DNA of 64,000 nt, from positions 2,418,001 to 2,482,000 of the forward strand of contig NC_063150.1 of assembly GCF_020921035.1 (NCBI RefSeq). Reading direction: 5' to 3'. Under the pieces are notes generated by a model. That model was given only the letters and a program-made list of their open reading frames with translations. It ran no database searches and was not told the origin of the DNA. The translations under genes and the position numbers were made by a program. Shown one piece after another: positions 1-64,000 of this stretch. This stretch comes from Rhodamnia argentea (lineage: Eukaryota; Streptophyta; Magnoliopsida; Myrtales; Myrtaceae). Numbering within the stretch: the first letter of the stretch is position 1; the number at the start of each line of letters is the position of its first letter.

Positions 1-1230
1 CGATGGATTGGATTCTTGGAGATGGATCATTAGGAAGTGAGAGTATCGAATTGCAAGTACTTCCTCTAAATCTTCCATTCATTTCTACTTCCCTAAAGAA
101 GGAAATTTTGACCGGTGAATACTAAGGGTGTGATACCGGGGTTGATTGCGGGGTCTACATAGATCCCACTTGTATTCTTAAGTGAACGATTGTAGTGAAT
201 TATTACCTTTAATGACCATCATTTGCTCCCAAAATCTACTAACCATGATGTTCACAAAATTCTCAACGCAAGTGTACATGTCAAACGAGTAATATAATGA
301 TGAGAAAAGATATCGTCCCCTAGAGATTGATGATTAATAAACTAATTAAATACTAAAAATGGACTAATTCACCACCCACCTGGGTGGCACCGCTGGTTCG
401 CGCACTTTTCCTCTCGCAAAAGGTCGAGTGTTCGAATCCCGGTGGCGTTGCGGGGTGATTTAACCGGTGGCACGTGTGTGGTGGCTAGCACGTGTTGCCC
501 CTAGGGTTTACCCCTCGTTTGCCGGCCGTGCGGGGGTTCCCTGGGTCGCCAAAACAATAAAATGGACTAATTCTAAAATTTATCTAACAAGTAAAAATAA
601 AATTGAGAATAAAATAAAATTAACAATCTTAAAGGTAAAAGTTTGGAACTAGATGCAGTAAATCAATCAAATAAATACGTTAGAGCATCTAATTTCACCA
701 TAACCACTAAACATGAACTTGGGATCTTTACGCAGACAAGAACAATGTTAAACATATGATAGTGGAATTTTCTCTGCTATTTACTATCCTATCTCTAGGT
801 ATAGTAAACCTACTCGGTTTATCAATCTACTATATCTCTATGTGAATTTAAATAAACATAAGTGCATTAAAATTTATGAATATTTTCGATTTATAATGAG
901 TCTTCTAGATCACCTTATCGCCGAAAACTACACAAATAACATGGTATATTTCTATCCACATTATAATTCATGGTTATATATTATAAGAAGCAATTGCATA
1001 GTACCACTTCTCAGTCTCAAACATGCAAATCAGATCACTCAAATAGTGGCCAATCATTTAAAAGCATTAAGCACAATAATATATAACTCACATGAATGAA
1101 ATCACTTGCAAAATATAAACATCAAGAAATTCATATCTTTATGGTCGGGCTATATCGTAGCCCTAACAAAAGAAAATTAGAACATAATAGAAGAAAAAAT
1201 ATAAATATAAATTAAATCAAACATCTTGAA
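1..1230. repeat. Probable LTR-retrotransposon remnant
   Basis: This AT-rich stretch has no credible ORF. Near 270-345 it reads like an LTR or leader segment common in plant Gypsy-type elements: a 'caagtgtacatgtcaaacg' stretch, then 'tatcgtcccc', then 'agattgatgattaataaact'. I recognise only the style of the sequence and see no gag or pol coding here. It is interrupted by the SINE at 371-558. The boundaries are guesses. Confidence 0.3.
371..558 (+). mobile_element. tRNA-derived SINE with 15-bp target-site duplication
   Basis: The 188-bp insert is flanked by a perfect 15-bp direct repeat, aaaatggactaattc, at 356-370 and 559-573. Its 5' part resembles a tRNA gene. An A-box-like segment lies near 381-400 (gggtggcaccgctggttcgc). 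A B-box-like segment, gtgttcgaatcccgg, lies near 428-442. The body then continues as unrelated GC-rich sequence and ends in an A-rich tail (ccaaaacaat). A pol III-type head, an A-rich 3' end and a long target duplication are the hallmarks of a SINE moved by LINE machinery. The flanking repeat is seen directly; the family name is unknown to me. Confidence 0.8.
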
Positions 1231-2836
1231 TCAAAGAGCAAGAATTTTGTCACCACTTTGTCTTCTCTTAAAAATACTTGAAAAACTCCAAGAACAAAAG
1301 AACATGCGAAAGGTCAAAAACGTAGACGTCTCTCCCAAACTCTTTTTGTTATCCTCCCTCTCGAATAACATTCAAGACTCCGGAATAAAATAAAATCCTA
1401 AAGATAACATTAAGATATCCTAAAAACAAGGTAATCTTCTGACAATTTGGTATTTATCTTCTAACAATTCTGCTGGTGACATCTTGATTTCTTTCTTTCT
1501 TTTTTTACCTTATCTTCTACATTTATCATTATCCTGTACAAACAAGGAAAATTTGAATAAATAAAAGGAAATTCAAATATTTTCTCAAAGATATTATATT
1601 ATTTGTTGCCTAAAATAGGTAAAATAACTCTATTTCTAGAGTTATCACATGACTTCTATTTAAACACATAAAAAATATAATACCTTATCAAAGTAAAAGT
1701 GTTAGTTATGGATATCGCCGGAAATGAAAACTCGGACTAACGGCTCCAGATTACATACTTTTCATCAGACGCCATGGAATATTGCGGGATCGGGCGAAGA
1801 CAATAGAACAAGGAAAGCACAAAAACTTGTTGCTGATTTTAAATTCTATCTCTTGGAGCCTGGAACTTATCTGTCGAAATTTGTTCCCTAATTTTTAAAT
1901 ATTAGAACATATCCTGTATGTCCTAAAACTTGGAAATTACCATATTTCCACCAATTCGATTCTTCAATTCCCGATTTTATCCTAAAACCATGCTTATCCT
2001 TGACAAATACTGGTTAATGAGTTTCTAGAGGTTTTGTTAGCCTAATCGTTAGTTAAAACTTAAAAGCTAATTTCGTTGGTTATTCAACTTCAATTTTCTT
2101 TAAAGACAATCTCATATTTTTCCATTTCTGACATGTGGAGCTTAAGTGGGTTTAACGAGAAAACTGTTCAAACAAATGATCGAATCAGTTGTTGTTGGCT
2201 TCAACTTGAGTCCAAGCTTAGGACTTCCTTTGAATATCGACATTATAAAATAGATGTACGTGATGAATGATATTATAACCTACTATCAGATCAAAAGAAG
2301 AAAGGTAGGCCACTTGAAATATAGATGACATGAATAATTGAAAATCATTTTTATGACGAGGATAGATTTCACCGGCCGATTTCCGAACCCTTTATTTGAA
2401 AAAAGGTCTTCTTAGAATCTAACTAAATCGTTCCTTCGAGACCGGTTTAGTCAGATTCGGATCGGTTCGATTGGAGTTTTTTTTTTTTTTTTCCTTCCTC
2501 TCTCGCCTACTTTCCACTCCCAAACAAAAAAGTGTCACGTCGCTTCGTGAAGTCCCTATCAAAGGAGCCAAAGTTGAGAATGTTGCTTCATCGAGTGCTC
2601 TTGAGTGCCGACCAACCGGCGGTGGGCCCGCTACCATTCTTGTCGCGGTCCATGTAAGATGTTCGTCAACGGATAAGACCAGCAGGCCAATTTCTGACCC
2701 CAGCCCAGATTTCAATCCCATGTTCCCATTTGTCAAAATCGATCTGCCGTTGTATGTTGAGAATCCTATAGGTGTAGGTAATATAGTCAAGTGTTAAACG
2801 TTTAATTTTGTGTCATGCGATGGAACACGTGCAATT
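1231..2836. other. Gene-free AT-rich stretch
   Basis: Both strands lack a recognisable gene. The block at 2419-2797 is GC-richer and open on both strands for about 110-120 codons, but it matches no family I know and begins next to a long poly-T run. I therefore do not call it as coding. The remainder is AT-rich intergenic DNA. Confidence 0.5.
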
Positions 2837-3182
2837 GGGATAATGGTCCAAAAAGTCCTAAATCTATTATACGATGGCCAATTTAGTAAATTTTTCAATT
2901 GTATCAATTTAGTCATACACCTTTTGACAATATACCGATTTAATTCTAATCATTTCAGTTGTGTCGGTTTGGTTCAAAACCGTTTGAAAATTTGTCAATT
3001 TTTCAATCCTAAACGTACTATTTGGATAATTTGCTGGTAATGACTCTTTTGACAAATTGTCAAAAGATTTAGGACTAAATTGATAAATCGTTAAAAAGTT
3101 TAAGACTAAATTGATACAATTAAAAAATTTAAAACTAAATTGATCACCGTGCAACAAGTTGAAGACTTTAGATAATTTTCCC
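2837..3182. repeat. MULE-type MITE, family A copy 1
   Basis: The left end (gggataatggtcc, then aaaaagtcctaaat) is an imperfect inverted copy of the right end (gactttagataattttccc). Inside each end, segments such as caatttagtcat and gactaaattgat repeat in opposite orientation, so the whole element is close to a long imperfect palindrome. It belongs to the same family as the copies at 4524-4873, 6708-7328 and 29078-29691. I found no convincing target duplication for this copy. Confidence 0.6.
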
Positions 3183-3506
3183 ATTATTTCTTGGATATTA
3201 AGTTGGACTTGCGGACACCGTCGCCGTGAATTGTTGTTCTCCTCGGGGACGTTAAGGACATCGTCACGGCCAATCATTTGGAATCCGAGAACTCTCTAAA
3301 GCCGACAAGAACACCTTCTTGCGTCGGTCGGACGCCACCGCCTTCGGGGTGGACCGAAGCAGGCGCCTAAAACAAAATGGGATCACGTGGCAACATGGGT
3401 ATTTTTTTCGGCTAGTACGCTTGTTATTCGAGACAAAGTAGGTGATCTAAGAGAGACATTTCATGAGACGAATAGGTAATTGCTCTTCTCAAAAAGCAAA
3501 ATTAGA

Positions 3507-4106
3507 TAGGGGTGATCGATTCACGATCCAATCTAGTTCCCCTCAAGAACCGAAAACTTTGGACCAGTGATCCCAGTTCCCAATTTTCGAAACCGGGGAC
3601 CGGCCCGATAGGTCCGATCCGGTTCTCATGCGGTCCAATAGAGCCACGTCAAATCTGAGTGTCCCCTTGATGATTATTATTTCATCCAGTTACTTGACTT
3701 TAATACAACGAAATTACTGGAGAATAATCATATCCACTTTGGAAGTATTTGGGTACTCATATCCTTTCGAGAAACAAAAAATCGTTTCCTTATGACGAAG
3801 TGGGTACCATTTTGTCATCCATAGGCAGTACTAACTTGCTCTGCTTTTCTCAATGCATTTTATATTGTTTTAGCTTATATAACCCATAGAAGGGCATAAT
3901 CGATGAGAATAGTTTAAGAAATTTAAAAATAAAATAAAATCTTTCGGTTCGCTCCGATCCTGTACCCCTGAAATTGGAAATCGGACCATTCGGACACTAG
4001 TTCCAATTTTAAGGACTGGAAACCGGCCCGCTGTCCTTTAGAATCGAGAACCGGACTACCGATCCGGGCGATTCCTGATTTGATTGTTCCGATTTGCTTA
4101 TCCCTA
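3507..4106. mobile_element. Non-autonomous hAT-like element
   Basis: The 600-bp segment begins taggggtgatcgattc and ends gatttgcttatcccta, which are imperfect terminal inverted repeats of the taggg-type common in plant hAT elements. The 8-bp flanks aaattaga and gaattagg agree at 6 of 8 positions, as expected for an old hAT target duplication. The ends are rich in 'aaccgg' and 'gaaccgg' motifs in both orientations. There is no transposase ORF, so mobility would depend on another copy. Confidence 0.55.
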
Positions 4107-4523
4107 GAATTAGGGCCTATGTTCATTGGAGCGAATTCGGTTTCGATTTTGTGGTTTCAAACCATACATTCCATTTGAGGTCATTGTGTAGTTGCCCACG
4201 ACCACAGCAAAGCTACCTGGTGATGAAGTGTGAGTTTCCCCGTTTTACCAAAAAAATTTGGTTGAAATGATATGAATTTTGACCTAATTATCCTCATTGA
4301 TTTGTATATCAATGCAAAGCCCCCTAGACTTCTAAACAATTATCCCTGGCTCTATAATGAACTCGCTTTTGATTCAAGTTAACTTTTCCTCTGATCCAAT
4401 TCTTCCACACCGTCCAATCTTGATTGTAATTATAAACAAATTCTGAAAATAATGACTATAAACTCAGGATGAATACTCGAAAATTAAAGTGCAAAGAAGA
4501 GTATTGCAATCTGTGCTAAAATT

Positions 4524-4873
4524 GAGAAAATTACCCAAAAAAAATCATAAATCTATTACAATTATGTCAATTTAGTCATTTTTTTTCCAATCCGGTCCAT
4601 CCAACGGATTTAGCTTGCCAACGACATAATATTTTAATTTTTTTCTTTTTTCTTTTTTCCCCTTCCCTCTTCTTCCTCTAGCCAAAAAAAAGAAAAAATA
4701 AAAATAAAATATTAAAAAAATATTAACCGTATTACGTCTCCGGCCGATCAAAATTTACGGATGAACTAAATTGACACAATTGTAAAAGATTTAGGTTTAA
4801 ATCGATAAAAAAAAAATTACAGAATTGACATGACTGCAATAAATTTCTAACTTTTTTTTTGGATAATTTTCTC
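4524..4873. mobile_element. MULE-type MITE, family A copy 2, with 9-bp target duplication
   Basis: The 350-bp element starts gagaaaattaccc and ends ggataattttctc, so its termini are inverted. Both flanks carry the identical 9-mer gctaaaatt (4515-4523 and 4874-4882). A perfect 9-bp target duplication is typical of Mutator-like elements. The interior is AT-rich, with poly-T and poly-A tracts, and non-coding. This copy provides the family classification used for the other members. Confidence 0.8.
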
Positions 4874-4882
4874 GCTAAAATT

Positions 4883-6698
4883 AGTTTGCGAAATTAATAT
4901 ATGCCGTGATCGGCATACTTCTGCTGGGCAACAAGTATGATTTGCTTGCTTAAACATCCACTTATTGTCGGTCACGTCATTTCCGGTACCAAACTCGTAC
5001 ACCCATCTTAGTACACGCAGTATCACGATTACTCGAGTGGGAACTCTCCATGTGTTCAACGGGCAGCCCTCATTTATGGACCAGAACAAAGAACCAAAAT
5101 TCTACGAGTTCCTAACCCTGGAATTCATTATCATAGTACACTGGAAAAATGAATTCACGTGCGTCATTCTCTGCTTAGTCTATCGAAATCCAGCGATCTC
5201 TCCCCAACCTTTGACTCGAGTTCAGGCTCTGGCGCAGACCCAGTTGACAATTCAAACCGTACTCGCAATCTGAACGCGCCCTAGTCTTAGCTGGCTCTTT
5301 CGTTGCACGAAAACTGGTTCCGCAGACAACAAAAAAAAAAAAGCAGATGTCGAACCAGAACGGACAAAGTACAGAGAGAATCTTCTGACGAGTTCGGACC
5401 GTTTCCGGGGCTCTGCGTCACCTCGGAGAAACTGTCTGAAGCTGCTCAGTTTTGACTCTGGGGCTCCAAAGCGAGACGGTGACAGCCGGAGGCTTTGACT
5501 CGTTCCTTGGGTTTTCCACGGGAAGCTATTTCCACGCCATTGTTCGTATGCTTCACCTTACTTTCTTCTTCTGTCGATTTTTGCCATCAACTTGAAGCCC
5601 TCGTCACCATCGCTGAGCTTTTTTGGCTTCTTCAATTTGGTCATATCATGTAAGTAGTTGTGATTCGGCCTTACAGCGGAAGATTTTTCTTCGTGAAGAC
5701 GCGTAGAAGATGATTTGACATCTAATCTAAGAAATCATATACATATTTACCCCGCTGATTCAATGTTATTCGTTTGATTTCTATATATTTTGTGTATCGG
5801 TTGGCTACTAATTCTTTTGTCTAAGTATTATGTATTGAAGTTGTTGTTGTCCTACATCAAATTGTGAATAGGTCTTATATATTCTTAATATTCATGTGGT
5901 TTTCCTCCACCTATAAGTTTAAGCTTTTGAGATGAACTTTCTAATATAGTATCACTTTTTTTTTTTTTGTGAATTGAATTAAGCTTTTAATAGTAGATTG
6001 TATGGCGATTAAAAAGTGAAATGGTAGATGCATTCAATAGTCAAAACATTCCAAAGGGTTGTTTCTATTATTACATGAAATTAATGGCTTGTGGCGAGGG
6101 CATTAGATGTGCTAGTTATGTAAGTTCTCCATAGCCGAAAATAAAGTTTGTCATACTTGTCAAAATCGCCAAAACTTGCACGACGTGAGACGAAATTTAA
6201 TTCTTCAGAAGCAATGGCATTTTTACATTATATCGCGACAATCAACTTCATGAAGAAGTGTAATTCTCGGGTTTTCCTCCTTGAACGTTGTTAATGGAAA
6301 GGTTTCATTTTCGACCAAAAAAAAAACTTCAGGAAGAAGTGAACCATGAGAATCAAGACTATCAATTTCTTGTATCTTTCTCTTAGGAACAAAGAAATCC
6401 GGCAAAATTCCAAAACCATGTTTGAATGATACCTAAGTTCAGTTCAAAGCTCAGTTTGCCTAACCAAATTATAGAAGCTTACATGGGATTGAAGGTGACC
6501 GAATTTGTATTGACAAATCGAGTTTTATCGCCCAAACTGGCATTGAAGAAGCATCGACAGGAACTATCAAAAACGAAAGAAAAGCAAAACTCGCAAACTC
6601 AAAGTGTTACTCAGTCAATTCCTTATCTGAAACGGTCTCCATTGACATCGCCATTCCCATATCTTCTGTACAAATCTATTGAGCTTTGTCCTCCTCCT
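4883..6698. other. Intergenic; includes a UTR-like block without a gene
   Basis: No ORF here is credible. The segment 5300-5640 differs from its surroundings: balanced base composition, short CT-rich runs and a final catgtaagta that could act as a splice donor. That resembles the 5' leader exon of a plant gene on the plus strand. I find no downstream coding exon in the next kilobase, so it may be an orphan leader, a non-coding transcript or chance. From 5700 to 6698 the sequence is AT-rich with nothing recognisable. Confidence 0.35.
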
Positions 6699-6707
6699 AG
6701 CGCTATT

Positions 6708-7328
6708 GGGAAAAGTAGCAAAAAAAAAAAAAAAAACATAAACTTATTACATTTGTACAAATTTAGTCATAAACTTTTTCACATTGTTAACAATTGAGTC
6801 CATTTAGGCAATTTAGACTGGAAATTGCTGAAATTGACATCGGCTATCCTCTTGCTGCGGTTGACATGGAACAATTTATTATTATTATTTTTTTACATTT
6901 TAAGTATTCTTGGAATTTTTTTAAATTAATTTTTACTTTTCTTTTTTGTCTTCTCTTTTCTTTTTCTTTTCTTTTTTTGCTTTCCTTTTTCTTTCTTTCC
7001 ATTCTCTTTTTTTTCATTTGTCCTTATTTCCCTCCGCTAGTTGCCAGCCTTCATGATGGTTGGCAGAGGTCGTCGACCGCCTGCGAGGGCAAGAATGCCC
7101 TCGTAGACCACAAACGAGGGTCCCTTTGCGGGATCTGGCCAAGGACCGGACGACTTGACGGCGGGCGGCGACCTCCACATTAGTGTCGTGCCACGTAGGA
7201 CGGCCAACGTCCATATCAGCAATTTCCCACCTAAATTAGTCAGTTGAACTAAATTGATTTAATGTGAAAAGGTTTAGAATTAAATTGATACAAATGCGAC
7301 GGTTTAGAACTTTTTTGGATATTTTTCC
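6708..7328. mobile_element. MULE-type MITE, family A copy 3, with GC-rich core
   Basis: The 621-bp element has ends gggaaaagtagc and ggatatttttcc with family A sub-terminal repeats (aatttagtcataaac at the left, aattaaattgatac at the right). Flanks agcgctatt (6699-6707) and agcgctatg (7329-7337) match at 8 of 9 positions, a slightly decayed Mutator-type target duplication. Unlike copies 1 and 2 it carries a GC-rich core at about 7030-7215. Open frames across this core on both strands are short and look like no known protein. Confidence 0.75.
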
Positions 7329-7504
7329 AGCGCTATGGGGTCAATGATTCTTCTTGTATGACGTTAGATATATGGCATATTTGATGCATTCTCTCGATAC
7401 AAAGCCCGTACCTACAAAATAGATGCTACTATTCTGCTCAATTTCAATCCAGTCCAAATACAAGACAACCAAAGAGAGTTTCGAGATGGGGGTGCAATAT
7501 ATTG

Positions 7505-7635
7505 ATAGGCTCGAATTGCCTGGTGGCACGACCCTCTCGGCCTTCGAGGCTGAGAGGTTACGGGTTCGAACTGTGAGGACACAACATGAGGGTTACGCAT
7601 AGCCCAAAGAATCTCTCTTAAATCAATAAGGTTCT
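7505..7635 (+). repeat. tRNA-derived SINE-like sequence
   Basis: A tRNA-like head is visible. A gcctggtggcacgacc segment stands at the A-box position. A B-box-like gggttcgaactg lies at 7562-7573, preceded by a possible short stem (ctctcggcc ... gaggctgagag). The sequence does not fold into a complete functional tRNA with a recognisable anticodon arm, and it runs on into non-tRNA sequence, so I call it a SINE. The ends and target duplication are unclear. Confidence 0.45.
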
Positions 7636-7639
7636 ACTT

Positions 7640-8848
7640 AACTATGGATTAAATGGCTAAAACGAAAGCAATCGTAGAGTGTTCATAGGCATATCTGATG
7701 GAAAGGAAACGCAACAAGAATAGAGCATGATGTAGTTTGAGCCTGAATTCGTTTACAAGAAGCTAACAACAAGTCTAGGTTCCGCCTCCCCGCAGAAAAT
7801 GTCTGAATAGGAGAGAGGGGAGAAGGTACTCGACCCGAGGGAAGATATTGTGAAGACAAATTCCGTGCGTGTCGACAATAATTGGATCTCGAATTTACGG
7901 AAAGCGGCATTGGAAGTTTAAGACAACTATAATAGGTGTCCGAGTATCGATTCTAACACAAACATAATTGCACGAGGAAGCACGCCGATCTTTGCCACAA
8001 GCACATGGGTCGAGTCACATACAGCACAAGGCGACATCATGCCGCATAGCACCATCGACCCATTGCTCGCAATGTCGGCGCCCCAAGCCGATGAGACACG
8101 CAACGGGTTTAGGATTGCCCAGTCCTGAATTCTTTTCACGTGTGGTGGTATTGAACAGAACTCTCATAAGTCTGGACACAGCCAGACCTAAACAAAGGAG
8201 GGCAATGCACTTTCAGGGGTAGAGCAACCTCATGGTAGGAAACCATCAAAGTGCTGAAGCAAACAGAAGAGTTTCATGCCAAGAAAATCTGCCAATGCTG
8301 CAAGGTAAACAATAATGTCAAACAAAAACAAGACAGCCTAGGAAAATCAGCTGCAATCTCCAATTCAATCAGACTAAATTTATGTTACAAATCATCGTTC
8401 GTCGACATCAACCGCTCCCCAACTACCCTTCCACGCCAAGTTGAACTTCAAAGTCATCATAAACCACAGAGAATCAGCTTTCCTCAACCAAGCATCACCA
8501 GCACCCTCAATTCTTGCAAGCAATACTCTCCCAAAACTTCCTCATCTGCAATTCAAGCACTTGCAAAAAGAATTTGAAATGAGCAACAAAGAAAATGAGC
8601 TCTAACTTCATCCTCCTCTTCTTTTTTTCGTCCTTCCTTGTTCCAAAGCATGGCAAACCAACATTGCCAATGTCAAAATTCCCCAAATGAGATTTCTTTT
8701 AGCATGACAAAGAACTTTGAAATCTCCATTAAATTTAAACCAAACCGCTGACTCCTAAATACTAAGACTATGCCTATAAAAGGGAAGAAAGAGACCTAAA
8801 TGATTGATCATATAAAAGAAGACTAGACTCTACTAATACTACCCTCCC
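7640..8848. other. 3' flank of the GATA1-like gene
   Basis: No coding region is recognised. The part nearest 8848 is probably the 3' UTR of the minus-strand GATA gene (AT-rich, with short A and T tracts). Short open frames between 7927 and 8577 show no similarity I recognise and lack promoter or splice context. Confidence 0.4.
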
Positions 8849-10825
8849 CTACTTTACTCTCATATCCACACCTTTCAACCCCGCACCCATTTGCTTCACC
8901 TTCCTCATCTCTATTATCTTCCGGTGCGAGTTCGAGTGCAAATTGCTTGAGAAAGTAGGGCTACTCGCCGGCCTATACTCGGGCACGAGCCGGCCTGACT
9001 TGAACCTCACCCCGCAAGCATTGCATAGAGTCTTGGGTCCCTGCGGCCCTGCACGCCATTGCGGTGTCTTCTCCGACCCGCAATGCAAGCACTTCCTCCC
9101 GATCTTGACGCCGCCTTGACCCAACTTAGCCTTCTTGCTCGCCTTCTCTTGGTCCCGGCATGACCTCGCGGCAGAAAAAACAGCGAATTCCCCACACCGG
9201 CGGCTGCGGGCCCGCTTGCTTCGGGCACGGACTGGCACATGGGGGCCGCCGCAACAACTCACAATGGTCGTGCGGCCGCTCCTGTTGCTAGTGCTGTTTG
9301 TGCTGGTCGTTGTGCTGCTGCTGCTGCTGCTGTTTTCGAGCACAGGAATGAGGCCGTCGTCCTTAAAGATGTTCCCCGGTTGGTCAGGGAGAATGTCAAC
9401 GAATGATTCCAAAGACGGGAACGCGTCCTTGTTCAATATCCATTCCAATTCTTCCTCCCCACATTCCTGCCACACAAAAAGATTGTGAGCGCTTAAGACA
9501 AATGATGGCAACCGTGAGATTCCCAAGTTATCCTGCCCATTGTATCAAACTAATAAAACTCTATTTCACAAAGATGATGTGACAATGACTCTGTAACAAT
9601 TCAAGTGTACACGAACATTTGATGATCGTATCGCATCAATAAGCCCAATAGCTTCAGCAACGAAACCGGCTCGTTCCCGATCGGAGTTTGTTGCGCACCT
9701 ATAGACCCGTGCACGATACCTACTTCCGACACACCACATCCTCCCCGTACCTAATCCATCCACCTAACCGGGCTCCACATCCCAATCGCCAAATGCAGCC
9801 TAAGGAATCGCCAGATTGTTATCACCAATGGGTCCGGATTGGAGCGATGACGAGGCAGTCACGACGTATCCCCAGAGTTTGATTTTTTGATACCCTATGA
9901 GACTACTACAATCACCAATGGTGCAATGTCACACCCCATAAGTCAACAAAGTGGGGCTAATGGCGTACCAAACTTTCATGAAAGAGCATCCACTAACGAT
10001 TCAAATTGGTTTCTTTTTGCTTGTGACAAGCAAGGTGGTGTCTTCCACAATGGACATGTGAACCCTAGAATCCCATGTAAAGATTGGAATATCTAACACC
10101 TGTCACCATGAGTGGTTCCAATCTGTCAAATTAAAATGACCCAGTTCATTTTCCATGGCACCTTCCATATATTATTATTATTATTTTTTATATTCTTTTA
10201 ATGAAATTTATGACTTTGGAGCGTTCGGAACGGAAAGTAGAGGTTTGCTCGGGGGTCCATTTATTAGGTGCAACCCTAAAATCATGACCAACAGCTCAGC
10301 ACAATAGCAAGAATACAAAAAAGAAAGAGCCCATCATGGTCAACTTCAACGAAATCCCGAAATTGCCCTCGACGAAAAGGCACGACCAGGTTCCTAAGTG
10401 AGGGGCAGAAGCGTCCTTTCGAGGGCACTAACGCACGAATCATCTCTCCATCCCCTCATTCTAAAATATCGCACGCCAATCAATCGCCGCCAGGCCGGGG
10501 ACCCGGCCGAGTCAACACCGAACTGAGTCAGCGCGCGAGCCGGCCGAGTCGGGACCGAGTCCCGCCGAGGGGACCCCAGAAACCACCGGCAAACGCCCGG
10601 GCCGGCGTTAAAAATCGGAACTTTACGGCCCTCCCTTTCGAGTAAAGACGTGAGGGGGGCGGGACTTACAGGGACAGAAGGGGTCGAATCGTCGAAACTC
10701 GCGGAGTCGGGCAACGAGGCGACGGCGGCCTTGGAGCTGCTCTTGCCGGGGTCGTCTTCCTCGTCGACGACCTCGCCCAAGTCGGTGAAGTCGAGGAGGT
10801 CCTCCATGAAACCCAGAGACTCCAT
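8849..10825 (-). CDS. GATA1: GATA1-like zinc-finger transcription factor
   Basis: Nuclear DNA-binding factor that recognises GATA motifs. Two coding exons on the minus strand, 10825..10670 and 9466..8849, join in phase 0 at a gtaagt donor and a gtgtggcag acceptor to give 257 residues. The protein opens [13 protein letters not shown], close to the start of Arabidopsis GATA1 as I recall it. It continues with an acidic segment, the motif [17 protein letters not shown] at about 56-72 (shared with GATA1), a Ser/Thr run, a basic stretch at about 131-142, and one plant class IV finger at 178-203 (CLHC, 18 residues, CNAC). The conserved tail [16 protein letters not shown] and [13 protein letters not shown] follow. 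The frame stays open upstream of the chosen Met, but that region is a CT/GA-rich leader, so I took the Met matching the family. Its position next to the GT14 gene also matches Arabidopsis. Confidence 0.92.
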
Positions 10826-10884
10826 AAACGCTTTGAGGTGAGGGGGGAGAGCACAACAAACGCCTCGGTCGAAACGGGTCGCTC

Positions 10885-10990
10885 CAGAGAGAGAGAGAGG
10901 GAGGGAGAAGACGAGAGAGTCCCTTTGTCCTGTAGAGAGAGAAAGGAGAAGAGAGGCTGCTCTTTCTCTCTCTCTCTCTGTCTCTCTCTT
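10885..10990. repeat. GA/CT-rich tract in the GATA1 leader
   Basis: Runs of gagaga (10887-10935) and ctctct (10961-10990) lie just upstream of the GATA1 start. On the transcribed minus strand they form a polypyrimidine then polypurine leader. GA repeats are known binding sites for plant BBR/BPC proteins, but whether this tract is bound is not shown by the sequence. It could also be a plain microsatellite. Confidence 0.6.
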
Positions 10991-11453
10991 CGGGGTATTA
11001 TTATCGGAAGATGGTCTTCGTGAGAAGCTCTCTGTTTTTTTTTTTTTTGGCCCCCACTCGTTTTGTTTTTGTCCCGGGATGTCGATTTTTAGCCTCATTA
11101 ATGTTTTTCCTTCTTCCGGTTCACTTTTTTTCAAAGTAACGTAGGCAGGGGAAATTCTAGTATGTGACGTCGGACTATATTATCTCCCGTGCACCCCCAC
11201 TCATCGTGTCCTCTCCTCTGCACTAATTAGGTTAATAAGGAAAAATATATCACGCGCCCTTTTTTGAGCATGGTCTTGATCTGGTTACCAAAAAAGGTCC
11301 AATTCCTAATCCCAGTAAGTCAGCTTCGCCGTAATTGCCAAGTCAGAATTCGGGTTCCGATCCGATGCGATCGGCGGAGATTACAAACGTGCCAAATTGT
11401 CGATATTGTTACGATGAATAGAAATTGTTTGCTTAACATATACCGTCTATTGA

Positions 11454-11703
11454 AAGAGAGGGTATTGGTCCGAATGGAGAGAACCGATCAAATGTATGAC
11501 GTGGCATGATGAAAGAAAAAGATAAGCCAGGCCGGGATATCGTAACGTATACGGGTTGTACGTCCGGAACAAGAAGGTTTGTCGTACAATTTCGGCGATT
11601 CAAAAAATCAAAGAGTATACCCCCTCCCTCTCCTTTAGTGAGAGGGGTATTGGTTCGAATCGAGAATCGATCAAATGTATGACATGGCATGATGAAAGAA
11701 AAT
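11454..11703. repeat. Local direct duplication, spacing about 185 bp
   Basis: A segment of about 65 bp occurs twice, at about 11454-11520 and 11637-11703. Each copy contains gtattggt(c/t)cgaat, then gatcaaatgtatgac(g/a)tggcat, then gatgaaagaaaa. The copies differ by a few substitutions, so the duplication is not brand new. It lies upstream of GATA1 in non-coding DNA. Confidence 0.7.
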
Positions 11704-12155
11704 GAAATTGGACGAGGTTTCCTTTTATGATAATCCAATTTTCATCGGCAAATTAGACGCGTGAAAGTTACTGTAGGGATGTGGGGATGGGCGTGGGAAA
11801 ATGGGAGCAGAGGATATTTGTGAAGATTGGGTCCCACGAGAGGTGATCGTATGACTCATCGTGGGGTCAGGAGCTGCGCAACAGGTTGCTTTACTGTGGG
11901 CATGATTCCCACGTCGGATTTTCTTACCGTTTCTGGCTGGTGGCATGATCGCAATTAAGGAGAGAAGGCGAGGGCAGAGGTGGGAGAGCGGGCGAGCTTC
12001 CGGGGGGCGGCGGGGATCGAGGGGAGAGAGAGTTTTGAGGCGGGCCGCTCACGGAACGTCCCGAGCGAGGACCCCCCAAAACGCATGAGACGATCTCGAC
12101 GGTGCTCGTACCGCGTACGAGAAGAGCACACGTAGCGGAGCCAATGCCGTCCCGC

Positions 12156-12900
12156 CACGTGGCCGGGGTTTTTGAATTCTTTGGGGGAACGCTTTGACCC
12201 ACTTTGTACTCCGCACGTGGCGCCGAGGATTTGTGCTTTTATGGAATGCCTCCAAAGTTGAATCACTCAGTTCCTACTTCTTCGACCCAAAAAAAAAAAA
12301 AAAATCCTACTTCTAATTGGAAAAAAAAAATCGAGATTACTCTTATCTATCCACCGACCGAATTTGAAAAACAGAATGGCTCGACGTTGTACGCATAGAA
12401 TTCATCTCCGATCCATTAAGTCTCTCGCTTTGTGGGCTGTGTCGGTAGACCATTCTGCCGTAAAATTTTTCTTAAGAAATTTATGATAATAAACAAAATA
12501 AATGACACGCCAGCATTAGTTAGAAAAAAATATATATTTATGCTGTTGAAAATTAAGAATATATTTTATTAAACAGTATTAATGAAAATAGAGCATTCCT
12601 TATTGTCAAATCCAGTTAATTATAAGCTTCATGAACACAAATGACACGTGGCTTTTTTCTGCTTTTGCGGGAAAAAAGGAAAGTGAGAAAAAAAAAATAT
12701 TATGAGACGGTTGATGACATAAAATTGATTAGATACGGTGTTGGGGGTTGGGTGGGGTCCACGGGGCAATTGGGTTGGGGGGAGTTGCATGTGAGAGGGT
12801 CCCACACGCACGTTACGCATGTGGTCGGATGCAACGTCTGCCCGGGGTCAGAATCACATTCCTTTGACCTGCTCTTAATTGAGTACGTGCGTGTCACGTG
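12156..12900. promoter_or_regulatory. Cluster of four CACGTG (G-box) motifs
   Basis: The palindrome CACGTG occurs at 12156-12161, 12214-12219, 12645-12650 and 12895-12900. Three copies are followed by g or gg, giving the CACGTGG form bound by bZIP and bHLH factors. They lie 1.3-2.1 kb upstream of the GATA1 start, the only gene on this side. Light or ABA control of GATA1 through these sites is inference. Confidence 0.4.
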
Positions 12901-14251
12901 CTGTCCGTCGGGTGGGACCCACCCTCTTTTTTTTTTTTTTTTTAACCCTTAATCCCTCGAGCCTACGTTATTTATGAGACTCGTTGGTCGTTCTGATTTC
13001 CTATGCAATCTGGTCCTTCATCGGTGCAATCGAACGCTTTCATCAATAATAACAATGTCATCGCACCCATCTCGGGGGTTGAGGGTGCGAGTGTGACTGA
13101 TTGCAATTGCCGCGACAATTGTGGGTTCCAGCCCCCCTCCCTCCTCCCCCGACCCTTATGTTAAGGATCGTAAATCTAAGCGACGGTTGGTCACTTAAGA
13201 CCAACCGATTCGGGTAATTGTCTTCTTAGGCTTATCCGAAACTATAACACCGAGGCGAGAGGTCGCGGTCAATCGAGGCCGCATGCCTTAGATGAGCGTC
13301 GGAGACTCGATTAAGGGGTGCTGGATTGTCACCTTTGACAACCACCCGACCCAAATTTTGAGAAAAAAGATTAACTATGCAACTTGTTGTACTCATTTTA
13401 TTTACACTAACGCCCGCATCTGTGGTTGTTTTACGATAGATTTATTTCTTTCTATACTTCGATAACTAATTTTGGTTTTCTATTTTATTAATAAAACGGT
13501 GTCGTGTTTAAAGGAGCATAAAGGTCTTTGGGGACAAGCACGTCCATTAGTTGAGTGGTTGTGGTGGTTATGTTAGCTTTTATATCTAAAGCTGTCGATA
13601 TCTTTGAGGGAGACTGTACGAGTTATGGTTGAGAAGATTGGATTTAGATCTCAAGTCTATTGAATTCGAAAGTGAGTGTGTTTCTCTCTGCTCTCTTCTG
13701 CACTTTCTTGCCTTTTCTCTCTCACCCTCTTTCTCGTGAATCTTTTTATGTGTAGATTCGACACCTGTCGAAGAGTGAGGCATCTCTATTCTAATCGGCC
13801 CATCAAATGAGTGAACCGAGTCGGGTTTGGTCGCATCGAGAGCCACCCGATACAAATTGATTCAATCCATATCTGCCATTTTTGTGATGGAGTGTATTTT
13901 TTGCGACATACACCCTCCTCCCAACTCGGACTTGACATGTATGTAGCTCAACTCGGGCTCCAATTCTTGGTAATTCTTCTCCTAAAATTATTGCCGGTGA
14001 AGAATGGGTGATCCCATGAATCGGCTTGGGGGGTCGGTGAGGGAGCTCCGGTCGGATCGTGTCGTGTCGTAAGTTAGGACCTTGCGTGGCACATGTGAAA
14101 TGTGAAAACGTGGGCAAACAACACCTGCGTGGACTAGCTTGGGAGTCTGTTTATGGATGGGGTCGGGTTTAGGTTACAAATCTTCATATTAGTTCCCCGT
14201 GTTAGAAATTTGATCTAAGTTAGCAAAAAAGACCATGTATAGAAATCTATA

Positions 14252-14594
14252 GGAAAAGTGACACAAACATCCCTAAACTTTGGCCTAATGTGCAAGGTGA
14301 TCCCTGAACTTTCAATTTGTTCAATGTGCTCCTTGAACTTTTGGAGCATAATTAACTTAATATCCGAACTATAAGAAAATGTCCAATATCATCTTTGAAC
14401 TTGAATTAATAGAAGGACTACATTAAACATTTTTCTATAATTCGGGGACTAAGTTGAACTTATTCCAAAAGTTTAGGGACCATATTGATCAAATTAAAAA
14501 TTCATGGACCACATTGATTATTGGGTTAAAGTTCATGGACCATATTGGTCAAGTGAAAAGTTCACGAATCATATTGCACATCGAATCAAAATTG
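14252..14594. repeat. Inverted-repeat element, family B copy 1
   Basis: The left part (ggaaaagtgacacaaacatc, then ccctaaactttggcctaatg) and the right part (gttcatggaccatattggtc, gcacatcgaatcaaaatt) are imperfect inverted copies built from short units such as 'ccttgaacttt' and 'aagttcatggacc'. The same units form the elements at 20773-21199 and 52325-52945. It is non-coding. The right end looks truncated. Confidence 0.55.
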
Positions 14595-16223
14595 AAAAAT
14601 TTTAAAAATAGAAAAATAAAATAAAATCTTAAAATTAGCGAATTAAAAGAAAACAAAAAAAAATGGAAAAGGGGAATGAAGCTTCATTGGTATAGAAGCT
14701 TTTGAAAATTGCAAATCAGCTCTAGAAATCATTTGCTACCCGTCGCCATTCCGGCATCGTCGCCATCAGACCCCAAGTCAGCTCGAGCAAGACCTTGCGA
14801 ACTCGACGTTGAAGCGCGAGCACGAAGTTGATGTGAGGTCTAATAAATTTCAATATTGAAATGGCCCTTTTTTCTGTTTAATCCATGGTTCACTTAAGTT
14901 TGGCAAAAGGGATTTGAAAAACCTAATATAAAAGTTAAAAGCTAATTTCCTAAAATTTGAACAAAAAATAAAAAGAAATTTTTTTTAAAACACAGGAAGA
15001 CGACGCTTCTGCTTGACCGCAAGCCTTAGCCAACAGCATCTCCTCGTGAGACCACAGAGGGTCGTCTTCTTCCACGTCCTCTGCATAGTGTTACTCTCTA
15101 TCACGTCAATAGGTTGTTCCTCTTTCACGTCAAGTCAATGGCCCCGGTGCTCAAGGGACGACCAATGGCAGCGATGAGCGATGGGGGGATGGCGACGGCG
15201 CGCAAGCGACGAGGGACAATGACGGTCCTCGAGGGGCGAGCAACATCGGACAACCGTGACCCATGCCTGGAGCTTCTCAGGCCGTGTTAGAATTGGAATT
15301 TCCCGTAGTTGTATTTGGGGCTTGAGCTAATAGTCTAAATGGATTGAACATTGGTCCGGCGGCAAACTCACACTCAGACAGACCCCAATAGAGTGGGGTT
15401 TTGATGTTTCAAACTCATCTCTGACCTGTTTTTAAAATTTCTAATGACTCATGTTCAACCCGACTCGACACCGTAACTGAGTTAAAAATTGGGTTTCCGA
15501 CTCATGTTGCCACCTCTACTGTATCCCTACAAAGATTTCCAAAGTTAAAAGGAGAAGATTTTAGGATTGCCATCACAATCCGCGGAATGAAAGTCAGATG
15601 TAATGGTACAGTGTAGATCTTTTCTTCCTTCATATAGCATTTAAAATCAAAGTCCTAAAAGAAAAACAGAATATGACAACAATGTCATCGACATCAGATC
15701 AAAGAGAAAAATCCTATCTTTCTAAATCCAGCAAATGAAATACCGGTGATAAGCCAAAAGAGAAACTCACTGCACAACAGGTGGAAAAGAGAGCACATTC
15801 TTGCAAGCAACCAATCTTCATCCAATGCTTCACGTTAACTTACAAGGATGTTCCAAATTTTAATCTCTCAAAGCAAGGCGCCTAAGCATTTTAATGGCAA
15901 AGCGTGGCTCACCGTGTTCCTCATTCCTTGGACCAGAACATCTGCACAGCAATCCACCTCTAACAGGCTGAACTGGTCAGCCGTGGCAGCAGAACATGTG
16001 GAATTTCACACCAAAGAATAAAAACCAATCCTTTGCCCGCTAAATAAGTTTGGCTACAACCACCCTTTCAATTCGTTATGCCTCTGTTGATTGGTGTCAT
16101 CAATCTTGGTCCAACGTCGATGGCCATGACTGCTAGCTAAAAAGAATCAGCATATCGAGGAATCTCCGTCACAAAAATTTGGCTCCCAAGGTTCTTCCGA
16201 CAACTTCTACAAGTGGGACTGTG

Positions 16224-19200
16224 TCAATCGAGCACCACACACTGCTGAGACAGAACAGTACCATTGGACAAGAAGTCGACCAAAAACTTCTCCAGTCTTC
16301 TTGCTCCAGGTCCGGGCCTCAATACATCGGCATCTCCCCAAATTGAGCAGGTGTCGTTTCTAGATTCACCCAAACACCACCCACCAGGCACCACTTTGTT
16401 GGGATAGCGCCCCAAAATCTCTCGGTCAATCCGGTCAAGGACCGATTCATCCGTTGGGAATGAGGAGGCAAAGGCCGCTCCACTCTTTATCATATTGTCA
16501 AAGTCATTCGAATCTAGCTCAGGATATTCCCCCTTGATGGATTTGTTAGAAGTGTATTGTAAGTTAGTATTTGCAACGGTACGATTGAATCGGTGAGAAT
16601 TGCATAGTATGGTGGGGAAGTAGTTTGATAGGGATGAAGGCGTGTTTGACAAATACATGAGGAGAGTCCTGGGGAGGTTATCAGTTCCTAGGATGCAGTG
16701 CTCGATGAAGTTGCGGCTTAAAATTCCAAAGGTTGAACCTGTGAAAGAGAAAAATAGACTGTCGGTTTAATTACGCAATGACAGTTGCAAAAGTAAGTTC
16801 CAAAAAATTGCGACAATTTAACCACTCAGCAGCCCAAAAAAAGAAAAAAGAGCAGCAAGATGATGAAAGAACTCATAAACCACTTTAGCTGAAGAAGAAG
16901 CCGATTTTAACTCACCAATAGGGATAACTAAACATAATTGAAAGCAAAATGAAGCTTTGAAATTTCACTGGTGTGCTGTAAATGGTTGTTATGAGCTATA
17001 TGGGCATTCATATTTTTTGTCCAGGTAACATGAGGAAGGTTCAGTCTCATCTGACCGTAATTATCTATTTTATGCAAAAGAGCAGAATTTGCTAGTGATA
17101 AGCAGAAATGGTATCCAGTATGATTAAGATGACATGCACATATTTAAGTTCATGCAAATGTGAATTTAAAAATACAAATTAAGTAGGGGAGAGAGATAAT
17201 TTATTATGTATTGGAGCTGAAGCTCCAAAATCATACATACAAAGGAGATAGCTCCCAGGTACCCAAAGAAGATAATTTTACAGTAAGTGGTGAGATGCAT
17301 AACGATTCAATTAGGTACATGAGACCGCAAGACCATGAATTTGCTGTACTGAATCGGTTGATAACAGGCAATCTCATCGTCTGTAACAAGTAACAAAAAC
17401 AAACAAGTACAGCAGCTATAGAGTATGGAAAACAAATGTAAGTCGGCAAATTACTCCTATTGGTCCACATACTTCGCTAGTTTCATGTAACAAATCAGTA
17501 AAGTTTTAATTTGTTCCATCAAGTCACTAAACTTTCAGTTCATTTCACTTTATGAGTTCTCTCAATGTTAGTCCAACTTTCTTCATAGGTCAATCAACTT
17601 TAGATCACATGATCATTCTCATTATTTATCCGGTGGCTCGTTGATAGGAATGTCAACTATTTCACTTATTAGAAGCATCGTGCCCTACGTGAAAGAAATC
17701 ACAAAGTTGGATGACTATGACGAAAGTGCAAACTGGAGATAGTTATCCAGTTTACAATTTGTCTTTTCTTAGAACTTTTGGCATCCAAGATGTCAATGTG
17801 ACCATACTTTTGAAGCCTGAGTAGAGTAAAATTTGGTGGTGAAGTTGTAGAACCCGCCAGTCCACAGGTTAATGAGACAATTATATTTTGTTTAGAATAT
17901 ATATTAATGACATAACTTATCCCAGCCAATATGGTGGAGATGCGCAGAACTATGAGGGAGGAGCTCACTCCCTAGGACTCAGTGCAACAAACATTGAGTT
18001 ACAAACAATTTAAATAACAAATGGCCACTTGCACTTACAATAACAGCGTGTGCGACCCACCCTGAGATTGACCCAGTGATAAGGGCATTCCCATGCTTTC
18101 AGCTAAGAAATCGATGGCTGTGGGTTCGCTATGGGGACCTCATATTCAAGTGAGGGGCCATGGTGATGGATTCTTAATAGCCGGCTAATTACGATCGTGC
18201 CCTTACATCATAAAGAAACACAAAAAACAAAAGAAGGTGTGGTTTCAAAGCCATGCCCTCCACAAGCCACTCAAGCTCCATAGAAAACCAAGACCTATCC
18301 AAGCGGATACCGGTTTAGCTGTTTAACCACAACTGAACCCTGATTCATTCCAAGTTTTGATCATGATGGGCCAATAAACAAAGCTAGTTCCTGGTTCAAC
18401 AGGTTGAACTGGCTGTTTTAATCTAGTTTTAAGAAAACTAATGTGACATCTCCACATGATTATGGTCGGATTGGCAACGGTAGCATAATCTTATCAGATG
18501 ATCTACGCACAAAGATAAAAGTTGAATGGGTTCTAAAGTACATATTATCCCAAAAGACCTTAAGTGAAAGATAAAAGCCATCCACTCTCTTGCACATCTT
18601 AGGAACATACAGTGAACACACATTAAGGACAATAAAACATGAAGTGGCAAGGTTATTTCATTAAGGTACAATAAATATGTATTATTGTATCAGCTTCCCA
18701 ATTCTCTCTCTTGAATAATATGCTAGCTCATGGTGCATTATATATGCCTATTCCATGTTGAATTAAACAGAAAATTCCCATGCAAAAGTAAATAAGATTT
18801 TATGTTTAGTGAAAAACAAAATTGTCAAGAACAAATAAGGATGTTTCATGTTTAGCAACTTATATTCAAAGCAGGTATTTTCTAGTCGTCAAATGGGAAC
18901 TACATAATCAGATGGGCAATTTAGAAGAGTCTGATGCAAACTAGTTCTAATGATTGAAATGCTGGCGCTGTTACAGTTAAAATATCAAGGATAAAAGAAA
19001 GAGGAACCTTGGAGAAGGATCACAAAGCATAGGAAATAACTCATGCTATGCAATGCTGTGCAACTTGTGTTTCACTTTTCTTTGATTCAGACTAAAACTA
19101 CCATTAGTTGTTCTAAATCGCACCTCTCATTGAGAAGAACGTCAGTTGCCATCAGTAGAAAAGGCAATGTCAAAACACATGAAACTCTTGAAAAAAAATC

Positions 19201-20534
19201 CAATGTAGCCACAGAAGCATGCAGAATGAAAAGGGCACAAACAATAGAACAGCTATCTGGTTGGGTTCTGTGAATGTCATACTAGAAAACAAGACATAGC
19301 AACATAACAAAGAGACACAGAAAACACTGTCTACCCAGTTAATGTCTGAAAACGAGTAAGCAACATCAGAACTTGGATTTCTGGAATAATCTACAGGAAT
19401 TTATGCAAAAAAGAGTCATTTCCACAAGTCTGAAGACAATTCAGGTTTTCGCAACAAAAGATTATCCCTACTTGACAGTTATGGCATTACTTTTTATGAG
19501 CAATGGAAGTTCGGACCTGAGAAGAGCTGGTATGCATCAGGCAAATCACGCTTCTGACTGGCGTAGAACATGTCAGTCTTCTCCGAAAGATAAAGACCCG
19601 GATCCACAATGATTGGTCTCAACTTCCTGGACCTGAAAACAAAAAACCAGAAAACTTCTAATCACTGGCGAGCTCGAAAGGCTACACATTTTCGCCCAAA
19701 AGACAGAATTCAAGCAATAACCAATGTAAGAAAGTGTCCAGAGAGTGAGCTAATATCATACTCTCTCCATCCAATGTAACTGGTGTGGTTCACAAAATTC
19801 AGATCCCTCGGTAAGTAGGACAGTATGTGAAGCAGATCTGCAACTCCAACAGCAAATATTCGATAACCAATCAACAAGTACTAAAAATCAAAACCCAACA
19901 AAATAAAAACAGGTTAACACTTTGTACCATCTTGAGTAACCAGTGGGTAATCAAGAGCGTTGAGATTAACCAACCAATCCCAATTCGGAGCGAGCCGGAG
20001 CAGTATCGAGGCCCCGTGGAGCGTGGCGGAGATCGGGGACGACCCCTTCGGGTAGGCAAAGTCGGCCCTGCCGAGGACGTCGACGTTCTGGGCGGCGCGG
20101 AAGATGGGACTGGACTGGACGGTGAGGGCGAGCGCGTCGCGGTCGGCCTGGGGTGCGAAGCGGTCGAGGTGGAGGAGGTAGTGGTTCTTAGGGTGGTAGA
20201 CGGCGTGGAGCAGGCGGAGGATCCGGCCCGAGTGACCGGCGGATCCGGAGATGAAGTAGGCGATGGAGGGTGGAGGAGAGTCGTCGGAGGAGGGATCGGT
20301 GGGGAAGACGGTGCGGTGGGACTGAGTGTTGGGGAAGAGAAACGGGTCGGGTCGGGGAGGGTGGGAGGAAAGTTGGGAGGAGGAGGAGGAGGAGGAGGAG
20401 AGAGAGAGGAGGAAGAGGAGAGAGAAGAAGGAGGCGGTGAGGATGATGAAGAGGGTGGTTCTGTTCTGGTGGTCCTTGGCAGTCGCCGCGGCGGCGGTTG
20501 CGGCGGTTGTCGGCGACGGTGGTGAGTTTTGCAT
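16224..20534 (-). CDS. GT14 family beta-glucuronosyltransferase-like (GlcAT14)
   Basis: Likely a type II Golgi membrane glycosyltransferase of CAZy family GT14. Characterised plant GlcAT14 members add glucuronic acid to the beta-1,3/1,6-galactan of arabinogalactan proteins. Four minus-strand exons, 20534..19928, 19837..19762, 19632..19517 and 16738..16224, join with consistent phases (1, 2, 1) into 437 residues. A short cytosolic tail precedes one membrane segment at about residues 27-48 and a Ser-rich stem. The catalytic domain shows IAYFISGSAGHSGRILRLLHA, LLHLDRFAP, WLVNLNALDYPLVTQD, DLNFVNHTSYIGW, KLRPIIVDPGLY, MYLSNTPSSLSNYFPTILCN and VVPGGWCLG. Intron 3 is 2.8 kb and holds a SINE-like insert. 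From memory the Arabidopsis counterpart is At3g24040, next to GATA1 there too. The exact sugar specificity is inferred. Confidence 0.92.
18055..18215 (+). repeat. tRNA-derived SINE-like sequence in GT14 intron 3
   Basis: A head like 'gacccagtgataagggc' stands at the A-box position and a B-box-like gtgggttcgctat lies at 18120-18132, about 50 bases downstream. The 3' portion (gacctcatattcaagtgagg ... ccggctaattacgatcgtg) is unrelated to tRNA. The spacing and the tail suggest a SINE rather than a functional tRNA. No clear target duplication was found. Confidence 0.4.
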
Positions 20535-20683
20535 CGTCAGATCGAAACAACCCGTGATCGTTCGAGTCTTCCGATTTGAAAATGCGTTTTGTGTTCTTAC
20601 AGTAAGAAAACAGATTTTCTTACAAGACAGCAGTTTGTGTCACTCTCTCTCTGCGGAGAGAGAGACAGACAGATCTCTCTTTT

Positions 20684-20694
20684 GCTTATATAGG
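20684..20694 (-). promoter_or_regulatory. TATA box of the GT14 gene
   Basis: On the minus strand this reads cctatataagc, a good TATA element about 155 bases upstream of the GT14 start codon at 20534. It is followed by a CT-rich leader with ctctctctccgcagagag. The distance leaves room for a leader of roughly 120 bases. No other TATA-like element lies closer to the ATG. Confidence 0.6.
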
Positions 20695-20772
20695 CTCTTA
20701 GCTGGTTTTTTTTTTTTTTTTTTGGCACAGTGACAATGGTGGATAAGAGTTTTTATTTTTTCCTTTTTTTAC

Positions 20773-21199
20773 GGGATAATAATCTAAATGGACCATGAAC
20801 TTTGAATTAATATGCATTATGGTTCATAAACTTTAAATCTGTTTAATATGGTCCTTAAACTTTAGCCTAATGTTCAATATGATCGGTGAACTTTTGGTTT
20901 GCTCAATGGAATCCCCAGACTTTTGCTCATTTTCAATATAGTCCGTGAGCTATATAAAAATATTCGATGTAGTCATTTCATTACTTTTGGATCGGGTATT
21001 ATGATGAACATTTTTATATAGTCCAAGGACTAAATTGAACATTTACTAAAAATTCAGGGATTGTATTGAACAAGTCAAAAGTTAAGGGATGAAAATACAT
21101 ATTGAGCTAAAGTTTAAGGAATATATTGAACATATTAAAAGTTCATGGACTATATTACACATTAAATCGAAGTTCGGGGACTGTGTGTGTCATTTTCCC
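20773..21199. repeat. Inverted-repeat element, family B copy 2
   Basis: The 427-bp element has the left end gggataataatctaaatgg and the right end gactgtgtgtgtcattttccc. Its interior is made of inverted copies of 'atggaccatgaactttgaat' type units (left) and 'aaagttcatggactatatt' (right). The 9-bp flanks tttttttac and ttcttttat match at 7 of 9 positions, which would suit a Mutator-type insertion, but both are T-rich so this is weak. It sits in the promoter region of the GT14 gene. Confidence 0.6.
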
Positions 21200-21974
21200 T
21201 TCTTTTATTTGCAATATCGTACTTATTATTATAAAAAAAAAAGGTAGATTCTGACAAAAAAAAAAGTAGCTTAATTTTAGAATATTTCTATTTTCAATAC
21301 ATTAGTTCTTGGTTGTAATCTGTGAGTTAATAGCTAAAGCAAATATAAAAAATATGCCCCCACAAGCGTTCCAAAAAAAATGAAAATTTATCACTCGGAG
21401 TAAAAGCGTGAAAATACCCTTCGATCGGGCTATTTTTTGGAACAAGTTATGTACTTCAAATACTTATTTGAAATAAGATCCATTTGAAATCCTTTATTTG
21501 GAATTTTTCCTAAAAAATCGGCGCAATCATTTTTGTTCACCAAATTAATAATTCTAAGTTGATAAGAAATGGTCCAAACAGCTTTAAGTGGGTATTACAT
21601 TAACACGACAATCAAATTAGGAGTGAATAAACAAATAAATTAAGGAAAAAGTGAGAGATGAGAGAGTTTTTTTATTTATTTTTTATCAATAAAGATATAG
21701 AGTTAAAAAATAATAAAAAAATAAAGATATGAAGTTAAGCCTGTGGATTTAATTTCAAAAAAATAGCGACCGCCTGAACCGATGAATTTCAAATGGACAG
21801 AATTCAGTGGGTCAGCTGAAGACCAATCAATCAAACCAGGACTTTACACTTACTGGGATTAATGGGGAAAAGGAAAAACTGAAGCATACAATTTCAACCA
21901 TTGCTTTGGGAATTTCAAATCAAGCTCTTTGTCCAAAACAATTCCAGGACCGGTCCAGGTTTTGATGCCGTCTT
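21200..21974. other. 3' flank of the dirigent gene
   Basis: AT-rich non-coding DNA. 21420-21520 carries a fragment (tatttgaaataagatcc, tttggaatttttcc) resembling the ends of the repeat at 51375-52085. 21850-21974 is likely the 3' UTR of the dirigent gene. No gene is seen. Confidence 0.4.
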
Positions 21975-22733
21975 TCAGTACCTCAAATAGACGGCGATCC
22001 TCAACAGCATCTCCGCGCCGTCGATAACGGGTTGGCCCGGCGAGATGAGCGACCTCACTTCCGCGTACCCGCACGCGTTCCTGAACTTCCCGGTCCCTCC
22101 TGTCACGGACAATTTCGAGAGGGTGGATCCAATCTTATACACGCCGTAAAAGTTGAGGCTATCCCCATACTCGCCACCCTCGATCATGGCCGTGAAGGCC
22201 ATCATCTGCGTGGTCCCGTCAGCCGAGCTCGCGACGTACACACCTTGGGCCTTGCCGATGGGCTGCGACCCCAGCTCGGGGCTCAAGGTCAGGATGTCAT
22301 CAATGACGGTGATCGTGCCGAACCCGAGGCCCAGCCCATCGGGTCCCAACTGGGTCTGGACGCCATTAGGGTTGGGGCCATTGATGGCCGTCCCAGCGAA
22401 CAGGGTCCCTGCAAGGCCTGTCCCTAGAGGGATCCCATTGACCCCATTGACTGTAGGGATTGCACCATTTGCATTGGGAATGACCACACCCCCTCTTGGA
22501 GGAAGGAAGCCCACTGGCTTTGCAAAGGGCACTTGGCCACTGTAGATGTCGCCCAGCAGGCCAGTTATGGGCCTAGCTGTGGGACTGCTCCCCCCAAGAA
22601 TGTCATGCATGTACAGTTCAAGGGCCGGCTCGATCCCGCCCTGGCCCGCAGGAGCCGCGGTTGCAGGCGAGCGTGTGACTCCGATCAGCACCATCACGAA
22701 GAGAATCGAGGGTACTGATGATTTGTGGACCAT
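21975..22733 (-). CDS. Dirigent protein, ESB1/DIR-e type
   Basis: Secreted cell-wall protein. Dirigent proteins steer the coupling of monolignol radicals, and the ESB1-like DIR-e group helps place lignin in the Casparian strip of root endodermis. The gene has one exon of 252 residues starting at the ATG of MVHKSS. An upstream in-frame TTG gives five more residues but is unlikely as a start. A signal peptide spans about 1-26 (hydrophobic SILFVMVLIGV). A Gly/Pro/Asn-rich linker (GGVVIPNANGAIPTVNGVNG) precedes the beta-barrel dirigent domain from about residue 125: GTITVIDDILT, GKAQGVYVASSADGT, MMAFTAMIEGGEYGDSLNFY, LSVTGGTGKFRNACGYAEVR. The protein ends LLRIAVYLRY, like family members. From memory the Arabidopsis counterpart is At3g24020, next to ING1 there as well. 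Confidence 0.93.
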   Translation of the reverse strand: MVHKSSVPSILFVMVLIGVTRSPATAAPAGQGGIEPALELYMHDILGGSSPTARPITGLLGDIYSGQVPFAKPVGFLPPRGGVVIPNANGAIPTVNGVNGIPLGTGLAGTLFAGTAINGPNPNGVQTQLGPDGLGLGFGTITVIDDILTLSPELGSQPIGKAQGVYVASSADGTTQMMAFTAMIEGGEYGDSLNFYGVYKIGSTLSKLSVTGGTGKFRNACGYAEVRSLISPGQPVIDGAEMLLRIAVYLRY

Positions 22734-22830
22734 CTTGTATTTGTTCAAAGTGCTCAGAGCTGTGGTTGTTTTGTGCGTTCAATGATGATCTCCAAACTGA
22801 AGGTGTAGGAGATCAGCAGGGACTTTTGGT

Positions 22831-22840
22831 CTTTTATAAA
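22831..22840 (-). promoter_or_regulatory. TATA box of the dirigent gene
   Basis: The minus strand reads tttataaaag at this position, about 100 bases before the start codon at 22733. Start-site-like A/C-rich sequence lies between the two. It is the only strong TATA element close to this intronless gene. Confidence 0.65.
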
Positions 22841-22844
22841 GGGA

Positions 22845-24065
22845 TGCCTCGAGGAATTGGAGTTGTTTTAGCGGCCAAGAAGTGAAGTGGTTGGGTCCAG
22901 TGTTGGCTATAGTGTGGCAGATACTATTTGCAGCATCGCTTAGCTTTATGATACTGAGTTGACCAGCAGGGTGGTTTCCAAAACAGGTCATAGTTGATCA
23001 GTCTATGGGCATCTACCTTTGACTTTGACTTCACGAAAAGGAACAACGAAAATTCGAGTGGCTGAAGCAAATACTTCCAAAGAAAAACCATCTAATCCTC
23101 AACATTATATACTGAATATCTCATATCAAATGCTGACAGATCTTCCATGGGAGGCAGGTGCAGCTAATCCGAGTGAGCATATTTATCTTTTGAATGGGTA
23201 GGCAACCTGTCTTGGTAATAGAAAGCTTTTGCTATGCAGTTTTCAGTCCTCAGATTTACTTTAATCTGCAAAAAAACTGTTTCCATGCCCGGATAGAACG
23301 ACCCGTTTTCGAACTTTTGTCAGGATAGCAATGCTAATTCTTGTGCTGCTACTTCTTTACTCGCTGCTATCTTCCATAATAGATATCACCAAGTAATTCC
23401 AGATCTCATCTTCTAATTAGATTGATCTTTAACCCGTCAAACTAGCATTGTGACTCAGACAATACAGTGCTATTGGTTTCGCAAAACAGTCAGTGTTTCA
23501 GAACTGTCGACTCTTTAAGTTCATACCGTGGAAAATATCTCGGTCGTTTAACAAATCCATGGTTCACTGGCTTTTTTATTCCTCATTTTACCTATTGGAA
23601 CTGTGTCTGCTCTTTAAGTACAATTAATACTCATACAGGATACAGAGAAAGAATAATGCAGCTACGACATCAATCTACATCGCATCCCTATGAGGGCGAT
23701 TCATGGTGTGGCCACGTTCTGCGTGTGTTCTCGCGATTCCTCCTCGTGGTCCATCACTTTGGCTTGCCTTACAACCGGCGAGATCAGTATCCACACTGCA
23801 TAGGCAATGTCAAAAATTTCAGAAGAGGAAATCAAGACATGTATAGCAAACTTGCAGTGTCTTTTGTTCAAAAGAAGTTCCTTAAGCTATATCTTACCTT
23901 GACATTGATTCATTCTAACTGCTAGATACTAGTGTTTGAGCGAGTCAGAATCGGTTCAAGCTTATGCAGTGTGAATTAATGGAAAGTGACTGGATTGTGT
24001 ATGGCTTATAATGTGACCAAATGACCTGAAGTTACTAGAGATAGATAAGCAAAGCGTGGTGCCTA
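22845..24065. other. Intergenic, dirigent promoter side and SERINC 3' flank
   Basis: No gene is supported. A 152-codon plus-strand open frame at 23467-23925 has no recognisable domain, no signal peptide and no conserved motif, and it lies between two minus-strand genes, so I treat it as chance. 23940-24065 is probably the 3' UTR of the serine incorporator gene. Confidence 0.4.
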
Positions 24066-27000
24066 CTACTCACAATAGATCGTGGCTGCGAGCCATTCAT
24101 TGACGATTTTCACCCACGTGCTCGCCCAACCCACATCGATGATCCACCTTAATTCAGTTCATAAGTCAACTTCATGAATTGTTTGCATGAATTCAACAAA
24201 ATTTTCAAGGCAAGTGATTAAGCAAGGCTTTCATACTTCCTGGTGGTATTTTCGAGGTTCCAACAGATGAACAACATCGCGAAGTACATTGCTCCGAGAG
24301 AGAATACCAGGTGGAAAAACCCGTACTTGTACGGCACGTCGTCCTCCAATTGAATTTCATCCTTTCGAAACTGGAAAAAAGAAGATGAATTAAGCATTTC
24401 TTGTAAGATGAAGGAAAGATGAAAGTGAAAAGTGGAGGGACTTTTCCTTTTTTCTCTGGGGTCCGATTTTCACTTTGCAAATTTATTTGTAATTCCACAC
24501 CAGAGTTCACTTTAGAACATGAACAACAGTTTCATCTCATCCTACTCAGACTAAAGTTAACAGGAACAACTCCTTATGGAAAAAACAATCAAGGAAGAGC
24601 AATGACAGTTATGCATGATTGCCTGAAACAACCCCTTGAAGGATACTAAAAATAGTGATTCGGTCAGGATACGAAGAAGCTTGACAAGTGTTGAGACTGA
24701 AAGAGAACAGAAATTTTACCTGAAAGGATTCCGAATCAATGCCAGTAGAAAAAGTCGCCATGACAATCGCACATATTGCAATGAGGAAGCTCTGAAGAAA
24801 GAAAGCACCGATGTGAAGAATATGAAGAGAACAAATATAGTATTTTGTCTTCTCTTAGTATGAGAAGCACATAAAGAGAGAATTCATTTATTCTTTTCAC
24901 AGCATATAATTAAATTTTACATCAGTCTGGATGAAAACCTCAATTGTTAGAAACATCATGGAAAGTGGTACACCAGAATTAGCCCTTTCAGAAATTGTTT
25001 GCGTGATAATTTGTCACTTCTGACAGATTACAGGTAACCAACAGAAAATCGAGCAAATTCACATTGTTGAAAACTTACCAGTATAGTAAACCAATCATGA
25101 TGACTCCCTTGCTTCTGCATATTGCTGTTCTGTATGGCAGGCTCGCTAAACATGAAATTTAGTTATTCTTGCAGGAGGAAAAATTAACTGTTTGCGCATT
25201 CAAGAAACAACTGAAAAATCGTAAGACAGTGCCGATTGCGACTTCTGGAAGCATTTATGAGCAAGTGATAGGCGATAGAATATGGTGTTCATGTAAGTTC
25301 AATTAAGCAAATAAAAACCAAAACAAGCATGTACTGTTAAATGATGTTGGTTCTTTCCAAGACAAAACGCAGTCATTTGAAACTGGATAAAAGAGAAAGA
25401 TAATTTGTAGTTGCTGTGTAAAATCCGCAAATTTGGGCAAGATTTTCTCACCTTCTAATGGCAGACCAACAGAGGAACACAATGTACGATCCCATTATTC
25501 CTGAAGATAAAAGGCCTCTGTTGACCTGCACTAGCTCATACATGCATTAGCATCTTAGGAACAAGACAGGACGTCTTATTCTGGTAATCTTCAATAACAC
25601 AAATTAGGGGAATGCTTTGATAGTTTATTCGACTTAATTCACCTGTGAAGATTATAGATATATTGGTTACAGAACACAAAGTATCATCAAGTGTTCTAGC
25701 TAGTAAATTTGAAACCTTACTAAAAATCGAAAATGATCTTGGAATAATTAGTAGAATGCTTCTAAACATGTGTTATATATCTAAGCAGCAATTGGGCATT
25801 TATATTTGTGAACATACCACGTATTACTTCAATTGATTTTGTGTAACATACCTTGGAGTGCAAGGATATGACCAGCATCACTACAAGCAATATGCCGGTC
25901 CATGCGATAAAGAATATGTTGAGGGACTGTCCCGAAGCATAGAATTTGCAAAGCATGATAATCCCTCCTACTGACGCGACATAAAAGATTGTGGACATCA
26001 CCAATCCAATAGAGCAGCTGCAGTATCCAAGCATCCGTTATACTGGAATTGAAGTAAACGCGAAAGCCCCAGAACTCGAGCCAAATAAATTTAAAAGGAC
26101 TATTTGCCGAAATTGTAGAACAATGGAGGAAAGCAACTTTCTGACGGAGGCTTAATTAGTCATACGGAAAATGGTTCTTCGTTTATGGCTCTCATTCTCA
26201 TGAATGCTGTTAAAACTTGGGATATATGGCATGTATGTCTTTTCCGGTAGTAATATGCTTCTACAAGCAGCAAGTGCATACCTTCGCTTACTTTCTCCAT
26301 CAGGCATCCAATGATTATTCCACCAAGCGATGAACTGGATCACGCTAATGAGCTGAAGCACAAGAAATATTCTACATTTCAAAGGAAGATATCATGAGTG
26401 GGACTCCAAAATTGTTTGAGACTCACTAAGACAAAACAGAAAAGCATAGAGATTTTTGGGCATAGTCCCCCATGAAATGTATCATCTCTGTGTAGTTACT
26501 TATATTTGATGTTCAGAATCAGAACCAAATTTACATAGAACTCAAAATATAAACTTTTTCTTGCTCCGTGTAGTTGGTTTCCAGTTTCTGTTGCTTTTCA
26601 ATTTTTACAGATTTTTTTACGTGAATTTATCAATGTAAGAAAGGAGATGAGAATTACCCTGCACCTACTCGAGCAAATTCACCTGCAAAAGCATTATAGA
26701 AGGCTGTTATTCAGATAGATGAGGATCTAGTTTCTTTATATGATCAGTAAATATTTCGGGTAATAAAATTGGATTCCTCTTACTGCATTACCATTGCTAC
26801 ATTTCAGTAAAGGAACTGAACATATGAAAGTATAATGGTAAGGCAGGTTGAGGAAAGAGTCTATAAGGAGGAAAAACTAACATGTGTATGAGCATGGCAA
26901 GAGAAGAGGAACACTCTGTGCATAAATTCAAGCATAAAATTCACCAAGCCTTTACTTATGTTCAGACTAACTTACCATACAAGTGAATCAGATTTGAGGG

Positions 27001-27774
27001 GAACAACATGGGAGCTGTCATTGACCCCATCAAAATGAAGAACTTCACAACCCACCATCCCGAATGCCAGATGCTGCGGATGTCGTGGAGCTTTCTTGTA
27101 TTGAGCGTGGTAAGAAACATCAAAAAGAAAAACATCTGGAGCATATTATGTCAAGGTGTTCATGATGTTAGGTGAAGTTTGTCAACCATTAGCTACACCG
27201 CTTGCGAGGTGATAAACTTTGGCAATCTCTATGGCGAAGTTTAGTCTTCTAACAGACAGATGCGAAAGGTAAAGAGAGAGACAAGATTGTCCGCCATGGC
27301 AGAGCTCGCTGCAAAAAGTATATTAAGGATACGAAGCATCCCAGACTCACTCGGAGAACTCCCATTGTCTGAAAGCAGGCAATTCCCCCACTTCCACAAG
27401 ATTTTAAATCTGCAAAATCATATATGTAAACTTGGAAATTATGGAAGATGTCATGTGGAACAAAGAGGGGGAAATTTTCCACAGAGATCCTACTGAGCAC
27501 CAACACATCGAGGATGAAAGAGCATTGACTCACAGTGAAGCTCTGGAACGATCTTCTGACCGTAGTCACGAACGAACCACGCGACAAGATTTGTTAACAG
27601 AAAGATAATGCCATAGTAATACCGTGCGCCTAAGGACTTTTTTCTTTCATTGGAGAATGCCGCGTTCTTGGGTTCCGACGACCTTGGAGGTTCCTTCCTT
27701 CGATGATCAATCTCTAAATCAGTGGATGCAGCATCTACAATTGTTGCTTGAGCCGCTTGCACAGGCTCACTCAT
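24066..27774 (-). CDS. Serine incorporator (SERINC/TMS1 family) membrane protein
   Basis: Multi-pass membrane protein of the SERINC family, linked in other eukaryotes to serine use in phosphatidylserine and sphingolipid synthesis; the plant role is little known. Eleven minus-strand exons: 27774..27534, 27409..27333, 27135..26976, 26682..26658, 26371..26282, 26017..25852, 25525..25452, 25145..25079, 24791..24720, 24370..24237, 24147..24066. All phases agree, giving 395 residues and about ten hydrophobic segments. Family signatures: YYYGIIFLLTNLVAWFVRDYG (split here as YYYGIIFLLTN and AWFVRDYG), CFQTMGVLRVSLGCF, LNTRKLHDIRSIWHSGWW, QLISVIQFIAWWNNHW, CSIGLVMSTIFYVASV, GIMGSYIVFLCWSAIRSEP, DDVPYKYGFFHLVFSLGAMY, and DVGWASTWVKIVNEW near the C-terminus. 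Exon 4 is only 25 bases. A ttttacag acceptor lies directly before the start ATG, so the leader is probably spliced, with its first exon upstream near 28300-28400. Confidence 0.93.
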
Positions 27775-29077
27775 TCTGTAAAAGAATATGATATGAGGGA
27801 GAAGCTAAATGAGAACGTAAACAGAAAAACCAGAAAAAGCCTAAAAAAGTCTTAGCAGAAGAATGGATTAATACACTACAGAACAACAATGTGAGGCTTT
27901 ATGATGTTTGCTCAGAACGTTTACTGGGTTAGGGTTTTTCTTCTGCCACTGATAAAGCAGAATCTTCTAGAGATCAAATTTGACGACCCAAAAGCTCAGT
28001 TCATAGGAACACTGTCAAATCTTCTCCAGAGAAAATGTATCCAGTTGAACATTTCAATCTCCTTCATCCATCAATGCAGTGACAATGTGAACTCACAGAG
28101 GAGAAGGAAACAACTTGAGCATAATTTTGCAGAAACTGTGTTCTTGAGTAGAGAGAAATGCAGTTTGACACCTCCATCGCAGAACAGAACAAAGAGCTGC
28201 AAGTGCATGCAAATGCAACACTCCATCCACATCTCTCAACTAAATCTACAAAGAGCACACCCAAAATAGAAAAAGGCGTGATGAACGAGTGACTGAACCT
28301 AACCTTGTACTCCTCAGCAAAGCAGCGAGGGAAGCTCAAGTACTTTAAGCTCAGTAGCTTCTTATATATTGTAGCAAAAAGCAAGAACCACTAACACAAG
28401 CTCTCATGAAGAACAGCAAGAGCCACTTTCTGTTCTGGTGCATAGCTTTAACATAAAACCCAGCAAGAAAAGATGAACTCTGGCACAAAATACAGAAGAA
28501 AAGAATTTGGTAAATCATAATCATGCTGCTTTCAAGGGGGTCATAGCCGTTGGACCCATAATCCAAATCGCTAGCTTCCACGGCTAGCTTTTGTAATCTT
28601 CTCCTGTCACGTTACCTGTACTCACTACTGGCAACATTCACTTGGGCAAAGGATGTTTTCTTTATCATTTCTCCTTCCATTCTCTTGTGATCTTTGTTTA
28701 ACTTTTGGACTGAGCAGCTTGCTTGGAGGTTGACCTGTGCGGTTGTCCATTTCCCCCCACAGCATAACAGCTCAGCATTCTCTCTTTTTTCTTTTCTTTT
28801 CTTTTCTTTCGTTTTGTTCTGTTCTTTTTTTATGAACTCGGTGTGAGTAATCAAATGGTGGTTTCTTGCAGGTTCCGGGAGAATGGGAGATACAGACAAA
28901 AGGACTGTGGCGATTTGTCAAAGGTTTTACTTGAAATTTGCAAAAATGGAAACGTTAATAGAGGAAAGACAGTCGTAATCTTGACAGTTTTCTTTTATAA
29001 TTGCCATCTGTCTCTCCTTGATGGAATTCAATAACTTGTTGACATGGAATTCCTTGAGGCATCACTATAATGACAAA
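27775..29077. other. SERINC leader and promoter region
   Basis: No coding sequence. The minus strand has an acceptor-like ttttacag just before the SERINC ATG and a donor-like aaggttagg near 28300, which would define a leader intron of about 0.5 kb. The leader exon itself is not proven. A short CT-rich tract lies at 28780-28815. No TATA box was assigned with confidence. Confidence 0.35.
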
Positions 29078-29691
29078 AAATTGTCCCAAAAGTCCTAAAA
29101 CCCATTGTGTTTTTGCCGATTCGATCATAAACATTTTAATTGTTCCAATTGAGTCTTAAACATTTTTGCGTTTTGCTAATTGAGTTCTAAACCTTTTTCA
29201 CATTTTGTCAATTAAGTCCGTTTGATCAATTTTGGCTTGGAATTGTTGATGGATGCCAACTATCTTACTTAGTATGGCCGACGCTGACGTGGACATTTTT
29301 CTAATGATATTTTAATATTTTTGCCAAATTTATTTTTATTTATTCTTTTCTTTATTTAAATTTTTTTACAATTGTGGCCGGCGACCATCACCTAATCTAA
29401 GCAAGGGCACCATGGCCCTCGGGGACCATCTCGCTCTGACCGGGCGAGAGCGTCGGGCCCTCACTCGGATCTAGGATGGCCGCCGTTCACAATAGTGATT
29501 TCCAAAAAAAAAAATTGGCCAGCCCATACTAGGTGGAGTGTCGAGCCCTCGCTCGGGTCTAGGATGGCCGGCGTCCACGTTAGTGATTTCTAGCTAAAAA
29601 TTGGCCGGATGAACTCAATTGACCAAATTAAAAGATGCAACACTGAATTGACAAAAGTGCGGTAGGTTTCGAACTTTTTGAACAATTTTCA
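29078..29691. mobile_element. MULE-type MITE, family A copy 4, with GC-rich core
   Basis: The left end (aaaattgtcccaaaagtcct, then gccgattcgatcataaac) mirrors the right end (acaaaagtgcggtaggtttc, then gaacaattttcac). The interior at 29380-29600 is GC-rich and contains a repeated 'cactcggatctaggatggcc' / 'gctcgggtctaggatggcc' unit about 110 bases apart. The architecture matches copy 3 at 6708-7328, but the target duplication is not clear, so the exact ends are approximate. Confidence 0.6.
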
Positions 29692-31475
29692 CTCGTTACA
29701 ATAGCAAAGCTTAATTTTTTTTTCCTTGGATATATGTAGATTTTGGGAGTTCATATAATAGTTCATTGAGACGCCCCCCCATATGAAATAGGTCAAATTA
29801 AGTTGGTAATTAGGCAGCAGATTACCTTTTCTTGCAGCCAAATCAACCATTTGGGGTGCAAGTTTTTTCTTTTCCAAATCATTGAACTAGAAACGAGTTG
29901 TGTGTTTCTCTTCTACTTCACTAACTTGCCGGAATCAAAAACTGATTTCAAATTCAAGAAGAAAGAGGAATGCATTCACATCTAATCTTTGCAATTCAAG
30001 CCTTTTGTGTCCTTCAAGCTTCTAAATTTTCTTCATGTGGCCTTTTGCTTGTAATTAAGCCATCAATGACTTCTCTTTTCCGCTCTTGAATGTATTGAAG
30101 AGAAAGCAAGTGTTGGGTGTTGAGATTGGAATTTAACAGGAACACTGTAGCCAAAAAGAGCTAGAGCAATCATCATGTTCATGGGCGTTCGATAGAAGAA
30201 GAGGGGTTTTGTTGCTAACGAGCGCCGGAGGAGTCGTTGAACATACTTGATAAGATGTATTTCGATTCATTAACACAAGAAAGACGGACATATCAAAAGC
30301 TGCAAACTTCCTAATTTGATTTTGCCTAACAAAGCACCCGGGAGCAACCAATGTGACGAGCCATTAGAAGCTTCTTTTGTTAGATGAAAATCTTTGTTAT
30401 AAAATCTGGTAATTTCTCGATTTCTGCCGTAATTACATGACAACGAGAAACTAACCTGACAGTAAATTCGCGGGCTGCTCTGACATTTGAAGGGTTTTTT
30501 TGCTAAGGAGTGTCGTGAGAACACCAATTAAGCAATCGGTAAGAAAAATTTGATAAGGGACTATGAAAACTATATTATCTTTGAATTAAGCGCGCTTAGT
30601 CTTAACACCTGTCAGATCAATTGTTGATAGAAACGGTCAGCCAGAATTCCACGAAATGCAAATTAAAAAAAAAAAAAAAAGATTCAATCCCATTCTGGCT
30701 TGGCTTTTGTCTTAAGCCTTAACAAAGGAAAAGAGCGCAAAGACAAGCTGAGTGGGTCCCATCACGTTTCTGGAGCATGTGGGACCGGCTTGTTCCGCGC
30801 CAAGTTACCGTTGGCTGGAAAGCAATAACGCTTCCTTCCTTTTTTTATTTTTATTGTTTAAATCGAAGTGTCATATCGTATCATGTGTCGGTGTCGGTCT
30901 TATTTAAACAATAACGGTTTTTTTTTTAAATTAAAATAAAGCACTCCCTTCACTTTATTGAGAATTTCATCTAAAATACACACTTATATATATAATATTA
31001 TCTTGACTTTCTCTTTAAAATTAAAATTATTATTCAACATGCAGCCGATTTAATTAAAGTATTACATTGAACGTGTACCAAAAATTTAAAATTATATTAA
31101 ATAAATTAAAATTTTGGAAATAGCATAAATTTAAAAATTATATTGAATAAATTTAATGTTAGGAGATCAGTTTACAAATTGGATCAATGTTCGGGCAGTA
31201 TATTTTTGTAATTTACCGAAAGATTATTCATGATACATCTAGACGTCAGATCAACCAGTTGGGGGGAAATTCTACGGTCCGTACACAACCCGGTTCATCT
31301 CCCCCCCATCAATCATCCATCCCCACCGAAACGGTCAGGAACCCGGTTCACTTCCGAAACCATAACCATTTCCACCACCTCTTCCCACCTCCACCACCTC
31401 GTCCTCCTCCGCCGCGGCCGCCTCCTCTGCCACCAGCAGCCGAACCTCCGGACCTGCACCACCGCCGCCTCCTTA
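29692..31475. other. Intergenic, ING1 promoter side
   Basis: No gene recognised. 30870-31200 is very AT-rich and contains family-B-like fragments (attatattgaataaattt). 31290-31475 is CT/CCN-rich, typical of a plant 5' leader, and probably is the ING1 leader. Overlapping open frames there are low-complexity Pro/His readings of that leader. Confidence 0.4.
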
Positions 31476-34400
31476 ATGTCCTTCCTTGATGAATTTCAAG
31501 CAGGTGAGTGCCCATCTCGAATTCCCCCGTCCTTTTGCATCCTTCCCATTGCCCCGGTGAAACCCTAATCTTTGATTTTTCCCGGCGTCGGCAATTCGCA
31601 AGTCATGAAATGGGTTTGCTTGTGTTTGTTTTTATCTCGGTGAATTGAAGCACGTTGCTGTCGACTAAATTGGAGTGGCCCATTTTCTGTGCAGACCTTG
31701 AAGCGTTGCCTAACATACTGCAGAAGAAGTACGCGCTGTTGCGTGATCTCGATAAGAGTTTAGAGGGTACTTTCAGTCATCATTTGCTCGGTCACATTCT
31801 ATTCTGATTGTTGTGGCAAGTATGATTATTGGGTTTCTTGGGGAGGTCCTATAAAGAGAGAACCTTCAAAGCTAAGTGGTTGTTGGGTTTGTCAGGTCAA
31901 CTTTTAAACTTGGGATTAATGGAAACACAATTAGGAGATGCAATGGAGTTGTTAGTGTCATCAGCTACTGGTGCCAGCTGAAATAAGTGTAAACTTCAAA
32001 TGAGTCATCGAAGGGCATTCTTTATCGTCATGTCTTTGATGTTCTTTTGTAGGTGAAGTTATAGAATTAAACGATTCTGTAATTTCCATTTGGTAGACGC
32101 TTGGCGTATGTTATTGCATGAAAGAGACGATGAATTGTAAGCTTTTATGGTTTTGTGAAGTATTATGTGACCTTCTCCTTTTCTTTTTTGAATACGATCA
32201 GACCTCAAAAGACAGAATGAGCAACGTTGTGAGCAAGAAATTGAGGAAATTAAGCAGGGTGTTAAGTCAGGTAACACGTTCTCAGATGAAGTGCTAGACG
32301 AGCAAAAGCATAGCATAAGGATTGCCGATGAGAAGGTTGCTTTGGCTGTCCATGCGTATGATTTGGTATATAACAGTTTTTAGCCTTTGTTTATTCAAAT
32401 GATGCTGCTTGTTTTGCTTCTGATTTGGTGCACTGACTATTCTTGAATAATTTTTGGTGCTCATGCTTCCAGTACATTTCTTAGTTATTGATTTTATTTT
32501 TCTCCAGAGATACAAGTTATGCATTTCATGTATACCGGCTCCCTGCTTCTGTAGTTATGCGTACTTTTTGTTGCATGGAAGTAATATTGCATCCTTGTGG
32601 AGATCAATGCCTCATGATCTGAGAACTTCATAGCTCATTGGTAACAGGACAAAGTGCCCACACTTATGATTCAGATAATAGTCTCTCTATAGGATGGTAA
32701 ATATCAAGGATGTATTTTCTCTCATGCAGGAGCAAACACACGCTAATATTTGCATGATGGGAGTGGGATTTCATTCTTGAGTCATCTCTTCACGTGCCTA
32801 TGAAGAGACAATCAAGCATGAGCCATCAGATTTGGCAGGGAAAAAAAAAAGAAGAAGCATGAGCCATGAGCAAAAATTTAGTCAAATGTTACGTTGTGCT
32901 CTAGAGAGCTCATGGTTAAGGGTTGCTGCCTTCATGGCTTATATGCATATTGAATCGAGAATTCAACTCGGCCGCATGGCAATGAAGAGAGCTAGCATGA
33001 ACCATGTGTGGAAATGTTAATAAAATCCACTTCATGCTTTGGAGAGGTCCATATTCACAAAACGTCTCATGGCTAAGGCTTGCTGTCTCCACTGCATACC
33101 TATTGCTTATCATGGTTTTGTGATGTCTGTTAAACAATACTGGATATTGATTGTGATTTGTTTCTCTTATCAAAGTTGAACATTTTTAATTGGCTAAACA
33201 GTCATCATATCTGGTCTTTTTTTTTATTTTGTTGCCCTTTGTCTGGCCATGACGTTGTCTGGAACTTCTTTTAAGTTTTTGTTCCTTGAAATCTGGCTGA
33301 CCATGCATATGTTCAACCCGAATCAGGTAGATACACACATACAACAGTTGGATCAATATCTGAAGAAGTTCAATGAGGAGCTCCGACGTGGTATTTAATT
33401 AGCTCTACTAATTAATACATTTCATCCATTTCTATTCATACATTTTGCAAGGTTTTTACCTGGAGTTTCTACTTTTTCTACTATATGCTTATTGCTATTG
33501 TCTTGTACTGAATATCTTTTCAATGCAACCGCTGATGGCTGCAGATAAAGAGAGTGTTCCTCCGGAGGGCATATCTAGTTCCGGTGTCGATGCTCCCCCG
33601 AAGTCTGGCAGGGGTAGCGAATCTGGTAGAGGAGGACGCAAGAAGTATCTTTCTTTACTATAGATATCTCTTTGTTGACTCTGGAAGTTGTGGGGTATAT
33701 GCTCTGTCATTTCTGACTCATGACCGCTATTAAGCTCCCTCGCTCCCCCGCAACGAACGCACACTAACAAGCACACACTCCCCACCACAAGGAGTCACCC
33801 TAGGGGGGGTTGGTGGGGAGGGATTAATGAGAGAGAGAAGTTAACAGCTGCAGCATTGGAGAACCTCTCATATGAAAAGGGAACGCCTTATGCATGAAGA
33901 GGACTTAGTAGTAATGTGAAAAGCACAGAGTTGATGGAAAATTCCTCATTAGGATCTGTTGGGGAGGGATTAATGAGAGAGAGAAGTTATCAGCTGCAGT
34001 GTTGGAGAACCTCCTGTATGAAAAGGGAATGCCTTGTGCATGAAGAGGACTTAGTGGTAATGTGAAAAGCACAAAGTTGATGGAAAATTCCTCGTTAGGA
34101 TCTGTATCTGACCTCCCATATAGATTTGCGTTGGTGTTGGTGGATAGACAAAGAATTAATCATTGCTGGTAGTTCACTTGAACCCTATAAAGTCAGAACA
34201 TAATTTGCATAAATTGAAGCTAAAATTTAGGCTTTAGCACGGACTTCGGCATCTGTCTCACCGAATACAGCCATACTAATGCTATTTGTACATTGTATCT
34301 CATCCTTGTAAAGCGGTCTTAACACTTGGATGGGCTGAAGATGGAACTTTGATTCCTTGTACTCCCGTGCTAGTCCATGAGGGCGAGCTTTGGTGCGATG

Positions 34401-35274
34401 GTATGGTTTGAGTCGTGAGACAACCTGTTACCAAAAAGCAACACAAAGGCTACATACCTTTGCTGACCCTCATATATGGGGAGCCCCCTGCCAGAGGTTC
34501 TTTATGTGTCCTATGCTTGTTGTATTTGAAGATTGGCCGTAAGTTTTAGGCCGTCATGTTCCTGATGTTATAATGTTGGCGGAACTACTAATGGAGTTGA
34601 GATTGGAATGAGATGGGAATACGCTATCCTGAGCATCATCGACTTCATTCTTTTTTTCGAATGAATCTGCTGTACAAATTGCTGTGTTTGAATAGCTTTC
34701 CCCTATTTTTTCTTTATGAGAAAAATACTTCGTATTAAATCTTCATCTGCATGCGTCTGGTCTAGTTAAGGATATTTCAGTGCTTTTTATGGGTAGTAAC
34801 TGATGATTTGTTAGTGGGCATGGTCAGCCATGAGGAGTGACACTTGTTTATGGTGGCCATTTACTTGCACAGGACTCGCCTGGCTACTGCAGCAGCAACA
34901 GAAACCACTAATGCAGCTTCCACAAATCCTCCCGGTATGGAATTGGATATACCCATAGACCCTAATGAGCCCACGTACTGTTTTTGCAACCAAGTTAGCT
35001 TCGGAGAAATGGTCGCGTGTGACAATCCCGATGTATGGCTTCGAGCTTCTGATTATGTTTCACTTTTGCTTCCTCCCTCCTGCTAGTTATATCCACTGTC
35101 TAGTATTCGATCGACTTCTGGTCTTCAGAATATCTGATGTGCTTTCTTCTTCTTTGACAGTGCAAGATAGAGTGGTTCCATTATGGCTGCGTCGGACTGA
35201 AAGATGTGCCGAAAGGAAAATGGTATTGTTCGGACTGTGCAGGTCTGAAGAGTCGCAAGAAAGGACGACGATGA
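31476..35274 (+). CDS. ING1: ING1 PHD-finger chromatin protein
   Basis: Nuclear reader of histone H3 lysine-4 methylation. ING proteins work as subunits of histone acetyltransferase or deacetylase complexes. Seven plus-strand exons, 31476..31503, 31695..31766, 32202..32365, 33327..33390, 33545..33644, 34873..35032 and 35161..35274, join in frame into 233 residues, the usual length for plant ING1. The N-terminal ING coiled coil (about 1-105) shows [45 protein letters not shown] and [14 protein letters not shown] basic [15 protein letters not shown] follows at about 136-150. The PHD finger (about 176-224) has the C4HC3 ligands in [33 protein letters not shown] and WYCSDC, with the Tyr, Met and Trp of a methyl-lysine cage. 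It ends KSRKKGRR. The Arabidopsis match is At3g24010. Confidence 0.95.
33815..34107. repeat. 146-bp tandem duplication in ING1 intron 5
   Basis: Two directly adjacent copies, 33815-33960 and 33961-34107, each begin ggggagggattaatgagaga and contain 'gcatgaagaggacttagt' and 'gtgaaaagcaca'. They differ at about ten positions. The duplication lies between exons 5 and 6 and does not touch a splice site. Confidence 0.85.
34372..34520 (+). repeat. Possible SINE fragment in ING1 intron 5
   Basis: The segment has 'gagctttggtgcgatggtat' followed by 'ggtttgagtcgtgagacaac', resembling the A-box and a degenerate B-box of plant SINEs, then a pyrimidine-rich end (gagccccctgccagaggttc). The B-box is imperfect and no target duplication was seen, so this is tentative. 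Confidence 0.3.
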
Positions 35275-36445
35275 TGATATAGATTGATGAAGAGCTTGTT
35301 TCCAGTGTAACTTAGGATTTGTACATTCTGTACTAAATCTTCAGCTTTAGCCGGTAGTTGTGGTTTTAGTTGGATGAAATTGAATCCTAACCTTGTTGTC
35401 ACATTTTGTAAAAGTTTGTCTGAGAAAACTAGCTGACCTTGTTGTACTTATTGCCAATGCAAAAACCAAATCTTTGACAGAAAAAGGGGCTACCGTTCTT
35501 ATGCCATTCGAAGACTGAGTTTTTTTTTTTTTTTGGGGGTCGAAATTTTGAAGACTGAGTTCACAAGCAACAAGCAGTACAAGAGTCCATCCAATCTTAT
35601 ACATGGAAAACGAAAATGAAAGAGAAACTAGGATGCTATGATCTTTTTTAGTGCTTTTCAGCTAATTTGATGAACATCTCCTTTTTTAGCCCTGAAGTGG
35701 TCCAAGGCGCTCTCATAATCTGGAAGGCTTGACTTGATCACTGAAACTTGCTTAAAAGTTCTCCATCCATTCGTGCAAAAGAGGGAATGTTTCGGCCTTT
35801 TCACGAACTTCACTCATACCATGTCTTCCATGGCCGGCGAGGTGTGAATGGTCCATCCCAGGGCAATGTCCGCCGTTGTTACCTTCCGGCTTTCAAAAAA
35901 CTTTTTGTTTCTGCTAAGGCCGTTCTTTTCTGTTGTTTTGAAGGTGTCCAACGGCATTAAATTATGAGTTATAGGTCAGAACGATTATAATAATAAGGAG
36001 CTCTGAAGGCGAGGTTGATTTCCCTTGCATAAATTTAGTGAGAGTTGATACCGTTCTCCTAATAAGGCCATGACAGGCTTAAATTAAATTTTGTATCGAA
36101 TTGGACTGTACATGTCTCATTCGAGGGATTAAATGCCCGGAATAAATTGGGCATGGTACAATCTAATACATGGATTCGATATCTTTGAGAGCAATTATGG
36201 AAGGAATTGTGATCTGGTGTTCTTTCATGATTTTTTCTTAATTTTCTTTGATACGACGAAAGAAAGTCTGCGACCGATATTTCGCCCGCCCTAAACAATT
36301 ACGGAGATCTTATGGCGAATTGGATTGTATCGCACCAAAGACTTGCTTATGCAGACAATAATTTCAGCTATGTACTCGTAGCTCAAACCCTTTCAATTGG
36401 AGAGCCTAGATGACCCTATGGGATAATGGACTCGACCATAACTAT
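35275..36445. other. ING1 3' UTR and intergenic DNA
   Basis: 35275-35420 is likely the ING1 3' UTR. The rest is ordinary AT-rich DNA. The short plus-strand open frame at 35748-35960 and the minus-strand one at 36059-36298 show no family features. Confidence 0.4.
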
Positions 36446-36939
36446 GGCCTCATTTGGTTCAGCATTGTAAATGAGCATTGAGACTCTAAAGTCCCTTGGC
36501 CAAATACAAATAGTGTTTGGTTCATTTTTTGACTGACTTTGGGGAGATGCAATCGCATTTCAAATGCTCTCCAAAGTCCTCTAGAGGTACTTTGGGCTAA
36601 AGGACTTTTGCGAAATGCAACTAATTTTTTTTTATTTTAATTTTGTCACCGCTGCCGCCCACCGCCATCACCTATCGGCCGCCGGTTGCTAGTTGCCGCC
36701 GCCGTCGCCGGTCGCGGGTGGCCACGTGTGCCGGTCGCCGCCGCCTTTTTTTCAAAAAGAAAAAATATTTTACAAAGTTCATTTTTCACCAAACAACATT
36801 TACTTCAAAGTTGCTTTCTAAATGTGTTTTTAAAATACACTTTACTAAAACACTACTTGCATTTTGAAAAGGGCCTTTAACCCAAAGGTATTTGCATTTT
36901 CTCAAAGTCTCTTGGCCAAATGTTGAACCAAACAGGGCC
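36446..36939. mobile_element. MITE with GGCC-type ends and TAT flanks
   Basis: The 494-bp element begins ggcctcatttggttcagcat and ends aatgttgaaccaaacagggcc, so the terminal inverted repeats match with a few substitutions. Both flanks are tat (36443-36445 and 36940-36942). A 3-bp target duplication with GGCC(N)TGTTTGGTT ends fits the PIF/Harbinger group, though that group prefers TTA or TAA. Sub-terminal copies of 'cttggccaaat' and 'aaagt(c/a)ct' also occur at both sides. The core at 36650-36745 is GC-rich. There is no transposase. Confidence 0.7.
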
Positions 36940-38081
36940 TATGTAGCTTCACATCATCCTCCATTGATGGTGAGAAAGAGCTGCAAGTTCATTGTGGAAT
37001 CGACTTTATAAATATATAAGTTAAAGAATAATTTTAGCATACATCGGCAAACATCAAAATTTGTTTTTACAGCCCTTTTTGATCGGTGAAATACGATTTT
37101 TTTTTTCGCACCTTCCTTGCATTATATCAGTAGTCATCCAATTATGGCCTTACTTCTTTACATTCATGTAAGCCGCAATTTTTTCTTCTTCTAATTTTTC
37201 AATCAAATTTGACTTCATTTTACTAATCTCATTTCAATCGCAACGTCTCGATAGATGACTAACTACAAGCTTTGATATTCACGACATTCAACTCCTAATT
37301 CGAGCATAAATTAGAATAGAACGAGAGAAGAGTCAAGGGGGGGGTCGGATTTCTCCAATTTCGAAATTGGTCACAAAGATTTGGGTGATTAGTAGTGTTA
37401 ATGGAAGAACTTAGGTCTAATTGATAAATTCGAAAAATATATAATTAGAAATAGAGAGTGAATAAAAAGCGACAAATTATTAATTTCATGCGCATGAAAA
37501 GCAAATGTCAAAACGGCCGGTATAGTTACCAAACTGAACAACCGGTTGATGTTGTCGCGGTGCCGGATCGTATCCTCATCGTATTATTACCATCAATGCA
37601 AGAAAAGAAAAAAATAAATAAAAAAAATCCCGAAAAAAAGAGGAAGAAGAACAAGAAGAGGGAGATCTGCACTTGCAACTCTCGAATTTCACAATTCCTG
37701 CTCCTCCGATTCTCTCCCACCAGATCGGACGCGCTTTCTTGTCCTGAATTTTAGGGTTTCTCATCCTTCTCTTCCAATTCTCATTCCATCCGTTTTCGAA
37801 TTGTTCATCCATCTTTGTTCTGTTCTCGCTTTGGCCGCCGGAAGGTTTCGTTTTTTTGGGTGCATGTCCGGTTCTGGCCTCTCGATCTTTTTTTTTTTTA
37901 GCGATTGGTTAGTGGGCGCGGTTGCCGGAGTTTTGGCTCTCGGTCGCTGATTCGCCGTTGAGGAGCCGGTTTTGCGGAGTTTTGGTGGTGGGCGGCGGCG
38001 GCGGGGTTGTTTTGGGGAAGTGGGGATTGGGCGTTGATTTTGAATGTGCTTCGTTAGGGTTGCTGGATTCGTCGGTTTCGG
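36940..38081. other. BLISTER promoter and 5' leader
   Basis: 36940-37600 is AT-rich intergenic DNA. 37640-38081 becomes pyrimidine-rich then GC-richer up to the BLI start codon, typical of a plant 5' leader. Opposite-strand open frames of up to 122 codons here are Pro/Lys-rich readings of this leader and I do not call them. Confidence 0.4.
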
Positions 38082-41000
38082 ATGGCTTCTGCGCAGGTGC
38101 TGCCGAGTTCGCGTAAGCAAGAGCATCTGGAAGCTGGCAAGCGCCGGGTAAATTTTGATTTCTTAGATTTTCCGATCTTTTTTTTTTTTTTTTCAAAGTT
38201 TGGATTGCTGCGCCTCTTGAACATTGGCATCTCTGCGATTGCTCGAGTATGCGATGGTTTTTAATCTTATTTCGCAAGGTGTGGTTGTTTGATCATTGAT
38301 CCATGTCTTGTCAATTTAGCTGATTAGACTTTAGAGGAAGAGAGTGTTGTTCCTGCTGAATTCTTTGACCTAGAGAATTTTTTGAAGTCATTCTTGCTGC
38401 AAAGAGGAAACAAACGGTTTCTTCATGCATCTCTTTTTCCTTCTTCCTTCGGATGTTTTGCTAGGCAACTTAATGATAGCTGATTTTGCTGCCTCGGACT
38501 CTGTTCATAGTAAACGCCTTCACTAGTTTGACTTGACTGGAATTTATTTGTTCCCCCACAAGTGGCGTTTTTCGATGTTCTCTAACTTTTGGCAACCTAG
38601 GTTGGGAAAAAGAGGTTTCACAAGGGTGCTCAAGGGTCATTCTTTTCTTTTTTCGGAAAGATAAACACAATCCCAGAAAGAAGTTTTTCTCTCTGAAGTT
38701 TTTTGTAGATGTCACAGACTTTCCGAAATAACATCTCTTTGTACGAAATGACATGTTTTGAACTTATTGCGCTTACTGTGTTTTGATTACAAGCACAAAG
38801 TTTTATATCAATGTTTTTTAATGTGAACTTAACTTTCTCAGCTAGAAGAATTCCGCAAGAAAAAGGCTGCAGATCGAGCGAAAAAGGCCGCTAGTAACCA
38901 AATTAATGCTTCTGATGGTGGCCCTAATGAGAAAAAATCACTGGATGCTGAAGTTGGGCGACTTGCAGATTCTGACGCTGTTAGATCGTTTAATGTACCT
39001 GGTGGAGTCGATAATCAACCTTTTGCTGCAGAGAATAATGATGATGTAAAAGCATTTCAGTTTTCCCAGAGAAGCAGGGAAAATTCTGTTAGTGACGTTC
39101 ATTCCTTACCAGAGTTTCCAGTGGGTGTAAATGATGCATTCTCTAAGTATCCAGCACAGACAATGGGAGAATACCAAGAACGTGAGGGCTATGGAGGCTT
39201 GGCGTCTAATGGACCGATTGGCTATAGCTACGGCCAAGAGAATAATCACATGAAAAGTGATTATCGAATGTATGCTGCAACTTCTGGGTTTACATCTGAC
39301 CAGTCTGATGCTTTATCCACACAAGCCAGTCAGGAGATTGGTCGCAGTTCTGGCCGCTCTAGTTTCCACGGGAAGGAAGAATCTCTGATGAAAGAAAATA
39401 GTGGGAGTTCAAATGACTTATTATTTTCAAATCTTGGTTCTTCTGTTGTAGAAAATTTCTCTCCCCAGAATTCAGGCAGCTTTATTTCACCAAATTATCC
39501 CAGTGATGCCAACATATTGCCTGGTGCACACACAAGTTCAATATACAATGAAGGTATTCTCTTTCTGTTGTTTTATTTTTTGAATGTTGCTGATAGGCAC
39601 TTTGAACAGTCATGCATACATCACAAGAAAAAAAATCCAACACTGTTTTGTGCTGTCGTCTGGCAGACTCTGTGCAACCAGCTACCAACACAATAAGGTC
39701 TCCTGCTGGGAGTGGGTTGAGAATGTTTGATACGGCACACTTCAACGGTTCTCAGATATCTGATTTTCAAGAAAGGAAGCTTGGTAGCATCTTTGACAAG
39801 TTGCCTAGTACACAAAGTGCAACTTCTCAGATATCTGGCTATTCTTCATCTGATTTGAATTTTGATTTTAATAGTTCCTTGAACAATATTCCTCTATATT
39901 CGACAGTTAGTGAATCACATCCACGAAGATCACGCCCGTCGTTTCTTGATTCTCTTAATGTAACTAGATCTTCACCATCACTTCCTTCCAAAAACGTTGA
40001 ACCAGAGGAGCCTGTCGCAATTAATAGCTTGAATTTTAGCAGCATTGATGCTGGAAACTCAAACCCTTTCCGTCATACAAATGATGGGAATGTAGGGCCG
40101 TTCTCCAAACCGGGAGCATCACATGGACCTGATATACCCATGCATTCCATTAGTCCTTCACCTTTTGTATTTAATTCAGAAAGCCATGCTGGTGAGCAAA
40201 GCATCGAGAGCAAACCTGAGTTCTATACCTCTAAACAGAATGAAGATTTTGCTGCATTGGAACAGGTAATGTGTTTAGATTACTCAAATTTGTTGGATTC
40301 CATGATTCAGTTCCCATTTGAGGAGCGAAAACATGAACCTCCAAACTGATTCTAGCTGAGATTCAATCACTTGTTTGACAACATGTTGGTGATCAGGCTT
40401 CCCAAATTGATATGAATCAATGTTTAACGTCATGTGGTCTTTAGGTTTAATGTACTCTGATGGTGCTATTAAGATGCAGATATCGATGCAAATGGTTTAG
40501 GCTTGTTTTTTCTTTTTGTTTGTTACAAAAAGAAATTTTTTTCTTTTTTTTTTATGTTCTCAATTCTAGGAAAATAAAAGCATTTAAGCAGTTGTCTCAA
40601 AGAAGATGCTGACTTGTCTTTGTCCCAATAACTAATAGACGTTGACAAAGCATGTTTTGGTTTCCCATTTCTTGTCCATCTAATTTTTAATATGCCACGA
40701 ATTAAGAAATTTTTTTCACAAATACATCCTCTCCAAGACGTGTCAGTATGTTAAGATGTAAATTCACCTCTATTATTTGTCTTATGTAGTTACAGAAAAA
40801 TTGCTTGTTGCTGACTCTATGTCGTATGTAATTCATATTGCGGTGTGTATTTTTCAGCACAGTATCTCTGAATTTTTCATACCAGTGCTCGTTTACTGTT
40901 AAAATTTTACTTAAGAATCTCTAGTTAGGAATAATGAGAATCTATCGCAGGAAGTGCAATATGTGCGTTTATTTAAGTTATGTGTAACTTCAAATGTTAA

Positions 41001-44000
41001 AACCATGGAACCTACTTTTTAACTGCACTCCCTTGATCATGAGCCATTTGATCTTCCAATATCATTCCCCATCTTACTATTCTTATGTCGTGTGTTTGCA
41101 TTTTCACATTTGTTTGTATCACCCAGAAATGATTATCGAAGCACTTACCAAATACTTTTATCCAATCTAATGCAAGTTCTGATAACTTCTTTATAGGATT
41201 ATAATTCACAAGACTATATAAGTTTAAGGGTAGCAAATTAATGTGATGAAGCATGGTAAGATGGTGCCCCCTTCTTTTTTATATATCATCGTGGGGAGAG
41301 AGAGAAGGGAGTGGGTTGTGGTTGGATGGAGAAACGACTAGGATACTACTAGTGGGGGTGGATAAAATGTCATTAAATACCAGTCCAGCTCTAGCATGAG
41401 GTAGATACTTGTGTGAAGACTAAAATCTTTGCATTGGCATTTTATGTCCTAAAAGAGCCCTGAGTTTCAAACTGAACTTAGTTTTAAATTGAACTCCCTC
41501 GATCATCAGCCATATGCGCGCCTTGTGATCTGTTTTATGTACTCGTTCTGTAAGAGAGATGAGGGGAGGCACTTCTAAAGTATTGCCCACCTTTCTTTTG
41601 TATGTACTTTTGTCTTGCATCTTTGTAAGGTTTTATTGATATGAATCATCTTGTCACTGCTGCTTCAGGTTACTTGACTTTGTGTCAGGTGGCTTGTTGC
41701 CTGTTTTATTTATTATCTAATTTCCAATACTTTGTTGTTTATTAATGTTCATTTATATTCCTGTACCTTTGTTTTCCTATTTACTCACATAACCCAGAGC
41801 AGAAGTGTCAACATCAATTTTCTTTCTGCCTTTTTTTAACCCGTTAGTGGTATCACATACTGGGTCACTCCATGTTGACAAACTTCAGCAAAAACAAAAA
41901 ATGGCATGAACCTAGACTATGATATTGCTTGTAAGAACTTGACAATATGTTAATGGTTAATTTCTCGAGTTGCATGGCATCACTTATCACTCTTCACTAG
42001 GTTATGTTTCCATGATATCTGCCTATAAAAGTTGAGAAAGAAGGATTGAAAGAACGTGTCAAACTTTATTTTCATAGTTGATGATATCTGCTTTTGAATA
42101 GAGTGAGGGAAGGATAGAGTTTTCAGACATCATGCTTTTGCATGAACACGAAAAACCATGGAAAGTAACAAGTGATTGGAAAAGTCAAAACTTTCTTTTG
42201 TTAGGATAAATACTTGTTTGATAGTCAATGTGATACCTTTTACCTGTTCAATGCAGCACATTGAAGATTTGACGCAAGAAAAATTTTCCTTGCAACGAGC
42301 TCTTGAGGCTTCAAGGGCTTTGGCAGAGTCCTTAGCAGCCGACAATTCTTCTTTGTCAGACAGTTATAACCAACAGGTTCCCTTAATAGCAATGATAAAT
42401 ATATCAATTGTTACCACTTTGATGCTTATGTTTCTTCTTGTTTGGTCATTTCTGAGTAGTTTACTATTATCTGCAATATTTTTTATTTTTAATTTAATGT
42501 TGATAGTTATGCCCATGGAATGTTAGGATTTTATTGCAATGGGAAGAGACAAGGGTTAAAGATGTATGAAGTAATCTCATTTTATTTTCTTTTGGTCCCC
42601 TTTGAGTGTGAATGGAAGAGGAAAAAAGGAAAAGAGGGTGGGGGGTAATGTTAATGATCTTGTCTGGGTATTAGAATTAGTTACGACTGAAAGATCTATC
42701 TTTTGGATATGCTAAAAGTTAGGATCTGAATGATGCTCTTTGCTTACACCATGTCAAATAGGTTTAGGATAAAATGATGAAGATATATTTTTACATTCAT
42801 TGACATCTTGGTATGTTATGCGAATGATAGATATGTGAAGCAATCAACTGATATGAAAATGAGGATTAGCTGGGTGACAAAGGCAGTGGGCCTTTCTGGC
42901 AAATGAAAAATAGCGAATTTATATCGCAAGCCCTTTGCTTCTTTATAGTCTCTTAGTACATGTCCTAATTTGTGTGGGAAAGTGGAATTAAACATGTACT
43001 GATGTGTTGGGATACTAAGCTGAGAGTTCTTGTTAAATGCTTGGTTGTAAAATTGTGATGACTACTTAATTGAGTGTTAATTTCTGGTGCACTACTAGCT
43101 ACAGCACAAGGTGTCACATTCCGAGGAACTGTTTCATTCTTATGCTTCTTAAAGCACAATGCTTGATGTTTTAAGTTATTGTGAGTTTGTATTTATTTGT
43201 TATTTTGTGTTCTTTCTCATATGCCAGAGAAGTGTTGTCAACCAACTGAAAGATGATATGCAAAATTTACAGGAGGAGATTAATGCACGACTGGTAGGTA
43301 CCCGTATTTTTGTCATTTGTTTACTTTACGAAAAATCTGTCATTGGTATTTTCTTTTGCGTAATTTAAGTTTCTGTAAAGTTATGTACTTCTACACTTAC
43401 ACAATGCCATGATTCAAAAGTTTGCTGGTTGTTTGACTTTTATCATGCATTAATTGCATGTACATGTGATGCCTGATGTTGATTCGATTTCATCCATAAC
43501 GTAGAGAGGAATTCTGTTGAAGGTGATTTGGTTTGATGTGTTACCTTACTAGGTGATGATGAATCTCATCGATTCAGTATAGGCGCGCGCAATGAGCTAT
43601 TGGAAAAACTGAGAAGAGCATAAGAGAAATAGATAATGGCATTGTTTCCAATCCATGAAACAGTTTGTAAGGATTCACGAGAACAGCTCTTCTCTGTAAC
43701 TTAATCATGCAAAGGAGGCTATCTCTCTATCTCGATACATCACCTCCTGTCGCATCACATGTCGGACACGTATAATCTATTTTCCTTACAAAATTCTTGT
43801 GGATGTGCATAAGCATGCTGTTAAAATGCCGTCAATCTTGCAAGTCAACCTTAAAAACATGCACAATTGTATCTTGAGCCAGAGTGAGCTATAACTGGGC
43901 CTTTAATGACATAATGGGTCAAATATGGACTTTAGGAAGACATACATGTCTCCAACAGTATTTTCTTTGACTGTAGGTTTTGCCAATGGTAATTAAGAGG

Positions 44001-47000
44001 GGTGACAAAAATCCTATTTGATGCAGATATGGTGCAACATGCAATTATGCATGTACCTGCTTTACATTCCACTTTAGAAATGGTTCAGCTAATGACCTGT
44101 TTTTTCACTGTTCCTCAGCAAAATAACTATATATGGTTGTCCTCAGTTACATTTCTGAATGGATTACTGATGATAGTCATATCAAGTGTATATTGTGGTT
44201 TTGACTGTTATATTGTTTCGGTTAAGTATTTTTCTATTTGCAAGGGAAAAGTTCACTGTAGGGCACCAAAGGGGTGATACTCATAATATTAGAAAAGGAG
44301 CTCAAAGAAGAGCTCATTTGCCAAAGAAAGCATCTACAACTCTTCCACTAACCAAAGGTGTAAGAATTTGAACTAGTTAAAATCAGTAACAATAAATTTA
44401 AGACTCCTTTCCCTTGAATGCATGTATTCTCATATCAGCAGGTAGGATTACTTTTGGAAGGACTGGCAAAGAGTACTATTACTGGCGTATAACCCGCAGA
44501 CTCTTAGAAATTCCATGAGTCTGAACTCAATTTCTTTTTCCCTTGCTGTGTTTATCCACTGACTCACTGTTTTTAGATGGTCGCCCAACTATCTTTAGAC
44601 CAGGCAGTTTGGTTGCGCAGTTGATATTTGCAATGGTATGGCTGATTCATGAGCAACTTCTCTTCTTGCATTTGCTAGGTGGAGCTTGAGGCTATCAAAC
44701 ATGAATATACCAATGCACAATTAGAATGTAATGCAGCTGATGAACGGGCCAAACTATTGGCTTCTGAAGTTATTGGCTTAGAAGAGAAGGTAAGGAGCTT
44801 GCAGTGGAAGCAAATTTCTCCCCCCCGGTCGTTATTTGGTATAAGAAATGTCTACCATGAACTTAATTATGTCTTCTCCTTTGATAAGATAAGCCACGAG
44901 ACATTTGGAGGATTTCTATTTAGCTGTAAGCATTTATCTGAAAAAAAAGAAGTGTAAAGTATAGCAGCTGAGAAGAACGGTTTTCTTTTCACTATTAGAC
45001 CTATTTTTTTCCTGAATCTTTTATGGTATGCCTTCGTCATTGTTTGGGGTCTGCAAAGTTGCCTTCATTTTTTTGGCCCAAAAAAATGAAGGCAACTTTG
45101 ATCCCATTTTGTCTGGTGATCTGGGTGTACTTGCAGTCAGGACCTTATAGTGATTTTCCTACATAATAAATTTGTCAGGTAATGCGGGTGTACTTAGCAA
45201 ATTTTGATCTAAGTGGGCCATCTTTTGTCTCCCCTCTGACCTGATGAAAATTTCACTGTGTTGTGCCGGTATTGGGGTTATTGCAATGATACAGAGTCAA
45301 TAATTAGATTAATTTGCATTTTCTTACCATGTGAAATGGTTGGTGAATGTACATGCATTTCTGTGGATGTTTGATTACCCTCAATGAATTATTTCTTAAC
45401 TGATTGTAGGCTCTCAGGTTGAGGTCCAGTGAGTTAAAGCTGGAAAGGCAATTGGAAAATTTACAAGCAGAAATTTCTACCTACAAGTATGTGTCACTTT
45501 AGATGCACTTTTTACAATGGCGATGTTTTTGTTATATCTGCATGCTTGAATTGCTCATTTGTCCTGCAAGAAGTTCTCTTAACTTTTCCTTATTCTCAGA
45601 AGTCTACTTTAAGGATGTCTGCAATTGTTGCTGGACGATGTGAAGACTTTACTATCAAGTCTTATGCGCGTAACTCTGGCTATCAACGAAAATGTTTATG
45701 ACCTATCGAATTGACATTTCCAGTGCATGTTATAAGCTGTCTCGTGTATATCCAGTTAAGATTAGAAAAGAAGCGAGGGACCTTTTGACATAGAGTTCCT
45801 ACTGCAATCGCAAGATGATTTAAGTGATGACCGCAGTTTTGTGCTGTTTTGTTAATTTCTGATCTTTGGGTTGTAGTGTATGGTTTAAAAGTGACACAGA
45901 AAAACTGACTCATCACGAGATTTTTAGGATATATTTCATTTGAAGAAAGCTTAGTCAGCTAGAGAGGTTGTGTTGTTGAGATATTCTTGTAGGAGTTGTC
46001 AAGTTTTTAAGACAGTATGGGTTTTGTGAAATTTTTACAATAGGTCACGGCTATTAGTTCTAAAAGTTTGAGCTAATAGATGAAGTCGTATTTAATATTT
46101 AAATGTCCTGACCTCTTGCTTTGATGCTGTTTTAAAATTTGTTGGGCTTCCAACTGTTTTGAAAGCTTAAATTGTTATATGAAGCCATTTAAGATTTAAA
46201 TGTTGTAATGTGGGTCTTTCTGCAAAGGATGACAATTCTAATGGTCATAATTGCTGATTGTGAAATCAAATATATGCAAGAAGCCTAGTTGTTGGATCAA
46301 CTTGATGAGAGCTATATGCATTGCAATCATTAGTTCTCCTGTGAGAAACAGGAGACACTCGAAAATATTTCCTCTCTTTCTTGGGTTGATTTGAGGGAAG
46401 ATATATGCTATTCTGTGGAGTAGATATCTGCATGCATTATATTGACAGTGATTGATGATTTTGACTGTAGCTGTTATTAATGCGATGCAGAAAGAAAGTA
46501 TCTAGCCTAGAAAAAGATCGTCAGGACCTCCAGTCCACTGTTAGTGCTCTTCAAGAAGGTATGTCTTGACTATGTATCAATCTATTTGATGTGTTTATTT
46601 ATTAATGTTAGTTTTTCATTTATAGTAGCATCATAACATCTTCTATGAAAGAAGCCAATTGATTAAAAAATTATATTTGGGGATCCAAAATGTAGACACT
46701 GCCTTTGATCAAGTCAATCTGGTCAACAACAATTTACAGCTTCAAGTAAAGAAACCTATTTTCAGATAGAATAATTACTATGCCTAAACTTCCTTTAGAA
46801 CCTAACACGGTGCAAGGTGGGAAGATGGATATTTTTTTTCTGTATATACATTTTGAAGTGAATTTTACTTTCATGCTGGATTTTGTTGTTCTTGTTCCTG
46901 ATAGTATATGAAAGATGAATCTTCCACTTCCTTGGAAAAGCAACTTTACAGGGCTGTGACGAAACTTTTGGAACCCACGTTGCACTGTAATATTGGCCCA

Positions 47001-50000
47001 CTTTTAAGTAAACCAGAAGCTAAGCCTAATGATTAATAACGCGTTAAAGGGAAGACTAAACAATGTTGGTACTTATAGAATTAGAAGTTATATCGTGGCG
47101 TGGGGGTGATATGGATACATGTATAATTTGTAGTTGTTAAAAGGTTCCTAAAAGGTTAAGCCGACGAGTGCAATGAGACTACATGAATAAAATGTGCATT
47201 GAAATCCCATAGACAAACGATATGCACACGTCTTCTCATGTGAAACTGGAATGAGAACAGCATATGGAAGAGGCCAAGGGAATCCTCAAATGTGAAATAA
47301 ATCTAGAGCAAAACCTGGTTCTGATAGTATATACAAAGTCCAACCTAAAAGCTTAACCTATAGTGGAGGAAGCTTCAAAATTGTTAGGTGCATTGGAACC
47401 CCATAAAGCAGTGATGAGGGATACTTTAACAGTATTTATTAATACGAGATGTGTTTGTTTGAAGAGCTAAAATAATGCATCAGAGAGCTCAGAGAAGAAA
47501 CACAAAAACTCCATATAACTTGGGTGCATCATTGAAAAGAGTCGCAATCTTTATCATTTAACATATAACATTGCTTTATGAAGAAATTGCATGGTTTTGA
47601 TGCTTCTCTATGCTGAGGTTTACTCAGCAGCATTTTTTAACGTTGAAGACCACAATGAATATTCACTTTGTTCTATTCTTTGGTCAACTATATAAGTAGC
47701 AAGCACTTTTTGGTTCTTCTGATGTATACTGTTTGGTTATCAAAGTGCAAGATTTGGAAATTAAACCATCAAGTGCTGTCAATGCGGCATCATGTCGATG
47801 CAGTCTCCCTTCTTCAATTGACTATCTAAACTTCATCTTTGATGAAAACTTTTCCTGGACATGAAATCCCCCTTTTGTTAATTAGACTGAAAACTCCCAA
47901 GGATAATTGACCCATCGGCCTAAGAAGAGTGAACTTTTTGAGGAAGGAGGCTAAAGCTAAGTGCACTTGATTTACAGGCAGTGGTTCTTTTTCAAAGTAG
48001 TTCCTAATTTTGTGTGCTTATTATAATGTAGGCAACGTAAAAGGATTCTAATGGATGGGACAGCTGTACCTGATCTGCCTGTTAGTTGTACATTTGTCAT
48101 CTTTCTGCTAACATCCATTATGTTTGGAACAGAAAAGAAGCTGTTGCAGTCAAAGTTACGGAAAGCTTCAGCTGGTAAGGTTTCTGGTGATTTAAGCAAG
48201 AGCATTGCCAGTAGAAAAGATATATCCACTTCAACTGATGACCTTGGTAAGGGCGGTCCTCCATTTCTCTGATGCTACTGTGTACATATAACTATTTCTT
48301 ACTGATTTTTTATGTGTGGTACATGTGGGGAGGGAGGGAGGGTTGTCACTTGGGAGCCCTTTGATCCTGATGCTCAAGCAAATGGAAGAAACGCTAAGGT
48401 TTAGAAATGCTAGTTGGATGGTCCTGCATGATCAATTCTATGTATCATCAATGTTCAATTGGACCTGGTTGGGAAAAAGGCTTAATGACCCCTTGGCCAT
48501 ATTTAAGCCCTTATGTGCTGGAATTGAATGAATGGTGTTTCTTTACCCCATTTGTGAAATTAAACAATAAATGCTTTTCCTTCAAAGAATAAGGATTGCA
48601 TCTGGCAACTCTAAGTCAATGACCATTTATACGAGGGCAGCTGAATTTCTCCACATTGACTTTTCATTCTGGCCCCTCTCCCACCTTGGTTTCATCATGA
48701 AAAATCCCTTCCATGTCGTCAATTTCAGCAGATTCACCTGATAGCCCTTCGAGTTGAATGCTGCTTTCCGGATGCTCAAGCAGATGGAAGAAATGTTAGG
48801 GTTTATGAAAGGATTTGAAATGCTAGTTGGATGGTTCTGCATGATCAATTCTATGTGTCATCAATGTTCAATTGGACCTGGTTGGGAAAAAGGCTTAATG
48901 AACCTTGACCATATTTAAGCCCTTATGTGCTGGAATTGAATGAATGATGTTTCTTTGCCCCAGTACTGAAATTAAATGAAGAATGCTTGTCCTCCAAGAA
49001 TAAGAGATAGCATCTGGCAACTCTAAGTCAATGACCATTTATACGAGGGCTGCTGAATTTGTCCACCTTGACTTTTCATTCCGGCCCCTCTCCCACGTTG
49101 GTTTCATCATGAAAAATCCCTTCCATGTTGTCAATTTCAGCAGATTCATGTTGATGTACATGGAAGCAAACAATTTCGAATTACTCTATGCGGAGTTTAG
49201 ACTTAAATTGTTTCTGAATTCATCACATTCTATTGAATTTGTTGTAAATGCAGATGTTATCTCGGAAAGTCCCATCCAGCATATGGAACATGACAGGTCT
49301 CTCTCTGGCTATGATACATCTAGTTCCCTGTTGCTGTCTGAAGATGTTGAGTTAAATATCGAAGCTTCATCTGTATATATACCTGCTGATCAGATGAGAA
49401 TGATCATAAATATCAATACAGTAATATCAGAGGTATAAACTTCTCTAGTCCTTATTGTCAACTTCCAGGTTTCTTGCCCTTGACTTAGTCTTTTATTCAA
49501 GATTTTCACTTACATCTCTTGGCTCTCGGGAGTTGTTGGTATCTGGTTACCATGGGTTATTCATGTGGCATTGCTATTTGCAGTTAGCATTAGAGAAAGA
49601 AGAGTTACTGAAGGCATTGGCGTCTGAAACATCTGAAAATACCAAACTGAAGGTAGTTTTGTCTGACTTGTATCATCTGTAATCCCACTTCATTCTATCT
49701 TGATAAAATCTTACTGCAGAGTTTCCAGGTTTTCCTGGGTCCGCATTCACTCATTCTCTTCCTCTACTTGGAAGGCTTAGCGCTCATGCGTAGCAATGCA
49801 CTAGTTCTGTCGTCAAGACCTCAATGTTATTTGATATAGTTTGTAAAGGTTTGACCTCGTGTATATATCCATTGATGGACTTTATGTCTTTGTTTGTTCA
49901 ACCTAACAATGGAGTTTTGCAACTTCAGAATCTAGTATGTTGAGAATTTTGGATAGTGCATGCATAATTAAGTAGCTGTCCATTGATGGACTTTATGTCT

Positions 50001-50763
50001 TTGTTTGTTCAACCTAACAATGAAGTTTTGCAACTTCAGAATCTAGTATGTTGAGAATTTGGATAGTGCATGCATAATTACATGCCCTATTATACTGCAT
50101 CTTTCTGTTACAAAGTCATGCTCGCAATCATTAGTGGGGTTTTTTTTTTTTTTTAATGACGCGGCACTTCATCTATTGTTAAAAATTTTTCCCTCACGGA
50201 ATATGTTGTCCCATTAGTCCCACATATTGAAAATTAAATTCTGATTCTTTGTTTTTTATCTTGTGTCACTGAAGGCCTTGAATGAAGAGTTGTCCCGCAA
50301 ACTGGAAATCCAGACTCAGAGATTGGAACTTTTGACTGCTCAGAGCATGGTCCATGACAATCTGACAATAACCAAACTACCTGATTCCCACGATGTGCAA
50401 GAGAATACTGCATATGCAGATGAGGGTGATGAGGTATTGTGTGTGTGCGTGTGTGACCCGTGTGCACGTAGGTGTGGGTGCAGGGTGGGCATACATGTTT
50501 TCTGTGCATGTCTGTCAGCATGTGTGCCCATGCTGATATGGACACTTTGTGCGTCATCTGTAATTGCTTGCCCTAAGTAAGAGAATTTCCAAATGAGAAG
50601 GTGGATAGGTTTTAGTATTTATTCCCAGGATTTAGAGTGATTGCGAGATATTTGCTGAACTAACCTCTATTTTGTTTTCTAGGTTGTCGAGAGGGTATTG
50701 GGATGGATAATGAAGCTTTTCCCTGGAGGGCCTTCAAGAAGAAGAACCAGCAAACTCCTTTGA
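38082..50763 (+). CDS. BLI: BLISTER-like coiled-coil protein
   Basis: Orthologue of Arabidopsis BLISTER (At3g23980), a nuclear/cytoplasmic protein that binds the Polycomb methyltransferase CLF and affects leaf, trichome and stress development. Thirteen exons: 38082..38147, 38842..39553, 39667..40265, 42257..42376, 43228..43293, 44679..44789, 45410..45486, 46491..46558, 48133..48246, 49254..49432, 49584..49652, 50275..50433, 50683..50763. All phases close, giving 806 residues, longer than I recall for Arabidopsis (about 714). The N-terminus reads MASAQVLPSSRKQEHLEAGK, then LEEFRKKKAADRAKKAA. Exons 2-3 encode a long Ser/Asn-rich, probably disordered region. Exons 4-9 encode a coiled coil related to SMC-type helices (HIEDLTQEKFSLQRALEASR, VNQLKDDMQNLQEEINARL, LKLERQLENLQAEIS, SSLEKDRQDLQSTVSALQE). 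The C-terminus ends FPGGPSRRRTSKLL. Large introns (intron 3 about 2 kb) carry two tandem duplications. Confidence 0.93.
48369..49148. repeat. About 400-bp tandem duplication in BLI intron 9
   Basis: Two copies, about 48369-48736 and 48771-49148, both run from 'gatgctcaagca(a/g)atggaag' to 'tcaatttcagcagattca'. They share 'atgctagttggatggt', 'caatggacctggttggg'-type text, 'aagtcaatgaccatttatac' and 'gaaaaatcccttccatg'. The offset changes from 402 to 412 bases because of small indels. The second copy ends about 105 bases before the exon 10 acceptor. Confidence 0.85.
49868..50089. repeat. 111-bp tandem duplication in BLI intron 11
   Basis: The segment starting tccattgatggactttatg and ending near gtgcatgcataatta occurs at about 49868-49970 and again at 49979-50080. 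It is almost identical apart from g to a and one missing t. The high identity suggests a recent event. It is intronic and away from splice sites. Confidence 0.85.
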
Positions 50764-51374
50764 TACCTGGATTGGAGGATCCCTTTTGATGACGAAGCTG
50801 CAGGAACCCGAGCGGTGTCTCTCTTTTGGTGATTCATCACAGGCCATTATCTGTATATCCGAGTCGATAATACAGTCCATTCTTTGTGACATGAGGGAAA
50901 AATTGAGCAAAAGGCCTTCCAAATAGCTAGGCCAATTCGGTTTTCATCTATTTTTTTAAAATTTTATTCTTTTTTTGTTTTTTAAATTTGGACATAGGTC
51001 AAGAGAGAAATTCTTTCTTTGCTCTGTTGGGATATCAAAATTTTGGTGAGAGAAGCATTGGGCATGGAAACATTGAACGGGGATATGGAGTCAAAACTGG
51101 GAAATAATGTGTATCACCTGTTGTCTTATAGTACAGTCTGCAGCCCATTTTTGTTGTATGTGGGTTGTAGCTTTGGGGTCAAAAGTTACAGAGAATGAGA
51201 TTATCAAGCTTGGGAGATCCACAGATTTCTGTCTTTTCTTGTTCCTTTTCTTCTCAAGTCTTTCAAGAGCAATGCTTAATCCTTTACCTTTTTGGTTGTA
51301 CGCATAAAACCTGCATACTCCCTAGGTTTTTCCATGAGGCGGAATGTGAATAGTTATTTTGGGGTCGTAGATTC
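50764..51374. other. BLI 3' UTR and flank
   Basis: Follows the BLI stop codon. 50764-51310 is probably 3' UTR, with T-rich tracts near 50950-51000. No additional gene is seen. Confidence 0.4.
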
Positions 51375-52085
51375 GGGGAAAAAATCTAAATAAGGCTATG
51401 AAGTGTTTTTATTTTCTCAAATAAAGGTTAGAAGTGAATCTTGTTTTAAATAAAAGTTTGAACTGCTTTTATTATTTCAAAGAATGATCGGATATTTTTG
51501 TCATTCGTATTTTTTTTATTTCCTCGTACCTCTCCATCGCTGCTGCCTTGCCCATTGGGTCTTGTAGTAGAGGATCACATCTCGACTGCTCTGGGGCATT
51601 TCGTCAAACAGAGAGATGGTGCGTAATTGGAGACTTGAAGGGACGAAAGGCTTGCCTTGCACTGGAAATTTGAGGATTGGTCTGCGATGTTGTGAAATCG
51701 ACATCTTTTGGTAGCTGGCGTGGGCTTTGGGATAGGACGATCTGGGGTTGCTGATGGCCTGTGGCTGGCGAGGGCTCACCGGCAGCTGGCGACCTTGCGG
51801 GCCACAGGCGAGGGCTCGCTTTGCCAGCCGGCCTCACAAGATCTAGGCGAGGCCGGTGAGGGCCTGGGCAAGGTTGCCCGGCTGTCGTCGGCTCCAATAG
51901 GGGGAAAAAAAAAAAGAAATAGCAAAACTGAAAAGAAAAGAAAAAATAAAAAATTCAGAAAATGTAAGGGCACTATCTTTGAAATAATAATAAGGCTATT
52001 TTAGGCCATTCTTTGAAACAAGATCTATTTTAGGCCTTTATTTGAGAAAAGAAAAGCACCTTGGGCCCTTATTTGAAATTTTTCC
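51375..52085. repeat. Inverted-repeat element, family C
   Basis: The left end (ggggaaaaaatctaaataag, then ttattttctcaaataaagg) mirrors the right end (cctttatttgagaaaagaaa, then cccttatttgaaatttttcc) over about 50 bases. The flanks share only tagattc/tagactc, so the target duplication is uncertain. The GC-rich core (51700-51890) contains repeated 'gcgagggctc' units, similar in flavour to the cores of family A copies 3 and 4. Non-coding. Confidence 0.65.
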
Positions 52086-52324
52086 TAGACTCATTTAAGC
52101 AGACGACAAAAGTTGGTCGCATTATTTTTGCAAATCAATTTGACATAATGACCACCGCCTGTGGTGGTCGTATTTCCGACGGCAACTTCCACAAATCATA
52201 GCGAGCATCTCCGATGCCCGACCATGGTGGCTATTGCTATGTAGTTGCCGAAGCAAGGTGAACGGCCACGACGACGATCCGCGGTCAAGGGACGTGCTTT
52301 GTAATATTTTAAATTTACTAAAAT

Positions 52325-52945
52325 GTAGTCCATGAACTATAGCTCAACGTGCAATGTTATCCATAAACATTTAATTTATTCACATTTAGTCCTCGGACCG
52401 TACGTAAATGTCCAATATTGTGCCTCAACTTGATTAATGGGATAATAATATCGAACGTTTTCATACGGTTCGGTGACCAAAGTGAATATATATCAAAAGT
52501 CTATGGATATGTTGAATAAAAAAAAAAATCTAGGGCGATATTATAAATTGAGCTGAAATTTAGGGATTGCATTATAAAAAATTAAAGTTCGCGAACGAAT
52601 CATATTGTAATAGACATGGCCACGGGCTGGTTTGGGCCCGGAACCAACCCGTGGAATAACCGGAACCCGCCTGGCCCCTCACGGCCCTGTTACGGTTTAA
52701 AAAAAATTGGGAACCGGTGGTTCCGAACCAACAAAAAAAAAACAAAAGGGAAAAAGAGGTAACGGCTCTTCCCCCCTTCCCCCTGAATGGCTTAAAATTT
52801 GGCCGAACCAGAACCGGCCATTGAATTGGCCTAGAATCGGGACAGCCCCTTCAAGGGCCAGCTCCGGTTCATGAATCGGAACCGGCGGTTCACGGCCCGT
52901 GGCTATGTCTGTATTGTAAGTTAGACCGTCCATAGTTCATGGACC
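52325..52945. repeat. Inverted-repeat element, family B copy 3, split by a hAT insertion
   Basis: The left end (atgtagtccatgaactatag) mirrors the right end (ccatagttcatggaccatc). The interior units (taaatttagggattgcatta, caaaagtctatggatatg) match copies 1 and 2. The element is interrupted at 52603-52919 by the hAT element and its duplicated target. Removing the insertion and one target copy restores a continuous family B sequence. Confidence 0.7.
52611..52911. mobile_element. hAT-type MITE with perfect 8-bp target duplication
   Basis: The 301-bp element has ends tagacatggccacgggc and gcccgtggctatgtctg, an inverted repeat of about 17 bases with one internal mismatch and a differing outermost base. 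Both flanks are tattgtaa (52603-52610 and 52912-52919), a perfect 8-bp duplication as made by hAT transposases. The interior is rich in ggaaccgg/ccggttcc motifs and has no transposase. It sits inside an older family B element, about 150 bases upstream of the HCAR start codon. Confidence 0.85.
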
Positions 52946-53058
52946 ATCGGGCAATTTTTGATACGGATATGGATGAGTTTGGAAGTATCTATTCTTGTGG
53001 CTCTCTCTCTCTCTTCGAGCTTCTCCGGAGTGACTGTCGCTCAAACGCCTCGACGAAG

Positions 53059-56000
53059 ATGATGACGACGACGATATCTCCTGCAATCGCCGCTCTCTCT
53101 TCGTTCTCTCCTTCTCTCTCGGTTCGCTCCTCGTCCTCGCCGTCTTCTTCCTCCTCCTCCTCCGCCAAAGGTAATTTCTTCAACTTGCCATTCTTTTTTA
53201 CTCTGTGAATGCACGGAGACGTCGTCATTCCCTTTTTTTTCTCTTCAGAGACGAGGTCCGGCTCGAAGCCGGTGAAGCTGAGAGCCGACTGGCGGGAGCG
53301 GTCCAGGCCTATCCCTCCGGGAGGCACTTATCCTGCCAAAGACCATTGCAGGTAACCCAGTCGACGTGCTCTTTGGCTTGCTTGCTTTCGAGAGGAACGA
53401 CTCTGGTGAACTTGTGTTTTCGGTTTTTGGTGTTTTCTATTTTGTGGTTTCGACCAGTCGGTGCGGGTTGTGCGACACGTACTACATAGCGCATGTGAAG
53501 AGCGCCTGCGCCTTCCTCGGAGATGGCATGTCTAAGATTGAAGTAAGTTGTTTTGTTTTTTTTTTTTTGTTCGATCATCTTCGTGTTCTCTTGTCCAAAT
53601 GAACAGTGTTGCTGTGCTTTTCAGTATTGTTGGGTCGAGATTGGTGGGCGCTTGTATTCTGTGAAATTTTGATTGATGTGGTTCTCACCTGTTAGGTAGA
53701 TCCTATACATCCATCTCCTTTTGTATCTCCTAAAGTGCTGAGGTTTATTATTTGTTGATCGAATGTAGGAACTCGAGCCTCGTGTCCATGGTAGGGGGAG
53801 AAAGACGGATTCCTTGGACGAGGCATATCTAGGGGTTCACGAGAATCTCTTGTATGCTCGGAAAACTCAGCCTATAGAAGGTAATTCTTTGTGAACTTTA
53901 TAACTGATGTCTGTGGTTTTAGTTCCATATGGGATTTTTCAGTCGAGAACTGACTAGGCACACTGCTGATTTCAAAGGATACCGGATTTGCTGCTGACTG
54001 TTTAGCATACATATTTGGACAATGACAACGATAGAGGTTTAGGCTGACTAAGAATGCTGAACCAGTTGATGAGAGACTGATTGGTTTTCCAAGTCGAACA
54101 TTTTACTTACTGACATAATCCTTGCAACTTTATGATGGTTCTTTCTGATTACTTCCTATTTTAGTTTTTGTCTAATAGGTAATTTTCGTCTTTCCAAGGA
54201 CACATTTCATTAATTTTTTGCTTCTGCGCTATTCCTTTGTCGCTAACAGTGTCTGAGATGGAGGGATTCAAAGTAGAGGAGGGTTAAGTATGGAAGTGAA
54301 GCAGATATTTTTTACTTGCTTAGGTAAGAAAGTGAAAGTGGAGGAGAAAATTACGAGGGAGAATAAATCCTTTTGGCCTGTTACTTTATTCTCTCCTTAA
54401 GTGGAGAAAGTTTAAGCAACTTGACATTTTTTCCCCTGAGAATTTCTGAATTGCCTTGCTAATTTTATGGCAATTCAACGCCAAGGGTGCGTTTGGGAGA
54501 TCCTTTGAAAATTACTTTCTCTCCAAAATTCTTTTACAAAAATGAAACATAACTGAAAAGAAAATGAAAATTTTCTAATCTCTGAGGGTCAACTTTAACA
54601 TATTTGCAAAATTCTATGGGTTGAAGCACAATTTTGAATGCTAGAGGAAAAAGCGTAAGCCTCTGGTTGACTGCTTTTGTTGCTTCAGATCAATGATACT
54701 GTGGTAATGCCTCGATTAATCTCCCTGAGGTTCAGTTTCACCCTTTTGAGTTTGTGTAATAATAGAATTACTTGTATCAAAGATAAGTTATGGATTTTTA
54801 TGTCTGATAGAAACTTCCATGTATTTTCATTCCACCATTAGCAACTTTTTTTTTTTTTTTGGTCCAATCCATTAGCAACTTCTATGCCAGTGAAATATCA
54901 ATCTTTTCTCTTCTCTCAGTTTTATCACTCCTTTCGTGTTCTCTCTCCTTCAACCCACTGTAATGGTTTATTTTTGGAGTTAGGACTTAAGCTGAGATGT
55001 AGTCTCCAAGAAACCTACTCCTGGTTGCCATGACATTTTGTAGACCATACGTTGTGATACTTCTTGCCTTGTAAATCTAAATGCCTTATCAGCAGTGCAA
55101 AACATGGCTGAGTTGAGCATTAGAGCAATCTTTTTGAAAAGGATTATCTGCGATGCATAAGCCATTATAGAATAATTAAAAAACTAATCTTTCTGTGTAC
55201 ATTTTGCTGGGGGTAGGAGCGCAGTGGACTGGGGTTGTGACAACAATAGCCATGGAAATGCTTAAATCAGGCATGGTGGAGGCTGTCATTTGTGTGCAGA
55301 GGTAATATTTCTTCCAATCATTGATAGTTAAGCCTGCTTTTTACGCGGTTAACACTATTTCCATGTTCTCCCTAATGTCAGTGATCCAGATGACAGGCTT
55401 TCTCCAAGGCCTATTTTGGCAAGGTCTGTTTGTAGATTGGTTTTCTGATTCATATCTGATTAGTTGGATTTCCGTTTTCATGCGTTTATAGTGTCGTATG
55501 TGCCTTTTCTTTCTGTCTTTACTTTATTTCTACAGGACGCCTGAAGAAGTTCTAGCTGCCAAAGGTGTTAAACCAACATTGTCTCCTAATCTGAATACTC
55601 TTGCTCTTGTCGAGGTTAGTGTTTTTGCCTTCTAGTGCAAATAAGTTACCGACCATTTACATGCATTCTGTTTTTCCCCCTATTAATTAAAATTGCTGCA
55701 GTTTGCAGAGGAGCATATCATCATTCTTTTGTTCTGTCCATCATGTCAAGCTTGAATAAGCAAGATGCTAATGATGGTGCCTCAATGTATTAGACCTGGA
55801 GCTTGGTTGTTAAAAATATAAGAGTCAGTGAATATTCGATGTTGATGGCACTTTTTGGAAACTCTAACTGGAAGTGAAATTTAGGTCCTGTGGTTGCGTG
55901 GGTAAAGTGCATTTATCAAGACCTTCTTAAGATGGTTAGGTTTTCACTAATCTCGTGGGAAGTGCCTGCATTAAGGTTTTAGAGATCGGTGCATATAGAC

Positions 56001-59000
56001 TGTTATTAATGGAACTGTCAAGAGGCCAATATCTCAGCTGCAATGAAATTCAAAGTGGCCGTAAGCCCCATAACAGCTTTCATTGATGTGGCACCGATAC
56101 TGTAATGGATCATATCTGAATGGATAGAGCCCTCTTCTTGCATCTGCAATCATCGTTTTTTCAATTTCGTAACTTTTAAGATCAAGTTGGCATTGCTTAT
56201 CTTTCCTTTTTTTATTTTTGTTTTCAATAGTCAAGAGAGAGCTGAACACTTTAAACTATAACTCCAGTAGCAGCCAGCAACCTGCCATTCTGGATCTTCA
56301 GTGTTTGAGAATTTCAGCCGAATGTAAGGAGAAATACTCTCTCATGGGGTTAGGTCATGATACCACGTGAATGAGACTGAAATAACTTGACATGCCAGCT
56401 TTTCATTATGTTCGGAGGATATATAGTTATAGTCCATGCAAGCATAAAGTAAAGAAAGAATCTCTTATTGAAGATCAAATACTTCGTTCCGGACATTTTC
56501 AATGATTCTGTAACTGTTAGTTCTTTGTACTGCTGTGAAAGAAGATTAGAATCTACTCAGTTAGAGATAATTATATGTCAACTCGCTGGCTGGTGTATAG
56601 GCACTGGTTATCCTCATTCGCAGGTCACATCTGATTCATCGACTGCTCTGTCTTTGAGATTTACATTCTGTTACTCAATGATTGAGTCAATTATCTGAAA
56701 CAGTTGCATTCTTCAATAGATATTTACTGACAGAATCAGAATTTTCTACATTAAACAGGCTGCTGGTGTGAAGCGTCTCCTTTTTTGTGGTGTGGGTTGT
56801 CAAGTGCAAGGTTTGATTTGTATTATTGCTTGATAGTTGCTATTTTCTGTCTTTAATACATTGTAACTTGTATTATTGTAATGCAGAGTAATTTCTTAAA
56901 CTGCAGCCTTAAGATCTGTGGAGCACCACCTAAACTTGGACAAACTGTATGTACTTGGCACAAACTGTGGTAAGCATTGAAAGTTCTCTTTGTTAGATGC
57001 TTCTGTTGAGGCTCTACTGTGAAGTTTATGCAAACTGAAATGCTGAGATGTACCACCTAGGCTCTAAAGTAAGACGAACTGGGGGTAACGTGGAAACTAT
57101 CAAATTCTTTGTGATATCGCACTGTCCTCCAGTGTTATGTTACTAATTTGGGTGGAATGGGAATTTATAGATGAAGCAGCTCATTCATATGAAAATTTTT
57201 ATTACTTCTTTTACCTGGTCTCCTGTGATGCCCTAGTTTAAGACATTTGCACATATAAAAAGTCGTGGTATTTTTTTTTTAAGTAAAGAAAAGTCATGGT
57301 ATTTTTTTTTTTTTTGGGTAAGTAAAGTCATGGTATTTTATCTCTGCGTTTTATCAAAATGTGTTGGAATTTTTCTACCCATTTTGTGGACATATTGATT
57401 TTGTTAGCACTGACAGACCTGAATGACAGTGGATAATGGAACTCGAGAAGGTCTGGATAAGTTTTTGAAGGCTGCAAGCGACTAACCCGAAACAGTGCTT
57501 CACTACGAGTTTATGCAAGATTACAAGGTTTACATGGAACTGTTCCACCTCTTCCAGTTCCTTCTCTGTATTTTTCTGAATGAATTCGATAATCAGTTAG
57601 TAGCATTGAGGATTTATATAGGTCTTGTCACATTCTCCTCATCAAAATGTACCTGATAGACATCTCGAGATTTCTTGGCTTTATACTTACTTGGCTGCAG
57701 GTGTGGGCCTAATGAACTACTCACAGCTTTATGTCCAAGATAGTCACTTGCATGCTCTTTTCTTGGTTACTTCTCTTCAATTGTGTTACTCAAAGGAACG
57801 ACAGGTTGGATAGCTCAAATACTGGCCCCAAAACAGTTGGTTAAATTACCTGTTTCTAAACTAGTGAAAAAAATTGGCACAGGTTGCTTTTAGATCTCAA
57901 GCCTGGTGCTAACAACCACATGACATTACTTTGGTTCATAGTTTGTTTGTCGCACATAGCTGGATTTTCTGTGGCACTGATATAAAATGCATTTTTCTGA
58001 ATAAAATGTTTCTTAAAGGCCTATGGCATACTGTGTGAGTGTGATCAATGCAGATGTGCTACCAGTTCCCACTTCTTGTAGAGCATCTAGGTATCTGATG
58101 ATTGGTTATTTTCTGGTAGGTCCATTTGAAGCATCTGGATGGTCGTATTGAAGAGGTATTGTGGTCTGTATGCTTCCAGCTTATCCTGATTTTTATGAAT
58201 CAAGCCGCTTCATTCTCTCATTAGTGTTTAATGAACAGGTCCCTTATTTTTGCCTACCAGCAAACGACTTGGTTGATGTTATTGCACCTTCTTGCTATAG
58301 GTAATGATTCTGGTGCTTGATTTTCTCATACTGCACCTTCAAATGTATTCCCATCACACTGTGACATGACTTCAAAATTCCTATCCTACAGCAATTAAGT
58401 CTTGGTTGCGTGGTTGTTTAATTTGTTGTATGTAGCGATTACTTATGCTCTTACAACATGATTTGCGTTTTAACTTTAGATGTTTCTCATGTCTCACAGC
58501 TGCTTTGACTACACAAATGCTTTAGCGGTGAGTTTTCCTCTGCCAACTCTTATGCAAAAAAATGTTATTCGACGCTAATTTTGACTGCTTAAATTATCAT
58601 CCGCATTTCCTTTTCGATAAATTAGATATTCCTATATGCCTAGCCAAACAACCATCAGGCATGAAGTTCTATCAGCTCTAGACGGGACCTGTAGTTTCTA
58701 TCTCATGGAGTCTAGAGCTATTAGCTTAATACGGTCAAACAAACTATGGCTAACAGTTGCTATTTAATGAAGTCAAACTGTAGTGGCATGGTAAGGCTTT
58801 GGTTATACTTGTCAGCCAGTTTGTGCTAGTGATGTGGTGTTTCGTGCGACAGGCATGCGTAATACTCTTCTTTCTGACTTCCAGGACCTTGTGGTTGGTT
58901 ACATGGGTGTGCCTAAATATTCTGGAATCAGCATGACACAACATCCGCAGTATATCACAGTAAGGTGACTGAAGTTACATTGGACTATGATCATTCTACT

Positions 59001-60049
59001 GTGATGTTTTCTCGATGTCTGGCTGACGTATGCAGCATGAAAAATATTGCTAAAGAATTTTTATTCCTTGTGCTCTCTGGAAAAAAATTGCAGAAATGAA
59101 CGTGGAAGGGAAATGCTAGGATTGGTAGAAGATCTTTTAAAGATTACACCTACAACTAGTGGCGTATGCTCTTTGCTTTGTATTCCTTGGATTTTTCACA
59201 AATAGAATAGCAATTTGACTCCAGTTGTTACTACTTTAGGGAATTCGACAACCATTTGTCATGGAGACTGTCAAGGCAGATGACAAAGCAAAGCTGGGTA
59301 TGTTTGCCTCTCTCCCTCTCTCTCTCTCTCATGCACACACACACACACACCCACACATTGATATGTCTTCATCTTCTTCTGGTTCTGTTCCCTCATAAAG
59401 GATGAAGAGATTTCGATATAATGAAAAGGGCGTGCCTTTTCTTTTGTGCACTTTCTAATATTTTTTTATGGCAATGTGTTTGAAATGTCCTTAATTATTT
59501 TTTTGCTGAATACTTTCACTGGCTTGACCATTTAAGCTTATTGATAAGTCTCTTTTCTCTGTCAAGGGATCTCTCTCTCTATCTTCTGAATTTTCGGTCT
59601 TGACGACTAAGTTATATTTTACCTTTCTCAGGGAAAGGGCCTGGTCAACCTGCCCCAAAGTTTGTTGGGAACTTGCTAGCATTCATTCTAAATTTGGTAT
59701 AGAGATCTCTTCTATACTTCACTAGATAGGTGATTAAGCTGAAATAAAGTACTAATCTCATATTTCTGTGCGTCGATCCAGATTGGCCCAAAAGGTTTAG
59801 AATTCGCTCGGTATTCACTTGATTACCATACGATTCGGAACTACTTGCATGTGAATCGCACTTGGGGAAAGCAAAGGTATGCTTTTAACATTCGCAGCCA
59901 ACCTCGCCTGAATATATAAGTTGCATCGTTTTCTAATTCGGTAGCTTTATGACTGTAGAGCTAGTGCTCATATGCCTTCCTACTCGAAAAAGATTGTGGA
60001 CATGTACAACCAGAAAGGGGAAATCGATGAGATGCTTCTGCAGAAGTAA
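53059..60049 (+). CDS. HCAR: 7-hydroxymethyl chlorophyll a reductase, with in-frame stop in exon 10
   Basis: Chloroplast iron-sulfur flavoprotein of the FrhB (F420 hydrogenase beta) family that reduces 7-hydroxymethyl chlorophyll a to chlorophyll a. Nineteen exons: 53059..53170, 53249..53351, 53458..53542, 53769..53880, 55217..55301, 55382..55423, 55536..55614, 56759..56810, 56907..56969, 57430..57527, 58120..58155, 58239..58300, 58500..58527, 58885..58964, 59094..59163, 59240..59297, 59632..59696, 59782..59876, 59959..60049. All phases agree over 471 sense codons, except for TAA at codon 263 (57483-57485), where relatives have Glu (KEPETV becomes D-stop-PETV). Seen: a Ser-rich transit peptide, cluster cysteines in CSRCGLCDTYYIAHVKSAC, CGVGCQVQALR, IAPSCYSCFDYTNALADL, and GPKGLEFARYSLDYHTIRNY. 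If the stop is real, only a 262-residue product lacking the C-terminal half is made. An in-frame ATG at 52939 would add 40 residues but lies partly in repeat DNA. Confidence 0.9.
59308..59352. repeat. (TC)n(CA)n microsatellite in HCAR intron 16
   Basis: Adjacent tctctctc (59308-59330) and acacacac (59333-59352) runs. Intronic, 10 bases past the exon 16 donor, and likely to vary in length between individuals. Confidence 0.85.
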
Positions 60050-61791
60050 TCCTCAAGAGCAACAGCTATGGAGGCAGATTTGCAACTCATGGCCGTCAAA
60101 TTTTTCTGCATCAAGTCCATTTTCTACATTTCAGAGTTGAGAGAGAGAACATGTCCTGCACTTTTAAGGAGAGGGTTGATCATGTATATGGTACCATGTA
60201 TCACTAGTACTAGATTGCTTGAGCATTAAAAAAGCGAGGTGGTTTGATTATCTGGTTATGAGAAAATGAAAAGTACTCTCCAATTTGCCATCTGCATTAA
60301 TTGTGCTTGCGCTTGAGTTTTACTTACTCTTAAAAAAAAAACAATAAAAATCATTTGTCCTGCTAAATTTTTAAATTTGAAAATAGTTTATGAAAATAAT
60401 TTATCTTGGAATCCATAACTCATCCTTTTTATTCAAGTGTCTACTTCCCAAAAGGAACTTCGCTTTATGCATGCGATTACGTGTGGCATAGATCTGCCGT
60501 TAGGTGTACATTCCAATTGGTAACACTTCTAAATTATTTCTTCTTCGTACCCCAAACTTTGTTTCTTTTAATTTAAATTTAAGAAATAGAGAAGGGTAAC
60601 ATATTTTGAAGTAATTTTCCGTAATTGTTCCGAAACGTTTATTTGTTCTGTTTCGACTTTTATCTTGCATTCACTTAATTTGAAATTAAGTTGAAAAGAG
60701 AAGGATTATCTATTGTAAAAATTTAGTTCCCATGCTATCGCTCGTAGCTCATCAAAGCCCCGCATGTGTAAGTGGATTTCTATACCGGCAGTGAATCTAA
60801 TAGAAATCTAAAAGAAAAATAAAATTTATGCTATTTCATTTCGCGAATATGTATGTACATAACTGTTGCATTTAATTTGAAACTATATCAAAGTGATGTG
60901 AAGGATTGTTTATTTGGTTTAGTGTATAAATTTCAGTTAGTATTATCAAAGTGATGTGAAGGATTGTTTATTTGGTTTAGTGTATAAATGTCGGTTAGTA
61001 TTAACTGATTTATACAGTACAAAAGAAAAATCAACTTATAATTGTGTTCATTCAATGTTCACATTCTACTACAAACAATGAGCAGAGTTCGTATATTTTT
61101 TGAAATTTGAATTTCATAAGTTATCAAACTGTTCAAAATGTGCTCGGCACGTTGAAACTTTTATTTCCCATTTGCGACTTCTGCAACGCGACGAATTTTC
61201 CACGTGGCACCTATTCGACAAATAATTTTTTACTCATCCATTTATCACTTCCCAACATTTATCTCCACTGGATTTATAATTTAGGATTTGGAGAAACAGT
61301 GGAAAAAGATGAAAAGATAATATTTCCAATTAATGAACGTACATTTTCCTTTGCATATATTATTTCCACGTGGCATATGCTCGACTAAAATTTTTGAAAA
61401 TGGAAATATCTCGCATTGCATTAATAATTTTTCATACTGTGAAATAATTTACCACCGACATGTTTCCTTTTCCCCCTTCTTGTTTCCTATGTTTTCTTTC
61501 AAAGACTCCAAACAAGGAAACAACTCTTGGAGATCAAGTTTCCTATTAATCTCCAAGGCCAAAATTCGCAATCTGAAAGAGCCAATTCCAAATTAGGAAA
61601 TAAAAATCCAAGTTAAAACAGATATTATTCATTTGAATCATCAAAGAAACCTGATTAAGAAAAAGAAATCAACCCGTGTACGCATCTTTTTAATCCCAAC
61701 TCTACAAAAAGGAACAGCATCGTTGGCGCCCTCTTCATTCGTCGTCATCCCTCTCCCTGCATCTGATCGTCGTTGTGTTGTTCCACCGACG
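60050..61791. promoter_or_regulatory. HCAR 3' flank and promoter region of the DUF295 gene
   Basis: 60050-60300 is likely HCAR 3' UTR. The remainder is AT-rich. Two ttccacgtggca boxes (near 61198 and 61364) lie about 590 and 425 bases upstream of the DUF295 start codon. Both contain the G-box core CACGTG, so bZIP or bHLH control is possible. Open frames here (61107-61596) look like chance readings. Confidence 0.35.
60886..61001. repeat. 58-bp tandem duplication
   Basis: Two adjacent copies (60886-60943 and 60944-61001) starting tatcaaagtgatgtgaagg and ending gttagtat. They differ only in ttcag versus gtcgg near the end. The duplication lies in AT-rich DNA between HCAR and the DUF295 gene. 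Confidence 0.85.
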
Positions 61792-63030
61792 ATGGCCGTC
61801 CGTGCTCGCGACTCTCTCCCTCCGGGCCCTCCTCCTTCTCCTCCTCCTCGTCAATCTCCATTGTTGATGCTCCCTCTCGAGGAAGACGAGGATGGCCATG
61901 GCTGTCGCTTCTTCAGCATCAAGGACAAGACTGCCCTCGCCCTCCGCGGCTTCCCGGAGGTCTTTTCCGAGAGCCGCTGCGTCGGGTCTTCTCACGGGTG
62001 GCTCGTGCTCTTGGACAAGGGCTCCGAGCCTTATCTCCTCGACCCGCTTCTTGGCGGCCGCCGGGTACTCCGCCTCCCTCCCGTCGAGACGTTCCCCTGT
62101 GTGCTTCGAGTGTTTCGCAGTGATGACGATGGCTGTGGTTTGGCCGCGCTTTACGAGACGGTCCATCTTGGTTGTTGGCGGAACACGACCCTGCTTTCTC
62201 TCCAGACGCTGAGCGACTATATCGTCTCGAAGGCCGTGTTATCGGCAAACCCTAATGATGTTGATAAGGGCAAGAGTTGCTGGGTCGTTGTGATCTTCGG
62301 CAGCGAGTCGAAGCTTGCTTTCTGCGGCTGCAAAGACTTTGGGGGAGGCGGCGCATGGACCGAGCTAACTGGCATCCATGCTCCTTACAGCGACGTCATA
62401 TTCTACGACGGCACGCTCTTTGCCCTCTGCAACAACGGATTCGTCGAAGCGTGGGACTTCAATAGGGACAGCCCCATCAAAATCATGGAGATCAAGTCCT
62501 CCTTCCCGCCGAAATCGGCTGAGGCGGCGCACGCTCTCAGGAAGGTTTGTTTCACGAACTCATACTTAGTTGAGGCGGGAGGCGAGATTTTGCTTCTGGT
62601 GAGGTTTGCAGGGTATTTCGTGAACGGGGACGGTGTCCCAGTCGAAGAAGATTATCTCTTGACCGAGGAGGACACACACCCATTGGTCTGTCCCTACAGA
62701 ACCTTGTATTTTCATGTTTACATGCTGGACATGAACACCGAGGAGTGGATGGGGTTGGACTCGATCGGCCACCGTGCCGTGTTCGTGGGCGGAAGCCAAT
62801 CCGCGTCGGTGTCGGCCCGGGACTTCCCCGAGCTCGAGGCAAACTCAGTGTACTTCACGGACGATTATTGGGAACCGGCGGAGCGCGACGACTTGTACGG
62901 CGGGCACGACATGGGGGTGTACAACTTGCAGAGCGGGAAGGTGAAGGAGATTTGCGAACTGGGCTCGGACAAGATCGAGCCGCCTCCGTTTTGGGTATTC
63001 CCATCTGATTATCGTTCCAAGCGAGGATGA
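61792..63030 (+). CDS. DUF295 (KIB1-4 beta-propeller) protein without F-box
   Basis: One exon of 412 residues, from the first in-frame ATG (MAVRARDSLPPG). The frame is open further upstream but only from TTG. After a Pro-rich start, the sequence matches the plant DUF295 repertoire: SESRCVGSSHGWLVLLDK and YLLDPLLGGRRVLRLPPVE near 60-105, then DVIFYDGTLFALCNNGFVEA about 200-220. Further on are YMLDMNTEEWMGLDSIGHRA and FPELEANSVYFTDDYW, then DMGVYNLQSGKVKEI near the C-terminus. Many family members carry an N-terminal F-box and serve as SCF ubiquitin-ligase adaptors; here the N-terminus has no F-box-like Leu-Pro segment. The function is not known. The family is expanded and lineage-specific in many plants. 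The coding GC content is high compared with the AT-rich flanks. Confidence 0.85.
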   Translation: MAVRARDSLPPGPPPSPPPRQSPLLMLPLEEDEDGHGCRFFSIKDKTALALRGFPEVFSESRCVGSSHGWLVLLDKGSEPYLLDPLLGGRRVLRLPPVETFPCVLRVFRSDDDGCGLAALYETVHLGCWRNTTLLSLQTLSDYIVSKAVLSANPNDVDKGKSCWVVVIFGSESKLAFCGCKDFGGGGAWTELTGIHAPYSDVIFYDGTLFALCNNGFVEAWDFNRDSPIKIMEIKSSFPPKSAEAAHALRKVCFTNSYLVEAGGEILLLVRFAGYFVNGDGVPVEEDYLLTEEDTHPLVCPYRTLYFHVYMLDMNTEEWMGLDSIGHRAVFVGGSQSASVSARDFPELEANSVYFTDDYWEPAERDDLYGGHDMGVYNLQSGKVKEICELGSDKIEPPPFWVFPSDYRSKRG

Positions 63031-64000
63031 TACAAACATTATTCATGCGTCGCAAGTTTTTGTCTAGGGTTTGTCAGTTCACTAGTTATGCGAGTGTTTG
63101 GTGCTTGGGATGATCAGATATTTTTATTTACTACATGACCCATTGGTAATTTGACATTGAAGGAGTTGCAGATATTATAAGTCCTGATCTCTTTTTCGAT
63201 GTCAGCATTTATTTTTCAATTTTTTTTTAATTCTATGATATGCTCAATGTAATCTTACAGAAAAATAAATTTACAAAAATACATGAATTGGGCGGCTTTT
63301 AATATTTTCAATTCATATAACTTAATACATCAAACGGTGTCTTCGAGAATCTTGGGAGATGCGGCGTATTTGCTTCACTAAATCACTTATCGACTTTAAA
63401 TGTCACGGTGGACACAACATTATCTACCTAAATTTAATATGGATTTCATCTAACTCTGTTGATAAATTGAGAATTCCAAATATGTGTTTGGCATTATCCG
63501 ACATATGAGCTTATCTCAGTATTATGAAAAAAGTCAATCTATACAAGTTTTTTTTTTTTGTCGATGTAATGTACTCCATGAACGGACTAGTATCCCTAGT
63601 TATATCTCTTTTGTTAGGTAGATTTATGAGTAGATTCGCTAGTTTTAATTGCATCTGTATGATCCGCATAGATTGAGATACATAAAATTGGCACCTATAA
63701 TTTAGTTAACTTTATAACGGCTCCATGTATGTACTTTCGAAGTGAGCTTAACATATCAAATGAATTAATGTGAGTTTGTAAGTCTGTATGTCCTTTATAA
63801 TGCCCGCATCGCGATTTATCTGAATTTGTAAAGGATCGTGAACTACATAGATAAAGCTCACCGGATCTACCGTATTTGCACCTTACTTCAAAACGGATAT
63901 CTTTGTCCCTATTAGACTCGTCAAGAGCATATTATGTCTTGTTAATATTTTTTTTTTATAAATTTACATAGTTTTTTAATGTTCTCTTAATAATGGGTAT
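63031..64000. other. 3' UTR and AT-rich flank at the window end
   Basis: 63031-63250 is probably the DUF295 3' UTR. The rest is AT-rich, with no ORF or repeat family I recognise. Confidence 0.4.

Follow-up and report, generated by a model that had tools for sequence, protein, structure and literature searches.

The stretch of DNA analysed here (the window, 64,000 nucleotides of Rhodamnia argentea) contains a gene for HCAR, to date the sole enzyme known to complete the conversion of chlorophyll b to chlorophyll a, and the reading frame of this gene meets a TAA codon in its tenth exon. The question is whether the sequenced plant carries a genuine nonsense allele of HCAR, or whether the stop is an error of the assembly, is spliced out of the transcript, or marks a loss that is fixed in the species.

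The HCAR gene and its in-frame stop codon

The exon borders were placed by eye and verified with a script and by protein match. In the resulting model all 18 introns are GT-AG and the coding sequence is a multiple of three.

53059-60049 (+): HCAR gene from start codon to terminal stop; 19 exons, 1416-nt CDS, FrhB_FdhB_N and FrhB_FdhB_C domains above the Pfam cut-offs
53059-53170, 53249-53351, 53458-53542, 53769-53880, 55217-55301, 55382-55423, 55536-55614 (+): HCAR exons 1-7
56759-56810, 56907-56969, 57430-57527, 58120-58155, 58239-58300, 58500-58527 (+): HCAR exons 8-13
58885-58964, 59094-59163, 59240-59297, 59632-59696, 59782-59876, 59959-60049 (+): HCAR exons 14-19
57430-57527 (+): HCAR exon 10, which contains the stop; 98 nt, starting in phase 1, with AG/GT flanks and a gapless match to 5dqr_A
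57483-57485 (+): in-frame TAA in exon 10, HCAR codon 263, preceded by 262 residues

Translation through the TAA gives a read-through protein that aligns with HCAR of Arabidopsis (5dqr_A) over 429 residues on both sides of the stop, with 0 gaps, 83% identity and an E-value of 3.4e-257, whereas the second-best match reaches E 4.8e-15; the protein is nearer the solved HCAR than the F420 hydrogenase/dehydrogenase beta subunits. Pfam places both FrhB/FdhB domains on the read-through protein, PF04422 at 87.5 bits (cut-off 22) and PF04432 at 86.4 bits (cut-off 23.3), the latter covering residues 211-356 and being interrupted by the stop. Ten cysteine columns are common to all four aligned HCAR sequences, and two of them (308 and 311) lie downstream of the stop. 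The cofactors of HCAR are given in the passages available from PMC6006212 as two 4Fe-4S clusters and FAD, and the KxxxxxGxG pattern, designated the FAD motif of HCAR in a figure legend of PMC8465020, is found upstream of the stop at residues 211-219 and recurs at 385. The gapless match to 5dqr_A and the Pfam domains thus uphold the identification of the gene as HCAR in the first-pass annotation.

As the read-through protein matches 5dqr_A on both sides of the stop, the reading frame is not a product of chance, and a wrong frame or a wrong exon model is ruled out. The TAA at codon 263 is the sole in-frame stop ahead of the terminal stop, and no further lesion was seen in the 19-exon model with respect to in-frame stops, splice dinucleotides and frame. 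The gene model and the 5dqr_A alignment therefore agree with the earlier description of an isolated nonsense codon at these positions, following 262 residues, within an otherwise intact gene, in which frame and splice sites are intact in all nine later exons and the IAPSCYSCFDY motif is retained.

It had further been proposed that a single G-to-T change turned GAA into TAA. The column of the stop is occupied by E in Arabidopsis, S in the cyanobacterial HCAR-like protein L018 and N in its counterpart L019, and several sense codons are one step away from TAA. Given the E of Arabidopsis, an ancestral GAA remains the simplest route, but since the column varies among the three homologues other routes are possible.

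Several further features were noted in the window. In the stretch 3′ of HCAR (60886-61003) a 58-base unit is duplicated in tandem, in two copies with 96% matches, and an uninterrupted 477-codon open frame with a KIB1-4 beta-propeller (PF03478) domain follows at 61597-63030 (+). Open frames on the minus strand comprise one with a GATA zinc finger (8849-9544), two that hold pieces of Core-2/I-branching (PF02485) sequence (16224-16766 and 19914-20639) and one for a dirigent-like protein (21975-22778).

Copy number and constraint downstream of the stop

The assembly (346,658,060 bases in 74 contigs) was searched for a second HCAR at the protein and DNA levels, the searches scoring the best candidates only within the assembled sequence. 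The protein search gave 17 matches up to E 10, of which 16 lie within this HCAR gene and the seventeenth (C7, E 1.07) is not HCAR-like and, judged by eye, belongs to a leucine-rich repeat gene. The DNA search with the whole HCAR gene gave 15 matches, consisting of the gene itself, three neighbouring pieces on C5 and a further 11 short matches, every one of them at query positions 6309-6360, a CT/CA-rich stretch in the intron after exon 16. The pieces on C5 belong to a relic of the gene.

G000:C5:22339597-22342145 (-): decayed HCAR duplicate of intron 4 and exon 5 (loci L002-L004, L016 and L017), 79-86% identity

Exon 5 of this relic carries a one-base frame break. When two adjoining C5 stretches (18 kb) were compared more closely, two further, smaller pieces of intron 4 came to light, along with a few short matches to the sequence upstream of HCAR (window 51388-52527), and no credible match to other HCAR exons was found in these 18 kb (next best tblastn E 4.5). 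The relic is ruled out as a working HCAR, its only exon match being the broken exon 5 and its other gene matches falling in intron 4. A second, intact HCAR, the possibility of which the first-pass annotation had raised, was not found in the 346.7 Mb assembly apart from this decayed fragment, and the protein and DNA searches rule out a retained intact duplicate in the assembled sequence. A Pfam search of the whole assembly returned zero matches, missing the HCAR gene itself, and is uninformative about copies because the HCAR domain is split across short exons. In this assembly, HCAR is thus a single-copy gene that bears a disabling lesion with no intact copy found elsewhere, which is the make-up of a unitary pseudogene or nonsense allele. 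HCAR is present in one copy in most plants and in two in a few, as stated in the text available from PMC8465020.

Staygreen-family (PF12638) matches were found at G000:C2:31859561-31860664 (+) and G000:C3:31450972-31451976 (-), in three stretches each. The stops reported in one of the C3 stretches fall, on visual inspection, within the intron that precedes the acceptor, which is the sole check on the error rate of the assembly. With the family present at both places and these stops intronic, there is no obvious loss of the Staygreen step in chlorophyll breakdown.

Residues equal to those of Arabidopsis HCAR number 186 of 220 before the stop and 172 of 208 after it (Fisher p 0.70), while the conserved columns, defined as those identical in Arabidopsis and the two cyanobacterial homologues L018 and L019, are kept by the window protein at 123/129 before and 103/106 after. 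The alignment thus gives no sign of relaxed constraint downstream of the stop, and the equal conservation on its two sides leaves four possibilities for the lesion: a recent origin, polymorphism, rescue, or an error of the assembly. That the lesion looks recent, as first proposed, agrees with the undiminished conservation downstream, but such conservation would be equally expected from an assembly error or from a rescued transcript.

A rough calculation at assumed rates (indels at 0.1 per substitution, 85% of them frame-breaking, and every splice-dinucleotide change disabling) places the 95% upper limit on the time since constraint was lost, for all lesion types, at 0.012 neutral substitutions per site, equal to 2.4 to 12 million years at assumed rates of 5e-9 to 1e-9. 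With nonsense changes only, the same rough limit is 0.052 neutral substitutions per site (10.5 to 52 million years). These estimates fit a young allele, an error or a rescue, and argue against an old loss.

Nonsense allele, assembly error, splice rescue or fixed loss

We favour, with moderate confidence, a recent nonsense allele at the only HCAR locus of the sequenced plant, in a gene that would be single-copy and conditionally dispensable. The main rival of this reading is a consensus or assembly error at the TAA in a plant whose HCAR is intact, to which we give a minor but appreciable chance. An error would suit a gene that otherwise looks normally constrained: the 19-exon model shows neither a further stop in frame nor a damaged splice dinucleotide, and divergence does not rise past the stop (Fisher p 0.70). 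Against an error, the assembly is contiguous (74 contigs for 346.7 Mb) and single-base substitution errors outside homopolymers are uncommon in contiguous assemblies. We infer that the TAA is real in the plant. Alternatively, in-frame splicing may remove the stop and yield a shortened protein, whether through the acceptor at 57494-57495, an exitron from 57451, a skip of exons 8-10 or a similar event. The first-pass annotation had correctly argued that skipping exon 10 fails to restore the frame; the 98-nt loss breaks it, and this skip is ruled out as a rescue. Several other in-frame choices nevertheless drop the stop, exon skips having been enumerated up to four exons.

57494-57495 (+): candidate alternative acceptor AG, exon start 57496; would trim 66 nt (22 codons) from the exon, in frame and including the stop, 449 residues
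57451-57519 (+): candidate in-frame exitron of 69 nt, with GT at 57451 and AG ending at 57519; stop removed, 448 residues
57451-57495 (+): candidate in-frame exitron of 45 nt; stop removed, 456 residues
57520 (+): exon start of a candidate alternative acceptor; in frame, stop removed, 441 residues
Exons 8-10 (+): candidate skip; in frame, stop removed, 400 residues
Exons 8-11 (+): candidate skip of 249 nt; in frame
57471 and 57474 (+): candidate GC donors; in frame, with poor scores of -3.14 and -1.04

Splice scores were taken from a small weight matrix built from the 18 introns of this HCAR gene, with real acceptors left out in turn. The candidate acceptor with exon start 57496 scores 2.45 in a range of -2.06 to 7.43 for real acceptors. 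This score says little about its use: it does not speak against use, because the real exon-10 acceptor scores lower (1.24, leave-one-out), nor for it, because 28% of 364 decoy AGs in HCAR score as high. The candidate donor at 57451 is within the range of real donors and scores 7.33 versus 4.85 for the donor of exon 10; the exitrons of 45 or 69 nt that it would open are, however, shorter than the shortest HCAR intron (76 nt). A CTAAC motif overlaps the TAA just upstream of the AG at 57494-57495, yet it lies about 10 nt away, which is close for a branch point. Loss of the 66 nt would remove residues 246-267, and as 13 of these 22 columns are invariant among the four aligned sequences the product is probably inactive. 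Since the escapes within exon 10 would either cost conserved residues or call for an unusually short intron, rescue of HCAR by splicing is rated unlikely on these sequence grounds, and to the making of a shortened protein we allow a slim chance.

The stop could also be fixed, in a species that lives without HCAR because another enzyme or route takes over, a reading we regard as very improbable. Within it, a lineage that has naturally lost HCAR would still live and degreen because a further 7-hydroxymethyl chlorophyll a reductase, as yet undescribed, or some bypass does the work, for which the prospect is equally faint. Compatible with a fixed loss are the failure to find a second HCAR copy in the assembly and the statement, in the passages available from PMC8394709, that HCAR is unessential for chlorophyll b degradation in Arabidopsis, where another enzyme is left open. 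Against it stands the fact that no second lesion has accumulated, although a young fixation may be compatible with the rough upper limits of 0.012 to 0.052 neutral substitutions per site at the assumed rates.

Predicted consequences and comparison with known HCAR systems

On the favoured reading of a recent nonsense allele, HCAR translation would stop after 262 residues. Everything from residue 263 onward would be missing, and with it a large part of the C-terminal FrhB/FdhB domain as well as cysteines 308 and 311 of the shared SCYSC. Many exon junctions downstream of a stop lead nonsense-mediated decay to be expected, and since nine junctions follow this one, the last 536 nt downstream, the HCAR transcript would be a likely target. 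The allele would be unable to turn 7-hydroxymethyl chlorophyll a into chlorophyll a. It may be present in the heterozygous state or vary among members of the species, and would persist because HCAR can be dispensed with under some conditions. The sequenced allele thus probably yields no working HCAR, provided that the stop is neither a sequencing error nor removed by splicing.

The first-pass annotation had likewise expected a failure to reduce 7-hydroxymethyl chlorophyll a, and the predicted truncation agrees with this, but the phenotype is expected to be milder, as judged from Arabidopsis knockouts (PMC6006212, PMC8394709). In the portions available of these and related papers, Arabidopsis hcar knockouts are reported to be ordinary in standard growth and to stay green in darkness (PMC6006212). 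When they senesce naturally they yellow as the wild type does, and effects are seen chiefly when whole plants are kept in the dark (PMC8394709). Leaves of hcar plants accumulate 7-hydroxymethyl chlorophyll a without cell death before dark treatment (PMC7762049), and rice hcar mutants are reported to stay green in both natural senescence and dark settings (PMC8465020). The published knockouts being viable, a natural HCAR null is expected to be viable, with a mild or conditional phenotype.

If real, the allele would be a naturally occurring null in a chlorophyll-cycle gene with a single copy. It could test the dispensability of HCAR outside the studied mutants and the existence of another 7-hydroxymethyl chlorophyll a reductase, a question left open in the text available from PMC8394709, and could also be relevant as an allele for stay-green or senescence traits. 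Should the stop prove to be an assembly error, it would caution against inferring gene loss from one assembly.

Both the gene and events of this kind are known, and among the literature matches listed no title or abstract opening describes an HCAR nonsense allele or a natural HCAR null. Like HCAR of Arabidopsis thaliana (At1g04620; PDB 5dqr), the window protein has the N-terminal CxxCxxC, the SCYSC cysteines and KxxxxxGxG at 211-219, whereas the window gene reads TAA at the position of the Arabidopsis E, and the preceding residue is D in the window and K in Arabidopsis. The cyanobacterial L018 and L019 are 63% and 62% identical to the window protein and share SCYSCFDY and LHYEFMQDY with it; unlike the window gene, they have S or N at the stop column and a frame that is open through it. 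As in the Arabidopsis and rice hcar knockouts, described in the passages available from PMC6006212, PMC8465020 and PMC8394709, a loss of 7-hydroxymethyl chlorophyll a reduction is predicted and stay-green in the dark would be expected, but whereas those knockouts are studied mutants, the stop in the window is known from the assembly alone.
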